Assembly (NCBI GenBank): GCA_017694955.1
Contig: JADIMC010000010.1
Location: 1-64,000, forward strand
Direction: 5' to 3'
Origin: Candidatus Limisoma faecipullorum
GTDB taxonomy: Bacteria > Bacteroidota > Bacteroidia > Bacteroidales > Muribaculaceae
Length of the DNA: 64,000 bases
Below, one piece after another: positions 1 to 64,000 of the stretch (position 1 is its first letter; each line of letters begins with the position of its first letter). The position numbers and the translations under genes were made by a program. A model generated the notes under the pieces. The model had not been told where the DNA came from, made no database searches, and saw only the letters and a list, made by a program, of their open reading frames with translations.

Positions 1-2
1 TT

Positions 3-611
3 GTGGCTGTCGTGCGCAAGATTTATGCCGCGCTGAAAGAAACGGAGCAGATGGTGTATGAGCGGTTCCCGCATATCACTCCTGTGCTTCCTGATGACAT
101 TGCGGTGGTGCATTCTGAAGAATTGCTGCAACTTTATCCGTCGCTCTCTCCAAAACAACGTGAGGCAGAAATTGCCCGCAAATACGGAGCGGTGTTCATC
201 GTCGGAATCGGTGCGGAATTGTCGGACGGAAAGCCCCACGACGGACGCGCTCCCGACTATGACGACTGGATTACGCCCAATAGTGCCGGTTACCGCGGGC
301 TTAACGGCGACATATTGCTGTGGAATCCCGTGTTGCGGATTCCTTTTGAGCTGTCGTCGATGGGCATACGTGTCAGCGCGGAATCGCTGATGGAGCAATT
401 GAGAGCGCGGGGATGCGAGGAGCGTGCCGCATTGCCATTCCACCGCTCGTTGCTTGCAGGGGAACTGCCATATTCCATCGGCGGCGGAATCGGACAGAGC
501 CGTCTGTGCATGTTCCTGCTCCAAAAAGCGCACATCGGCGAGGTACAAGCCAGTGTATGGCCGGAAGAACAAATAGAAGAATGCCGCAGGCATAACATAT
601 ATTTAATGTAG
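3..611 (+). CDS. asnA: Aspartate--ammonia ligase (AsnA), C-terminal part; 5' end outside window
   Basis: AsnA-like C-terminus with [23 protein letters not shown] and [23 protein letters not shown]. Confidence 0.9.
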
Positions 612-618
612 AAAATAG

Positions 619-1092
619 ATGTCAAGAACAGAATCGGAATTGAAAGGCGTTACCCTTTTGGGCAACACCGCCACACGCTATCCGGACCAGTATGCTCCGG
701 AGGTGCTTGAAACATTCAAGAACAAGCATCAGGACAACGAATATCTCGTGACGTTCACATGCCCTGAGTTCACGAGCCTTTGCCCGAAGACCGGCCAACC
801 GGATTTCGCCAAAATAATAATAAGCTACATTCCCCGTGAGGATATGGTGGAGAGCAAGAGCCTGAAGCTCTATCTTTTCAGTTTCCGCAACCACGGCGAC
901 TTCCACGAGGATTGTGTCAATATCATAATGAAAGACCTTGTGCGGCTTATGAATCCGCGCTACCTTGAAGTGCGGGGCATATTCACTCCGCGCGGCGGGA
1001 TTGCCATATTGCCTTTTGCCAACTATGCCGACAGTGAGCATCAGGAGATGAAACGCCAGCGGCTGATGGCTAATTTTATCAATAATTTCTGA
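619..1092 (+). CDS. queF: NADPH-dependent 7-cyano-7-deazaguanine reductase QueF
   Basis: [21 protein letters not shown]...[24 protein letters not shown] signature of QueF. Confidence 0.94.
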
Positions 1093-1115
1093 TTATTTCG
1101 CCGGTTAAAGGTGTA

Positions 1116-1168
1116 TTGCTTTGTATGCAGTGCAATAATTCGTGTTTTTTGCACTGTATGTAGTGCAA
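1116..1168. promoter_or_regulatory. Two tandem ~20-bp dyads (TTGCTTTGTATGCAGTGCAA, TTGCACTGTATGTAGTGCAA) upstream of queC
   Basis: 17/20 identical copies at 1116-1135 and 1149-1168, 33 bp apart; second has perfect TTGCACT/AGTGCAA arms. Confidence 0.55.
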
Positions 1169-1199
1169 AGTTTAATAAATACAAGAATTTTTATTTTAT

Positions 1200-1856
1200 A
1201 TGATTGAAAAAGACTCTATTATAGTGCTTTCCGGGGGTATGGATTCGGTGACGCTGCTCTATGAATATAAGGAGCGGATAGCGTTGGCCGTGACTTTCGA
1301 CTATGGGTCGAACCACAACCGCCGCGAGGCGGAATGCGCCCGGCTGCATTGCTCGCGGCTGGGGATACGCCACATAATAATACCGCTCGGCTTTATGGGC
1401 GAATATTTCAAAAGTTCGTTGCTCGAAGGGGCGGATGCCATACCGGAGGGCAATTACGACGACGAGAATATGCGTTCCACCGTCGTGCCGTTCCGCAACG
1501 GCATTATGCTGTCGGTAGCCTGCGGATTGGCAGAGAGCTACGGACTGAAGCACGTGATGATTGCCAACCACTACGGCGATCACGCAATCTATCCCGATTG
1601 CCGCGCTGGGTTTATCGACGCTATGTCGGAGGCGATGCGCAACGGCACGTATGACGGCATCACCATAATAGCTCCTTATACATCAATAACGAAAACAGAA
1701 ATAGCGCGCCATGGCAAGCGTCTCGGTATCGACTATTCAGAGACATATTCCTGCTATAAGGGCGGGGTGAAGCATTGCGGCAAATGCGGAACGTGCCGTG
1801 AGCGTATCGAGGCTTTGCGTGACGCCGGAATAGAAGATACCACTATCTACGAATAG
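1200..1856 (+). CDS. queC: 7-cyano-7-deazaguanine synthase QueC
   Basis: N-terminal PP-loop LSGGMDSVT and C-terminal CYKGGVKHCGKCGTCRERIEAL zinc site. Confidence 0.95.
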   Translation: MIEKDSIIVLSGGMDSVTLLYEYKERIALAVTFDYGSNHNRREAECARLHCSRLGIRHIIIPLGFMGEYFKSSLLEGADAIPEGNYDDENMRSTVVPFRNGIMLSVACGLAESYGLKHVMIANHYGDHAIYPDCRAGFIDAMSEAMRNGTYDGITIIAPYTSITKTEIARHGKRLGIDYSETYSCYKGGVKHCGKCGTCRERIEALRDAGIEDTTIYE

Positions 1857-1886
1857 ACTTTATTTTCCAAACCATATTCTGAGATT

Positions 1887-2960
1887 ATGAGAACTTTTCT
1901 TGCTGTTATTTTAGCTTTGGCTTGCAGTCTTGCCGGTATGGCCCGGCAGATAGAGGGTGACAGCCGGAGCAGCGACGAACTGATAGAGCGGGCCGTTGCC
2001 CTGATGGACAACGGAGCGGTTGGTACCGCCATTTCCGTGCTCAACGGTGTGCTTGAAAAGGATTCCACTAATATGGTGGCACGCTACGAGCTCGGTTATG
2101 CGCATTATATCAATGATAATATGCCACGTGCGATAGAGGAGTTCTCTAAAATTGTCGGAAAGTGGAATTATAACGAGCAAGTATATGGGATGCTCGGTAA
2201 TTCCTACGATATGAACGGTCAGCCGGAAAAAGCCGGGGAAGTTTATAAAAAGGGGCTGGAAAAATTTCCTCGCAGTGCTATGCTTCTCAATGAACTGTCT
2301 GTCTTGGCTTTGAAAGATGAAGACTATAACAAGTCGCTCGATTATTGCCTGCAAGGCATAAAGGCCAACCCTCTGTATTCTCCGTGCTATTTCCGTGCGG
2401 CATCGCTCTTTCTTCAGTCCGACTATCTTGCGTGGGGAATGATTTATGGCGAGATGTATATGGCGATGGAGCGTCAGAACGGCGAGCGGATAAAGGAGAT
2501 GTCACGGCTGATGATGGATGCCTGCAAGCGTTGTATTACATTTGAAGGCGAAGGCATTTCGTTGGTGTTTGCTTCTGACACGATAAGTACCGATACGGAA
2601 GAAAACACTATCGTTTCATTGAAGCGGTTCGATTTGGTAGGCTATGAGATGTGTATGGCTATGTCTGTAGCTGATGCGGGGATAAAGGAAATCAACGCTG
2701 AAAATATGTGCAAGGTGCGGAAGGCGTATGTTGATAAGCTTGCTACCGACAGCGTGTTCTCCATTTATCGGAATCCGTATGTCAAGCATCTGCTTGCCGT
2801 AAGGACTTCGGGGCATGAGGAGGCATACAACCATTTCGTTACGATGGGCTACGACGCTCCGGCTTTGAGCAAGTGGGCGAATTCGCATCCTTTCGAGTGG
2901 AACAGGTTCGCCGATTGGCTTAATTCCTATATACCGGATATGGGCAATGGTGAATATTGA
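1887..2960 (+). CDS. Secreted tetratricopeptide repeat protein
   Basis: Signal peptide followed by TPR-like repeats (AISVLNGVLEKDSTNMVARYELGYAHYINDN...). Confidence 0.75.
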   Translation: MRTFLAVILALACSLAGMARQIEGDSRSSDELIERAVALMDNGAVGTAISVLNGVLEKDSTNMVARYELGYAHYINDNMPRAIEEFSKIVGKWNYNEQVYGMLGNSYDMNGQPEKAGEVYKKGLEKFPRSAMLLNELSVLALKDEDYNKSLDYCLQGIKANPLYSPCYFRAASLFLQSDYLAWGMIYGEMYMAMERQNGERIKEMSRLMMDACKRCITFEGEGISLVFASDTISTDTEENTIVSLKRFDLVGYEMCMAMSVADAGIKEINAENMCKVRKAYVDKLATDSVFSIYRNPYVKHLLAVRTSGHEEAYNHFVTMGYDAPALSKWANSHPFEWNRFADWLNSYIPDMGNGEY

Positions 2961-2986
2961 AAAACTATCTGAATTACAAAGAAAAA

Positions 2987-3036
2987 ACAGCCGCGCTTGT
3001 CTGGTTTGACAGAACAAGCGCGGCTGTGGATTTTTC
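2987..3036. terminator. Bidirectional intrinsic terminator
   Basis: ACAGCCGCGCTTGT (2987-3000) / ACAAGCGCGGCTGT (3014-3027) 14-bp stem flanked by A-run and T-run between convergent genes. Confidence 0.8.
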
Positions 3037-3048
3037 AGGGGGCAGGTA

Positions 3049-5217
3049 TTATCGTTTCACTACGGCTTTCCTTATGCTTGTGCCATCAGTGTCGATTATT
3101 ACTATATAGTATCCTGCCGGGCAGTCGGAAAGGTCGATGCTCATTGTGTTGTCAGCTGATTTCACCAATTTGCCGTCTGTTCCATATACCTGTATTGACT
3201 TCACAGCTTCCGGAGAATCGATGTGCAGCATATCGGCAACCGGATTCGGATAGATTCTTACAGCGTCGCTGTCGATGTTTCCCACGCCGGCCTGATCGGT
3301 CACTGTGAATGTGAATGAAATATCCTCAGGCATGGTCATTTCGAATGGCAAACCTGTGAAATTTGCGCCGTCGATGCTTATAGTATAGCTTTTCCCTATT
3401 TCGAAAGTGCTTCCGATAGTAAAGTCAGCACTTGCAGTTGTCTCTCCGTCTCCGTATGCGGTAAAGTCAGCGGATTTTTTCATTTTCTTCCTGTTGGTCT
3501 CGGTTTCAGTAATCAAGAATCCGATGCTTCCGGTGGCAGTCTCTCCGGATGTGTTGGAAAGTGTTGCCGTTATAATGATGTTTCCTCCTTGCGGCACTTC
3601 CGTAGCAGACCCGTCGATAGCCGTCAAAATGATGTCGTAAACCGGCTCGCCTACGGTGATGTCGTCGCCTTCCACAGTCAGGAATACCCTGTCGGCGTCA
3701 ACCACACGCATCCAGTCGAAGAAATATCCGTCGCGTGACTCTTTAGTTACCGGATAAATCATATATTCTCCGTCTTCAAGATTTTCAAGCTCGCTTTGCA
3801 CTTCGAATTTTTGGTTGAAAACGGCGGTCATTGTCGATAAATTCAAGGGAGCGGTATTTTCAGGCTCGGCTACACGGTTGCCTTGACGGTCGAATACCGC
3901 TACTGCTACGTTGCCTTCATAATCATATGAGGAAGAATTGCCTATACCGCTGACTTCTATGGTCAGATTGTCGCCTTTTACAAGCGATTCCTTGTCGGCG
4001 CGTACGAATGTCTGATAGCTGTTGTTTGAAGAGTAGATCAAAGGGGAATTTCCGTAGAATCCATCTCCGTCAGAGTCAGGCTCCATTGTGGTCACCGACT
4101 GGTTATAGACGAAACCGCCGCCACCGCCGCCGATACCCAGCTCATATGGGTCCATTACGTTGATGTCGAACCATCCGTCTGACAATCCTCCCCATCCCCA
4201 GTTGATGTGGAGCAGGTCGTTGCTGTCGTAGCCGTCGGCCACAAAGCAGTGTCCTCCCAGGTTACCTGTTCCGCAGAACACCAACGGCTTCCCACTGTCG
4301 AGCTCTTTCTTGATTTTATCAAGAAATTGCGTGTCGGTCATTGCTCCGCGTTTGAATATTTCTGAGTTATAGCCAAAATATGTGGCTACACCATAAGGGA
4401 TGTCGTAATCCAAGGCTCCGCTACCATTGGGAGCGTAGCTCATCAGTACGGCCGCGCCACAGTCCTTCATCAGCAATGCCACGGCTTCAGCCTGCTCGTC
4501 GGTGTATTCGTTGACTATATTGTTATTGGTGTCGTAATAGCGTTCGTATTTGTCGAGCATATTGTCCCAGTCGTATGTGGATTGGCTGAAATCGGTGTAA
4601 ACCTCGAAATAGCTTTCCATAAAATTGGTGTAGTCCTGTACGTAGGCGTATCCATTGCTGCCTTTTCCTGTGGCTGGATATTCATAGTAGTTCATCACCT
4701 GTGCAAGAGCGGTTGCAACGCAGCCGGTGGGCAGAATCTCGTTTTCGTTCTTATACCATGCCGGGCACAGACGGTTGAACGGCTCGTCCTGATTCCATTC
4801 GGTCTTGAGCAGTACGTCAACTACCGGAGTGCCTACTTCGGAAGCGCGTCTTATGGGTTTCGCTTCTCCGCTTTGCACTTTCTCCACATACTCGGAGTAA
4901 GTGGCGAAATAGCTGCGCAAATTTTGCGGCATATTTTCCGTGGAGAAAGTTCCTTTGTCGGAATAGCCTATCAGTTCCGTGAGACTGTCATCGCCGGAAA
5001 CGACCACGAATCCCTCGTTATTGCCGAAGTTGAACACATAATAAGGAGCTGTTGCGCCATTGCTTGCATTGGTGCTTTTGGCGCGTGCCATTTTCTTTCC
5101 GGAAGTTTCCGGCATATATTTTCTTGCTATGGCGGCAGCTTGCGATTCTGTGATTTGTTCGGCGTTTGCCGTCACAGCCGTCATTATGGCTAACAGGAGT
5201 GCAGAATATTTGTTCAT
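3049..5217 (-). CDS. C10-family (streptopain-like) cysteine peptidase with T9SS type A C-terminal sorting domain
   Basis: TGCVATALAQVMNYYEYP catalytic Cys motif, GGHCFVADGYDSNDLLHINWGWGG His motif, C-terminal AVRIYPNPVADMLHI...GYYIVIIDTDGTSIRKAVVKR. Confidence 0.88.
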   Translation of the reverse strand: MNKYSALLLAIMTAVTANAEQITESQAAAIARKYMPETSGKKMARAKSTNASNGATAPYYVFNFGNNEGFVVVSGDDSLTELIGYSDKGTFSTENMPQNLRSYFATYSEYVEKVQSGEAKPIRRASEVGTPVVDVLLKTEWNQDEPFNRLCPAWYKNENEILPTGCVATALAQVMNYYEYPATGKGSNGYAYVQDYTNFMESYFEVYTDFSQSTYDWDNMLDKYERYYDTNNNIVNEYTDEQAEAVALLMKDCGAAVLMSYAPNGSGALDYDIPYGVATYFGYNSEIFKRGAMTDTQFLDKIKKELDSGKPLVFCGTGNLGGHCFVADGYDSNDLLHINWGWGGLSDGWFDINVMDPYELGIGGGGGGFVYNQSVTTMEPDSDGDGFYGNSPLIYSSNNSYQTFVRADKESLVKGDNLTIEVSGIGNSSSYDYEGNVAVAVFDRQGNRVAEPENTAPLNLSTMTAVFNQKFEVQSELENLEDGEYMIYPVTKESRDGYFFDWMRVVDADRVFLTVEGDDITVGEPVYDIILTAIDGSATEVPQGGNIIITATLSNTSGETATGSIGFLITETETNRKKMKKSADFTAYGDGETTASADFTIGSTFEIGKSYTISIDGANFTGLPFEMTMPEDISFTFTVTDQAGVGNIDSDAVRIYPNPVADMLHIDSPEAVKSIQVYGTDGKLVKSADNTMSIDLSDCPAGYYIVIIDTDGTSIRKAVVKR

Positions 5218-5343
5218 TATTAATGATTTGTTATTGATTTGATAAAATGCAGCGCAAAATTACAACAATTCTTTTAACATACGAGCATTTTAATGAAAAA
5301 CATCTCATTTCACAAGCCTGACAGCCATTTTTTTCATTTGAAT

Positions 5344-8300
5344 TCAAGACAGAGACACTTTGCGTATGATGTTTTCCGGTATGTACCACACGTAGCCTTC
5401 CGGGTTGTCGAATCCGCAACTTCCGATTATTTCCATATAGTTTCTCACTTGCCGCAGATAGCGACTGTCCTCTTTCTCTCCGAATTTATAGTCGATTACG
5501 ATGGTTTTGCCTTCGGGAGTGACGACTATGCGGTCCGGACGATAGACGTTGCCTTTGCCGTTAATCATCGGGCGCTCGCTTATTACGCGGTTGCCGGGAG
5601 CGAACCATTCAGCCGCTTCCGGACTGCTGATTCCATGGCGAATGATTTTGCCGAATTCTTCAGCCTCTTCTCCGGTTATCATCCCTTTTGTCCGGAAAAA
5701 TTTAATCGCGTTGCCAACATCGTCTGACGTTTTTATCCGGCACATTATCCGGTGCATCATCACCCCTTTGAATTTCGGCGATTCGCGGCGTTCGGTCACC
5801 ATATCGGGCACATCGAATTTCCATAGTCCGGTCTTGCCTCCGGTTTCATATCCGGGCATCCAGCGGCGTTCTGCCCCTTCATTGTCATCTTTTTTCTGTG
5901 GTATGGTCTGTTTGCCTATTTCAAGAACAGTCCCGCTATAAAAATCGCCTGGGACAAGCAACTCTTCTGATATTTCCTCGCCATAAAGCGAAGCGGCATT
6001 GTCGATATCGTCCTGCCGTGCCTGTGCGATTTCTTCCAGAACAGTGCCTAAGTCGCCTTTCTTGTCTTCCGGGATATAGGCTATCATTTCTTCACCTGCC
6101 CGCGTGAATGCCACGTATGTCTTGTTGAGAGTGTCAAGTCTTGCGTCACGTCCCATCTCCTCGAAAACATCCTTGAATGCAGTATCTTTCGGGTTCTTTG
6201 ACCTTGTTACGGGTATTATCGGTGGAAAAAGCTCTTGTGGAATGCCTGTTATCGATATTTTGTCGGATTCGATCCATTCCAATTGGGTGTTTTGCTCGAA
6301 ATCCCAATTGCAGAACGGGATTATTACGCACGGGAATTCCAGACCTTTCGATTTGTGGATTGTCATGATGTTGACAGCCTCGATGTTGTCGGGTGACGAT
6401 ATCGTCGTGTTTTTCCCTGTACTCTCCCAGAATTTCAGGAATTGATGAAGGTCGGAGCCATAACGGCTCTCAAAATCGGTGACTATGTCTTGAAATGTCT
6501 GTATGAAAGGAGTCTGGCTTTTTCTCAATGTGTCGGAAAGCTGTGTCTGTATGATTCTTTCCACAGTCATGGCAATGCTTGTGGGCGTTTCTCCTCCGAA
6601 GAGGGTGTCCTTGTCGATTCGTTCGTCATTTCCTATGGCTTCGGCTATGGCTTCGGTTGCGTTTCTGCCATTGCTTATGTTGCGTTGGATGCGCTTGATT
6701 ATCAGGGCAAGGCTTTTTTGCCTGTCATCGGAATTGTGGTTGCCATAATTGCTCTGGCAATCCAAGGCGGAAAGCATGGCGATGATGATTTTCACGGCCG
6801 GTGACTTGCGTATTATGAGCGATTCTTCCGAGACGACGTTGATGCGTTCGTCATCGGCTTTCGCCCGTCCGTCGGCAAGCAATTTCTCAATCACGGACTG
6901 TCCTTCCGATTTGCGGTTTACAAGGATGGCGATGTCGTTTTGCTTGTAGCCGCGCGAAAGCATCGACCTTATGTCGTTGACGACTTTGTCGAGAATCACA
7001 TCCTTATAGCCGGTGTCTTTGTCGGAAGCAATCCATTCGAAACGCACGTGCCCGTTTTTGTCTCTGTTCTTCGGTGCTACCTGCTGCACCACATTGCTGT
7101 AGATATCGCTCATTCCGAGCTTTCTGGCAAGCAGAGTGAAGCAGGTGTTGTTCCATCTCACTATGTTTTTTGCGCTGCGCCAATTGGTGTTCTCTTTCAG
7201 CGACCCGCCTATGTCGGTAATTTCTTCTTTTCGGAACGTCGTGTAAATCTTGTCTTTTAATATCGAAGGGTCGGAATTGCGGAACCGGTAGATGCTTTGC
7301 TTCACGTCGCCGATTATCAGGTTGTCGTTACCGGTGCTCAGACTGTTTCTTACCAACGGTTTCAGGTTCTCCCACTGCATTTCCGATGTGTCCTGGAATT
7401 CATCGATAAGGAAATGTCTCAGGCGTAATCCGACGCGTTCATACACAAATGGAGTGTCGTTCTCGCCAATGATTTTCTTCAAAATCTCGTTGGTGTCGGA
7501 AAGCATCACCACATTGTTCTCTTTTGTAAAGTCGATGATGCTGGCGCTTATGTCGCCAAGCAAACCGAGAAAATACAATTTTGACAGAATCATATTGCAC
7601 GATTCTATTGCCTGTGCGGCTTCTCCTATGCGTGCGATGCATCTGTCGATGCCTTCGATTATGCTGTAGGGAATGGAGCCTAAATGCTTTTTCTTGAACC
7701 ATTTTTCAGCTTTCCCTTGCTTGTCGCATATTTTGCCGGTTTGCTCGGATGTGAGGTTGCCTGTGAATTTTTTGTTGAAATTATAAGAGAACACATCGTC
7801 GCTCAATCCTTTGGTGATTTGATTGAAATCGGCGCACGCTTTATTGATTCTGTCATTGTTGAGCGCTATTGATTTTTGTAATGCTGATTTGAAATCATTG
7901 ATTCTGCTCTTGTCGTCGAGGTATTCTATGAGCTTGTCGATATTGCGCTTTACCGTCTCTTTCGACAAGTCGCGGGCAAATGAGTAGAGATTGGTGTCCT
8001 GCGTGTTTCCGGCAGGAGCGCGGAACACATCCCACGATTTCCCTTCGTCGATGCGCGCTTTCATAAATTCAATCAGCCATTGCCGTAATGCCCTGGCCTT
8101 CTCCGTGGTGCCTGATTCGTGCAATTCCTGTTTGAGGTTGCTTATGCCGACAGCTATTGCATACTCATCGTTGAGTTCGATATTATAGTTTCCCGACAGC
8201 TCTACTTCGTAGGCGAAGGTGCGGAGAATCATCTGGAAAAATGCGTCGATGGTGCTGACGTTGAAGTTGTTGTAGTCGTGCAGCAGTTGCCCCAGCGCTT

Positions 8301-8604
8301 TCTTTGCAGATGCCTGCAGCTCAGGCTTTGTTGTGTTGAGCACGGTGCATAATTCATCTGCATATGGGCTGTCGGATGCGGAATTCCCCAAAGTGTCGAG
8401 CTCTGCGATTATTCTCCGCTTCATTTCTTCCGTCGCCTTGTTGGTGAACGTAATGGCAAGGATACCGGCGTGGTTGTCGTCGGGGTTGCGGTCAAGCGAA
8501 TATGTGCCGTCCTCATTTTTGCATCCGAGTAGCAGCTTTAGATATTCCTTTACCAGATTGTATGTCTTGCCTGACCCTGCCGATGCCTTATATACCGTAA
8601 TCAT
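5344..8604 (-). CDS. UvrD/Rep-type helicase with C-terminal PD-(D/E)XK-like nuclease (AddA/RecB-like)
   Basis: Walker A KASAGSGKTYNL, DEFQDTSEMQW, MTIHKSKGLEFPCVIIP, C-terminal RPDRIVV...IVIDYKFG. Confidence 0.87.
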   Translation of the reverse strand: MITVYKASAGSGKTYNLVKEYLKLLLGCKNEDGTYSLDRNPDDNHAGILAITFTNKATEEMKRRIIAELDTLGNSASDSPYADELCTVLNTTKPELQASAKKALGQLLHDYNNFNVSTIDAFFQMILRTFAYEVELSGNYNIELNDEYAIAVGISNLKQELHESGTTEKARALRQWLIEFMKARIDEGKSWDVFRAPAGNTQDTNLYSFARDLSKETVKRNIDKLIEYLDDKSRINDFKSALQKSIALNNDRINKACADFNQITKGLSDDVFSYNFNKKFTGNLTSEQTGKICDKQGKAEKWFKKKHLGSIPYSIIEGIDRCIARIGEAAQAIESCNMILSKLYFLGLLGDISASIIDFTKENNVVMLSDTNEILKKIIGENDTPFVYERVGLRLRHFLIDEFQDTSEMQWENLKPLVRNSLSTGNDNLIIGDVKQSIYRFRNSDPSILKDKIYTTFRKEEITDIGGSLKENTNWRSAKNIVRWNNTCFTLLARKLGMSDIYSNVVQQVAPKNRDKNGHVRFEWIASDKDTGYKDVILDKVVNDIRSMLSRGYKQNDIAILVNRKSEGQSVIEKLLADGRAKADDERINVVSEESLIIRKSPAVKIIIAMLSALDCQSNYGNHNSDDRQKSLALIIKRIQRNISNGRNATEAIAEAIGNDERIDKDTLFGGETPTSIAMTVERIIQTQLSDTLRKSQTPFIQTFQDIVTDFESRYGSDLHQFLKFWESTGKNTTISSPDNIEAVNIMTIHKSKGLEFPCVIIPFCNWDFEQNTQLEWIESDKISITGIPQELFPPIIPVTRSKNPKDTAFKDVFEEMGRDARLDTLNKTYVAFTRAGEEMIAYIPEDKKGDLGTVLEEIAQARQDDIDNAASLYGEEISEELLVPGDFYSGTVLEIGKQTIPQKKDDNEGAERRWMPGYETGGKTGLWKFDVPDMVTERRESPKFKGVMMHRIMCRIKTSDDVGNAIKFFRTKGMITGEEAEEFGKIIRHGISSPEAAEWFAPGNRVISERPMINGKGNVYRPDRIVVTPEGKTIVIDYKFGEKEDSRYLRQVRNYMEIIGSCGFDNPEGYVWYIPENIIRKVSLS

Positions 8605-8621
8605 AATGATGAATGGCTTTC

Positions 8622-8963
8622 TCAGATTATACGTGCGTTGTAGCCTTCTGCCTCAAGGATTTCCTTTACTTTCTGTCGCATGTCGCCCTGTATCAATATT
8701 TCTCCGCCACGAGCCGATCCGCCGGTGCCGCATTTTGTCTTGAGCTTGCGTGCCAGCTCTTTCAAATCGTTGTCGCTGCCGATGAATCCTGTTATGATCG
8801 TGGCTTCTTTCCCTTTGCGGTTTTTCTTGTCTAAAAGGATTTTAAGCCGTTGTTCCGATGGCGGCAAAGCGGTTTCCTGTTCTTCTTCGGTGTCTTCTTT
8901 CCCGAAATCGGGATTTGTGGAATATACGATGCTTAGTTGCTGTTTCCAGTCGTTATTTTTCAT
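8622..8963 (-). CDS. SUI1/YciH-family translation initiation factor-like protein
   Basis: LKTKCGTGGSARGGEILIQGDMRQKVKEIL SUI1 motif. Confidence 0.88.
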   Translation of the reverse strand: MKNNDWKQQLSIVYSTNPDFGKEDTEEEQETALPPSEQRLKILLDKKNRKGKEATIITGFIGSDNDLKELARKLKTKCGTGGSARGGEILIQGDMRQKVKEILEAEGYNARII

Positions 8964-8991
8964 TTGCGCGTCAGTTTAGCTCATTAACTTT

Positions 8992-9011
8992 CCAAAATTA
9001 TGTAATTTTGG
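8992..9011. promoter_or_regulatory. Divergent promoter core: back-to-back TAATTTTG -7 boxes in a perfect palindrome
   Basis: CCAAAATTA-TG-TAATTTTGG; each half matches Bacteroidetes -7 TAnnTTTG pointing at the SUI1 gene (-) and porT (+). Confidence 0.55.
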
Positions 9012-9054
9012 CGACCTCTGCAATAACGCGGCGGTTTTTACGTTAAAAGCATAT

Positions 9055-9774
9055 ATGAAATTGTTTCGTGCCTACATATTGCCGGTGCTTCTGATGGCAT
9101 CGTCGCTCCTTGCCGCCGCTCAGGACAACGACAAGGTGCTCAACCGTCCGTATGCAGATATGAAGCGGTTGCATTACGGCTTTTCCGTAGGATTTCATAA
9201 TCAGAACTTATGGTTGACGCACAATGGGTATGTGACCGACAACGGAGAGGCGTGGTTTGCTGATGTCACCGGATTGCAGCCGGGATTTTGTGTCAACATC
9301 CTCGGTGACTTGCGTCTTGCTGAGCATTTCAACTTGCGTGTTTCGCCGGGAATGTATTTCGGCAGCAAGACGGTCACTTTCCGTGACGCTACCAACGGCA
9401 CTATAGAGAAGCAGAACATAAAGAATAGCAGCGTGGTTGTGCCTGTTGACCTGAAAATGTCGGCAACCCGCTACCACAATGTCCGTCCTTATGTCACGGC
9501 AGGGGTGATGGCGGCGTTTGACGTATCGAAGAAGAAAGAAGGGGAATTGCTGCAGCTGAGCAATACCGACCTGTATGCCACTGTTGGTTTCGGGCTTGAT
9601 GTGTATGTGCCGTTTTTTAAGTTCATTCCTGAGGTGAAGTTTTGTTTCGGATTGCGCAACTTGTTGCAAAAGGACCGTCCGGACCTTGCCGAAGATCCTG
9701 AGAAACTGAAATATACGAATTCATTGGACAAGGCTGTCTCGAATATGGTTGTGTTTACATTTTATTTTGAATGA
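9055..9774 (+). CDS. porT: PorT-family outer membrane beta-barrel protein (T9SS)
   Basis: Signal peptide, 8-strand-like barrel, PorT-like sequence, directly upstream of porP and overlapping it by 4 nt. Confidence 0.78.
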   Translation: MKLFRAYILPVLLMASSLLAAAQDNDKVLNRPYADMKRLHYGFSVGFHNQNLWLTHNGYVTDNGEAWFADVTGLQPGFCVNILGDLRLAEHFNLRVSPGMYFGSKTVTFRDATNGTIEKQNIKNSSVVVPVDLKMSATRYHNVRPYVTAGVMAAFDVSKKKEGELLQLSNTDLYATVGFGLDVYVPFFKFIPEVKFCFGLRNLLQKDRPDLAEDPEKLKYTNSLDKAVSNMVVFTFYFE

Positions 9775-10763
9775 GAAAGGCGAGGCTTGGAATATTATCA
9801 AGGATTCTTGCGGCAATTGCCGTTGCCATAGCGTTTGCGGTGCCTGCCGGCGCGCAGGTTGACTCCCAGTTGTCGCAATATTGGGCATTGCCTTCTTACT
9901 ATAATCCTGCCGCTACAGGAACAATCGACTATATCCACATTATGGGCGGCACGAAGCTTCAGTGGGTTGGTATCCCTAATGCGCCGGTATCGTTCGTTGC
10001 GGCGGCCGACATGCCTGTGAAAATTCTTAAGAAACGCATCGGGGTGGGGTTGGTGTTGCAGCAGGAAAGCCTCGGATTGTTTTCCAACCTTAATATCGGT
10101 GCGCAAATATCGTATAAGATAAATCTGTTCGGCGGGGTGCTGAGTGTCGGGGCGCAGTTCGGGATGTTCGACCAGCAGTTCAAGGGCACGGAAGTGCATA
10201 TCCCGACAGACGACGATTATCATGAGGAGAATGATGACGCCATACCGATGGAAGACCTTCACGGCACGGCTTTCGATATGAATGTCGGAGTGCATTACAC
10301 GCATAAATGGTTTTGGGCGGGAATCTCTGCCACTCACGTGATGGAGCCTACCGTGTCGCTGAATACGGAGGAGGGCACATCGGAGACTTTGTATGAATCT
10401 CAGGCAGGCAGAATGTTTTATTTTATGGGTGGTAGCAATATTCCGATAAAAAACACGTTATTTGAAATACAGCCGTCGTTTATGGTGCGCACGGATTTCA
10501 ATATGGTGCAACCGGAATTGACGGCACGCCTGCGCTATAAGAAGTTTCTTTCCGGCGGGGTGGCATACCGTTACAACGATGCTGTCTCGATTCAGGTGGG
10601 GGCTGAGTACAAGAACTTCTTCGTCGGCTACAGCTACGATTACCCGTTGACGGCAATCAACAAGGCGAGCAGCGGAAGCCACGAGGTGCTTGTGGGATAC
10701 AACGTGAAACTGAATATGTCAGGCAAGAATAAAAACAAACATAAGAGTATTCGTATAATGTAA
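9771..10763 (+). CDS. porP: Type IX secretion membrane protein PorP/SprF family
   Basis: QLSQYWALPSYYNPAATGTIDYI...VGYSYDYPLTAINKASSGSHEVLVGYN typical of PorP/SprF. Confidence 0.92.
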   Translation: MRKARLGILSRILAAIAVAIAFAVPAGAQVDSQLSQYWALPSYYNPAATGTIDYIHIMGGTKLQWVGIPNAPVSFVAAADMPVKILKKRIGVGLVLQQESLGLFSNLNIGAQISYKINLFGGVLSVGAQFGMFDQQFKGTEVHIPTDDDYHEENDDAIPMEDLHGTAFDMNVGVHYTHKWFWAGISATHVMEPTVSLNTEEGTSETLYESQAGRMFYFMGGSNIPIKNTLFEIQPSFMVRTDFNMVQPELTARLRYKKFLSGGVAYRYNDAVSIQVGAEYKNFFVGYSYDYPLTAINKASSGSHEVLVGYNVKLNMSGKNKNKHKSIRIM

Positions 10764-10766
10764 GAT

Positions 10767-12197
10767 ATGAAAAAAATTGCAATTTATATCGCGACCGGCT
10801 TGCTGGCAACTTCGTGCGCCTTTTCATCGAAATCGTCGATGGGAAGCGACGGCGGCGAAGTGACGGGCATTCACGGCACGGCTTACGGAGAGCCGACTCC
10901 TTACGGGATGGTGCTTGTTGACCGCGGCTCGATGAAGACCGGTCCGGCTGAGAACGACAGCGTGTGGGGGATAAAGGCAGCTCCTGACGGAATGTCGGTT
11001 GAATCGTTCTGGATGGACGAGACGGAGATAACTAATGCTAAATACAAGCAATTCGTGTTCTGGGTGCGTGATTCCATTATCCGTGAGCGCCTTGCCGACC
11101 CCGCATATGGCGGCGACGAGGAATACAAGATTGAGGAGGACGACGAGGGCAACCCCATCACTCCTTATCTTAATTGGAAGAAACCTATTCCGTGGCGTAA
11201 CCCGACAGAGGACGAGCAGCGGGCAATATCGAGCGTTTACCGCCGTAACCCGATTACCGGCGTTATGGAGCTTGACTACACGCAGATGAACTATCGTTAT
11301 GAGGTGTTCAATCTGACGGAGGCTGCTAAGCGCAAGAACCGTCTTGACCCGGCTCGCCGCAACTACAACACCGACATCACCCCGTCGGAAGAGTTGCCGA
11401 TGATTTCGAAGGACACGGCTTATCTCAATGACAACGGAGAGATTGTGCGTGAGACAATCACCCGGCAACTGTCAGGCGATTATGATTTCCTCAACACTTA
11501 CATAGTCAACGTCTATCCCGACACTACGGCGTGGATTAATGATTTTGAGAACGCCTATAACGAGCCTTACACGAGGATGTATTTCTCGCATCCGGGCTAT
11601 GGCGACTATCCGGTTGTCGGTGTAAGCTGGGAGCAGGCCACTGCATTTGCAAAATGGCGTACTGATTTCCTGAAACGCTCGCTTGGAAGGCAAGGCGTGT
11701 ATATCGAGCCTTACCGTCTGCCGACGGAGGCGGAATGGGAGTATGCCGCGCGTGCCGGTAACGATGCCAACAAATATCCGTGGGCAGGCGACTTCCCGAT
11801 TTCCGACGACGGCTGTTTCTATGCCAACCTTAAACCGGGTGACGGCAATTATATAAAGGATGGCAACCTGATAACGTCAAGAGTAGGAACTTACGACCCG
11901 AATGATTTCGGAATTTATGATATGGCGGGTAACGTGAGCGAATGGACATCGACCGCCTACACAGAGAGCATCGATCAGCTGACGAGCGACATCAACCCTG
12001 AATACCGCTACAATGCCGCTAAGGAAGACCCTTACCGCATGAAGCGCAAGGTGGTGCGCGGAGGTTCGTGGAAAGATATTGCCCATAATGTGCGCGCCGA
12101 TTTGCGCCAATGGGAATATCAGAATGAGCAGCGGTCGTATATCGGATTCCGTTGCGTGCGTACGCAGGTCGGATTTGTGAAAGGCAAGAAGAAATAA
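10767..12197 (+). CDS. porK: T9SS lipoprotein PorK/GldK (formylglycine-generating-enzyme fold)
   Basis: Lipobox SCAFSSK, SUMF-like YRLPTEAEWEYAARAG...DMAGNVSEWTSTAY...VVRGGSW...YIGFRCVRT; position between porP and porL. Confidence 0.92.
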   Translation: MKKIAIYIATGLLATSCAFSSKSSMGSDGGEVTGIHGTAYGEPTPYGMVLVDRGSMKTGPAENDSVWGIKAAPDGMSVESFWMDETEITNAKYKQFVFWVRDSIIRERLADPAYGGDEEYKIEEDDEGNPITPYLNWKKPIPWRNPTEDEQRAISSVYRRNPITGVMELDYTQMNYRYEVFNLTEAAKRKNRLDPARRNYNTDITPSEELPMISKDTAYLNDNGEIVRETITRQLSGDYDFLNTYIVNVYPDTTAWINDFENAYNEPYTRMYFSHPGYGDYPVVGVSWEQATAFAKWRTDFLKRSLGRQGVYIEPYRLPTEAEWEYAARAGNDANKYPWAGDFPISDDGCFYANLKPGDGNYIKDGNLITSRVGTYDPNDFGIYDMAGNVSEWTSTAYTESIDQLTSDINPEYRYNAAKEDPYRMKRKVVRGGSWKDIAHNVRADLRQWEYQNEQRSYIGFRCVRTQVGFVKGKKK

Positions 12198-12229
12198 AAA
12201 TTATTCTGACAATATAAAATTGCTGTGTT

Positions 12230-13201
12230 ATGGGCAAATATAAAAGATATAAGAATAGAATTACAGTGTTCCTTTCAGGCGAGAAGGGGCAGCGTTTCTT
12301 CAATTTCGCCTATAGTATCGGTGCCGCGGTCGTGATTTGGGGCGCTCTGTTCAAGATTCTGCACCTTCCGGGCGGTAATGCCTTGCTTTCCATAGGTATG
12401 GGAACAGAGGTGCTGATGTTCGTGCTCACGGCTTTCGACCGTCCGCCGAAAGAGTATCATTGGGAAGAAGTGTTCCCTGTGCTTGCCTCTAAGAATCCGG
12501 AAGACCGTCCGGAATTCAACGGCGGCAATGGCGGTGGCTCGGTCATAATTGGTGGCGGTGCCGTCGGTGGCGCTAATGCCGAAGGCGGTGCTGGCGGAAA
12601 TGTGTCTGGCGGCGGTGTTGCCGGTGGGGTGATATATGCCGGCGGCGAGATGCCCGGTGTGCAGAACGTGTCAACCGTTACTGAAAAATATATGGAGCAA
12701 CTTTCTGCCATATCCGAGCAGATGGAGAAGCTGAAAGAGACCACAGAGGCGCTCAACAACGTGTCAAATGTGCTGCTTGAAAGCTACCGTGCGATAACCG
12801 ACAATTCCGACAACATAACGGAAAGCTCTGCAGGATATGTGGAGCAGATGACAAGCCTGAACCGCAATATCGCCGGCTTGAACACCATATACGAAATACA
12901 GCTGAAGAGCATATCGTCGCAGCTTGACAATATCGACAAGGTGAACAAGGGGCTGAAGGACATAAGCGGCATGTATGAGCGTTCGGCTGCCGAGAGCAAC
13001 CGCTATTGCGAGGAAACGCAGAAGATGGCGCAGTATATGCAGCAGCTTAATTCGGTATATGCCAAGATGATCACGGCCATGACCATCAATATGTATCACC
13101 CGGCGATGGGCACGGCGCCTGCCGTGCAGCCGACGGAGCCGCAGCAGGCCAAGGTGCAGGACGAAACTGCGGAAGATGATGCCAAGCCTGCAGGAATTTG
13201 A
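12230..13201 (+). CDS. porL: T9SS inner membrane motor protein PorL/GldL
   Basis: N-terminal hydrophobic segments AAVVIWGALFKILHLPGGNALLSIGMGTEVLMFVLTAFDRPPKEYHWE characteristic of GldL. Confidence 0.93.
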   Translation: MGKYKRYKNRITVFLSGEKGQRFFNFAYSIGAAVVIWGALFKILHLPGGNALLSIGMGTEVLMFVLTAFDRPPKEYHWEEVFPVLASKNPEDRPEFNGGNGGGSVIIGGGAVGGANAEGGAGGNVSGGGVAGGVIYAGGEMPGVQNVSTVTEKYMEQLSAISEQMEKLKETTEALNNVSNVLLESYRAITDNSDNITESSAGYVEQMTSLNRNIAGLNTIYEIQLKSISSQLDNIDKVNKGLKDISGMYERSAAESNRYCEETQKMAQYMQQLNSVYAKMITAMTINMYHPAMGTAPAVQPTEPQQAKVQDETAEDDAKPAGI

Positions 13202-13250
13202 TTTTTAAACATCTGTTCTGATTAAAATATATAGGAGAAACTGAAACAGA

Positions 13251-14816
13251 ATGGCAGCGAGTAACAATATAGGGCGGATGTCCCCCCGTCAGAAGATGAT
13301 TAATCTTATGTATATCGTCCTGACGGCGATGCTTGCGCTCAATGTGTCGAGCGATGTGCTCAACGGCTTCAACCTCGTGGAGGACGGGCTTGTGCGCACC
13401 AACCGTACCGTGAGCGACCGCAACACCGCGCTTTATCAGCAGCTGGAGGATTTCGCGCAGCAGAATCCGCAGAAAGGCAAGGTGTGGTATGACAGAGCTA
13501 CCGATGTGCGCATACGCACGATGAAGCTCTATGCCTATATCGATTCATTGAAACTTGCGATTGTGAGGGATGCTGATGGCGACGATGCCGATTTGGAGAA
13601 CATACATAGCCAGGACAATCTGGAATCGGCAGCCAAAATAATGCTTACATTCGGCAACGGAAAGCGGTTGCAGGGCGATATGGCAAATTATAAGAATTAT
13701 ATCTGCGGGCTGGTGGACGACACCACGAAGCGTAATTCGATATATAAGGCGCTTTCTACTGACCCCATAGTTCATAAAGGCACGTTGGTGAAGACTCCGT
13801 GGGAAATAGGCATGTTCGAGAATATGCCGGTAGTGGCGGCGGTCACGCTGCTTGCCAAGATACAGAACGACGTGCTGTTTGCTGAAGGCGAGGCTCTTTC
13901 CACGCTGCTCAACAATGTGGATGCCGGCGATGTCAGGGTCAACCAGCTTGACGCTTTCGTGATTCCTAATTCGCGGTTGGTGATGCGCGGCGGAAAATAC
14001 TCTGCCAACATCGTGCTTGCGGCTGTCGATACCACGCAGCGACCGTCGATATTCATCAACGGGCGGCAATTGCCGGCAAATTCGCGCGTGTATGAGGTGA
14101 CTGCAGGAAGTACCGGGACATTCGACTATACCGGTTATCTGGAAGTGACGCATGGCGACGGCACGACTTCCCGCCATGAGTTCAAGTCGGACTATACCGT
14201 CATCGAGCCGATGGCTACCGTTTCGGCAACTATGATGAATGTGCTTTATGCCGGAATCGACAATCCTATAAGCATATCGGTGCCGGGTGTGGCACAGAAT
14301 GCGATAAGCGCTACGATGACCAACGGGTCGCTGACGCGCAACGGCGATGTGTGGAACGCCCATCCGACACAGGTCGGCGCTGAATGCGTTATTTCAGTTA
14401 ACGCCACGATTGACGGGCGTTCGCAGACCGTGTCGGCCACTTCGTTCCGTGTGCGTAAATTGCCCGACCCGACGCCTTATATAGCATATAAGGACAGCAA
14501 GGGCAACGAAATCCGCTACAAAGGGTCGCGTCCGTTTGCAAAATCGATTCTGTTGAGCGTGCCGGGCATTGAGGCTGCAATCGATGATGACTTGCTTAAT
14601 GTGCAGTACCGTGTGGTATCGTTCGAGACTGTAGTGTTCGACTCGATGGGCAACGCCATACCGGAGACTTCCGACGGGTCGAAATTCTCGCAGCGTCAGA
14701 AAAACAGCTTCCGCCGTCTGTCGCGCGGAAAGCGGTTCTATATCTCGCGTGTTAAGGCGATAGGTCCCGACGGCATTACCCGCGACCTCGCTCCTATGGA
14801 AGTAATAGTGAATTAA
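13251..14816 (+). CDS. porM: T9SS protein PorM/GldM
   Basis: MSPRQKMINLMYIVLTAMLALNVSSDVLNGF N-terminus diagnostic of GldM/PorM. Confidence 0.95.
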   Translation: MAASNNIGRMSPRQKMINLMYIVLTAMLALNVSSDVLNGFNLVEDGLVRTNRTVSDRNTALYQQLEDFAQQNPQKGKVWYDRATDVRIRTMKLYAYIDSLKLAIVRDADGDDADLENIHSQDNLESAAKIMLTFGNGKRLQGDMANYKNYICGLVDDTTKRNSIYKALSTDPIVHKGTLVKTPWEIGMFENMPVVAAVTLLAKIQNDVLFAEGEALSTLLNNVDAGDVRVNQLDAFVIPNSRLVMRGGKYSANIVLAAVDTTQRPSIFINGRQLPANSRVYEVTAGSTGTFDYTGYLEVTHGDGTTSRHEFKSDYTVIEPMATVSATMMNVLYAGIDNPISISVPGVAQNAISATMTNGSLTRNGDVWNAHPTQVGAECVISVNATIDGRSQTVSATSFRVRKLPDPTPYIAYKDSKGNEIRYKGSRPFAKSILLSVPGIEAAIDDDLLNVQYRVVSFETVVFDSMGNAIPETSDGSKFSQRQKNSFRRLSRGKRFYISRVKAIGPDGITRDLAPMEVIVN

Positions 14817-14828
14817 TTGTAAAAAACT

Positions 14829-16001
14829 ATGCCACGATATATGAGAAAATTAAGAAGCATACTCGCAATTTGCCTGATGGTTGGTGCAATCGTTCCATCC
14901 TATTCGCAGGTGATGCGCCGGAAAGACAGGAAAGAAAAGGATGAGTCGTCAACTCCTGGAGTGACATTCCGTATGAAGGAATTCTACGAGATACAGCCGG
15001 AGTCGGATGCCAACAAGATGTGGGAAAAGGTGGTGTACCGTCAGATTGACCTTACAAAAGGGCAGAATATGGCGCTTTATTATCCGGAAGAGCCTACTGA
15101 GGACCAGACAAGCTTGTTCCGTCTGATAATGAAGCTCGTGACTGACGGACAGGTGACCGTCTATGAATATCTCGACGGGCGTGAGCTTTTTACCGAGCAG
15201 TATAAGGTCAACGTGAAGGAAATGCTCGACCGTTTCCATATTCTCTATACGGAAGGAAAGGGCAGCACGGAGAAGAATCCTAAATTCGTGATAGAGGAGA
15301 GCGATGTGCCTTCCAACGAGGTGCTTACCTATTATGTGATAGAAAACTGGGAATTCAACAGCAACGACAGCCGGTTGAAAAACAACGTCGTGGCCATATG
15401 CCCTGTGCTCCATCGCTCGGATGATTTCGGAGGGGAACCGATACGCTATCCGATGTTCTGGGTGAAGATGGCTGACTTGCGCCCTTATCTGACGCAGCAG
15501 AACATATTCATCGATGACGACAACAACCTTGCCCGATATAATTTCGATGATTTTTTCCAGATGGGAATGTACGACGGCGAGATCTACAAGACGCGCAATC
15601 TGCGCAACCTGTCGTTGATGCAGATGTTTCCTGACCCTGACGAGCTGAAACACGCACAGGACAGCATAGAGAACCGTCTTGCCTCGTTCGAGGAGAATCT
15701 GTGGGTGCCTACACGCGAGGAGATGGAAGAGCGTGCGGCAGCCGCAGAGGAGGCACGCTTGAGGGCTGAAGGCAAATCGGACGATATCGTTGTGAAGGAG
15801 CGGGGCAGTGATGAAGAGGCCGTGGAGGAAGAATCCGCGAATGAGCCTAAGAACAAGCGTTCGGTACGCAAGAGCTCCGATTCTAAGAAAGACAAGGAAA
15901 AGTCAACTAAAAAGAAGAAAAAGACCAAGGTCAAGAACAGCAGCGTGGGCAAAAGCTCATCTAACAATGCCGTGCGTTCCGTGCGTCGCACCCGCCGCTG
16001 A
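14829..16001 (+). CDS. porN: T9SS protein PorN/GldN
   Basis: VVYRQIDLTKGQNMALYYPEEP...LFRLIMKLVTDGQVTVYEY...; follows porM. Confidence 0.93.
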   Translation: MPRYMRKLRSILAICLMVGAIVPSYSQVMRRKDRKEKDESSTPGVTFRMKEFYEIQPESDANKMWEKVVYRQIDLTKGQNMALYYPEEPTEDQTSLFRLIMKLVTDGQVTVYEYLDGRELFTEQYKVNVKEMLDRFHILYTEGKGSTEKNPKFVIEESDVPSNEVLTYYVIENWEFNSNDSRLKNNVVAICPVLHRSDDFGGEPIRYPMFWVKMADLRPYLTQQNIFIDDDNNLARYNFDDFFQMGMYDGEIYKTRNLRNLSLMQMFPDPDELKHAQDSIENRLASFEENLWVPTREEMEERAAAAEEARLRAEGKSDDIVVKERGSDEEAVEEESANEPKNKRSVRKSSDSKKDKEKSTKKKKKTKVKNSSVGKSSSNNAVRSVRRTRR

Positions 16002-16027
16002 TTTTCTTGCAGCAGGAGATATGATAA

Positions 16028-16071
16028 CCCCGGCAAGCGAAGCCTTTTGGCAAAGCGTGCCGGGATTTTTT
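16028..16071 (+). terminator. Intrinsic terminator of the porT-porN cluster
   Basis: CCCGGCA / TGCCGGG stem followed by TTTTTT. Confidence 0.75.
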
Positions 16072-16223
16072 ATGGCTGTACGGCTGATGTGTTTGAATTC
16101 GTCAGGGTGATGATGATTCCGTCTTTTTTATGAGGGGGTAAAAATAAAAAGATTACTTATCTCCCGACAAATAACCTTTCTACCTTAAAATCTAATACCA
16201 TGAAAAAACTTGTTGCAAATATA

Positions 16224-16283
16224 CGGTAAATATGTTTTACAACATACTTTACGGATAAAAAAAGTTTGTTTATAACAAACTTT
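16224..16283. promoter_or_regulatory. Two adjacent dyads in the leader region of the 16419 gene
   Basis: GTAAATATGTT-ttac-AACATACTTTAC (one-nt bulge) and perfect AAAGTTTGTT-TAT-AACAAACTTT (16261-16283). Confidence 0.4.
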
Positions 16284-16418
16284 AACATTGCGTGCGGGTT
16301 TAAATTCTGTTCTGCATTTTGCGTAGGGTGCCGTATGCTCTGTTGAAATTTCTTGTTTTATTTCTGTTTCACCAATTTATAAGGTATCTTTGCTAAGGTG
16401 AAAAGTGATTGACAGACA

Positions 16419-17027
16419 ATGTTGCTACTGGTAACGTCAATAGGAATCGTTTTTGCAATCGTCATATTGTTTGTGGCAGTGTCGTTGCTGTTGACGGCGA
16501 TTGTGAAATTCTGGAAATGGGTGGCTGGTATCGCTGTCCTTTTCTTTTTCATTGTTACGATGGAGAATATTGCGGGGTCGGGAAGCGGTATGTCTGTATG
16601 GGGCTGGATTCTCTTGTCGGTTTTTGCAATAGCCGTAGGAATGATTGCAGGCTTGGCAAAGGCAAAGAAAGATAGACTTACGGAGAGGGAGGAAACGCCT
16701 GACAATGACATTCCTGAAAAAGTGGAATATCTGCGCTTTTGGCTCACAGATGTTGAATATTGGTGCACTCCGGGGGAGATAAGGCGGCTTTCTTATTTCC
16801 CGAAGGTGAATCTGAATGCTAAATATAGCAAAACTACAGGCATAATTGAAGAGATAACTGTGAGTGCTGATTTCAGGATTATCGGGCTTGTGCCGAAAGA
16901 ATTTGAAAGGGAAGTGTTGAGACTAATGATTGAGAAAAGGATTACATCCGCTTTTCTGCCTGAGCGTTATTATGACCGCAGGATGTGCAAGGGTATGGTG
17001 GAACTCGAGCTGGCATATATCCCTTGA
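16419..17027 (+). CDS. Hypothetical membrane protein
   Basis: 202-aa ORF with three hydrophobic segments then a soluble C-terminal half. Confidence 0.6.
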   Translation: MLLLVTSIGIVFAIVILFVAVSLLLTAIVKFWKWVAGIAVLFFFIVTMENIAGSGSGMSVWGWILLSVFAIAVGMIAGLAKAKKDRLTEREETPDNDIPEKVEYLRFWLTDVEYWCTPGEIRRLSYFPKVNLNAKYSKTTGIIEEITVSADFRIIGLVPKEFEREVLRLMIEKRITSAFLPERYYDRRMCKGMVELELAYIP

Positions 17028-17055
17028 CACGCAATTTCCAGTCCTTGGCAAAAGC

Positions 17056-17091
17056 AAAAAGGTTTAGACCGCTTGACTTGCAATCTAAACC
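17056..17091 (-). terminator. Terminator downstream of tRNA-Pro (minus strand)
   Basis: GGTTTAGA / TCTAAACC stem with U-run (aaaaa on + strand 17056-17060). Confidence 0.65.
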
Positions 17092-17100
17092 CTTTCTGTG

Positions 17101-17175
17101 TCGGGGTGACTGGATTCGAACCAGCGACCACACGCCCCCCAGACGTGTACTCTAACCGGACTGAGCTACGCCCCG
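17101..17175 (-). tRNA. tRNA-Pro (anticodon GGG)
   Basis: Reverse complement CGGGGCGTAGCTCAGTCCGGTTAGAGTACACGTCTGGGGGGCGTGTGGTCGCTGGTTCGAATCCAGTCACCCCGA folds as a cloverleaf, anticodon loop CTGGGGG. Confidence 0.92.
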
Positions 17176-17384
17176 ATTTTGCAGTGCAAAGGTAAGTATT
17201 ATTTCTGTGACAGCAAATTTTTTTAATCGTCATTATTTCCCATTATAGTAACATACGCTATGAGGCACTACGGAAAACCGTAGTTTTCAGTGTCCTGGAT
17301 GCAGTTTCCTGAGAAAATGGCTTTGATTGTCGGTCTAAATTTCTACCTTTACTGACAGAAAACATTAACTCAAAATATGACTGT

Positions 17385-19460
17385 ATGAAAAGGCTTCCGG
17401 TAGCCATTTTAATATTCGCCTCATTGTGGACGGGGTGCGGGCGGAATACGAAAACCGATGTGTGGCGGGTTTTCGATGAATGTACGGCTCTTTATAATTT
17501 GTCCGACACCAGTGGTGCGTGGGCAGATGCGCTGGAACGGGCGGAAAAGCTTGCCTATGAGAGCGGCGACAGTGCTGTATGGGGTGAGTTATATTATCAG
17601 AAAGCGTGTTACGACATATCGTGTGGCACTGGCGACAGTGTCGGTGCATTTCTCGAAAAGTCGATTGAATGTTACGGTAATTCCGACGATGACGACGGCA
17701 AGGCAAAAGCCGGCTTTACCTATGCGCAGTATCTGAATATGTTCAGCCGTTATGATGACTCTGAGAAAATCCTTCAGACGGCTCTTGCCCACGCCTCCGG
17801 CAACGACAGTCTCCGTGCGCTTATCAGCGCGGAGCTGATGTTTCTGAGAATATCCAACGGGGATATGAGAGGTGCTGTTGATTACAGCAACTCCGTATTG
17901 CCGCTGTTGCTGCAGTCGGGCGACAGCAGCAGCTATATCGTGGCTTGCGGCAATGCCGGGGTGGCATACCGCCGTTTGGGAATGAACGATTCGGCTATGC
18001 TTGTGTATCAGAAGGGGCTTGACGTGGCTATGAAGTTCCGCGACTATGAGTCAACAGCATTTTTGCTCAACAATCTTTCCGTGCTCTATTGCGAGCAGGA
18101 ACGGTATGGCGAAAGCCTGCAATATGCGCGGAAGGCGGCAGCTTATGCCGAGGATGCCGGAGCCGAAATAGAATATTTGTCAGCTCTTGCCAACGAGGGC
18201 ATATCCTATATCAAGATTGGCGACAACAGGAAAGCCGTGGCACTGTTGCGTGATGTGTACGCCCGTGGAGAGTCGATCAATTATTATCCTGCGCAATTGA
18301 AGACAATCAACCATCTTCTTGCCGCCTATATGCAACTCGGTCAATATGATTCCGCCGCCATTTATATAAGGAAGGGCGAAGATATGGCAAGCAAGCTGCC
18401 TGTCGGCAATAACGGGTCTGCCGGAATCCTTGAAGCGAAAGCTAATTTGCAGGAGGCTACGGGCGATTATCGAGGTGCGTTGGCTACAATTGCCCGGCTG
18501 GAAGCCCTTGCCGATTCCAACATAGTGCTTCCCGCCTACAAGCTCAATGCTTTGAAATCGCACTGTTATGCCGGACTGGGCGACTATCGTACCGCCTATC
18601 GTATGGCCTCGGATGCGCATGAAGGGCTGGATTCGGTAAGGAGTGTGGAAGCGGAGCGCAAACTGTCGGAATATACGGCACGTTTCCGTACACAGGAGAA
18701 GGAATTGGAGATAAGCCGTCTGACGGAAAGCAATTTGCGCCAGGAATCGAGGATAATGAAGCTTACGGCTTCAATCGTGGCGATTCTGGCTGTGGTTGCC
18801 GTTGGGCTGGTATGGCTGGTTTCGCGCCGCCGTTCCAACCGGCAGCGCACAGAAATCATGCTCGCGCGGAAATATATCGACGGTTTGGAAAGTGAGCGTT
18901 CACGTTTTGCCCGTGAGCTTCACGACGGTGTGTGCAACGATCTTCTGGCCATAGGTATGGAGATGAAATCGGGCAATGCCGATGCCGGCAGTGCAATCCG
19001 CAATGTGGAGAAGATTCGCGGAGATTTGCGCCGCATCTCCCACGAGATGATGCCGCCGTCGTTCCAGCATGCCGGTATTGACGAGATATTGTCGGATTAT
19101 ATGAGCCATTTGCCTGACAGCGGCATACGGTTCAGCTATTCGTCGGAGGGAAGCGATTGGCAGGCAGTCCCTTCGAATGTGGCTTATGAACTTTATCGCA
19201 TAACTCAGGAGGCGGTATCCAACACCATGCGTCATTCCGGAGCTACGGAAGCGTATGTGAGGCTTGCGATGGACCGTAGAGGGATTCTTACACTTGACAT
19301 TGGTGACAACGGTCATAATTCCGGGGAGTCAGCGGGGGTTGGAATGCGCACGATACGCGACCGTGCGGCAAGCATTGGCGGTGAAATCGCATATGAAGGC
19401 GATGAAAGAGGTACGGAATTGAAAATCACACTTAAAATAGATATTGATGCATGCAAATAA
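17385..19460 (+). CDS. TPR-containing sensor histidine kinase, HisKA_3 (NarL) type
   Basis: N-terminal signal/lipobox-like segment, TPRs, TM (TASIVAILAVVAVGLVWLVS), FARELHDGVCNDLLAIG and ITQEAVSNTMRHSGA, DNGHNSGESAGVGMRTIRDRA. Confidence 0.87.
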   Translation: MKRLPVAILIFASLWTGCGRNTKTDVWRVFDECTALYNLSDTSGAWADALERAEKLAYESGDSAVWGELYYQKACYDISCGTGDSVGAFLEKSIECYGNSDDDDGKAKAGFTYAQYLNMFSRYDDSEKILQTALAHASGNDSLRALISAELMFLRISNGDMRGAVDYSNSVLPLLLQSGDSSSYIVACGNAGVAYRRLGMNDSAMLVYQKGLDVAMKFRDYESTAFLLNNLSVLYCEQERYGESLQYARKAAAYAEDAGAEIEYLSALANEGISYIKIGDNRKAVALLRDVYARGESINYYPAQLKTINHLLAAYMQLGQYDSAAIYIRKGEDMASKLPVGNNGSAGILEAKANLQEATGDYRGALATIARLEALADSNIVLPAYKLNALKSHCYAGLGDYRTAYRMASDAHEGLDSVRSVEAERKLSEYTARFRTQEKELEISRLTESNLRQESRIMKLTASIVAILAVVAVGLVWLVSRRRSNRQRTEIMLARKYIDGLESERSRFARELHDGVCNDLLAIGMEMKSGNADAGSAIRNVEKIRGDLRRISHEMMPPSFQHAGIDEILSDYMSHLPDSGIRFSYSSEGSDWQAVPSNVAYELYRITQEAVSNTMRHSGATEAYVRLAMDRRGILTLDIGDNGHNSGESAGVGMRTIRDRAASIGGEIAYEGDERGTELKITLKIDIDACK

Positions 19461-20076
19461 AAAGGTGAATGTGCTTGTGGTTGACGACCATCGGATTGTG
19501 GCGCACGGGTTACAGTCGCTCCTTGGCAATCTGAGTTATGTGAAAGGCATCGACACGGTGGGTACTGCCGGCGATGCGCTGCAGGCTGCCCGGAAAAAGA
19601 AGTATGGCGTGTACATACTTGATGTGGAGCTGCCTGACATGCCAGGTGTCGTGCTTATGAAAAAGCTGCGTGAGCTTTCGCCGCTGTCGGCATTTGTCTT
19701 CCATACGATGCATGAGGAAGTATGGACAGTCAAGGCGATGATGATTGCGGGGGCTGACGCGATTGTCCTCAAATCGGACGATTTGAGCGATTTGACGGCT
19801 GCAATAGGCGAGGTTCTTGCCGGGAGAAGCTATTACAGTCAGCGTTTTGATGAGTATTGCCGGCGCTACGAGCAGGAGCAGATGCCCACGCAGCAGGAGC
19901 TCGAAATACTGAAGGCAATAGCCGTCGGCGAGAGTACGAATGATATAGCAAAGCGTATGTGCATATCATCGAATACGATAGAATACCATCGCAAACGGTT
20001 GTTCCGCAAGCTCGGGGCATCGAATATGGCGGATATGGTGGCGCGTGCCATCCGCAGCGGTCTGCTGGTGATTTAA
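19447..20076 (+). CDS. LuxR/NarL-family response regulator
   Basis: VLVVDDHRIV, phospho-Asp YILDVELPDMPG, C-terminal GESTNDIAKRMCISSNTIEYHRKRLFRKLGASN; overlaps the kinase gene. Confidence 0.92.
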   Translation: MHANKKVNVLVVDDHRIVAHGLQSLLGNLSYVKGIDTVGTAGDALQAARKKKYGVYILDVELPDMPGVVLMKKLRELSPLSAFVFHTMHEEVWTVKAMMIAGADAIVLKSDDLSDLTAAIGEVLAGRSYYSQRFDEYCRRYEQEQMPTQQELEILKAIAVGESTNDIAKRMCISSNTIEYHRKRLFRKLGASNMADMVARAIRSGLLVI

Positions 20077-20100
20077 GAAAAGCAGGTATGTAAATAAGCA

Positions 20101-20135
20101 AGCAGGGAAGCGCACTATGCGCTTCCCTGCTTTTA
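20101..20135. terminator. Bidirectional terminator between response regulator and yidC
   Basis: AGCAGGGAAGCGCA-cta-TGCGCTTCCCTGCT 14-bp stem plus TTTT. Confidence 0.82.
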
Positions 20136-20162
20136 TTATGGCTATTTGGAAAAATTTTTCTT

Positions 20163-22271
20163 CTATTTGCCGCCTTTGCGCTTTTGCTGTTCGCGGAGCA
20201 TTGCCTGTTGCTGGCGTTGTGCCTCTTCAAGGCGCGCCATGAATCCGCTTTTCTTTTTCGGCTTCTTGGCGTTTTCAGCCATCTTTGCGCGTACTTTCTC
20301 TTCTTTGATGAAGAAGCGGAACGCATAAGTCTGCACGATTGTAATCAGCAATGACAGGAAGTAGTAGTAGCTCAGTCCGGCCGAATAGTTGTTGAAGAAC
20401 ACAAGGAACATTACCGGCATCAGGTACATCATCCATTTCATTCCCGGCATAGAGTTGTTTGACGGGTTTGCTTTCATGTTGATGTATGTGTAGATGATGT
20501 TCACGGCTGTCATCAACAGGCAGAACAGGCTCAAATGGTTGCCGAAGAACGTAGAGACGAGAGGAATATGGGCATCCCACGATAATATCACGTCGGGAGC
20601 AGAGAGGTCGTCTGCCCAAAGGAACGGTTCTCCGCGCAGCTCGATGCACGACGGGAAGAACGAGAACATCGCGATGAGGATAGGCATCTGCAACAGCAAC
20701 GGCAGACAGCCGCTCATCGGATTAGCTCCGGCACGGCTATAAAGCTCCATCGTCTTTTGCTGGCGTTTCAGCGCGTTTTCCTGTCCGGGATATTTGTCGT
20801 TGATTTCCTTGATGTCGGGTGCGAGCACACGCATTTTAGCCTGCGACGAATAGCTCTTCCACGTGAGAGGGAACAATACGAGCTTTATCAATATCGTTAG
20901 CAACAATATGATTATGCCATAGTTCAAGTCGAGCGAGCCGAGGAAATTGAATACCGGTATGATGATGCCAGTGTTAATCCATCTGAACATTTTCCATCCC
21001 AGCGGTATCACTTCCGTGAGTTTCAGGTCCTCTTCCGGCGAGATGAGCTCGTCGTAGGAGCGGAGCAGACGGTAGTCGTTAGGACCGAAGAAGAAATGGA
21101 ATGCCACAGGGGCAGGGTTTGTGGAGCTGTACTCAAATGATGATTCTGCCCATAAATCTTTCATGAAGTCTTTATGGTATGGCGAATCGTCATCGATAAC
21201 TTCACTTCTCAGGTTGTTAGTGCCGAGGAAATATTTGTCGGCTATAAGTATGCATGAGAAGAACTGGTCCTTGAATCCGATCCATTTCAGCCTGTCGGAT
21301 ATCGATTCTTTATCGCTGCCGGTCTCGCTCAGGTTGTCAACATCGCCGTTTTCGCCATAATATTTGTAGAATATGCCGCTGTTGCGCTCTTCAAACATTT
21401 CTCCCATTTCGTGGCGTGCAGCTTTCTGGTACCAGTGGAAATCGAGAGTGGCAATGTTGGTAGGAATCACAGTGTTCATGTTTTGCTGCACAACTTCCAT
21501 ACGTACAAGGTAGCTGTTGGCAGGAAGTGTGTAGCGTATGCCGAAATATACGCCTTTTCCGAACTCCAGTTTCATCAGCACGGTGGAGTCGTTTTCCTGA
21601 ACAGGCGTGAAAAAGAAGTCGTGGGTGTCGAAGCGTTGTGTGTCGGTGTTGAGCACGAACCCGTAAGCGTTATTGTCGTTTTCGAAAAGCACTGCCGGTA
21701 CGTGCTTGCCTTCGGAGTAGGTGGTGTATTCCTTCAGCTCCGCGCGTGCGATGCCACCGCCTTTTGTGGAGAGGTCAATGGCAAGCAAGTCGTTCTGCAG
21801 CTTCACTGTCGTGCTGTCGCCGTCGATAAATGCCACGAAGTTCGAATATTTTCCGATAGTGTCGATGGCCTTGCGCAAGTCTCTTATAGCCGCATTGTGA
21901 AGAAGCCGCAAGTCGGCTGTGGCGGGTTTCCGCAGCGAAGCAATCGAAAGCACGGTGTCGTTCATCTGCACTTCCCCGTCGAGCGATTCGCCGTCAACTG
22001 TCAGCTTTACGTTTTCGCTGGCGAGTGACGTTATCTGTTTCCCTTCAATGTCCTCAGCCTTGCCATATTGCCTTACAGCCGCCTTGATTGCTTCAGCCTC
22101 TTCCGCGCTGATGCTGTCGGTGATGGTGGCTGCGCCGGCATTGTCGTCTTTTGTGATGCTCTCGGTAGCTTGCTTTCCGGTCTGCTCTTCGGGGGTGGCC
22201 GGGTTCAGCCACATGAAACCGAAAATCACAAGACCCATCAGCAGCAATCCGATAAGGGTGTTTTTGTCCAT
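20163..22271 (-). CDS. yidC: Membrane protein insertase YidC
   Basis: MDKNTLIGLLLMGLVIFGFMWL; C-terminal GIIILLLTILIKLVLFPLTWKSYSSQAKMRVLAPDIKEI. Confidence 0.96.
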   Translation of the reverse strand: MDKNTLIGLLLMGLVIFGFMWLNPATPEEQTGKQATESITKDDNAGAATITDSISAEEAEAIKAAVRQYGKAEDIEGKQITSLASENVKLTVDGESLDGEVQMNDTVLSIASLRKPATADLRLLHNAAIRDLRKAIDTIGKYSNFVAFIDGDSTTVKLQNDLLAIDLSTKGGGIARAELKEYTTYSEGKHVPAVLFENDNNAYGFVLNTDTQRFDTHDFFFTPVQENDSTVLMKLEFGKGVYFGIRYTLPANSYLVRMEVVQQNMNTVIPTNIATLDFHWYQKAARHEMGEMFEERNSGIFYKYYGENGDVDNLSETGSDKESISDRLKWIGFKDQFFSCILIADKYFLGTNNLRSEVIDDDSPYHKDFMKDLWAESSFEYSSTNPAPVAFHFFFGPNDYRLLRSYDELISPEEDLKLTEVIPLGWKMFRWINTGIIIPVFNFLGSLDLNYGIIILLLTILIKLVLFPLTWKSYSSQAKMRVLAPDIKEINDKYPGQENALKRQQKTMELYSRAGANPMSGCLPLLLQMPILIAMFSFFPSCIELRGEPFLWADDLSAPDVILSWDAHIPLVSTFFGNHLSLFCLLMTAVNIIYTYINMKANPSNNSMPGMKWMMYLMPVMFLVFFNNYSAGLSYYYFLSLLITIVQTYAFRFFIKEEKVRAKMAENAKKPKKKSGFMARLEEAQRQQQAMLREQQKRKGGK

Positions 22272-22302
22272 TAACTATAAATAAAAGGTTTGGTTACTAT
22301 AC

Positions 22303-23913
<1,611 letters not shown>

Positions 23914-23937
23914 TTACTAATTTTTAAATATTTTCTG

Positions 23938-23968
23938 CAAAGATAGTGCAAATCGAGTGCAAAACAAA
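23938..23968 (-). promoter_or_regulatory. Bacteroidetes-type promoter for pyrG (TTTG-N19-TATCTTTG)
   Basis: On the minus strand TTTG (23968-23965), 19-nt spacer, TATCTTTG (23945-23938). Confidence 0.65.
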
Positions 23969-24060
23969 ACAAGCTTGCTTGAATTTGTTTGGCCGAGATG
24001 CAGCTTGTCTTGTCCGGAAATAGAGTGGGAGCCGGAAAATATGCTGACTGGATACGATGA

Positions 24061-24651
24061 TTAATATTTGCCGGAGCGTATGCGGTAGAGGGTCTCTTTC
24101 GTGACGTTGAGATACGAGGCGAGCTGTGTTACCGATACTGTTTCAAGAATGCGCGGGTATTTCTCTATCGCCCATTTGTATCGGTCGCGTGCGTCCATAC
24201 GCATCATCATTACATAGTTTTCCATCTCGCTGATGTGGTGTATCATGACAATGTTGAGGAATTGCCAGAATTTCACACTGCTCAGCAGCGGATAGTTCTT
24301 GCGGTCTTCTTGCGACGGTACGCAGCAAACTTTCGTGTCCTCGAGGAATTGTATGAAAATGTCGCGGTCGCGTATTATTACGGAGTATGGCAGTACGATG
24401 AACTGGTTGTCGAAAGAGAAAGCGTAATTTCGTTCTTTCCCGTTTTCTATGTAGTACACCCGTGCCGTACCTTTCACGATATAATATCGTTTGTAGAGCA
24501 CTCCGGCTCGGCTGTCGATGGTATGCCCCTTTTTGAAGGTCTTGAAGGTCAGAGATTTCCGCAGCCTTTCTTCTTCTTCCGGCGTGAAGCCGAATGCGCG
24601 TAGCTCGTCGAGGAATTTCAATGGCGGCAGGCTTGTACTTTCAGCATTCAT
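24061..24651 (-). CDS. Crp/Fnr-family transcriptional regulator
   Basis: cNMP-binding fold and C-terminal SVTQLASYLNVTKETLYRIRSGKY HTH; start chosen at MNAESTS, ATGA overlap with ispH stop. Confidence 0.82.
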   Translation of the reverse strand: MNAESTSLPPLKFLDELRAFGFTPEEEERLRKSLTFKTFKKGHTIDSRAGVLYKRYYIVKGTARVYYIENGKERNYAFSFDNQFIVLPYSVIIRDRDIFIQFLEDTKVCCVPSQEDRKNYPLLSSVKFWQFLNIVMIHHISEMENYVMMMRMDARDRYKWAIEKYPRILETVSVTQLASYLNVTKETLYRIRSGKY

Positions 24652-25508
24652 TGTCCGAGCATTTGTTCGATTCTGCGTTTTACGTTTGTCATAAGCCATC
24701 GCGGTGTGGATGTGGCTCCGCATATGCCTATGGTGTTAACTCCGTCGAGCCATTCTTCCTTTATGTCGTCCTCTGAATATATGAGCTTCGCGTTGGGGTT
24801 GGCATCGATGCATTCGTCGAAAAGTATTTTTCCGTTGCTGCTTTTCTTTCCGCTCACGAAGAGCACCAATTCGTGCGATGCGGCGAATTTCCGTATCCTC
24901 GGCATCCGGTTTGCCACTTGGCGGCATATCGTGTCGTGGCATTCGAATATCCCCGCCGGGTTGTGACGGCGTATCTCGTCCTCTATGGAGTTAAGCCCCT
25001 CGCGCGATTTCGTGGTCTGTGAATAAAGCACGATGTCTTTCGTGAAGTCGATTTTGCTGACATCGTCGGCCGTTTCCACAACTATCGCCTTGCCGTCGGT
25101 CTGCCCGACAAGCCCGTTGACTTCCGCATGCCCGTTTTTGCCATAAATCACGATCTGGGGATGGTTTTCGGAGTCGTACGACTTTTTTATGCGTTGTTGC
25201 AGCTTAAGCACTACAGGACATGTGGCATCTATGATTTCTATTCCGTTCTTGTGGGCGATATGGTACGTTTCAGGCGGCTCGCCGTGCGCGCGGAGCAGCA
25301 CCTTCACGTTGTGGAGGCGGTGCAGGTCGTCGTGGGTGATGGTTACAAGTCCTTTGTGCTTCAATCGGTCAACTTCGTTGGAATTGTGCACGATATCGCC
25401 GAGGCAGTAGAGCTTTCCGCCTTTGTCGAGCTCCTCCTCCGCTTTTCTGATGGCTGTGACCACACCTGGGCAGAAGCCTGAGTCCTTGTCGATTTCTACA
25501 GTTGCCAC
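24648..25508 (-). CDS. ispH: 4-hydroxy-3-methylbut-2-enyl diphosphate reductase
   Basis: DSGFCPGVVTAIRKAEEEL, DATCPVVLKLQQ, GICGATSTPRWLM. Confidence 0.96.
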   Translation of the reverse strand: MATVEIDKDSGFCPGVVTAIRKAEEELDKGGKLYCLGDIVHNSNEVDRLKHKGLVTITHDDLHRLHNVKVLLRAHGEPPETYHIAHKNGIEIIDATCPVVLKLQQRIKKSYDSENHPQIVIYGKNGHAEVNGLVGQTDGKAIVVETADDVSKIDFTKDIVLYSQTTKSREGLNSIEDEIRRHNPAGIFECHDTICRQVANRMPRIRKFAASHELVLFVSGKKSSNGKILFDECIDANPNAKLIYSEDDIKEEWLDGVNTIGICGATSTPRWLMTNVKRRIEQMLGQ

Positions 25509-26215
25509 TATTTTCTGAGTTTATTGATTATGGATTCGTACAGGTTCAAAAGCCATTCGTCCTGCTCTCCGATTGTCATATTTGAATTGTCGAGCTCGAT
25601 GGCATCGTCGGCTTTCCTCAACGGGTTTTCTTCACGGTGGCTGTCGATGTAGTCGCGTTCGCACACGTTCTTATAAACATCCTCGTAAGTTACGGATGTG
25701 TCGCCCTTTGCCTGCAATTCGTCATAGCGGCGGCGCGCGCGTGTCTCGGGGGAAGCGTTGACATACACTTTCATTTCCGCATCAGGAAATACTACGGTTC
25801 CGATGTCCCTGCCATCCATCACTATCCCTTTGCCTTTGCCCATTTCTTGCTGTTGCTTGACGAGCGCACGGCGTACGAACGGCACGGCTGCCACGATGCT
25901 CACTTTCGAAGACACTGGCATCAGGCGTATTTCTTTTTCCACATTCTTCCCGTTGAGGTAAGTCTCGCTTTTGCCTTCGCTGTTTACTCGGAATGTTATG
26001 TGGATGCGGTCCATCTGCCGTTCCAGCTCTGAGGTGTCAAGGTCTTGACCGTCGAACAGATTGTTTTCGATGCAGTAAAGCGTCACGGCACGATACATTG
26101 CCCCGGTGTCGATATATGCGTAGCCTATCTTCTTGGCGAGGCTTTTTGCCATGGTGCTTTTCCCTGACGATGAAAAGCCGTCGAAAGCAATTGTTATCAA
26201 TGGTTTATTTTCCAT
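25508..26215 (-). CDS. cmk: Cytidylate kinase
   Basis: [62 protein letters not shown]. Confidence 0.97.
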
Positions 26216-26220
26216 ATAGA

Positions 26221-27249
26221 TTATCTTTTGAATTCATAAAGGTTGGTTGTGAGATTCACCATGAACGTCGTGCCGCCGATGTGCGGCTGTGCGAATGCCG
26301 CGCCGATGCGGAACTTGGATGTCTTTAATCCTGCTCCTGCCGAGAATCCGGACAGGAAGTTGCGGGAGAATGTGGTCATATCGGTTTTTGTCTTGTGGTT
26401 ATATCCTACTCCGATATAGAATTTGTCGGCAGGCGCGTATTCCACCGCGAATATCAGATGGCGGAACAGGTTGCTGGTGAATTTGTCTTTCAATACCAGC
26501 GGTGAATTAGGATCGTTGTCGTTCTCTTTGTCGTAATATGGCAGATGCCATTTGGTGAGATTGACGGCCGTGACCGACAGTCTGAATGGTCCTCCGTTGA
26601 GCGACTGCGTGTATCCGAGCTGTATGTCCCATGGCAAGCGGTCGTAGTGCTCGGCAAAACGTTTTACCTGTCCGCCGAGATTCTTAACCACGGCGGACAG
26701 CGACAGGTCCTTGCCTGGGTCGTAGTAGTTTATTCCGAGGTCGGCCGCGATGGCGAATGCTGAGTATTGCTCATAGCTTGAATAAATCATCTTCAAAGTG
26801 ATTCCTCCTCTTATGTAGCTGCTGAAATCGTGGGAATACGACCCGCTGAACACCATGTCGTGGGGGTTGAACGTGCCGAGTATCTCACCGGCTACATCGG
26901 TGTTTTTCATCTCCCCGTAGCCGAAGTACTGTATTCCTGCAGCCCATGCCGCATGCTCTCCGGCCTCTTTCCCGAATCTTACACCGGCATAGTTGCTCCC
27001 GCCAAGATAGCGCATATAGTTGAATCCGAGCTGCATGTCGATTTCTGGTCCCATAAGCGCCGGATTCTGTTCGTAAAGGAAGATGTCGTCGTCGATTATC
27101 GATATGTTGGTCCCGCCAAGTCCATAGGCATGCGCCGAAGTGGTTGTGTTCAGGAAATTATACGCTGTTCTCCCGTCCTGTGCGCAAATGGCGTGACTGG
27201 ACAATAGCGTGCAGAGTGTCGATATGTAGATTGTCAGCTTTCTTGTCAT
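26221..27249 (-). CDS. porQ: Type IX secretion protein PorQ
   Basis: [42 protein letters not shown]; operon order porQ-cmk-ispH; start chosen at [10 protein letters not shown]. Confidence 0.88.
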
Positions 27250-27469
27250 AACATAATTGCGCGACTTGCATAGTCCCGCTTTCATAAATAACGATTATGG
27301 GTTGATATTAGTATGTATGAGGTCAAAAAAGTGGAAAAGCCGCCTTTGTTTTCCACAATTCTATTTATGCAAAAAAAAATAAAACAAATTCAATTAAGCA
27401 CAAATCAGTCCGTTTGCTATTGTTTAGGCTATTTGCAGCATATATATTTGCATCTGAAGAGAGTGGAAG

Positions 27470-27913
27470 ATGACAAGAATCATACGAAATATTATTCTTG
27501 CGCCGCTGTTTGTGGCGCTTGCCATCCCGGCGGCATTGTCGCAGGTGACGCGTGTTACGATAGAAAGTACGCATTCGCAGCGCAATTGTTGTGTGAACGT
27601 ATATGAATACGATTATGTGGATGTGCCGCCGCAATTTCCGGGTGGCGACCGGGCTATGGTTAATTTCATCAACAAGACGCGTGTCTATCCGTATGAGGCA
27701 TACAAGAAGCACATACATGGCCGTGTGATGTGCAGTTTCATTGTCAATACCGACGGGTCGATATGCAATGTCTCGGTAGTGAAAGGGGCTAATCCGTTGC
27801 TTGATAAGGAAGCCGTGAGGATTATCAAGGAGATGCCTGCGTGGAAGGCGGGAAAGCTTGGAGGCGAGACGGTGCCTGTCAGATGCTTCTTGCCAATTCC
27901 TTTCAGATTATGA
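27470..27913 (+). CDS. Stand-alone TonB C-terminal-domain protein
   Basis: Signal peptide then VPPQFPGGDRAMVNFINKTRVYPYEAYKKHIHGRVMCSFIVNTDGSICNVSVVKGANPLLDKEAVRIIKEMPAWKAGK. Confidence 0.85.
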   Translation: MTRIIRNIILAPLFVALAIPAALSQVTRVTIESTHSQRNCCVNVYEYDYVDVPPQFPGGDRAMVNFINKTRVYPYEAYKKHIHGRVMCSFIVNTDGSICNVSVVKGANPLLDKEAVRIIKEMPAWKAGKLGGETVPVRCFLPIPFRL

Positions 27914-28032
27914 TTATGTGTGTCTTTCCCACGGTTTCCGTTGGGGAATATGCGAAAGGATAAGCGCAGGACGGTTGGTTTGAATTGTTTTAATATTGCC
28001 TAATACAAATCTTTTTCATAATCTTATTTTAT

Positions 28033-28069
28033 AGTCTCCCCATCTGATGAAGACCCGGAGACTTTTTTT
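28033..28069 (+). terminator. Intrinsic terminator
   Basis: AGTCTCC / GGAGACT stem followed by TTTTTTT. Confidence 0.6.
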
Positions 28070-28133
28070 GTGTTGTCGGGATTTGCGCAATATTTGAGCT
28101 TGGGAAGCGTTATATAATTCATAAGAATTTTGT

Positions 28134-29561
28134 TTGATGAAAAAGTTACTGTTTCTGATTTGTGCGGTCATCGTTTTCTGCGTGTCATCGTGTATTGAGG
28201 ACGATTTTACGACGAGCAGCAGCGATTTGCTCGAATTTTCGACCGATACGCTGAGTTTCGATACCGTATTCACAGGAGAGACTACGGCGACGAAGCGTTT
28301 CCTCGTATATAACCGGCATAAAAAGCAGCTCAACATATCGCGCATATATATGGACGGGATACCGGAAGGGGCGCGTTTCTATCTTAATGTTGACGGTCGC
28401 AGCGGTGAAGAATTCAGCGACATAGAAGTGCGTGGAGAGGATAGCATCTATGTCTTTGTAGAGACGCATATCGATGTCAATAACGAGAATCTTCCTTTCG
28501 ATATATTTGCCAATCTGAAGTTCCGCACCAACGGTGTGGAGCAGGCGGTTGTGCTTCGTGCCGCAGGACAGAATGCGCATACCGTGCGCGACTGGCATAT
28601 AGCTGAAAACGCAACGCTTTCGACCGACCGCCCTTATCGTGTGATGGACAGCATCGTGGTGGAGGAAGGCGCAACGCTTACCATTCCGGCTGCCACGACC
28701 GTATATTTCCATGATAAGGCAAGGATTAAGGTGCGTGGAACGTTGGTTGCGGCTGGCGAGCAGGGGCGTCCGGTGACATTGAGAGCCGACCGTCTTGACA
28801 ATGTTGCCGGCGAGATTCCTTTCGACCTTATGTCGGGACAATGGGACGGGATACAGCTTGAGCGGCAGAGTTTCGATAACGAATTCCGGTATTTGGTGAT
28901 GTATGGCTCTTCGACAGGCGTTGTGGCTGATTCTTGCGGCGTGCTCGACCGACGAAAGCTTTATATGCTGAATTCCGTGCTGCATAATTCTGCCGGTTCG
29001 GTGCTCGCGTCGCGTCATTCGTGGATAGATGCCGATGGATGCGAGTTCTCCGATTCGAAGGACGGTGTCGTCGATCTGACAGGAGGAAAACATACGTTCA
29101 ACAACTGCACGTTTGCAAATTATTATCTTTTTGATGCCGTTACCGGTCCGATATTGTCATTGTGGTATGTGCTGCCCGACGACAAAATTTATGATAATCC
29201 GCTTATGTCGGCACGGTTCAACAATTGCATAGTCTATGGCAACGCTTCCGACATTTCGGAGGGCGACCTTACGGGAAGCGATGTGTTGCTGCAGTATTGC
29301 CTGTTGCGCTCTACGGGTACTGACGACAATAATTTCTTCAATTGCGTGTGGGGAGGCGACCCGTTGTTCTATACTGTCAGGGAAGATTACATTTTCGATT
29401 ATCGTCTGCGCAATGAGAGCGGCGCAATCGGGAAAGGCTCGCGTGAGCTGTGTCCGCCGTCGGTGCAGTTCGATTTGTATGGTAATGACCGCTTTTTGTC
29501 AGATGATATTGATATCGGTGCATACGTGTGGATTCCGGAATCAGAAGAAACAGAACAGTAA
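28134..29561 (+). CDS. Lipoprotein with right-handed parallel beta-helix
   Basis: Lipobox VSSCIEDD; VVEEGATLTIPAATTVYFHDKARIKVRGTLVAAG beta-helix-like. Confidence 0.75.
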   Translation: MMKKLLFLICAVIVFCVSSCIEDDFTTSSSDLLEFSTDTLSFDTVFTGETTATKRFLVYNRHKKQLNISRIYMDGIPEGARFYLNVDGRSGEEFSDIEVRGEDSIYVFVETHIDVNNENLPFDIFANLKFRTNGVEQAVVLRAAGQNAHTVRDWHIAENATLSTDRPYRVMDSIVVEEGATLTIPAATTVYFHDKARIKVRGTLVAAGEQGRPVTLRADRLDNVAGEIPFDLMSGQWDGIQLERQSFDNEFRYLVMYGSSTGVVADSCGVLDRRKLYMLNSVLHNSAGSVLASRHSWIDADGCEFSDSKDGVVDLTGGKHTFNNCTFANYYLFDAVTGPILSLWYVLPDDKIYDNPLMSARFNNCIVYGNASDISEGDLTGSDVLLQYCLLRSTGTDDNNFFNCVWGGDPLFYTVREDYIFDYRLRNESGAIGKGSRELCPPSVQFDLYGNDRFLSDDIDIGAYVWIPESEETEQ

Positions 29562-29914
29562 TGAAAACAACTATCACACTCGACAGGATGCGCTTTTATG
29601 CGCGTCACGGCGTTATGGAGCAGGAGAGGGTCACCGGCAATTTGTTCGAAGTGTCGGTGTGTGTGGATTATCCGTTTGAGGAGGCGATGAATGATGACGA
29701 GCTTTCGGGGACGCTCGACTATGGCGAGGTATATGAGATTGTGCGTCGGGAGATGATGATTCCTTCCAAGTTGCTTGAGCACGTTGCCGGAAGGATAAAG
29801 TCGGCTTTGGAAAACCGCTTTCCTGAAATAGCAGGCGGTTCGGTGGTTGTCGCCAAGCTCCGTCCGCCCATTCCGGGAGCAACGGCTTCGGCATCTGTGA
29901 GGATTGAATGGTGA
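29561..29914 (+). CDS. folB: Dihydroneopterin aldolase
   Basis: MRFYARHGVMEQERVTGNLFEVSVCVDYPF...LSGTLDYGEVYEIV...; start set at ATG 29561. Confidence 0.92.
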   Translation: MKTTITLDRMRFYARHGVMEQERVTGNLFEVSVCVDYPFEEAMNDDELSGTLDYGEVYEIVRREMMIPSKLLEHVAGRIKSALENRFPEIAGGSVVVAKLRPPIPGATASASVRIEW

Positions 29915-29925
29915 ATTCCTCCCAC

Positions 29926-29962
29926 GGCGAAATTTTGTCACGCTGATGGCGAAATTTTGTCA
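29926..29962. repeat. Two direct repeats GGCGAAATTTTGTCA, each an imperfect dyad (TGRCRAAATTTYGYCA)
   Basis: Identical 15-mers at 29926-29940 and 29948-29962, 22-bp period, in the folB-hsp20 gap. Confidence 0.75.
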
Positions 29963-30003
29963 TCCGTCATTGCCATATTTCCAGTTTTTTTGTTCCTTTT
30001 AAG

Positions 30004-30020
30004 TTGGCACGCAGTTTGAT
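30004..30020 (+). promoter_or_regulatory. Candidate sigma54-like -24/-12 promoter of hsp20
   Basis: TTGGCACG-CAGT-TTGAT; GG and GA 12 bp apart (consensus -12 dinucleotide is GC). Confidence 0.4.
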
Positions 30021-30121
30021 ATGTCTTAAAGCGGATGCTGACGGAAAGCAGCCGGAAGGCAGGACTTCCGAAGGTGTCCGTGACAAATGAATGTAAAATT
30101 AAATTATAGGAGATATTTATT

Positions 30122-30553
30122 ATGATGCCGATTAGAAGAAACAATCAGAGTTGGTTGCCAAGTATCTTCAATGATTTCTTTGACAACGATTGGATGGAAA
30201 GGGCAAATGCCACAGCCCCAGCTATCAATGTGATAGAAAACGATAAGGAATATAAGGTTGAGCTGGCTGCTCCGGGCTTGACGAAAGAGGATTTCGACGT
30301 GCATATCGATGAGGACAACAATCTTGTCATATCGATGGAGAAAAAGAACGAGAAGAAGGATGAAAACAAGAACGGACGCTATTTGCGCCGTGAGTTCTCA
30401 TACACGAAGTTCCAGCAGACGTTGATTCTGCCTGACGATGTCGATAAGGAAAAGATTGCGGCTTCTGTCAACAATGGAGTGCTTGAGATAGAGTTGCCGA
30501 AATTGGTGGTAACAGAGCAACCGAGACAGACTCGCAACATTGAAATTAAATAA
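30122..30553 (+). CDS. Hsp20/alpha-crystallin family small heat shock protein
   Basis: YKVELAAPGLTKEDFDVHIDEDNNLVISMEKK...GRYLRREFSYTKFQQTLILPDDVDKEKIAASVNNGVLEIELPK. Confidence 0.96.
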   Translation: MMPIRRNNQSWLPSIFNDFFDNDWMERANATAPAINVIENDKEYKVELAAPGLTKEDFDVHIDEDNNLVISMEKKNEKKDENKNGRYLRREFSYTKFQQTLILPDDVDKEKIAASVNNGVLEIELPKLVVTEQPRQTRNIEIK

Positions 30554-30583
30554 AGATTGTTACACATAGCAGTTTTTGAAGTT

Positions 30584-30626
30584 AACGGGGTGATGCACCG
30601 TAGATGGTGTGTCACCCCGTTTCTTT
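30584..30626. terminator. Intrinsic terminator after hsp20
   Basis: AACGGGGTGA...TCACCCCGTT hairpin plus T-rich tail, between convergent genes. Confidence 0.75.
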
Positions 30627-30647
30627 GTCGGATGATTCTTCGTAGGC

Positions 30648-31274
30648 TCAGAACCGGTAACCTACAACAAACAGTGCTGAAATGTTGTGGGCTTTCGTGT
30701 CCTCATACACTTTCGTAAGTCCGAAGCGTGTGTCGAGCCCGAAGATTATGCGTTTCACCTCGAAATTGAAGTTCACACCCAGTCCCATATCGAAGCGTTT
30801 CATGCCGGCGTTGTTGTCCTCGACATCTCCGAAAAGGTCGATGCTGTCGTCACCGGATACGCCTTGATATTCAGCCGATGCGGTAAGCTTGCCGCCGACT
30901 CCTAATGCTATGTACGGACCTGCAGCTATGCTCATATTGAATTTGTCGGACAGCGGAAAAGCCGCTTTTGCCATAATCGGGAGCTCGAGATAGAGCGGCT
31001 TGGCAGTTGCAGTGACGCTTACTCCGTAGGCAGAGGCTTTTTCTTTTGCGCCCCATCCGTTGAGATACAATCCGGTCTCGAATTTCCAAATGTTTTTGAG
31101 AGGTACGTCCAGACCGACTCCGAATTTGTAGGCGCATTTCACGTCTGTGCTTTCTGTATCGTCGCCGACGTAGTTCGACATACCTATTCCGCCCTTGACG
31201 AAAACATCTACATTCTGCGCCATTGCGCACTGCAGCGAAAGGATGGCTGCCAGCAAAAGAAATAATTTTTTCAT
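30648..31274 (-). CDS. Outer membrane beta-barrel protein, paralog 1
   Basis: MKKLFLLLAAILSLQCAMAQNVDVFVKGGIGMS; C-terminal VVGYRF. Confidence 0.82.
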   Translation of the reverse strand: MKKLFLLLAAILSLQCAMAQNVDVFVKGGIGMSNYVGDDTESTDVKCAYKFGVGLDVPLKNIWKFETGLYLNGWGAKEKASAYGVSVTATAKPLYLELPIMAKAAFPLSDKFNMSIAAGPYIALGVGGKLTASAEYQGVSGDDSIDLFGDVEDNNAGMKRFDMGLGVNFNFEVKRIIFGLDTRFGLTKVYEDTKAHNISALFVVGYRF

Positions 31275-31317
31275 TGTGTGAATTTATTGGTTAGTAAAAT
31301 AGTAAATTGTTTTCTTG

Positions 31318-31992
31318 TCAGAAGCGATAGCCTACGACCACACATGTCGAGAAGTTATATACTTTGTATTTTTCAATTTCGTCGAAGAAGTCGTCCTGAT
31401 AGAACTTGTAGAGCCCGAACCGGGTGTCGAGTCCGAATATAAGATGTTTTACTTCGAAGTTCACATCTAAGCCAAGTCCGGCGTCGAAACGCTTCAGCAT
31501 GCTCTCCGTGTCCTCGTCGGTTTCGCCGAAGGTGTTGGCCTTGTCAGATTCGAATGTCCCGTCTCCCCATGTCACGTCTGCTTTTGACTTGCCTCCAACG
31601 CCGATGGCGAAGTAGGGTCCTGCTCCAACTGTGCATCTCATATTGTCGGTGACATCGAAAGAGGCGGTGGCCATTAATGGAAGCTCAAGGTAAATCTGCG
31701 TAGTTTTCATTGACATTTCGAAATCCCAGGCGCTTGTCATTTCGTCGGTAGCGGCATGCGCCTTAGTCCCTATGCTGGACATGTTCAGCCCTGTGCGGAA
31801 TCCCCAGATTCCTTTAATGGGGATATCCAGTCCTGCCCCGATACGATAAGAGAATTTAGGGTCAAGCTCGTCGGATTCTTTTCCTATCCAATCAGACATA
31901 CCGATTCCTCCTTTCACAAAGAAAGCTACATTCTGCGCCATTGCGCACTGCAGCGAAAGGATGGTTGCCAGCAAAAGAAATAACTTTTTCAT
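31318..31992 (-). CDS. Outer membrane beta-barrel protein, paralog 2
   Basis: Near-identical signal peptide to paralog 1; VNFEVKHLIFGLDTRFGLYKF; ends VVGYRF. Confidence 0.82.
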   Translation of the reverse strand: MKKLFLLLATILSLQCAMAQNVAFFVKGGIGMSDWIGKESDELDPKFSYRIGAGLDIPIKGIWGFRTGLNMSSIGTKAHAATDEMTSAWDFEMSMKTTQIYLELPLMATASFDVTDNMRCTVGAGPYFAIGVGGKSKADVTWGDGTFESDKANTFGETDEDTESMLKRFDAGLGLDVNFEVKHLIFGLDTRFGLYKFYQDDFFDEIEKYKVYNFSTCVVVGYRF

Positions 31993-32030
31993 TGTGTGTA
32001 GCGATTTAATGTTAGTGTTTATTTTGTGTG

Positions 32031-32699
32031 TCAGAATCTGTATCCCACTACAAACTGGCCGGTGTAGTTGCGGATTTTATCGGTATAGGTTTCTCCGTAT
32101 GTGTCTGTTCCTCGCGAGAATTTGAAACATCCGAATCGTGTGTCGAGACCGAAAATGATGCGTTTGATTTCAAAATTGAGATTCAATGCCAGGCCGGCAT
32201 CAAAACGTTTGAATCCTAAATTGCCGTCGCTCATGCTTCCGAATGTGTTGATGTCTTCAGATACGGAATGTCCGCCGCCAAGATCGACTGATGCGGTGCA
32301 TTTTCCTCCGACTCCTGCTGCCAAGTATGGACCGAAGCCTATTATGATGTTGGCTTTCTTGCCTATTGGTGCAGTAATTGTTGCCATAAGCGGAATTTCT
32401 AAATACAACTGGTCGATTTTTCCGTTAATGTCGTTGTCAAGGGCTGTTTTGTGGCTGTCTGCTTCCATTGAGACTCCTGCTGTTGTAAAATAAAGTCCGG
32501 TTTGGAATCCCCATACATACTTGATGTGTTTGTCCAGTCCGACGCCAAGACGATATGAAAATTTAGGATCAGTCCCGAACGAATCAGATCCGTTCCAGCT
32601 CGAACCTCCTATTCCGCCTTTGACAAAAAATGTTACATCCTGCGCCCCTGCGCAAAAGAGCGATAATGTGGAAATAATCACGATTAAGAATCTTTTCAT
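32031..32699 (-). CDS. Outer membrane beta-barrel protein, paralog 3
   Basis: AGAQDVTFFVKGGIGGSSW; LNFEIKRIIFGLDTRFGCFKF; ends VVGYRF. Confidence 0.82.
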   Translation of the reverse strand: MKRFLIVIISTLSLFCAGAQDVTFFVKGGIGGSSWNGSDSFGTDPKFSYRLGVGLDKHIKYVWGFQTGLYFTTAGVSMEADSHKTALDNDINGKIDQLYLEIPLMATITAPIGKKANIIIGFGPYLAAGVGGKCTASVDLGGGHSVSEDINTFGSMSDGNLGFKRFDAGLALNLNFEIKRIIFGLDTRFGCFKFSRGTDTYGETYTDKIRNYTGQFVVGYRF

Positions 32700-32856
32700 G
32701 TCGATTGAATTTGAAAGTTATACAAAAATAACATATTTTGCGTATATAATGTTTGATTAATTAGTATATTTTACAGCATGTTTATGTGAATAATCCTGTG
32801 GCTTTGTTCTTTGCCTCAGTGTGTGGAAGCGCGAGATCCGGTTTCTGGATTTTCCG

Positions 32857-33621
32857 CTATTTGAAGTGGTATTGTCCTTTCTGTCGGGTCTTTTTGCCGT
32901 ATCCGATGCTTTTTGTCGGGCAATGATGGTAGCAGGCGAGGCAGTTGATGCAATTTCCTTGCCATTGCGGTCTGCCGTCGGCTATCACGATATTATGGGT
33001 TGGGCATACGGCGGCGCAGCGTCCGCAGCCTGTGCATTTTTCAGGGTCGGTGTGAAACGGCTTGTCGGTAATCATCCGCATGAATGCCGGATATATGATT
33101 CTTGATTTAAAATGGCTGAAACTGCCGTGGAAAGTGTGGTCGCCGCGCTCTCTTCTGGCAATCATTCCGGCTATTTCCGCAATCTTCAGCGGAGCTTCCT
33201 GTAGCTTTTTGGTGACGGTGGCTTCATCGTCGGTGTCGAAGCCGGGGAGCAGCACGTAGGTGTTGGGCATGAATACTGAATATCCGGCATCTCCTCTAAG
33301 TCCGGCATTTCCTGCGCATTTCATCCATTGGGTGAATGTGAGTCCGGCATCGTCGCCGCAACTGCATGCCATATAGCAGTAGTTGCTTTCCGGTGAATAT
33401 CCGTCGAAACGGAGGCTCGAAACCAGCTCGGGCAGACCTTTCGGCATACCCCACGAGTGTACAGGAAATACGAATCCGACAGGTTCTCCTGCCGAAATGC
33501 TGAAACGGAGCTTCCCGTCGCTGATTGTCCGCATATCGGTCAGGCGGATGTCGCCGGTAGCTGCGGCAAGCTGCTCTGCGACGTATCGGCTGTTGCCGGT
33601 TGCTGAGAAATAGAGTATCAT
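32857..33621 (-). CDS. EFR1-type flavodoxin/2x[4Fe-4S] ferredoxin
   Basis: MILYFSATGNSRYVAEQL flavodoxin loop; CTGCGRCAAVCP and CINCLACYHHCP clusters. Confidence 0.9.
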   Translation of the reverse strand: MILYFSATGNSRYVAEQLAAATGDIRLTDMRTISDGKLRFSISAGEPVGFVFPVHSWGMPKGLPELVSSLRFDGYSPESNYCYMACSCGDDAGLTFTQWMKCAGNAGLRGDAGYSVFMPNTYVLLPGFDTDDEATVTKKLQEAPLKIAEIAGMIARRERGDHTFHGSFSHFKSRIIYPAFMRMITDKPFHTDPEKCTGCGRCAAVCPTHNIVIADGRPQWQGNCINCLACYHHCPTKSIGYGKKTRQKGQYHFK

Positions 33622-34700
33622 CAGTGCACGGTTATCAATGTCGCGCCGAATCCGTATTCACGGAATGAAGCGTCCTGTGCGTCGCAGTTTTTGTATTTGT
33701 GTCTTAGCTCGTCGAGCAAAGCCTTGCGCAACACCCCTTCGCCCTTGCCGTGGATGAACACGATTTTTTGCCCTTTGTTGCGTATGTTATCGTTCATCAC
33801 GCGTCGGAATTCGTTGAGCTGCACGTCGAGCATGTCTTTGTTCGACAGTCCATTGGTCGAGTCGAGCAGCTCGTTGATGTGCAGGTCAACCTCGATAATC
33901 TCTCCTTTCTTGTTGCTTCCGGTGTGTTTGGTCACCGGTTTCTTTGCCGGCTTGTCGGCAGCTTTTTTCTCGCGCATGGCTTGTTCGAGCATGCTGCTGT
34001 CGATTATCATTGTGCGTTGCGGCACATCGTTCTTCACTATGTCGAAAGCTATTACAGGGTTGTCGAAGTACATGTTTTCGTGGAAGCAGTGCATCTTGTA
34101 GAATTTAGTGGCGTCAACCCTGAATTCTACGGCTGCAGGATTTTTCAGCTTGAAAGCTTTGCCTTGCTTGAATGCAACGTACTGGATGCTTACACGCTCC
34201 AGATCTGTCAAGTCGTCGTGGGTCAGCTCTTCGAGCAGCACTTGCGTGTTAGGCTCCACTATGCCGTTATAGCGACAATCCCAAATGCCGTCGCCGCAGC
34301 GCGAGGCATAGACGAGATAGAGATAGTAGTTGCTGTCGTTTACGATGTAAGCGTCGAATGTGGATGTGTTCAGATGTTTGATTTCGGCGGCTTCGTAGCC
34401 GAGTACAATGTTGAGAGTCTCGCCTTCCGGTGTCTCCTCTGCTTCCGGTGTCTGTTCCTTTTCCGGAGCGGCTTGCCGGGTGTGTGTTACTGCCGGCGCT
34501 TCATATTTGCTTGGCTCGTTGCTCCCGAATTTGCGTTTAGGCGTTATTCCGCCGTCGGGATCGACTACCACGCATTCCTTTACGAGCACTGGTGTCTCGA
34601 AACCGTCATCCTCTGCCACATATGCGATGTTGCCTTCTATCTTAACCACTTTACCTCCGCCTGTGGCATTGAGGTAGCGTACCGTATCACCTGCTTTCAT
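33621..34700 (-). CDS. DUF2027 / Smr-domain protein
   Basis: C-terminal EVDLHINELLDSTNGLSNKDMLDVQLNEFRRVMNDNIRNKGQKIVFIHGKGEGVLRKAL Smr domain. Confidence 0.87.
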   Translation of the reverse strand: MKAGDTVRYLNATGGGKVVKIEGNIAYVAEDDGFETPVLVKECVVVDPDGGITPKRKFGSNEPSKYEAPAVTHTRQAAPEKEQTPEAEETPEGETLNIVLGYEAAEIKHLNTSTFDAYIVNDSNYYLYLVYASRCGDGIWDCRYNGIVEPNTQVLLEELTHDDLTDLERVSIQYVAFKQGKAFKLKNPAAVEFRVDATKFYKMHCFHENMYFDNPVIAFDIVKNDVPQRTMIIDSSMLEQAMREKKAADKPAKKPVTKHTGSNKKGEIIEVDLHINELLDSTNGLSNKDMLDVQLNEFRRVMNDNIRNKGQKIVFIHGKGEGVLRKALLDELRHKYKNCDAQDASFREYGFGATLITVH

Positions 34701-34729
34701 ATCTGTATGTTTTAATGATGCAAAGTTAC

Positions 34730-34770
34730 AAAAAACATCGGCAACAACGCAATTTGCGCTGCCGCCGATG
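34730..34770 (-). terminator. Terminator of the 34793-38596 gene
   Basis: CATCGGC / GCCGATG stem with U-run on the minus strand. Confidence 0.6.
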
Positions 34771-34792
34771 CGATTGCTTCGGAAAAATTGCC

Positions 34793-37700
34793 TTATCTGA
34801 CTATTACTTTGTCAGTGGCTGCTCCGTTGTCAGTATTTACTGTGATTACATATATGCCTTTCGGCAGATTGCCGAGATAAATCTCGTCGATGCCGGAATA
34901 CTGCCCGACAAGCGTGCCGCTTACGGCATATACCTTTATGTCGGTGTAGTCGCCGAGCATATGCACGGTGTTGTTGGCATAAACGAACAGCTTCTGACCG
35001 GTTGCATTGCTGATGCCGCCATTGTCGTCGTTCCACAGTTTCACGCCATAAAGCTCATAGGAAGAAGTCACGATGTTGGATATCGCAGACCTTTGACCGT
35101 CGGCAAGTATGCCTACATAATATATGCCGTCGGCAGGAATGGTGACTTTGCCGGTAGCCGTCTGTATGCCGTCGGAAATGGTGGTGCCAAGAGCCATCTG
35201 CGTGGTGAATGCCTGTGGCAGGTTTTTATCGGCGAGATATACGCCGATTTTTATTCGTGCCTTGTCCTCTTCGGTCAGGTCGTCGATGTTGTCAACCGCT
35301 ATGCGATAGTCGAGGCTTGCATTTATTTCGTCGCCCTTATGCAGCTTGAATGCAGGTGCGACAAGCAGTCCTGGCAGGTCGGCAGCCATATCGTCGTAGA
35401 AGAAATAGCTTGTCGTGCTTGCTGTCAGGCAGGATGCGCCGTCAACTCCTTCTCCTGATTCCCATTGCTTGAAATTGTCGGCCGGGTTGTACTGGTACCA
35501 TTCGTCGAGGTTATCGGCGAAGTCTGATTCGTAAGTGCCGAGAACAAGGCCTTCTGTTGCCGGTGCTTCAAGCGTAATCATATCGATGTAAAGTGTACCC
35601 CAAGATGAAGTGGTAGTGCATTTCACTCCTATATAATAGTTGCCGCTTTCCTCTATCTCCACCTGTTTGAGTACTTTCTCATACACCTTGGTAGTAACGA
35701 CTGTACCCTCAATAGAGTATAACGGAATGGTCATTGCTTCCGGATTCTGTTCCTTGCCAAGATAAATCGAGAAATTCTGTCCGTAGCGTTCCACGTCGGT
35801 CATATTCATGAATGTGCGGTAGAAGAAACTGAAATCGTAAGTGCCGGCAGGAATCTCGATGCATCCTGAATAGACCCAGTCGCCATCGGCAGGTGCCGCT
35901 CCTGTGTGGTAAAGTGCTCCTTTCCCGTTGTAGGCAGATTGGCTTGTGGTCAGATTGGCTGCTACCATCCAATTGCCGCTTGCCGTCCATTGTGCACGTT
36001 GTTCTTCCGTGTCGAAATCCACGTCATACGGAAGTCCGGCGTTGGCATAGGATGTGAATTCCGGTAGTGTCCAATTGTTGTTATAGGTGTCGGCATCGTT
36101 GTCAGCGACTACAGAAACGGAGATTTGATAAGTGCCGGGTACGGACACGTCAACCTTATTGCTGAACGAATATTGCAACGATTCGCCCGGTGCGATGCTT
36201 TGTTGTACGGTCTCTTCAACCGCTGCGCCGCCATTCACGGAATATGTGGCTTTGAATCCGCTTTGCGCCGTCGTGCCATGGTTGGAAATTTCCATAGTGA
36301 CAGTGTTTTCGGTCAGGTTGAATCCTGAAACGGAAGAGTTGGATGCGGAAAGGATGCTCAAGTCTTCCGATTGGTCGAAGCGTATGTCGTCGAGAATGAT
36401 GTCGTGTCCCATTCCGTCGTTATAAAAAGCTACATAATATGTGCCGTCGGCAGGAATCTCCACTGGAGAATAGCCTTGTTTATACACCAATACGTTTTCA
36501 TCGGTCAGCGTGAATACGGCAAGCGGCTCACCCTTGGATATTTCATCCGGATTGTCGGTCGTGGCGAGGTACAGCTTTATGTTGCAGCCGTCGTCGCCGG
36601 AGCTTGAGCTCATCCTTGTGGTGTAGTAGAATGAAATGCGGGCTTTGCCTTCCGATGCGTTGATTGCTGGGGAAATCAGCCAGTCATTATGCTCTATTCC
36701 GGAAGCGGAACTCATATATGCCGCCTGCACGCCGTCCTTTGCATAGTTGATGTTGCCATCTATGACTTGCGTTATTTCCCAATAGAGGATGTCGCTGTCG
36801 GCGTTGTATGTAATCCAGTTATCATTCTGCTCGTCGGCTTCAAAACTTGCCTCGAACGGAAAATCGTAAGCCTCGTAAGCCGAGATTGTCCGTGTGGCGG
36901 AGTCGTTGCCAGGCTCTGTGTCACCGTCGAATTCCGCCCATACTTTCAGGGTGTGGCTTCCGATGGCGCTGAGGTCGATGGTGCTGGTGAATGTGTGTTG
37001 TGCGGATTCTCCTGCTTCTATCCTGTCGATTGTCTCTCTTACTATTTCACCATCGTCGAACTGATAGCATACAGGTATGTCGGTCAATGTCTCGCCGCCG
37101 GCATTTCTGAATGTGGCGGCAACTGTTACTCCGGATTTTGCCAATGTGGCATTATGCATGGGGGAATCGACAGACACTATAGCCACGTCGGCGCCTGCTT
37201 CGTCTATTTTAATATAGTCGAGATAGAATGAGCCGAAATAACTGTCGTCGGGAGTTATGGCGATTGTATAAATGCCGTCGTCCGGAACGCTCAGCGTTAT
37301 GCTGCCTGCTGTGTACTCTTCAGCGGCGGGAAGGTCGATTGAACCGGCAAGGTAGTCATAGACACCCGGTTCGGTAACTAAATACACATTCAATTTTGCC
37401 GTAGAAAGTGCCATGTAGTCGAAACTTAGTTTGACTGCCCCTTTAGGCAAGGCGATGCAATTCGAGAGCAAGTAGCTTGTCAGTCCGGAATTGTAAACCC
37501 AGCCTTTCATCATGGCATCATTGTAGTATGCCCAGCCCATTGTCACCCAACCGGATGTCCGCGTATAACTGCTGCTGAAAGTCGTTTCGGCGTTGTCGTC
37601 GGTCATAGAGAACGGGAACGGTATCTCGTCTCCTATTTCCACCTCTGTGGCGAATGCGTCATTGTCGTGGTTGCTGTCTGACGATGCTTCCGCCCATACT

Positions 37701-38596
37701 TTCACTTCATGTGCGCTTCCGGCTACGAGGAGTGCGGGGCTGGTGAATGTGTATGTGGCAGTATTTCCGCCGGCAAGCGGAGTGTTGACTGTTTCAGACA
37801 CTTTCTCTCCGCCGTCGATTTGACAGTTCATTGTGTACGTTTGGCAATCGAATCCTATGTTGGAAACAGTGGCTGTGACAAACTGCTGAGTGTTGCAGCT
37901 CGAAACAGGGCTTGTGATGCCGGTTACCTGCAAATCCGAGACCTTCTCTTTATTTATCCTGATATCGTCAAGATATAAGGTGTTGGTAATATATGGGATG
38001 GAAGCCGTAGTTCCATAATCGTGGAATGCGATATGGATCTGCTGCCCGGCGAATTGGTCAAGGCTGAAGCTGTAATTGCTCCAGTTCTTTGCGCTTTCAG
38101 GCACTATGGAAAACAATGTGTAAGTGAAATCTTCCGGAGCTGTTCCTGTGGTTGACACTACAACCTCGAATTTCACTTTGTTTTCGTCTTTCACATTTGC
38201 ATTGCCATTGTATGATGAATTATGCCCCATCATAAAATTGAGCACATCCCCGCTTTCAACGCTTACGCTTGGCGAAATCAGCCACTGGTCGGGAGTGACA
38301 TCGTCCATCGCCCGTCCTGTTTGTGACGATACGGCATATGCGCCACCTTGTTCATATCCTGAAATGGTTCGCTCAAGATCCGATGTTCCCTCATAAGGGG
38401 CTATGCTCCACTTGTAGGTGTCATTGGTGTTGACCACCGTCCACGTTCCGGGAATGTCACCACTTTCGAACGTCTCCTGGAATGTTTGCCCGAATGCAGC
38501 GATTGCAAACACTCCAAATAAAAAGGTAAATAACTTTCTCATACGATTCGGCTTTATTGTTGATATTTTTGCAAATAAAGCGATTAAAAACGACAA
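34793..38596 (-). CDS. Large choice-of-anchor-J/CARDB-like surface protein with T9SS sorting domain
   Basis: Repeated QETFESGDIPGTWTVVN / SFEADEQNDNWITYN / DFDTEEQRAQWTAS modules and DLQVTGITSPVSSCNTQQFVTATVSN-type modules; C-term IKVYAVSGTLVGQYSGIDEIYLGNLPKGIYVITVNTDNGAATDKVIVR. Confidence 0.85.
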   Translation of the reverse strand: MSFLIALFAKISTIKPNRMRKLFTFLFGVFAIAAFGQTFQETFESGDIPGTWTVVNTNDTYKWSIAPYEGTSDLERTISGYEQGGAYAVSSQTGRAMDDVTPDQWLISPSVSVESGDVLNFMMGHNSSYNGNANVKDENKVKFEVVVSTTGTAPEDFTYTLFSIVPESAKNWSNYSFSLDQFAGQQIHIAFHDYGTTASIPYITNTLYLDDIRINKEKVSDLQVTGITSPVSSCNTQQFVTATVSNIGFDCQTYTMNCQIDGGEKVSETVNTPLAGGNTATYTFTSPALLVAGSAHEVKVWAEASSDSNHDNDAFATEVEIGDEIPFPFSMTDDNAETTFSSSYTRTSGWVTMGWAYYNDAMMKGWVYNSGLTSYLLSNCIALPKGAVKLSFDYMALSTAKLNVYLVTEPGVYDYLAGSIDLPAAEEYTAGSITLSVPDDGIYTIAITPDDSYFGSFYLDYIKIDEAGADVAIVSVDSPMHNATLAKSGVTVAATFRNAGGETLTDIPVCYQFDDGEIVRETIDRIEAGESAQHTFTSTIDLSAIGSHTLKVWAEFDGDTEPGNDSATRTISAYEAYDFPFEASFEADEQNDNWITYNADSDILYWEITQVIDGNINYAKDGVQAAYMSSASGIEHNDWLISPAINASEGKARISFYYTTRMSSSSGDDGCNIKLYLATTDNPDEISKGEPLAVFTLTDENVLVYKQGYSPVEIPADGTYYVAFYNDGMGHDIILDDIRFDQSEDLSILSASNSSVSGFNLTENTVTMEISNHGTTAQSGFKATYSVNGGAAVEETVQQSIAPGESLQYSFSNKVDVSVPGTYQISVSVVADNDADTYNNNWTLPEFTSYANAGLPYDVDFDTEEQRAQWTASGNWMVAANLTTSQSAYNGKGALYHTGAAPADGDWVYSGCIEIPAGTYDFSFFYRTFMNMTDVERYGQNFSIYLGKEQNPEAMTIPLYSIEGTVVTTKVYEKVLKQVEIEESGNYYIGVKCTTTSSWGTLYIDMITLEAPATEGLVLGTYESDFADNLDEWYQYNPADNFKQWESGEGVDGASCLTASTTSYFFYDDMAADLPGLLVAPAFKLHKGDEINASLDYRIAVDNIDDLTEEDKARIKIGVYLADKNLPQAFTTQMALGTTISDGIQTATGKVTIPADGIYYVGILADGQRSAISNIVTSSYELYGVKLWNDDNGGISNATGQKLFVYANNTVHMLGDYTDIKVYAVSGTLVGQYSGIDEIYLGNLPKGIYVITVNTDNGAATDKVIVR

Positions 38597-38809
38597 AAAG
38601 CAACTTAAATACCCTTATTTGTTTACAATATGGTTGCGGTTCTTTGTGGAAATCACTACGGTGTGCGTATGTAAGTTGCTTATAATCAGATATGAGCAAC
38701 GCATTATTATCGCGGCTGTATGTGCCCTGTTTGGTAAATGTGATATTTTTTGCAATTAAAATGCTTGAATATCTGTATGATTAGTTAAATTTGCCGTATC
38801 GAAAAATCA

Positions 38810-40600
38810 ATGAATATGCGTGGATTTCTTATTGTCGTTATTGCGGTTGCGTGTTGGCAGGCTATGTTGGCATCGTCTTTATCCGAGCAGTATCGTAAGG
38901 TGCTGGAGGAGACGGTTGCGACAGCTGCGGTTGAGAAAGAGGCTTCGTTTCAATCGCTTCGGCTGAGGGCGGATTCGCTTATGACGCTTCCGGCATCGGA
39001 GCATAATGTGATTTCGACGGTTAGGGTTGTCTTGGATTTGTGTTCGTTGTTTTATGATGAAACGTCTTATCATAAGGTTATCAATTATGTTTCATATTGC
39101 CGTCCGCTGCTGGAGGGGATTCTTCCGGATACGGGGCAAGCTCAATCGGTTTATGTCGATATTTTGAATCATTACGGGATGGCTTATGGCTCGTTGCAGC
39201 TCGGTGACTTAAGCGTTAGTGCGTTTGAGAAAGCATTGAGGGTCGCCGATAAATTCGGTTTGGAGGACAAGCAGGCGGTATTATACAATAATATCGGCAA
39301 CATTTACCTTAGAAAGGCTCAATACGAGGAGGCTGACTCGTTGTTTCTGAAAGCCGTGCGGATTAATGAGTCGGGAAAGAACAAGAAGCGGTTGTATATC
39401 AATTACAATAATCTGTCGGTTTCGGCTGCGGAGAGGCACAATTATAATAAAGCCCTGGAATATGCATTCCTTGCGATGCATCAGCTCGACGCGGAAACTG
39501 ATAGAAGCAAGAGAATGCTGTTGCAGCGCAATATTGCGGAGATTTATATGAAAAATGGCGAGCCATCGCTTGCCTTGCGCAATATGAGGGAGGTGATAGC
39601 CTATCAGGAGGAGCATAAGGAGCTGAGGCATCTGGCTGATTCCTATCAAACGATGGCGCATATCTTTGATAATTCCGCTGATTCGTTTGCTGTGTATCTC
39701 CATCGTGCGGAAAATGCGGCAAAGATGTCGAGCTCGCTGATGGAGATTCCGTCAATTCTGCTTGAATTGGGAGAATATTACAGCGGCAGGCGGGATTTCG
39801 TGAATTCAAGCCGCTATTTCGAGGAATATGCCTCGGTGAAGGATTCTATTTTGAGCATGGAAATGAAGATGCATATGCAGGGACTTTCGAATGTATATAC
39901 GAAAGAGGCTATGCAGGCGGATAGAATAGAGGGGTTGGAGGAAGATGTCTTGAAGGCGGGCAGGCGTGTGAAATGGGTGTCGGTAGTGTCGGTGTGCGCG
40001 TTGATTGTGGCTATGGTTGTGTCGTTGAGGTTGCTTGCCGTGAGACGCAGGAAATATTTCATCAAGGCAAGGAGCAAGCTGAAGGAAAAGTTGTTGCATA
40101 TTCAGGGGATGGAAGCTGAGAAGATGCGCTGTGCGGAGGCCTTGAGGGCGAAGGACGAGGCTTTTGCGCAAAATGAGAAAAAGCGTACGGTGATGGCGTT
40201 GCAGGCATTGCGTGTGCACGAGTTTACGGATTCGTTGTCTGCCGGGATAAAACAGTTGCTGCTGAAGCTCAACGTGCGTGATACGGAAACGAGGAAAGCC
40301 TTGCGCGACGTTCTTTATGATATCAGCCGTATGGACAACGACAGCGCATTGAAAGAGTTTGTTAGCTCGTTTGAGAACATCAACAGCAGGTTCTACGATT
40401 CTTTGTCGGTTGTTTATCCGAATCTTACGGCTCGCGAATTGCGGATGTGCGCTTTGCTGAGGCTCGGCTTGTCGAGCAAGGAGATAGCCGGAATCACGTT
40501 TAGGGAGGTGCGCAGTGTGGAAGCTGTACGCAACCGTCTGCGCAAGAAGTTCGGTTTGGAACAGTCGGAGAATCTTGTGGATTTCCTGAAACGATTTTAA
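38810..40600 (+). CDS. Membrane-bound TPR protein with C-terminal LuxR-like HTH
   Basis: Signal peptide, TPRs, TM (WVSVVSVCALIVAMVVSLRLL), coiled coil, C-term NLTARELRMCALLRLGLSSKEIAGITFREVRSVEAVRNRLRKKF. Confidence 0.82.
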   Translation: MNMRGFLIVVIAVACWQAMLASSLSEQYRKVLEETVATAAVEKEASFQSLRLRADSLMTLPASEHNVISTVRVVLDLCSLFYDETSYHKVINYVSYCRPLLEGILPDTGQAQSVYVDILNHYGMAYGSLQLGDLSVSAFEKALRVADKFGLEDKQAVLYNNIGNIYLRKAQYEEADSLFLKAVRINESGKNKKRLYINYNNLSVSAAERHNYNKALEYAFLAMHQLDAETDRSKRMLLQRNIAEIYMKNGEPSLALRNMREVIAYQEEHKELRHLADSYQTMAHIFDNSADSFAVYLHRAENAAKMSSSLMEIPSILLELGEYYSGRRDFVNSSRYFEEYASVKDSILSMEMKMHMQGLSNVYTKEAMQADRIEGLEEDVLKAGRRVKWVSVVSVCALIVAMVVSLRLLAVRRRKYFIKARSKLKEKLLHIQGMEAEKMRCAEALRAKDEAFAQNEKKRTVMALQALRVHEFTDSLSAGIKQLLLKLNVRDTETRKALRDVLYDISRMDNDSALKEFVSSFENINSRFYDSLSVVYPNLTARELRMCALLRLGLSSKEIAGITFREVRSVEAVRNRLRKKFGLEQSENLVDFLKRF

Positions 40601-40662
40601 TCAAGCAGGCGGTAATGTCAACATTTATAATTAATTTTGCTATACAGAAATGAAATAAGGCG

Positions 40663-42012
40663 ATGGGAACGAAACTTTGGGAGAAATCGGTGGAAGTTGA
40701 CGGCGGAGTGGAACGCTACACCGTAGGGCGCGACCGCGAGATGGATTTGTATCTTGCTCCGTACGATGTGCTCGGCTCGATGGCGCACATAATAATGCTT
40801 GAATCAGTCGGGCTGCTGGAGAAAGAGGAGTTGAAGCCGTTGCTCGCAGAGCTGAAACAGATATACGGGTTGGCGGAGAAAGGCGACTTCGTGATAGAGG
40901 ACGGTGTGGAGGATGTGCATTCGCAGGTGGAGCTTATGCTTACGCGGAAGCTCGGCGCTTTGGGCAAGAAGATACATTCCGGTCGCTCGCGCAACGACCA
41001 GGTGATGGTTGACCTGAAGCTGTTCATCCGTTCCGAAATCGAAGGTGTCGCGGATGCCGTCCGGAAATTGTTCCGTACATTGTTGGCGCAAAGCGAACGC
41101 TACAAGGACAAGATTATCCCCGGATACACTCACTTGCAGGTGGCTATGCCGTCGTCGTTCGGGCTATGGTTCGGCGCGTATGCCGAAAGCCTTGTTGACG
41201 ATCTTACGGTGCTTCAAGCCGCCTATCGCATAACAAACCGCAACCCGCTGGGCTCGGCTGCCGGCTATGGCTCATCATTCCCGCTTAACCGTGAGATGAC
41301 TACCAGACTGCTCGGATTCGAGTCGATGAATTATAACGTGGTGTATGCCCAGATGGGGCGCGGCAAGACAGAGCGCATCGTGGCAAACGCCCTTGCCGGG
41401 ATAGCCGCCACCGTGTCGCGTCTGGCTTTCGACGTGTGTATGTTCAATTCGCAGAATTTCGGTTTTGTCAAGCTGCCCGACGAATACACCACAGGCTCGT
41501 CGATAATGCCTCACAAGAAGAATCCTGACGTGTTTGAGCTGACGCGCGCGAAATGCAACCGCCTGCAATCGCTGCCTATGGAGATAACGTTGATACTCAA
41601 CAATCTTCCTTCGGGATATTTCCGTGATATGCAGCTTATAAAAGAATCATTTCTGCCGGCATTCGGCGAGTTGAGGTCGATATTGGCGATGACAGACGAA
41701 ATGCTGTCGAAAATCGAGATAAAGGATGGCATTGCTGATGATCCGCGGTATGAATATATGTTCTCTGTCGAAGAAGTGAATCGCTTGGTGCGCGAGGGGA
41801 TGCCGTTCCGCGACGCATACAAGAAGGTTGGGTTGGAAATCGAGGCCGGTGCATTCGAGCCTGTCAAGGAAGTGCATCACACCCACGAAGGTTCCATCGG
41901 CAACCTGTGCAACGACCGCATTGCCGCGCTCTTCGATGCCGCCTACGGCAGTTTCCGTTTTGACGATGCCCACCGCGCCGTCGAAAAATTGTTGGACTAT
42001 CAGTATGCATAG
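40663..42012 (+). CDS. argH: Argininosuccinate lyase
   Basis: KIHSGRSRNDQVMVDLKLF; TGSSIMPHKKNPDVFELTRAK. Confidence 0.97.
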   Translation: MGTKLWEKSVEVDGGVERYTVGRDREMDLYLAPYDVLGSMAHIIMLESVGLLEKEELKPLLAELKQIYGLAEKGDFVIEDGVEDVHSQVELMLTRKLGALGKKIHSGRSRNDQVMVDLKLFIRSEIEGVADAVRKLFRTLLAQSERYKDKIIPGYTHLQVAMPSSFGLWFGAYAESLVDDLTVLQAAYRITNRNPLGSAAGYGSSFPLNREMTTRLLGFESMNYNVVYAQMGRGKTERIVANALAGIAATVSRLAFDVCMFNSQNFGFVKLPDEYTTGSSIMPHKKNPDVFELTRAKCNRLQSLPMEITLILNNLPSGYFRDMQLIKESFLPAFGELRSILAMTDEMLSKIEIKDGIADDPRYEYMFSVEEVNRLVREGMPFRDAYKKVGLEIEAGAFEPVKEVHHTHEGSIGNLCNDRIAALFDAAYGSFRFDDAHRAVEKLLDYQYA

Positions 42013-42014
42013 GT

Positions 42015-43028
42015 ATGGGGGCTTTGAATTTTTGTGTTGACTACAAGGCGGATTCCGGACGGTACGACGGAAGGATGCCGTACCGCAAATGCGGCAATTC
42101 CGGCATAAGGCTGCCGGAGCTTTCTTTGGGATTCTGGTGGAATTTCGGCGGAATCAACCCGCTGGAGGAGTCGCGCGAGAAGATTCTCTATGCATTCGAT
42201 CACGGAATAACTTGTTTCGACCTCGCCAACAACTACGGTCCTCCGTTCGGTACGGCGGAGCAGACATTCGGGCGTGTATATAAGGACAATCTACGCCCTT
42301 ACCGCAACGAGATGATAGTGACCACGAAAGCCGGCTACAATATGTGGGAGGGTCCTTACGGATGCGGCTCTTCTCGCAAGATGCTGATGGCAAGCATCGA
42401 TGACTCGCTGCGGAGGATGAATCTTGATTATGTGGATATATTCTACTCCCACCGTTATGACCCGGAGACGCCTATCGACGAGACAATGCAGGCGCTTGTC
42501 GATATCGTCAGGCAGGGCAAGGCTCTCTATGTGGGGCTTTCGAGGTATCCGGTCGATAAATTGCTCTATGCAATGAAATATTTGCAGGAAAGCAATGTGC
42601 CGTGCCTCATATATCAGGGCAGGTACAATATGCTCGACCGCGGGGTGGAGCAAAACATATTGCGCACGCTTTCCGCTTCGGGCATCGGCTTCACGGCTTT
42701 TTGCCCGATTGCCCAGGGTATATTGACTGACAAATATCTTAACGGCATACCGGCTGATTCGCGTGTGGGCAAAGGGCATTATCTGACGGAAAAAGACATA
42801 TCTGCCGATGTGCTTCGAAAAGTGGCGGCGCTGAATGCGGTGGCTTTGCGGCGAGGACAGACACTGGCGCAGATGGCCACTGCGTGGCTGCTTGCAAGGG
42901 AGGAGGTCACGTCGGTGATAATCGGTCCGCGGACGACGGCTCAGCTTATCGACAGTCTCGGCGCAGTGACTAACACTTCATTTGATAATGAAGAACTTAA
43001 AGAAATTGACAAAATATTAAACGAATGA
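42015..43028 (+). CDS. Aldo/keto reductase, YghZ/glyceraldehyde-3-P reductase-like
   Basis: HGITCFDLANNYGPPFGTAEQTFGRV; NEMIVTTKAGYNMWEGPYG; YSHRYDPETPIDETMQALVDIVRQGKALYVGLS. Confidence 0.93.
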   Translation: MGALNFCVDYKADSGRYDGRMPYRKCGNSGIRLPELSLGFWWNFGGINPLEESREKILYAFDHGITCFDLANNYGPPFGTAEQTFGRVYKDNLRPYRNEMIVTTKAGYNMWEGPYGCGSSRKMLMASIDDSLRRMNLDYVDIFYSHRYDPETPIDETMQALVDIVRQGKALYVGLSRYPVDKLLYAMKYLQESNVPCLIYQGRYNMLDRGVEQNILRTLSASGIGFTAFCPIAQGILTDKYLNGIPADSRVGKGHYLTEKDISADVLRKVAALNAVALRRGQTLAQMATAWLLAREEVTSVIIGPRTTAQLIDSLGAVTNTSFDNEELKEIDKILNE

Positions 43029-43516
43029 CAGTTAAACAGATTGCGCAGTATCTGCTGCTCATAGCGGCAAGTTTTTCCATAAGCTCGTGCGAAAGCGTCG
43101 ATGACAACCGCGTACCGCCGGTGAGGGTGTTCATTAATTTGGGTAACACCGGGTTGTGGAACACTTATGGCGTGTCGGGCTACGGCGACTATCGCTTTTT
43201 TTCAAAAAAAGACCGCATACCTAACAATTACAGTTATACTGAAAAGGAATATACCGGTTTCGGGGGCGTTTTGCTCATCTATGGAGTTAATGGCCCGCTG
43301 GCCTACGACCGTGCCTGCCCGAATGAAGCCAAGCAGGATGTGGTGCTGAATATTGACAAGGAAAATTTCGAGGCGGTATGTCCGAAATGCGGCTCACGCT
43401 TCAATGTGTGCGAGGCATACGGTGCGCCATTGTCAGGACCGGCACTCGACAACCAATACGGTATGCGACGAGTTGGCATGACACCTGCAAACGGAGGCTG
43501 GATAATAAGTAACTAA
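43025..43516 (+). CDS. Rieske-like lipoprotein with non-canonical ligands
   Basis: Lipobox SISSCES; AYDRACPNEAKQDVVLNIDKENFEAVCPKCGSRFNVCEAYGAPLSGPA. Confidence 0.65.
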   Translation: MTVKQIAQYLLLIAASFSISSCESVDDNRVPPVRVFINLGNTGLWNTYGVSGYGDYRFFSKKDRIPNNYSYTEKEYTGFGGVLLIYGVNGPLAYDRACPNEAKQDVVLNIDKENFEAVCPKCGSRFNVCEAYGAPLSGPALDNQYGMRRVGMTPANGGWIISN

Positions 43517-43529
43517 CAAATAGGGAGAT

Positions 43530-44582
43530 ATGAAAAGTTTAAAATTCTTTTTGTTTCTGTTGCTGCTTGCTGGTATGGATGTGGCGGCACAGACTACCGG
43601 ACTGTTTACCTACAACGGTGGCTATTTCGTGAAAGCCGGTGACTACTGGACGGAATACCGCCCTGCGGAGAAGGACGGGGTATGGGCTACATATACTCAA
43701 TATAATGAGGAGACGAATTACTATCAGGTGAAGAATTCCTCTTGTTCGCTCAGTATTCCTAAAACCAGTAATAACAATTTCTATATATGGGAGGACGGCG
43801 AATGGAAAGTGATTTACACCACAAAGCATATCTATGGCTATTTCAATGACGAGAGCCGTGAAATATATGCATATAATCAAGGTGGATATTTCGTCCGCGA
43901 CGGAAATACGTGGCGCGAATACCGCCCGGACAAGAAAGCCGGGCTGTGGGCTACATACACACAATATAAGGAAGACGACAACTATTTCTATATGCGCAGC
44001 ACGGCGAGCGAGGTGTGCGTGCCCAAAGACGAGCACAACGACTTCTACCTGCTCAACGGCGGCAAATGGATGAAATGCTACACCACGTCGGCAATCTACG
44101 TCACAAAAACGCCGGCGGCCGGCGGCAACTCCACTACAAGCATTGACGAGGAATCAGGCTACGACTATGTGTTCAGGTACAAATCTTACAGCAGAGTGGA
44201 ATATAAGGAAGAGGAAAGCGAGTACCCCCTCATCAATTTCTTCTTGGGAGGTGTTACTTACCGGGAAGAGACAGAGCAGATAGATTTGTCTGCAAAGGTG
44301 TGCATCTCGCGCAACGGCAAAATGATGATTGAGCTCGGCGGAGACTGCTTCTATCTTACATTCGCCAAGATAGACAAAGGACTTACGGACAGCTATATCG
44401 AAATTTATCCATACGCGGACAATTATGACTGCAAACTGGCAATATACAAAACCGGGAATTGCCAATTGTCGCTCGACAAAGCGGAGCTGGGGATTGGTTT
44501 GTGGAATCTGCACGGAGGCGATTATGAATCCACCTACAATGAAATATTCCGATTAGTGGATAGCTACACTTTCCTGAAATAG
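43530..44582 (+). CDS. Secreted hypothetical protein with internally duplicated ~80-aa domain
   Basis: Two copies of YNxGGYFVxxGxxWxEYRPxxKxGxWATYTQYxExxNYYxxxxS...FYxxxGxWxxxYTTxxIY. Confidence 0.65.
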   Translation: MKSLKFFLFLLLLAGMDVAAQTTGLFTYNGGYFVKAGDYWTEYRPAEKDGVWATYTQYNEETNYYQVKNSSCSLSIPKTSNNNFYIWEDGEWKVIYTTKHIYGYFNDESREIYAYNQGGYFVRDGNTWREYRPDKKAGLWATYTQYKEDDNYFYMRSTASEVCVPKDEHNDFYLLNGGKWMKCYTTSAIYVTKTPAAGGNSTTSIDEESGYDYVFRYKSYSRVEYKEEESEYPLINFFLGGVTYREETEQIDLSAKVCISRNGKMMIELGGDCFYLTFAKIDKGLTDSYIEIYPYADNYDCKLAIYKTGNCQLSLDKAELGIGLWNLHGGDYESTYNEIFRLVDSYTFLK

Positions 44583-44615
44583 GTCTCCATATCCTAAGCA
44601 TACAGGACAAAAAGC

Positions 44616-44653
44616 AATGGCTGCCGCGATTCAACAACGCAGCAGCCATTTTT
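44616..44653. terminator. Intrinsic terminator
   Basis: AATGGCTGC / GCAGCCATT stem followed by TTTTT. Confidence 0.75.
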
Positions 44654-44694
44654 CAAAATCACAGAATCTAAGTAAAGCTATCACAAGGTTGGTG

Positions 44695-45435
44695 TCATTT
44701 AAGGTCTCCTGCATTCATAGATGTACCCAATTTCATTTTTGTAGTATTATTATCCGCTTTGTCCTCGAAATTAAGTTTATAGAAATATTCTCCTGCAGAA
44801 TAAGTTTTCGTCCGTATGATTAGCCCTTTCAATGAGGGATTTTCCGAAAGCAGTTTGTCGGTATTGAACGACACGATGCCGTTGTATGGATATTGCTCGA
44901 CGTCGTTGTTGGCATTGTGGCGGAATTCCACGTATAAATATCCGTCTTCCGTCTTCTTAGGCTCGTCAACGGTGACAAGGTTTATATAATGAGTCTTGTC
45001 GCCGCCGGAAAAATATTGGAAGCGGAAATTCAAATATTTGTCGGTTGCCCATATTTCCGATACGGAGATGTAGTCGTCGCCTATCTCATTGGAATTTTCG
45101 GCTGTCAGATGCACGGGGTCCTTGACCAGTATCTTATACAGATAAAAGATGTCGATTTTCCCGTCATAGCCCTGAGGCTCTTCGCTGTCGAATGTGAATT
45201 CCACATACAGCCTGTCGCCTGCCTTGGCTTCTGCGGCTACTTCCGTCGAATTGCTTATCAGCAGTTTCCGTCCGCTGTCGGTTGCGATGAGGTAATTGAT
45301 TCCGTCCGCTTTTTCAAGGCTTCCGATGGTGGAATAATATGTGCCGTTATTGTCATCGTTCATACATGAGGATGTCACCGCCATTATGAAGGCGATGCAG
45401 ATGAGTTTTATTAAATTCACTTGAGACTTTGTCAT
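44695..45435 (-). CDS. NigD-like lipoprotein
   Basis: Lipobox VTSSCMNDD; two-domain NigD-like organisation. Confidence 0.78.
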   Translation of the reverse strand: MTKSQVNLIKLICIAFIMAVTSSCMNDDNNGTYYSTIGSLEKADGINYLIATDSGRKLLISNSTEVAAEAKAGDRLYVEFTFDSEEPQGYDGKIDIFYLYKILVKDPVHLTAENSNEIGDDYISVSEIWATDKYLNFRFQYFSGGDKTHYINLVTVDEPKKTEDGYLYVEFRHNANNDVEQYPYNGIVSFNTDKLLSENPSLKGLIIRTKTYSAGEYFYKLNFEDKADNNTTKMKLGTSMNAGDLK

Positions 45436-45456
45436 AGTTTTAAATGTTTTTGTTTC

Positions 45457-45539
45457 ATAAACGGAGATTTGGGCAAATACTGCATCGGTGACAAAAAATT
45501 TTTTTATAAGATGCAGTTTTTTGATGTTTTTCCGTTTAT
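45457..45539. promoter_or_regulatory. 83-bp dyad = two divergent copies of GATGCAGT-N13-TCCGTTTAT; candidate ECF promoters
   Basis: ATAAACGGA (45457-45465)/TCCGTTTAT (45531-45539) and ACTGCATC (45479-45486)/GATGCAGT (45510-45517); identical 13-nt spacers, common centre ~45498. Confidence 0.7.
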
Positions 45540-45553
45540 AAAATACTTGAAAA

Positions 45554-46087
45554 ATGACCGAAGAGGAGATATATGAAGGCTGCCGGAGCGGCGATGATGC
45601 TGCCCGAAAGGAACTTTATGTGCGCTATGCAGGAAAGCTCCTCGCCATAGGTATGCGCTATCTTGCCGATAAGGAATCGGCAGAGGACACCCTCCACGAT
45701 GTGTTTGTGAAGGTGTATGGCTCATTCGGAAAATTCAAGTATCTCGGAAGCGGCTCTTTGCAGGCTTGGCTGACGAGAGTTATGGTGAATGAATGTGTGG
45801 GAAAATTGCGCGGCAACCGTTTGCTCGCGACAATCCCGGCGGATAACGTGGCCGACGACCTGCCGGAGCCGGACAGTGTGAAGGAAGTGCCGGCAAAGGT
45901 ATTGATGAGGATGATAGGAGAGCTTCCTGCAGGGTATCGTGCTGTGTTCAACTTGTTTGTGTTTGAGAAAAAGAGTCATAAGGAGATTGCGGAGATGCTC
46001 GGAGTGAGTGAGAAGACGTCATCGTCGCAATTCCTGAGGGCAAGGAAGGCTTTAAGTAGAAAAATTTATGAGTATTTGGACAAATGA
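45554..46087 (+). CDS. ECF-subfamily RNA polymerase sigma-70 factor
   Basis: Sigma2 YLADKESAEDTLHDVFVKVYGSFGKFKYLGSGSLQAWLTRVMVNEC; sigma4 YRAVFNLFVFEKKSHKEIAEMLGVSEKTSSSQFLRARKAL. Confidence 0.95.
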   Translation: MTEEEIYEGCRSGDDAARKELYVRYAGKLLAIGMRYLADKESAEDTLHDVFVKVYGSFGKFKYLGSGSLQAWLTRVMVNECVGKLRGNRLLATIPADNVADDLPEPDSVKEVPAKVLMRMIGELPAGYRAVFNLFVFEKKSHKEIAEMLGVSEKTSSSQFLRARKALSRKIYEYLDK

Positions 46088-47370
46088 AACGTGATATGGA
46101 ATCCGGTTACGATAAATGGTCAGAAGAATTGCGTCGGAAGCTCGAAGGCTATGAGGAGCCGGTGAGCGGCAATGTTTGGGACGCTATAAGCCGTGACCTT
46201 GAGAAACAGAAGACGAGGCGGCGTATGCGGCTTATGGTGGTGCGTGTCGTCGCTGCCGCCGCATGTGTGGCTTTGATTGCCGGCATTTATGTCTTTCTCA
46301 AGGACGAGGCTTCTACTTTAGGCACGTTGCAGTCGGGTGTCTCGATTCCGGAAATCACGGCTGAAGCCCAGGAAGGGGAGGAAGAGGTGAATCATCAGGA
46401 GGCAAGCCCTCCTTCAAGAAGGATGCCGGAAAAGCTGATTGCTGTCGCAAGATATGCTGACAGTGGCAAAAGGCTTGTCGTGACAGCTGACACTGTTGCC
46501 AATGATGCAGTGTCTCACGAAAGTCGGAGTGGTGATGCCGGAGATAATGGCGGAAATGCTGTTGATGCTGGCGGCAATAAAAAGGATGTGAAGGAGAAGT
46601 TTGATGAAGGCGGCAATAAAGCGTATCCGTTGTTTACTGGTGTCTCTGCAGGCGTTTCGAAGAAAAACCGCCGGTTTGGGGTGAGTGTGAAGGTAGATAA
46701 CGGAATAATAGCGCAAAATAGCAGTAACGGCGGATTTATGCCGATAGACAGGCAGGCGCGTCCGTTCGGACCTCTTTATGCTTCATCGCAGGGGGAGGCG
46801 GCGTTTAATTCGTCGTATGCTGAAATGGTGGCGAATAATGTGGAACGTCCTGTGCGGACTGACTTGCAATATGATGTTCCGGTGACGGCTGCCGTCTCGT
46901 TCCGATATGAGATAACCGACCGTTGGAGTGTGGATGCCGGCTTGAGCTTTACCCGCACAGGCGCGTCATGGCGTTCCGGGTCGGATGAGCATTATTACCG
47001 TTCGAAGCAGAAGGCTTATTTTGTCGGGATACCTGTGGATGTCAGCTTCACGATTTTTGACAGCCGTTACTTTTCATTCTATGCCTTGGCTGGCGGGAGT
47101 GTTGAGAAGTGTGTGGCCGGTAATGTCAGCACATCTCTTGTCGGAGGGCTGGAAGATGCGGCCTCGAATATGAAAGAGGGCTTGGCCGAGCATCCGTGGA
47201 TGTTTTCCGTGGCAGCTGGTGTAGGTGCGCAATTCAACATAACCGACCGCTCTGGAATTTTTGCAGAGCCGAGAATTGCCTATGTGTTCGACACGGCAGA
47301 AGATATGCTTTTGCGGAAGAACAATTCTCCGCAGTTCAATCTTAGTGTGGGAGTGCGTTTCAGTTATTGA
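46084..47370 (+). CDS. Single-TM protein with N-terminal cytoplasmic segment and C-terminal outer-membrane beta-barrel domain; candidate sigma regulator
   Basis: N-term SEELRRKLEGYEEPVSGNVWDAISRDLEKQ, TM LMVVRVVAAAACVALIAGIYVFL, Gly/Asn-rich linker, C-term barrel ending FNLSVGVRFSY; 4-nt overlap with sigma gene. Confidence 0.75.
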   Translation: MKRDMESGYDKWSEELRRKLEGYEEPVSGNVWDAISRDLEKQKTRRRMRLMVVRVVAAAACVALIAGIYVFLKDEASTLGTLQSGVSIPEITAEAQEGEEEVNHQEASPPSRRMPEKLIAVARYADSGKRLVVTADTVANDAVSHESRSGDAGDNGGNAVDAGGNKKDVKEKFDEGGNKAYPLFTGVSAGVSKKNRRFGVSVKVDNGIIAQNSSNGGFMPIDRQARPFGPLYASSQGEAAFNSSYAEMVANNVERPVRTDLQYDVPVTAAVSFRYEITDRWSVDAGLSFTRTGASWRSGSDEHYYRSKQKAYFVGIPVDVSFTIFDSRYFSFYALAGGSVEKCVAGNVSTSLVGGLEDAASNMKEGLAEHPWMFSVAAGVGAQFNITDRSGIFAEPRIAYVFDTAEDMLLRKNNSPQFNLSVGVRFSY

Positions 47371-47473
47371 GGCGCTGTGCCTGCAAAATGAAAATATTGT
47401 GATTTTTGTGCCTGTGTTTGACGAAACAAATGTAACTTTGCAAAGTTTTTAAAATACAGTAAGGCTTGAAGTT

Positions 47474-48658
47474 ATGAAAAGAATTATATTTGCAGCATTG
47501 GCATTATGCTGCTTGTTTACGGCAGGCGCACAGCGCCGTCAGGCATTGCAAGGCACCGGATTCCTTGATAATTGGTCTGTGGGATTTAATGCCGGAGTTA
47601 CCCAACCATTGGCGCATCCTTATTCGATAGGAGAGAATATCCGTCCGATAATGGGCGTGGAGATTTTCAAGCAGTTCACCCCCGTGCTGAAGTTGGGTGT
47701 TGCCGCCGATTTTGGCATTAATACTACTGGCGTGTACGGCAATCGCGGTGTGCGTACTGCATTCGACCATTCCAATGTGTCGTTGCTTGGTGGATTGAAT
47801 CTGATGAATGCGTTCGGAGGCTATAAAGGCGAGCCGCGGTTGTTTGAAATCGAGGCGATTGGTGGCATAGGCTGGGGGCATACATATGGTACATATGCCG
47901 TTGATGGATCGGACTATAATTTTATGACGACTAAGTTCGGTCTGAACCTGAATTTCAATGTGGGAGCATTGAAAGCCTGGACAATTGCACTGAAACCGGC
48001 AATCGTGTACGACATAGAGGGACGTGGAGCTGCACGCAACAATGTGATATTCAGCTCTAACCGTGCCAACGTGGAGCTTACGGCCGGGGTGGCTTACCAT
48101 TTCCGGACAAGCAACGGGGAGCATTATTTCACGTATGCTGACCTTTATGACCAGATGGAGGTTGACGCTCTCAACAGCCGTATCAATTCGTTGCGTTCGC
48201 AGCTTTCCGGCAAGGATGATGAGCTTGCTGCGGCAAATGCCCGTGTCGATGCGCTGGAGAACGAATTGGAGGAGTGGCGTAATCGCCAGCCGGTAGAGGT
48301 TGTGAAGACTGTTACGGAGACAAAGACGAGCTCGTCGTTGGAGTCGATTGTCACTTTCCGTCAGGGACGTACTTCAATCGATGCCTCGCAATATCCTAAT
48401 GTGGAGCGTGTGGCTACTTATCTCAACAACCATCGCAACGCTGTGGTAGTCATAAAGGGATATGCTTCGCCTGAAGGCAGCGCAGAGCTTAATGAGCGGA
48501 TAGCCAATCAGCGTGCGCAGGCGGTGAAGGATATGCTTATTAAGAAATACCGTATCGATGCGCGTCGTATCACGGCTGAAGGGCAGGGCATAGGTGATAT
48601 GTTCTCGGAACCCGACTGGAATCGTGTGAGCGTTTGCACGCTTATCGACGAGGAGTAG
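47474..48658 (+). CDS. OmpA-family protein
   Basis: N-terminal barrel, coiled coil, C-term VVIKGYASPEGSAELNERIANQRAQAVKDMLIKKYRIDARRITAEGQG. Confidence 0.93.
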   Translation: MKRIIFAALALCCLFTAGAQRRQALQGTGFLDNWSVGFNAGVTQPLAHPYSIGENIRPIMGVEIFKQFTPVLKLGVAADFGINTTGVYGNRGVRTAFDHSNVSLLGGLNLMNAFGGYKGEPRLFEIEAIGGIGWGHTYGTYAVDGSDYNFMTTKFGLNLNFNVGALKAWTIALKPAIVYDIEGRGAARNNVIFSSNRANVELTAGVAYHFRTSNGEHYFTYADLYDQMEVDALNSRINSLRSQLSGKDDELAAANARVDALENELEEWRNRQPVEVVKTVTETKTSSSLESIVTFRQGRTSIDASQYPNVERVATYLNNHRNAVVVIKGYASPEGSAELNERIANQRAQAVKDMLIKKYRIDARRITAEGQGIGDMFSEPDWNRVSVCTLIDEE

Positions 48659-48758
48659 TAGAGACGATGTGACATTTTTGTGAAAAATATCCGTCAGAAT
48701 TTTTTTTGCGGATGATTTGCATTATCTTTGCTAAGCCTGAATTTTAAAATTATAGATT

Positions 48759-49736
48759 ATGCCTATTAATTGTATTGGAATCCTGACATCGGGAGGCGAC
48801 GCGCCGGGTATGAACGCGGCGATACGCGCCGTGACCCGCTCCGCCATTTTCAGCGGCATGCGTGTGAAAGGTATTTATCGTGGTTACAAAGGTTTGGTGA
48901 CTGATGAGATTGTGGAGTTCCGCACTCAGAATGTTTCCAACATCATACAAATGGGCGGCACGATTCTGAAAACGGCACGGTGTGCCGAATTCCGCACGGA
49001 GGAAGGTCGTAAGCTTGCCTATGAGAACATGAAGAAAGAGGGCATCGATGCGTTGGTGGTAATCGGTGGCGACGGTTCGCTGACCGGTGCGAGAATCTTT
49101 GCCACTGAATACAATATCCCGATTGTCGGTCTTCCCGGAACAATCGATAATGACCTTTACGGCACGGATACCACCATCGGCTACGACACGGCATTGAACA
49201 CCATCATGCAGTGTGTCGATAAGATTCGCGACACGGCGACTTCCCACGAGCGTCTGTTCTTCATCGAGGTTATGGGACGCGATGCAGGTTTCCTTGCTTT
49301 GAACGGTGCGATTGCCGCAGGTGCTGAGGCTGCTATCATCCCGGAGATTTCCACGGAGGTTGACCAGCTGGAGGAACTTATCAACAACGGTTTCCGCAAG
49401 AGCAAGAACTCGTCGTTGGTGTTGGTTGCCGAGAGTCCTGTCACAGGAGGCGCGATGGGCTTGGCAGAGCGTGTGAAGAACGAGTATCCGCAGTATGATG
49501 TGCGTGTCACGATTCTCGGACACTTGCAGCGAGGCGGTTCGCCTACGGCTCACGACCGCATTCTCGCTTCCCGGATGGGTGCGGCTGCCATCGACGCTTT
49601 GCTGGAAGACCAGCGCAACGTGATGATTGGCATTTCCAACGAGGAGATTGTCTATGTGCCGTTCTCGAAGGCGGTGAAGAAGGACAAGCCTATCAACCGC
49701 GACCTGCTCGACACTCTACGCCGTCTCTCAATCTGA
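48759..49736 (+). CDS. pfkA: ATP-dependent 6-phosphofructokinase
   Basis: [61 protein letters not shown]. Confidence 0.97.
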
Positions 49737-49775
49737 TACGGGCTTGACGAATATCCGCTAATGCGGTATCAATAT

Positions 49776-49810
49776 AAAGCACCCCCGGCTACCAGCCGAG
49801 GGTGCTTTTT
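49776..49810 (+). terminator. Intrinsic terminator of pfkA
   Basis: AGCACCC-c-CGGCT-acc-AGCCG-a-GGGTGCT followed by TTTT. Confidence 0.85.
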
Positions 49811-49845
49811 GTTGTGTGCGGATTCAATCTAAGACCGTGAAAACT

Positions 49846-49911
49846 GGTAAATTCTTCAGCCTGACTGAGCGAATTTACGTAAATTCGTTCAACGCCGTTG
49901 AAGAATTTACC
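49846..49911. repeat. 66-bp two-hairpin palindrome (REP/BIME-like)
   Basis: 13-bp outer arms GGTAAATTCTTCA/TGAAGAATTTACC, 18-bp central palindrome CGAATTTACGTAAATTCG, 33-nt half-arms. Confidence 0.8.
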
Positions 49912-49972
49912 GATTTTTAGCGTCGCCGTCTTATTGACAATAGTTGTTTGTATAAGAGAAATAATTTGTGTT

Positions 49973-50698
49973 TCAGGCGAAGAGGGCGGTTAGGATGTCG
50001 AGGGAGCGGATTTCGCCGACGGCGGAGTTGTGGAGGCGGTAGTAGCCTATTATCAGGTCGAGCAGGCGGCGGCGCTGGTCGCGGTTGAAGCGGAAAAGGT
50101 GCATATTGGCGAATGACATGCGCGAAAGCGTCATCAGCGCTTCCGACTCTTCCGGGTGGAGGAAGTGGCTGTGCGCCGGTATGCTGGTGGTGAACACGCC
50201 GTTGAGCATGTCGAATCGGCTGCCGCGCGTATAGGTCGATGTGTCGGGCTCGATGCCGAGGAATATGCCCAGATTATAGAGGAAGCAGATGTGGAAATTG
50301 GCGATACCTTTTTCCAGACGGTCGAGCAACTGCACGCTGCTCGATATGTAGGCGAAGAGAGGGGCGTTCGGCTCCTCTTCGACAATCACGTGCGACAGCA
50401 GCTCGGTAATGAACAGTGAGACGGCGTTTTTCACGGGGTGGGAGTGGAGCGACGGCAGCGGCACGAGACAACGCGCCTCGCGGATGCGGTAGATTTCGCG
50501 GTTGGCGGTGATGTCGGACTCTATCTCCACGAGCGAGAGCGGCTGGAACAGGGCGCGGCGCATCCGTGCCGTCTTCCCGTTGCTTTGCGGCAGCAGGAAC
50601 GAAAGCAGCCCGTGGGAGTCGGTATAGACTCTCACTATCGAGTTCTTGTCATTGTAGCTGATTGTGCGTAGCACAACGCCGTTCAGTCGTTCATACAT
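49973..50698 (-). CDS. recO: DNA repair protein RecO
   Basis: GVVLRTISYNDKNSIVRVYTDSHGLLSFLLP; length and C-terminal helical domain. Confidence 0.88.
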   Translation of the reverse strand: MYERLNGVVLRTISYNDKNSIVRVYTDSHGLLSFLLPQSNGKTARMRRALFQPLSLVEIESDITANREIYRIREARCLVPLPSLHSHPVKNAVSLFITELLSHVIVEEEPNAPLFAYISSSVQLLDRLEKGIANFHICFLYNLGIFLGIEPDTSTYTRGSRFDMLNGVFTTSIPAHSHFLHPEESEALMTLSRMSFANMHLFRFNRDQRRRLLDLIIGYYRLHNSAVGEIRSLDILTALFA

Positions 50699-50775
50699 CG
50701 CGGTGTAAAATTACAGATTCTTGTGTTGCGGAATTCTTAAAATCTATTAAAATCAGACCGCAAATGACAAAAAAG

Positions 50776-50806
50776 TTTGCGGATATGGATTAATGACGTA
50801 ACTTTG
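50776..50806 (+). promoter_or_regulatory. Bacteroidetes promoter (TTTG-N19-TAACTTTG) for tRNA-Glu/rpsT
   Basis: TTTG 50776-50779, 19-nt spacer, TAACTTTG 50799-50806. Confidence 0.72.
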
Positions 50807-50836
50807 CACTCGCTTTCAGACAGAAATGTCGCAAAA

Positions 50837-50908
50837 GGCCCATTCGTCTATCGGTTAGGACGCAAGATTTTCATTCTTGAAAGAGGAGTTCGATTCTCCT
50901 ATGGGCTA
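50837..50908 (+). tRNA. tRNA-Glu (anticodon TTC), copy 1
   Basis: 72-nt cloverleaf; anticodon stem-loop CAAGA-TTTTCAT-TCTTG. Confidence 0.95.
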
Positions 50909-50946
50909 CAGTTAAACGAATTATAAAACTATAAAAGTTATTTATA

Positions 50947-51210
50947 ATGCCAAATCATAAATCTTCAGACAAGAGAGTTCGCCAGACAGCTACGCGCCGT
51001 CTGCGTAACCGTTATTATGCTAAGACAGCGCGCAACGCTGTGCGCCGTCTGCGTGCGATGGATTCTGACAAGGCTGCCGCTACTGAGGCTTACAACAAGG
51101 TAAGTGCAATGTTGGAGCGTCTTGCCCGCAAGAACATCATTTCAAAGAATAAGGCAGCTAACCTGAAGAGCAAGCTGGCTAAGCACGTAAACAAGATTCA
51201 GGCTGCATAA
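50947..51210 (+). CDS. rpsT: 30S ribosomal protein S20
   Basis: [35 protein letters not shown]...[20 protein letters not shown]. Confidence 0.97.
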
Positions 51211-51231
51211 TCGGGGTTTCCCGGTTCATTT

Positions 51232-51303
51232 GGCCCATTCGTCTATCGGTTAGGACGCAAGATTTTCATTCTTGAAAGAGGAGTTCGATTCTCCTATGGG
51301 CTA
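51232..51303 (+). tRNA. tRNA-Glu (anticodon TTC), copy 2
   Basis: Identical to copy 1 over all 72 nt. Confidence 0.95.
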
Positions 51304-51360
51304 CGTGACAAGCGTTGACCGTAAGGTTGATGCTTTTCTTGTTTATGCATTCCTGTAGTG

Positions 51361-51831
51361 ATGGGTTGTAATCCGGTTTTGGAGATAAGGCAAATAAAAT
51401 CAGGCAAAAAGGACTATCTCGACATTTTGTTGCTTGCCGATGAGCAGGAGTCGATGATTGACCGGTATCTCGACCGTGGCGATATGTTTGTCGCTGAGGT
51501 TGACGGTGCCGCTGTGGCAGTATGTGTGGTTGCATTGGAATGTGAAGGAGTCGCCGAATTGAAGAATCTTGCCGTTCTGCCGGAATTCCGGAATAAGGGA
51601 TACGGCAGAATGATGGTTGATTTTGTGGCGGCGCACTATGCCGGATGTTGCCATGCATTGGTTGTCGGCACTGGCGACAGTCCTGCGACTGTTCCTTTTT
51701 ATGAGCGTTGCGGTTTTTCTTACTCCCACCGTGTCCCGGGATTCTTCACTGATAATTACGACCATCCGATAATCGATGGCGGCGTTCTCCTCACGGATAT
51801 GCTTTATTTCCGCAAGCCTCTCCGCCGTTGA
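51361..51831 (+). CDS. GNAT-family N-acetyltransferase
   Basis: LKNLAVLPEFRNKGYGRMMVDFVAAHY acetyl-CoA motif. Confidence 0.92.
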   Translation: MGCNPVLEIRQIKSGKKDYLDILLLADEQESMIDRYLDRGDMFVAEVDGAAVAVCVVALECEGVAELKNLAVLPEFRNKGYGRMMVDFVAAHYAGCCHALVVGTGDSPATVPFYERCGFSYSHRVPGFFTDNYDHPIIDGGVLLTDMLYFRKPLRR

Positions 51832-51863
51832 CTGTACGGATTATCATAGAGTTTTCAACTTTT

Positions 51864-51904
51864 GCAAGCCGTGGGACGCAAAGCGCCTGTGGCTTGCTTT
51901 TTTA
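51864..51904 (+). terminator. Intrinsic terminator after GNAT gene
   Basis: GCAAGCC / GGCTTGC stem followed by TTTTTTT. Confidence 0.65.
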
Positions 51905-51939
51905 TGGAATTATGGTTGTGGAATCTGTAATCTGGGTTA

Positions 51940-51969
51940 TTTGTGATAGGCTTGGTGTGGGTAACTTTG
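51940..51969 (+). promoter_or_regulatory. Bacteroidetes promoter (TTTG-N18-TAACTTTG)
   Basis: TTTG 51940-51943, TAACTTTG 51962-51969, 21 nt before the acetyltransferase start. Confidence 0.6.
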
Positions 51970-51990
51970 TAACGGATTAAAACGTATATT

Positions 51991-52551
51991 ATGACTGTAG
52001 AGGAATTTAAGGAAGTGGTGAAAGAGCGTAAGCCGCTGAATACTGATGAGATTCATTTGTTTATGGACAAAATGAGCTGTGAGGCTCGTCGCATAACTTT
52101 CAGACTTAATGCTTCTTACTATGAGCCTGAGGAGGTAAGGGCGTTGCTGTCGGAGCTGTTCGGCTATGAGGTGCCGGCTACGTTGCGTGTCTTTCCGCCG
52201 TTCTATACCGATTTCGGGAAGAATATCAAGGTCGGCGAGGATGTGTTCATCAATGCCTGTTGCCATTTTCAGGACCACGGTGGCGTGACAATCGGCGACG
52301 GTTGCCAGATTGGGCATAATGTGGTGTTTGCCACGCTTAATCACGGTGTTGCCCCGGAAGAGCGGAAACATACGATTCCGGCCCCTGTCGTGCTGGGAAA
52401 GAATGTGTGGGTGGGTTCCAATTCCACGATTTTGCAAGGGGTGACGATTGGCGACAATGCGATTGTGGCTGCCGGTGCGGTCGTCACTAAGGATGTTCCG
52501 GCGAATACCGTAGTCGGTGGGGTTCCTGCACGTGTCCTCAAGAAAATCTAA
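51991..52551 (+). CDS. Left-handed beta-helix (hexapeptide) O-acetyltransferase, maltose/galactoside type
   Basis: CHFQDHGGVTIGDGCQIGHNVVFATLNHG...VWVGSNSTILQGVTIGDNAIVAAGAVVTKDVPANTVVGGVPARVLKKI. Confidence 0.93.
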   Translation: MTVEEFKEVVKERKPLNTDEIHLFMDKMSCEARRITFRLNASYYEPEEVRALLSELFGYEVPATLRVFPPFYTDFGKNIKVGEDVFINACCHFQDHGGVTIGDGCQIGHNVVFATLNHGVAPEERKHTIPAPVVLGKNVWVGSNSTILQGVTIGDNAIVAAGAVVTKDVPANTVVGGVPARVLKKI

Positions 52552-53321
52552 TCCTGGTTTAACTTGAACAGAGTGGTGGCGTTGCGGTCGGTGGTTGTTG
52601 CCACTTCATCTGTTGTAAGCGATAACGCTGCTGCTATCTTTGCGGCAATGAGCGGTATGTATGCGCTTTCGTTGCGCTTGCCGCGGTGTGGTACTGGCGC
52701 AAGATACGGGCAATCAGTTTCGAGCACTATGCGGTCGATGCCTATCATTGGCAGGGTTTCGCTCAGTTTCGAGTTCTTGAATGTCACAATGCCGTTGATT
52801 CCGAAATAAAAGTCACCATAGTGGCGTATGCGCTCCACATCGGCATTTGTGCCTCCGAAACTGTGGAACACGCATTGTGGGAGCGTGCCTGAGTAGTTGG
52901 AGAAAACAGACAGTATCTCGTCGAGACCGTTGCGGCAATGGATTATCACGGGTATTCCGAGCGTTTCGGCCCAATGCAGCTGGGTGTCGAACGCTTCTGT
53001 CTGCTGTTCGCGGAAAGTGGTGTCCCAATATAGGTCGATTCCCACTTCTCCTACTGCCACGAAGTGGTGTTTGCTGAAATAGTCGTAAGTTGCGGCGAGA
53101 GCCTCGTGAAAGTTTGCATCCACCGATGTGGGATGCAGCCCCATAGCCATTGAGGTGCGTTCCGGATGCCGCTTGTGCATTTCGAGCATTTGCGGTATAG
53201 TTTGCAAATCCACGTTAGGAAGTATCAGCCGCTGTACTCCGGCAGCTGACGCGCGTGCCATGGCATCTTCCCTGTCGCTGTCGAATTCTTCCAGATAAAG
53301 ATGTGAATGGGTGTCGGTCAT
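52548..53321 (-). CDS. TatD-family metal-dependent hydrolase
   Basis: TDTHSHLYLEEFDSDREDAMARA; GEVGIDLYW; IVLETDCPYLAPVPHRGKRNES. Confidence 0.94.
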   Translation of the reverse strand: MTDTHSHLYLEEFDSDREDAMARASAAGVQRLILPNVDLQTIPQMLEMHKRHPERTSMAMGLHPTSVDANFHEALAATYDYFSKHHFVAVGEVGIDLYWDTTFREQQTEAFDTQLHWAETLGIPVIIHCRNGLDEILSVFSNYSGTLPQCVFHSFGGTNADVERIRHYGDFYFGINGIVTFKNSKLSETLPMIGIDRIVLETDCPYLAPVPHRGKRNESAYIPLIAAKIAAALSLTTDEVATTTDRNATTLFKLNQD

Positions 53322-53328
53322 AGTGGCT

Positions 53329-54306
53329 CTATTTCTTGCGGTTCATCACCATCCGGTCGAATTCCTCGAAAAAGCCGGCCGCTTCTGCTGTCAGTCCCGA
53401 TTTCCCAAGGCATCGCAAGGCTTCGGCGTTGTGCTTCTCTACGCTCTTCTGGCAAATGTCGCCGATGCCGAGACTGTCGTAGATGGCGGTGACGGCCGAT
53501 ATTTTCTTTTCCGGATCGGCATCCTTTATGTCAAGCCAGTATTGCAGATTTTTCTTGTCGTTGCCTTCGGCAAGTTCCATTGCCTTTATGAGCAGGAATG
53601 TCTTTTTGTTGTTCATGATGTCGCCGCCGGTGGCCTTGCCGAACACTGCAGGGTCGCCATACACGTCGAGCCAGTCGTCTTGCAGCTGGAATGCTATTCC
53701 GAGATTCATTGCAAAACCGTACAACGCCATGCCCTGCTGCTCTTCAGCGTCTCCGATTTCCGCGCCAAGCTGAGCGGCGCATCCAAGAAGCACGGAGGTC
53801 TTGAGGCGTATCATGTCGATGTATTCTTCTTCTGTCACATCATTGCGGCTTTCGAATTCCATGTCATATTGCTGCCCTTCATACACGCCGATGGCGGCGC
53901 GGTTGAATATGTCGAGCAGACGTGCAGCCTTGTCGGGAGCTACGCCTTCCACAAGAAGTTGTGTGGCAAGGGTCAGCATTGTGTCGCCGGAAAGGATTGC
54001 CGTATTGTTGTCCCATTTCCGGCATACGGTAGGTTTGCCGCGGCGCAGGTCGGCATTGTCCATCACATCGTCGTGAAGCAGCGTGAAGTTGTGGAACATT
54101 TCTATTGCTGCGGCTTGGCTGAGTGCCGCCGTGCAGTCCTTGCCAGCCGCTTCGCAGGCTGCGAGCAGCAAGGCGGGGCGGAGGCGTTTTCCGCCGTTCG
54201 ACAGACCGTATGTGATAGGCTCGTAAAGCCCGGCAGGACGCTTGGGCAACTTGATGCTTCCGACTGCTTTTTCTGCCAGCCGGATATATTCTTCAATCGT
54301 TCTCAT
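53329..54306 (-). CDS. Polyprenyl synthetase
   Basis: GGKRLRPALLLAACEA; LLHDDVMDNADLRRGKPT; QLQDDWLDVYGDPAVFGKATGGDI. Confidence 0.94.
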   Translation of the reverse strand: MRTIEEYIRLAEKAVGSIKLPKRPAGLYEPITYGLSNGGKRLRPALLLAACEAAGKDCTAALSQAAAIEMFHNFTLLHDDVMDNADLRRGKPTVCRKWDNNTAILSGDTMLTLATQLLVEGVAPDKAARLLDIFNRAAIGVYEGQQYDMEFESRNDVTEEEYIDMIRLKTSVLLGCAAQLGAEIGDAEEQQGMALYGFAMNLGIAFQLQDDWLDVYGDPAVFGKATGGDIMNNKKTFLLIKAMELAEGNDKKNLQYWLDIKDADPEKKISAVTAIYDSLGIGDICQKSVEKHNAEALRCLGKSGLTAEAAGFFEEFDRMVMNRKK

Positions 54307-54443
54307 CTTAAAAAATATTCGTTTAAGATAGTGTCTATTTCTTCTTTTAATTCAAATGCCGCATCCCTTGGCTTTGAAAAGTCAGCCAAAGATTCCGGCA
54401 CTTTGTTTGCCAAGTCTTTTATGCTGTCAAAATACGACTTCAT
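54303..54443 (-). CDS. 46-aa small ORF coupled to polyprenyl synthase
   Basis: MKSYFDSIKDLANKVPESLADFSKPRDAAFELKEEIDTILNEYFLR; TGA stop overlaps downstream ATG (ATGA). Confidence 0.5.
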   Translation of the reverse strand: MKSYFDSIKDLANKVPESLADFSKPRDAAFELKEEIDTILNEYFLR

Positions 54444-54577
54444 ATGAAGTTGCGGTGATGTGTTTTGCAAAGTTAGTCAATTTCTCTCCAAGAATTGTAT
54501 CTTTGGGAAAATAATAGGGAGGCGTGATGCGGAAGTAGGAGGGAAAGATGTAATTTTGTGGTAAAATTATTGTTTGT

Positions 54578-55432
54578 ATGGGTGCTTATAGAAGAAACTG
54601 GATAGTGCCGAAAGGCGCGGAACTTACGGAGATGGACCGTAAGGTATTGTACTATCAGGAGCGCGGATGCCTTGTGCCATCGCGGAAGCTGATAAAGACG
54701 CCTGAGCAGATTGAGGGAATACGCCGCAGCGGAAAAGTGAATACCGGAGTGCTCGACCTTGTGGAAAAAGAGATACATGCAGGAATGAGCACGGCTGAAA
54801 TCGACAGGCTGGTGTACGACTATACTGTTGCCCATGGCGCGATACCGGCACCGCTCAACTACGAGGGGTTCCCCAAGAGCGTGTGCACGTCGATTAACGA
54901 AGTGGTCTGTCACGGCATTCCTTCCGAGGACGAGATACTTGAAGAGGGCGACATAATCAATGTGGATGTCTCCACCATTCTCGACGGATACTATTCCGAC
55001 GCTTCCCGTATGTTCATCATCGGAAAGACTTCTCCTGAAAAGGAAAAATTGGTGCGTGTGGCTAAGGAGTGCCTTGAAATAGGGATGCAGGTGGCAAAGC
55101 CTTATTGCTTTGTCGGCGACATCGGTCACGCAATAGAAAAGCACGCCAAGAAGAACGGTTTTTCGGTGGTGCGCGACTTGTGCGGGCATGGTGTCGGTCT
55201 GGAATTCCACGAGGAGCCGGATGTGCTGCACTTCGGCAGGAAAGGCACCGGGATGCTTCTTGTGCCGGGGATGGTATTCACCATAGAGCCGATGATCAAT
55301 ATGGGCACGTGGAAGGTTTTCATCGATTCTGACGATGACTGGACGGTCATTACCGACGACGAGTTGCCTTCGGCTCAATGGGAGCACACTTTCCTTATGA
55401 CGGAAAAAGGATTACAGATACTGACTTATTGA
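54578..55432 (+). CDS. map: Type I methionine aminopeptidase
   Basis: SVCTSINEVVCHGIPSEDEILEEGDIINVDVSTILDGYYSDASRMF; GHGVGLEFHEEP; VFTIEPMI. Confidence 0.95.
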   Translation: MGAYRRNWIVPKGAELTEMDRKVLYYQERGCLVPSRKLIKTPEQIEGIRRSGKVNTGVLDLVEKEIHAGMSTAEIDRLVYDYTVAHGAIPAPLNYEGFPKSVCTSINEVVCHGIPSEDEILEEGDIINVDVSTILDGYYSDASRMFIIGKTSPEKEKLVRVAKECLEIGMQVAKPYCFVGDIGHAIEKHAKKNGFSVVRDLCGHGVGLEFHEEPDVLHFGRKGTGMLLVPGMVFTIEPMINMGTWKVFIDSDDDWTVITDDELPSAQWEHTFLMTEKGLQILTY

Positions 55433-55489
55433 CGAAACTATTTATAGTGCAGGATTGTTGTATCAATAATCGGATACATCAGAATAGTT

Positions 55490-56458
55490 ATGGAAATCAG
55501 TAAGAAAATAGGGATGGCAGTGGCGGCAGCCGCTACGGTGGGCGTGGCGTTGTATGCAGTGTCGAAAATCAAGCCCGACATACGGAAAAGCACATACCCG
55601 TTTGCCATGAAGGACGGGACAATCCTTTATATGGATAAATATGAGTCGGAGAATTGGCTTCACCGCCGCCGTCCGGTGCTTATTTTCGCTTATGGCGGGT
55701 CTTTCGTCCGCGGGCGACGCGACAAGCCGCAATATGTCGATTTTATGAATTACTTTGCCCGCAAAGGCTATGTGGCGATAATAATCGACTATCGCAAGCA
55801 TCTGCGCCATATAGCGCCGGAGCGGAAGAAAAGCACATTGGGGTTTCTCGGAGCGCTCAACGAGGCTATCGATTTCGCTTCGGAGGATTTTGCAGATGCC
55901 ACGGCTTTCGTCATCGAGCATGCCGACGAGTGGGGCATCGATGCCGACAACATCATAGCTTGCGGCTCAAGTGCCGGGGCGATAACGGTGTTGCAGACGG
56001 AATATGCCATTTGCAACGGCTTGACGGTGGCTTCGCGTCTTCCGGAAGGATTCAACTATGCCGGCGTGATGTCATTCGCCGGTGCCATTTCCGGGAAGTC
56101 GTTACCGGAATGGAAGAAAAAGCCGTGTCCCATTATGATGTTCCACGGCGATGCCGACCGTCAGGTGCCGTTCAGCCAGGCTGCCATACGCGGGGTGGGC
56201 GGGCTGTGGGGGTCCACATCCATCGCCGAGTCGCTTAAGGCAGCGCATGCCCCGTATTATTTCTATATAGTCAACAATGCCAGCCATGAGGTCTGCAAGA
56301 CTCCGATGTGGCTTTACCGCAAGGTGATTTCTGAATTTCTGGACAAGCTGGTGCGCCATCATAAGCGTGTGCGGATTACGTCGCAGGACTATCATTCAAA
56401 GGAGACCGGTGTGCAGAAGGACTTCGGACTGAAAGACTACATCATCAACAATATGTAG
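55490..56458 (+). CDS. Alpha/beta hydrolase (esterase/lipase-like)
   Basis: LIFAYGGSFVRGRRDK; IIACGSSAGAITVLQTEY; MMFHGDADRQVPFSQA. Confidence 0.85.
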   Translation: MEISKKIGMAVAAAATVGVALYAVSKIKPDIRKSTYPFAMKDGTILYMDKYESENWLHRRRPVLIFAYGGSFVRGRRDKPQYVDFMNYFARKGYVAIIIDYRKHLRHIAPERKKSTLGFLGALNEAIDFASEDFADATAFVIEHADEWGIDADNIIACGSSAGAITVLQTEYAICNGLTVASRLPEGFNYAGVMSFAGAISGKSLPEWKKKPCPIMMFHGDADRQVPFSQAAIRGVGGLWGSTSIAESLKAAHAPYYFYIVNNASHEVCKTPMWLYRKVISEFLDKLVRHHKRVRITSQDYHSKETGVQKDFGLKDYIINNM

Positions 56459-56652
56459 GCGCGATTTCTAATTATGGCATGACGAGAATGCATGCCCATT
56501 TTTCGCCGGACTTGTTGTGAGGGGGAAGCGGAAAGAGAGTCTCCTTATGGGAGCGGTATGCCCATAGGTGTTAATTAAGAGTTAAATTGATGCGTTTTGG
56601 TTTTATTTAACCCGAATCGGTCATTAGATTCTTCAGCGCACACCAATAAAAT

Positions 56653-56690
56653 AATAATTCCCTTTGACACGATTGCCAAAGGGAATTATT
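56653..56690. terminator. Hairpin between convergent genes, probable bidirectional terminator
   Basis: AATAATTCCCTTTG / CAAAGGGAATTATT 14-bp perfect stem. Confidence 0.6.
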
Positions 56691-56702
56691 GTCAATGCAG
56701 GA

Positions 56703-59684
56703 TTATTCCTGGTAGATTATTTTTGATGTGTCTGTGGTTCCGTCGTTGTAGGTGGTGCTTACTATGTAGAATTCTCCTGGTTGCGGATATTCTGCCTTTA
56801 TGCCCGTTGCCGTGAAATATTCTTTCTTTACAGCGGTTTTTGAGGAATAAGCAGTATTGATGCCTGCGGATTTCTCAGTATTGATGCGGATTTCTTTTAC
56901 GTATTTGCCGCATTTTGCTGTCAGAGTCTCTTCTCCCTTTGAAACTGGTGTCAGGGTGCTGCCGTCGATGGTGAAGCATCCGTTTCCGGAGAGTGACCAG
57001 GAAAGTCCTGTGGCGTTTCCGAGCCGTGTGGCCGTGTTGATGTTGCCGGAGTTTTCGCCTTCTGCAAACAGTATTATCGCGTTTGCGGCGCCTGTTGCTT
57101 CTTCAATATTTCCGAATCGGGAGAGATATGGATATTGATTCTCGGCGGATGACCATATTCCGGCGTTGAAGCCTTCTGTCGCCTGGCCCATATTGGCTGA
57201 CGGCACGCCGGCCGCACCTTTCGCATCGCCGTCGGCGGTTGCCGTTATTGTCTGCAATGAGTTGTCGTATATCGCATTGCTGACGGATTTCATTTCAGGA
57301 TATGTGCCGATGATTGCTCCGGCGGTGTTGTCGTCGGCATAGACCATGCCATAGTTCACGGCGTTGGTTATCGAGCTTTCCGTATCGCCGTTGGCTGTTA
57401 TGCCTCCGGTCTCGGCACTGGCTTTTACCGTTCCTGCATTGACCACATCGGTCAATGTCGCGGCATACAGAGAGCCAGTTATTCCGCCAAGCGCATAGCC
57501 TGTGTCTTCTCCGCGGGTGACGCTTTCTATCGTGCCGGTGTTCATGCAGCATTCTATTATTCCTTCGGCAGAGCCGGCTATTCCGCCTACGGCCCATTGC
57601 GATGCTGTGATGTTGCCGGTGTTGATGCATCCGCGCACTATGCCGTTGCTCAGGTTGTTGCCAGTTATTCCGCCTGTGTTGTAGCTGTATGCCTCTATGT
57701 CGGCATGGTTGGCGCAATTTTCAATCAGTCCATCGTTATAACCTACAACCGCCCCTGACAGGTAGTGGAACGTGAATTTGCAGTCATCGGCTATCGTGAG
57801 GTTGCGTACCACGCCTCCATTTGCCAGCTGTCCGAACAGGCCGCCATAGCCGAAACTGCTCCATATGTCGATGTTGCCGTCGCTGTCGAACGCCACTTTG
57901 TTGATTTCCATATTGTGGATGCTGTGTCCGTCGCCGTCGAAAATCCCGGCGAACGGCTTGGAACCGAATTCATCGGATGAGATGCCGTCGAAAGTTGCCG
58001 ATTGAAAGTCGATGTCGGTTGTCATCCGGAAATATTTGCCGGCATAGGTTTCTCCGTACAGGTTTGTCGCTTCAGCCATTGTGATGAGGTCGGTGGCAGT
58101 TTTGACCAGGTACGGGGAAAGTTCAGTCCCGTCGCCTTCGAATGGTATGTTGGCTGTGTTGATTGTGGTGTGACGGCTGTATTGCCCTTTCTTGCATACG
58201 ATGATGTCGGAGGCAAATTCACCGTTAAGTATGGTGCTGAATCCGTCGATGCGCAATCCTTTCCCTTCTTTGGATAGTTCACCGTCGTTTTCCACGAACC
58301 ATTCTGCTCTGTCTGACAACGCGAAGTCTTTTGACACGGATTTTATGGTTTCTTCTCCGGCAAGCATAATTGCTGCCGCGCTTGCTATTGCGGCATCGCT
58401 GTCCTCAAGCCCTGACAGGCGAGGGTACATTCCTTCTTCAAACACCCACACTCCGGTCGTGAAGCCGGGAAGTCCTGATGCGGATGCCATCTCTGAAGTG
58501 GGCAGTCCGGCGTCGGATGTGGAATTGTATGCACTCATTTGCTTGTCGAAATACACATTGGAAATTTCGGCATTTTCCGATACCGTGCCGAATAGTTCTA
58601 TTGTTTGGGTTGATGGGTCATAGAAATAATCGTCGAATACGATTGCCCCTATGTTGTAGCAATTGCTGATGACGGTATGGCTTTCGTCATCGTGCACGAT
58701 TCCTGCTATGCCTCCGATTGTCGTCGAGCCGTAAGGCAGAAGTATGCGTCCGCTGTTGTAGCAGTCTTTTATCGAGCCGTCGTCAGTGCGTCCTGCGATG
58801 CCCCCGATTGCTACGGAATACCCTTCCGTTCCGTCGCAAGTGCCGAGGTTGAACGATTTTTCAATCCGTCCCTTGTAAAGGTTGCCCGTGATACCGCCGC
58901 AGAACAGATTGTCGTTTTCGGCTGTCACCGTGCCAGTGAAGCAACAGCCTGTGATAAGCGCGTCCTGAAGGTAGCATACGCCTGAAATGCCACCCACCGA
59001 GCATGAATATCCGGTGGCATTTGAGACTACTTCCGCAGAGCAGAACGCATTGCTTATGGTGCTGGAGTTTTGTCCGGCAATTCCGCCCACGCTGTTTTCT
59101 GCCCCTTCGATGTATCCTGATACAGTAACATTTTCGGCTGTGCCTTTGAGAAGGCCGGCAATGCCTCCGGTAAGTTGATAGGTATTCGTTATTCTGACGT
59201 TTTCAACTATGCAGCCGGATATTTTTCCGTTGCAGTCACCGGCAACGCCTCCGGCGCATAGCCCGGATGTGGTTATTTCGGCGTCCTTGATTGTAAGATT
59301 CTTTATGATGCCTGTTTCAGAAACCCTTCCGAACAGTCCTGCATATCCGTTTTCTCCAGTGGATACGGAGAGGTTTGACAGCGTTTTTCCATTACCGTCG
59401 AATATGCCGCCGAAAGTGTGCTGGAAATCGTTGCCTATCGGGGTGAACTCAACCCCGTCCATATCTATATTGGCTTCAAGGCGGAAGTATGTTCCGCTGA
59501 ATGCGCCGGCGTTTTCTTCTGCCGTACTGTTGTTTACGGCCGATGCAAGCGTGGTAAGGTCGTCTTTGTCATTAATTAAATAAGGGTTGGTTTCTGTGCC
59601 GTTCCCGGTCAGCCCTATGCTCTGTGCCGGTGCGGTTATTGCCGTTAGCAATAGACTAGTGGTCAGTAAAAATAAATTTCTCAT
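56703..59684 (-). CDS. GLUG-motif repeat surface protein, two repeat blocks
   Basis: Signal peptide; repeats such as GGIFDGNGKTLSNLSVSTGENGYAGLFGRVSETGIIKNLTIKDAEI, GGIAGLLKGTAENVTVSG. Confidence 0.85.
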   Translation of the reverse strand: MRNLFLLTTSLLLTAITAPAQSIGLTGNGTETNPYLINDKDDLTTLASAVNNSTAEENAGAFSGTYFRLEANIDMDGVEFTPIGNDFQHTFGGIFDGNGKTLSNLSVSTGENGYAGLFGRVSETGIIKNLTIKDAEITTSGLCAGGVAGDCNGKISGCIVENVRITNTYQLTGGIAGLLKGTAENVTVSGYIEGAENSVGGIAGQNSSTISNAFCSAEVVSNATGYSCSVGGISGVCYLQDALITGCCFTGTVTAENDNLFCGGITGNLYKGRIEKSFNLGTCDGTEGYSVAIGGIAGRTDDGSIKDCYNSGRILLPYGSTTIGGIAGIVHDDESHTVISNCYNIGAIVFDDYFYDPSTQTIELFGTVSENAEISNVYFDKQMSAYNSTSDAGLPTSEMASASGLPGFTTGVWVFEEGMYPRLSGLEDSDAAIASAAAIMLAGEETIKSVSKDFALSDRAEWFVENDGELSKEGKGLRIDGFSTILNGEFASDIIVCKKGQYSRHTTINTANIPFEGDGTELSPYLVKTATDLITMAEATNLYGETYAGKYFRMTTDIDFQSATFDGISSDEFGSKPFAGIFDGDGHSIHNMEINKVAFDSDGNIDIWSSFGYGGLFGQLANGGVVRNLTIADDCKFTFHYLSGAVVGYNDGLIENCANHADIEAYSYNTGGITGNNLSNGIVRGCINTGNITASQWAVGGIAGSAEGIIECCMNTGTIESVTRGEDTGYALGGITGSLYAATLTDVVNAGTVKASAETGGITANGDTESSITNAVNYGMVYADDNTAGAIIGTYPEMKSVSNAIYDNSLQTITATADGDAKGAAGVPSANMGQATEGFNAGIWSSAENQYPYLSRFGNIEEATGAANAIILFAEGENSGNINTATRLGNATGLSWSLSGNGCFTIDGSTLTPVSKGEETLTAKCGKYVKEIRINTEKSAGINTAYSSKTAVKKEYFTATGIKAEYPQPGEFYIVSTTYNDGTTDTSKIIYQE

Positions 59685-59702
59685 AAGTATTTGGATTAAT
59701 AA

Positions 59703-61634
59703 TTAGAAATTCACGCCGATGCCGCCGAGGATGTTAATCTCTTGTGCGTAGATGCCGTAGTAGTTCTCGTAGCGGCGGTTGAGCAGGTTGTTGCCTTGGC
59801 AGAACACGCTTATCATATCGTTGATTTGATACGACACTCCGAGATTAAGATTGGATACGTTGGAGTAGGGACGCATAGCTTCAGCGTAGCTTTCAGTGAG
59901 ATCCACAGGGTCAAAGACTCCGAGAGTTTCGTGTACTGACCTTAGTGCGCGCAATTCGTAGTCGAGTACGATTGAGAGCGGCTTGATGGGCCGCACTTCC
60001 GCCACGGCGCGGACGGTATGCTCCGGGCGGTCGTCAGAAAGGATATAGCCGCTGTCGTCGCCTTGCGGCGTGAACGCATAGTCTGCCGAAAGCTTCAGGA
60101 TGTCCTTGAATTTGTAGCTGAACTTGATACCGGCAATCACTCCATTGGTGTCAAACCCTTCGTAGATGACTTGTCCTTTAAAAACGTCATAATTGTTGGT
60201 CTCCGGTATGTAATACGGGTCATCCTGAATCATATTTCTCGGATATCCGTGATTTATGGAATTGTCGATTGTTGGCAGCATATGGTCTTTCGTGACGGCG
60301 AATCCTACATATGGGGTCATCGACAAGCCGCGCCACAGTCCGAAGTTCAGGCCGGCACGGGCATCAATCACTGTGTAGGAGGTCGGCAGCAGGAACGATG
60401 GTGCCAGATAGCGGTTGACGGCCGACGTTTCGTGGAACGTGTTTATATGGTTGCCGCCTGTGGCTGATACGAACAGACCTGCTTTGTCGGACATTGCAAG
60501 GTCGAACCGCACATCCGGAGCGATGCGGAACACCGTTCCGTTGTTGAACGAGATGTCCAGACGTGCGCCGATGCGCAGATTCATCCTGTCCGTCTTTTTG
60601 CTGTAATAAGGGGTGAGTGACAGCATACCGAAATGTTCGGAATTGACAGGGGTTATGAATTTGCTTGAAAGACCGGGGCGATAAGCGTTTTCCATTACAA
60701 TGTGTCCTAACAAATTGTCATAGTTCAGGAATTGCCCTTTTGCATCTATGCCGATGCGTGAATTTTCGCCAAAGCCGAGATCAATGCCGCCTGTCACGGT
60801 GCCGTGATATTCCTTCAGTCCGTCCGGAAAGTAAAAGCCTTGCCTTTTATATCGGTTGTCTGGGGTCAATTCATAATCAATCAAGGCAGAGCCGTAGCTG
60901 TGACCGAAATAATTGAAATCAATACCGGCGTAATAATGGACATTATTGTCTGTGTTATTCTGCCATATTAGATTTATATTCAATTCATTCACAGTCTGCT
61001 TCTTATTGCCGGGACGCAGGAAATCTTCCCGTGAAAAATGGTATTGATCCACGGCAATAGGTGTGCCATAATAATTGAATTTTTCGTAGTGGTAGCTTGC
61101 GTTGGCGTTGAGGATGCCTTTTTCGAACCGGTTGCTGAAATCGAGGCTTAATTTGTCATCGGAGACAAATTGCTTATGGAAGAAGTGTTCATTTTCTTCT
61201 ATACCGTTTATGCCGCCGTTGGTGGAGTTGTGCTGGAACCACGCTCCGAGCTGCATGCGGTCGTTGTCAATGAAGCGGTAGCCCGCGTTACCGACCATAT
61301 TCAGATAGTTGCCGGCTGCGAATCCTGCATAGCCGCGCTTGCGGTAGGGCGCAAGCGACGGGTCGGAGTATTTCATAGCTGCCTGGCGCAGAAGCATCGG
61401 CTCGACGGTGGCTGGCACTGCCCAGTCGCTGAACGAAAGCTCTGTCCTTACGGCAGTGAACGGTGCTTCCTGCGGCAGTACGTCCATTTTCTTGGCATCC
61501 GTCTCCACCGGTACGAAATCCTTTTCTATCACGATGGATTTTTGCAGCTCGCCGTCGTTGCTTTCTTGCGGATAGGCTGCTACGGCTGTGATTGCGGCAG
61601 CCGTCAGTATGATGAGTTTTCTGTATGCATTCAT
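59703..61634 (-). CDS. Outer membrane beta-barrel protein, TonB-dependent-receptor-like barrel without recognisable plug
   Basis: Signal peptide, long barrel; C-term ISVFCQGNNLLNRRYENYYGIYAQEINILGGIGVNF. Confidence 0.8.
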   Translation of the reverse strand: MNAYRKLIILTAAAITAVAAYPQESNDGELQKSIVIEKDFVPVETDAKKMDVLPQEAPFTAVRTELSFSDWAVPATVEPMLLRQAAMKYSDPSLAPYRKRGYAGFAAGNYLNMVGNAGYRFIDNDRMQLGAWFQHNSTNGGINGIEENEHFFHKQFVSDDKLSLDFSNRFEKGILNANASYHYEKFNYYGTPIAVDQYHFSREDFLRPGNKKQTVNELNINLIWQNNTDNNVHYYAGIDFNYFGHSYGSALIDYELTPDNRYKRQGFYFPDGLKEYHGTVTGGIDLGFGENSRIGIDAKGQFLNYDNLLGHIVMENAYRPGLSSKFITPVNSEHFGMLSLTPYYSKKTDRMNLRIGARLDISFNNGTVFRIAPDVRFDLAMSDKAGLFVSATGGNHINTFHETSAVNRYLAPSFLLPTSYTVIDARAGLNFGLWRGLSMTPYVGFAVTKDHMLPTIDNSINHGYPRNMIQDDPYYIPETNNYDVFKGQVIYEGFDTNGVIAGIKFSYKFKDILKLSADYAFTPQGDDSGYILSDDRPEHTVRAVAEVRPIKPLSIVLDYELRALRSVHETLGVFDPVDLTESYAEAMRPYSNVSNLNLGVSYQINDMISVFCQGNNLLNRRYENYYGIYAQEINILGGIGVNF

Positions 61635-61646
61635 TTCAGTATGCGG

Positions 61647-64000
61647 TTATTTGTTCTTTAATGTTTTCAGTCTCGTCTCTATCATTTCCTGTATGTCGGC
61701 TTCCTTTCCCGGGTAGTTTTCTTTCAGGCTTTCAAGATATTCACGGGCTTGGAATGTGTCGCCGCGCTTCTTATAAACGTCGGAGAGCAGGATGAATCCG
61801 CGCGCCATCCAATATTGGTGAGGCGTGCCGGAATCAATCAGATTGTTGAGCTGCTTTTCGGCAGAGTCGAGCTTACCTTCGTCGAAATAGATTTGTGACA
61901 ACTCTACAGCCGCGATTGCACCGTAGAGCGATTGCGGATCTTTCGCAAGCTGCTTGTAATCGTCCATAGCTTCCGACTGCTTGCCTTGCGAGGCGAGTGC
62001 CGAGGCGCGTCCGTAGAGCACCTCCGCGCGGGTTTCTGCATCAAGGTTTTGCGAGGCGAGCAGGTTTGCGTATGTGAGCACATCGTTTTCTTCGCCGGAA
62101 TCGCGCGATACACGGAATAGTCCGAGCAATGCCGACTGGCGGTTGGCGTCGGTAGTGGCTTTCGAGCGTAGTCTCACGTAAGCGTCGCGCGCTTCAGAGA
62201 CTTTGTTCTCCGAAAGCAATATCTCTCCTTCCATCACGAGGGCTGTCTCTGCATACGAAGCGTCAGGAGCGGCAGCGAGCGCCTTTTCAAGGTAACCGAG
62301 AGCCTTGTTGTATGATTTATGCTTGTAAGCATTTTCTGCAAGGTAGTAATTGGCTTGTCCGAAGTATTGTCCGCCGGGATATGACTTCAGATATGATTCC
62401 AATTTGGCAGTACCGTCGCCGGCAAGGTACGCGTTTTCCGCCGATTGGAACGACAGGCGGTCCATCTCTCCGCCGTCAACCTTATACGAGCTGTCAACAC
62501 CGCGCATGAACGCCGTGAATCCGGCGATATCGCCCTCGGAGGCGTACATCGCTTTCAAGTCCTCGATTGCCACTTTTGCCTCGTCGCTCGACAGAGCTTT
62601 GGATATAAGCGACTTGTATTGGTCGCGAGCCTCATTCTTGCGTCCGGTGCTGTTGAGAAGCATGGCAAGCTGCAGCTGTCCTTGCCGTGCCTCAGCCGAG
62701 CGTGGATAATCGCTCATAAGCTTGCTGAAAGTGGCTTCCGCTTTGCTGTTGTCGTTGAGGGCAATGTAAGCCTGGGCCTTTTCATAGAGGGCTTTCGGCG
62801 CATATACTGAGCTTGGAAAATTATCAACTACTTTGTCCATTACCGCTATCTTTTCTTTATGTCGGCGTTGCAGTCCTAACATAAATCCTTTCTGGAACAG
62901 TGAGTAATCGGCTTTCACACCCTCGATGCCGGTCGCTTTTTCATAATAACCTTCGGCTTCAGAGTAGTTTTTGTTGTAATAAAGGCAGTCGCCGATACGG
63001 TTGTAGGCATCGGTTTTCATAGCCTTGTCGGAAGGATTCTGGTTCAGGAATTTCGTGAACGCGGCTTTTGCCTCGGAGTATTTGCGCTGCTGGAACAGCG
63101 AATACCCGTATCCGTAGTTTGCCAGCGCATAGTTTGCGTCCTTGCCGGTTGCCGTCTTCAGATATGAAGAGTAGTTGCTTGCCGCTTTCGCGTAATCGCC
63201 GTTGCGGTATGCAGCCTCGGCAAGCCATAGCGAGTTCTCATTCGCTATCTTGCTGTCGTATCTGCGCAATTGGCTTGAGCGCGTGAAATAATCAAGCGCG
63301 TTATCGGCATTGCCAGCCGACAGCTCACGTATGCCGAGACGGTAGAGCACGTTCTGCTTGGCTGCAAGCATCTTGGCTGAAGGATTCTCCAATGCCGAAA
63401 TTGAAGAGAGGGCATTGTTGTAGTCCTTGCTTGCGAGATATGAGTTAATTATGTAGTCCTCTACGTCTGAAGCGTATTTTGAATCGGGGAAGCGGTTGAG
63501 GAAATCCTCGAAAATCTTCACTGAATTGGAGAACGGCACGCTTCCGCCACGGCTTTGCGCGATGGCGTAGTTGTAGAATGCCGTTTCTTGCACGCTCTTG
63601 TCGAAAGGCATCTTATATGCTTTTTCAAATGCCAGCGATGCGGCGTTGACGTTGCCGGAGCGCAGATAGCTCTGCCCGATATAGAAATAAGCGCTTTGGG
63701 CAAGTGCGTCGTCGCCGCTGACAACCTTGTCGAGGTAGCGTACAGCTTCTTCGTCGTTGCCGTCGCGGTATTCGGAAATTCCGAGTATGTAGAGCGACGA
63801 GCGTTCCGGCTCACCGCTGCAGTTGTCAACATATTGCCTTAGCAGCTCCGTGGCACGCTCGTAGTTGCCGAGATGGTATTCGCTTTCGCCTGTCACACGG
63901 CGTAGCTCCGTATCCATGTCTGCCGGAAACTTTTCAGAAAGCAGCCTGTTTCCGATTCTTAGAGAATTGTCGTAGTCGGCATTGTTGAAGCGGATTTGGC
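61647..64000 (-). CDS. Large TPR protein, 5' end outside window
   Basis: Many TPR units; frame stays open from 63917 to the window edge (...QIRFNNADYDNSLRIGNRLLSEKFPADMDTEL), so the listed start is probably internal. Confidence 0.85.
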   Translation of the reverse strand, partial: QIRFNNADYDNSLRIGNRLLSEKFPADMDTELRRVTGESEYHLGNYERATELLRQYVDNCSGEPERSSLYILGISEYRDGNDEEAVRYLDKVVSGDDALAQSAYFYIGQSYLRSGNVNAASLAFEKAYKMPFDKSVQETAFYNYAIAQSRGGSVPFSNSVKIFEDFLNRFPDSKYASDVEDYIINSYLASKDYNNALSSISALENPSAKMLAAKQNVLYRLGIRELSAGNADNALDYFTRSSQLRRYDSKIANENSLWLAEAAYRNGDYAKAASNYSSYLKTATGKDANYALANYGYGYSLFQQRKYSEAKAAFTKFLNQNPSDKAMKTDAYNRIGDCLYYNKNYSEAEGYYEKATGIEGVKADYSLFQKGFMLGLQRRHKEKIAVMDKVVDNFPSSVYAPKALYEKAQAYIALNDNSKAEATFSKLMSDYPRSAEARQGQLQLAMLLNSTGRKNEARDQYKSLISKALSSDEAKVAIEDLKAMYASEGDIAGFTAFMRGVDSSYKVDGGEMDRLSFQSAENAYLAGDGTAKLESYLKSYPGGQYFGQANYYLAENAYKHKSYNKALGYLEKALAAAPDASYAETALVMEGEILLSENKVSEARDAYVRLRSKATTDANRQSALLGLFRVSRDSGEENDVLTYANLLASQNLDAETRAEVLYGRASALASQGKQSEAMDDYKQLAKDPQSLYGAIAAVELSQIYFDEGKLDSAEKQLNNLIDSGTPHQYWMARGFILLSDVYKKRGDTFQAREYLESLKENYPGKEADIQEMIETRLKTLKNK

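Follow-up and report, generated by a model that had tools for sequence, protein, structure and literature searches.

What does the 83-bp mirror-image element between the divergent genes of an ECF sigma factor and a NigD-family lipoprotein do, and which protein reads it? The window, i.e., the whole 64 kb stretch of DNA that was analysed, holds the two-box unit GATGCAGT-N13-TCCGTTTAT as an exact match at 45510-45539 on the plus strand and again at 45457-45486 on the minus strand. Read as ECF-type promoters, the first would face the sigma gene, with a -35 box GATGCAGT at 45510-45517 and a -10 box TCCGTTTAT at 45531-45539, and the second would face nigD, with the same boxes at 45486-45479 and 45465-45457. 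The original prediction had placed identical boxes with 13-nt spacers here and counted 15 nt from GCAGT to CGTTTA, which agrees with the exact matches on both strands and with our measurement (the sigma-side promoter core is GCAGT-N15-CGTTTA). The tract at the dyad centre, between the two -35 boxes, had been given as A6T6 but reads A6T7 (45493-45505), and is possibly an UP-like or bending element. The distance from the TCCGTTTAT box to the ATG is 15 nt for the sigma gene (45554) and 22 nt for nigD (45435).

The mirror-image dyad is not due to chance. Two sites were observed in the window against a mean of 0.08 in 100 dinucleotide shuffles, none of which reached two (0/100), and shuffling the 118-nt intergenic region 60,000 times never produced a mirror pair, defined as non-overlapping 8-N13-9 boxes. 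With up to three mismatches allowed, the 64 kb window contains no further match to GATGCAGT-N13-TCCGTTTAT, and no exact copy occurs elsewhere in the 2.27 Mb assembly. Our preferred reading, to which we give a probability of about 90%, is that the 83-bp element consists of back-to-back promoters of the adjacent ECF sigma factor.

Judged from sequence, the three genes of the locus are the EcfO-Reo / Das1-Dma1 plus NigD envelope-stress module of Bacteroidales. On the minus strand, nigD (44695..45435) encodes a NigD1/NigD2-family lipoprotein of 246 aa matching NF051862 (3e-51; 174 bits, which passes the curated cut-off of 60), PF17415 (3.5e-31) and PF12667 (3e-6), and its PDB relatives are NigD-like proteins such as 4pqx. 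The sigma factor, an EcfO/Das1 homologue of 177 aa (45554..46087, plus strand), exceeds the cut-offs of PF04542 and PF08281 (regions 2 and 4). Homologues of the Bacteroides/Phocaeicola/Alistipes type that share this gene order are up to approximately 57% identical to it, and homology together with gene order would place it in the EcfO/Das1 type (ECF21). Overlapping the sigma gene by 4 nt is the plus-strand gene of a Dma/Reo-type anti-sigma of 428 aa (46084..47370; PF13568), which aligns over its full length with the P. vulgatus homologue (28% identity, 3e-47). The protein has cytoplasmic N-terminal helices, a TM helix at approximately residues 50-72, a disordered tether at 79-192 and a C-terminal outer-membrane beta-barrel. 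In the AlphaFold model, the barrel strands at 258-427 are confident and the tether is disordered, and Foldseek matches are OmpA/Ail/OmpX-type barrels. This agrees with the published architecture of Dma/Reo proteins, which are anti-sigma factors spanning both membranes (Dma/Reo: PMC13088901, PMC9308784).

If the boxes are promoter elements, they should outlast the DNA around them, and comparison with relatives bears this out. A divergent nigD and sigma gene with a site on each side was found in 4/4 genomes of the window's genus, including the window's own assembly (G000). The sigma and nigD sides read AAAGCAGTAATTTTGCATATCGTGCGTTTA and TGTGCAGTATTTCCGTTCTTCCGCGTTTA in G001, GATGCAGTATTTTTGCAAATCCTTAGTTTA and TGTGCAGTATTTTGCCATTTCGTTTGTTTA in G002, and GATGCAGTATTTTTGCATCCGGCACGTTTA and GGCGCAGTATTTTTCGCCAAGTGCTGTTTA in G003, i.e., the spacers differ while the boxes are kept. 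Homologous loci extend to Bacteroides, Phocaeicola, Mediterranea, Alistipes and further families of the order, and the Bacteroides, Phocaeicola and Alistipes loci are among those that again keep boxes and not spacers, as had been predicted. By plain pattern, 32 of the 134 regions upstream of homologues contained a sigma-side site, compared to 0.4 expected from shuffles, with the reservation that relatives sharing ancestry are not independent counts. The site follows the relatedness of the sigma factor, as it was found for 20/21 homologues with at least 50% identity to the window sigma and for 0/19 below 40%. A motif model detected the sigma-side promoter in 34/34 and the nigD-side promoter in 33/34 of the loci with a divergent nigD, compared to a sigma-side promoter in 17/113 loci without one; many of the scored loci had also served to train the model, which makes the plain-pattern result the more independent of the two. 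These data indicate, from sequence comparison, that the divergent promoter arrangement is kept in many gut Bacteroidales.

The dyad was also proposed to define the recognition motif of the sigma factor, and this is supported with a refinement. The motif does recur, but what is conserved is a core of GCAGTATTT followed by C[G/A]TTTA at 15 or 16 nt, with most of the DNA in between varying, and not the full GATGCAGT and TCCGTTTAT boxes. Bacteroides loci have CATTTA as their sigma-side -10, the window's genus has CGTTTA, and individual Alistipes loci contain both forms; thus, the second base of the -10 is degenerate.

The proposed search for further copies was also successful, as the motif precedes other envelope genes, too. 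A stricter motif pattern gave four matches in G000 and none for the reversed control. The looser pattern GCAGTN15-16CGTTTA gave 2+2 matches compared to 2+1 for the reversed control, and is therefore too unspecific to define a regulon alone. The most consistent target is a META-domain lipoprotein (PF03724), which is likely a second regulon member on the sequence evidence: a motif match precedes it at 27614-27643 (minus strand) of contig C43 in G000, and sites also lie upstream of it in G003 (C22) and G001 (C5), i.e., in 3/4 genus genomes, while none was found upstream of its homologue in G002. Further motif matches in G000 nominate as candidate targets an operon of tandem short lipoproteins (C48:1391-1420, plus strand), a secreted ORF (C116:24168-24194, minus strand), and a DUF4251 gene with genes for a lipoprotein and an outer-membrane protein downstream of it (C86:7918-7944, plus strand). 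The second nigD of this genome (C51) showed no upstream site. A match with two mismatches within a coding region (C75) and a looser-pattern match on C35 were put down to chance. A more distant sigma homologue lacking a divergent nigD (G020) still carries GATGCAGTGTTTCGGGCGATCGTGCGTTTA 41 nt upstream of its start.

The closest studied counterpart is EcfO-Reo of B. fragilis and P. vulgatus, in which the sigma gene is likewise followed by a barrel-bearing anti-sigma gene and nigD is divergent. P. vulgatus ATCC 8482 has the same two-box promoter on both sides; however, its -10 is CATTTA instead of CGTTTA, its -35 boxes are 49 bp apart instead of 30 bp, and it has a TGTTAAA element where the window has the A6T7 tract. 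In the same strain, the site precedes three of the five PF17415 nigD genes, the ecfO-divergent one included. Three nigD genes have been reported to belong to the EcfO regulon and to need EcfO for expression (PMC13114119), so the numbers agree, with gene-level correspondence for the ecfO-adjacent gene only. In P. vulgatus, the sigma gene increased 33-fold upon toxin treatment and 14 genes were upregulated after loss or disruption of the anti-sigma (PMC9308784); in this homologous module, a group of nigD genes is induced with EcfO, as is the sigma gene (PMC9308784, PMC13114119). The published description of Das1-Dma1 plus NigD1 in B. thetaiotaomicron, a system of vesicle control (PMC13088901 and its reference 16), likewise has a sigma factor paired with a dual-membrane-spanning anti-sigma, and deletion of dma1 induces nigD1 through Das1 (PMC13088901). 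A strong site (27.7 bits) was additionally seen in P. vulgatus ATCC 8482 at 3219634-3219660 (plus strand), upstream of a lipoprotein gene whose product has no NigD_C match and no Pfam family within its first 85 residues.

Could a different ECF sigma factor of the genome recognise the boxes, or a group of such factors whose specificities overlap, so that the linked sigma is merely one of the targets? The genome has seven sigma matches at E <= 1e-3, the window's included, and similar upstream sites occur at some of the more distant ECF homologues (40-50% identity). We nevertheless regard this as very improbable, as the motif tracks closeness to the window sigma across the identity classes given above. 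Autoregulation is moreover the common rule among ECF sigma factors. Because the genome also encodes related ECF paralogues, we infer the exact cognate sigma from linkage, and the boxes are very probably read by the adjacent one.

The perfect mirror symmetry in the window and the A/T-rich centre would also suit an operator, where a dimeric regulator binds one inverted repeat and thereby controls both genes. Such a regulator would not be expected to leave the -35 to -35 distance free to range from 11 to 53 bp while the spacing from GCAGT to the -10 stays constant at 15-16 nt, as in a promoter. In addition, the unit is found singly at sigma genes without a divergent nigD and at other genes, including the META-domain lipoprotein and nigD genes of P. 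vulgatus, which argues for a sigma promoter rather than a repressor operator and makes an operator very improbable. That the boxes are parts of housekeeping (sigma-ABfr) promoters or chance A/T-rich sequence is hardly credible, since, despite the low GC content of the sigma/nigD intergenic region (26%), the TAnnTTTG -7 consensus of sigma-ABfr (PMC7366714) is absent from both its strands and the conservation and shuffle tests speak against it.

Back-to-back sigma promoters are thus the reading we develop further. The claim that the sigma factor drives its own gene and the lipoprotein gene from mirror-image promoters is supported by comparison, through the conservation of the boxes, their recurrence and the P. 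vulgatus data. Divergent autoregulated ECF promoters, in which the sigma factor recognises both its own promoter and the neighbour's, are a known arrangement; the pair in the window differs in that both promoters carry identical mirror-image boxes, and in that the spacing falls into two classes among relatives. By analogy with published Bacteroides and Phocaeicola work, from which both the release mechanism and the signal are carried over, the sigma factor would be held by the anti-sigma (46084-47370) in the unstressed cell, and outer-membrane stress sensed via the anti-sigma barrel and tether would release it. Sigma-bound RNA polymerase would then transcribe nigD leftward from a predicted TSS at approximately 45449-45452, and the sigma-anti-sigma operon rightward from one at approximately 45544-45547. 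The expected outcome is positive autoregulation with renewal of the anti-sigma, and NigD surface lipoprotein would be produced to match.

The regulatory module itself is already known, and for B. fragilis a motif recognised by EcfO was described in 2013, according to PMC7366714; the sequence of that motif was not found in the literature searched. What our results add is a comparative definition of the motif read by an EcfO/Das1-type envelope-stress sigma across several Bacteroidales groups, its divergent arrangement across several families, and predicted extra targets. NigD lipoproteins are thereby tied to this motif by sequence alone, and the EcfO/Das1-type regulon becomes predictable in uncultured relatives. 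In the members studied so far, vesicle release, protection against toxin and colonisation of the gut are under the control of this system (PMC13088901, PMC9308784, PMC13114119).

The distance between the GCAGT boxes is bimodal, being 27-30 bp in 8/36 loci and 48-51 bp in 24/36, i.e., two classes approximately two helical turns apart. Alistipes and three of the four genus genomes make up the short class, and most of its loci have an A-tract/T-tract at the place of A6T7. The long class holds the remaining genus genome together with the Bacteroides/Phocaeicola-type loci; in most loci of this class, TGTTAAA keeps a constant offset from the -35 box of nigD. One doubtful but conceivable explanation is that the two promoters form a single conserved composite element whose length matters, in which nigD output might be coupled to that of the sigma gene, either by back-to-back polymerases or by an upstream element common to both. 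Such phasing is weakened by the outlying distances of 11, 41, 45 and 53 bp and by shared ancestry.

At the other end of nigD, between its 3' end and the convergent end of the gene at 43530-44582, a hairpin-like inverted repeat, AATGGCTGC...GCAGCAGCCATTTTT, spans 44608-44660 and by eye looks like a terminator.
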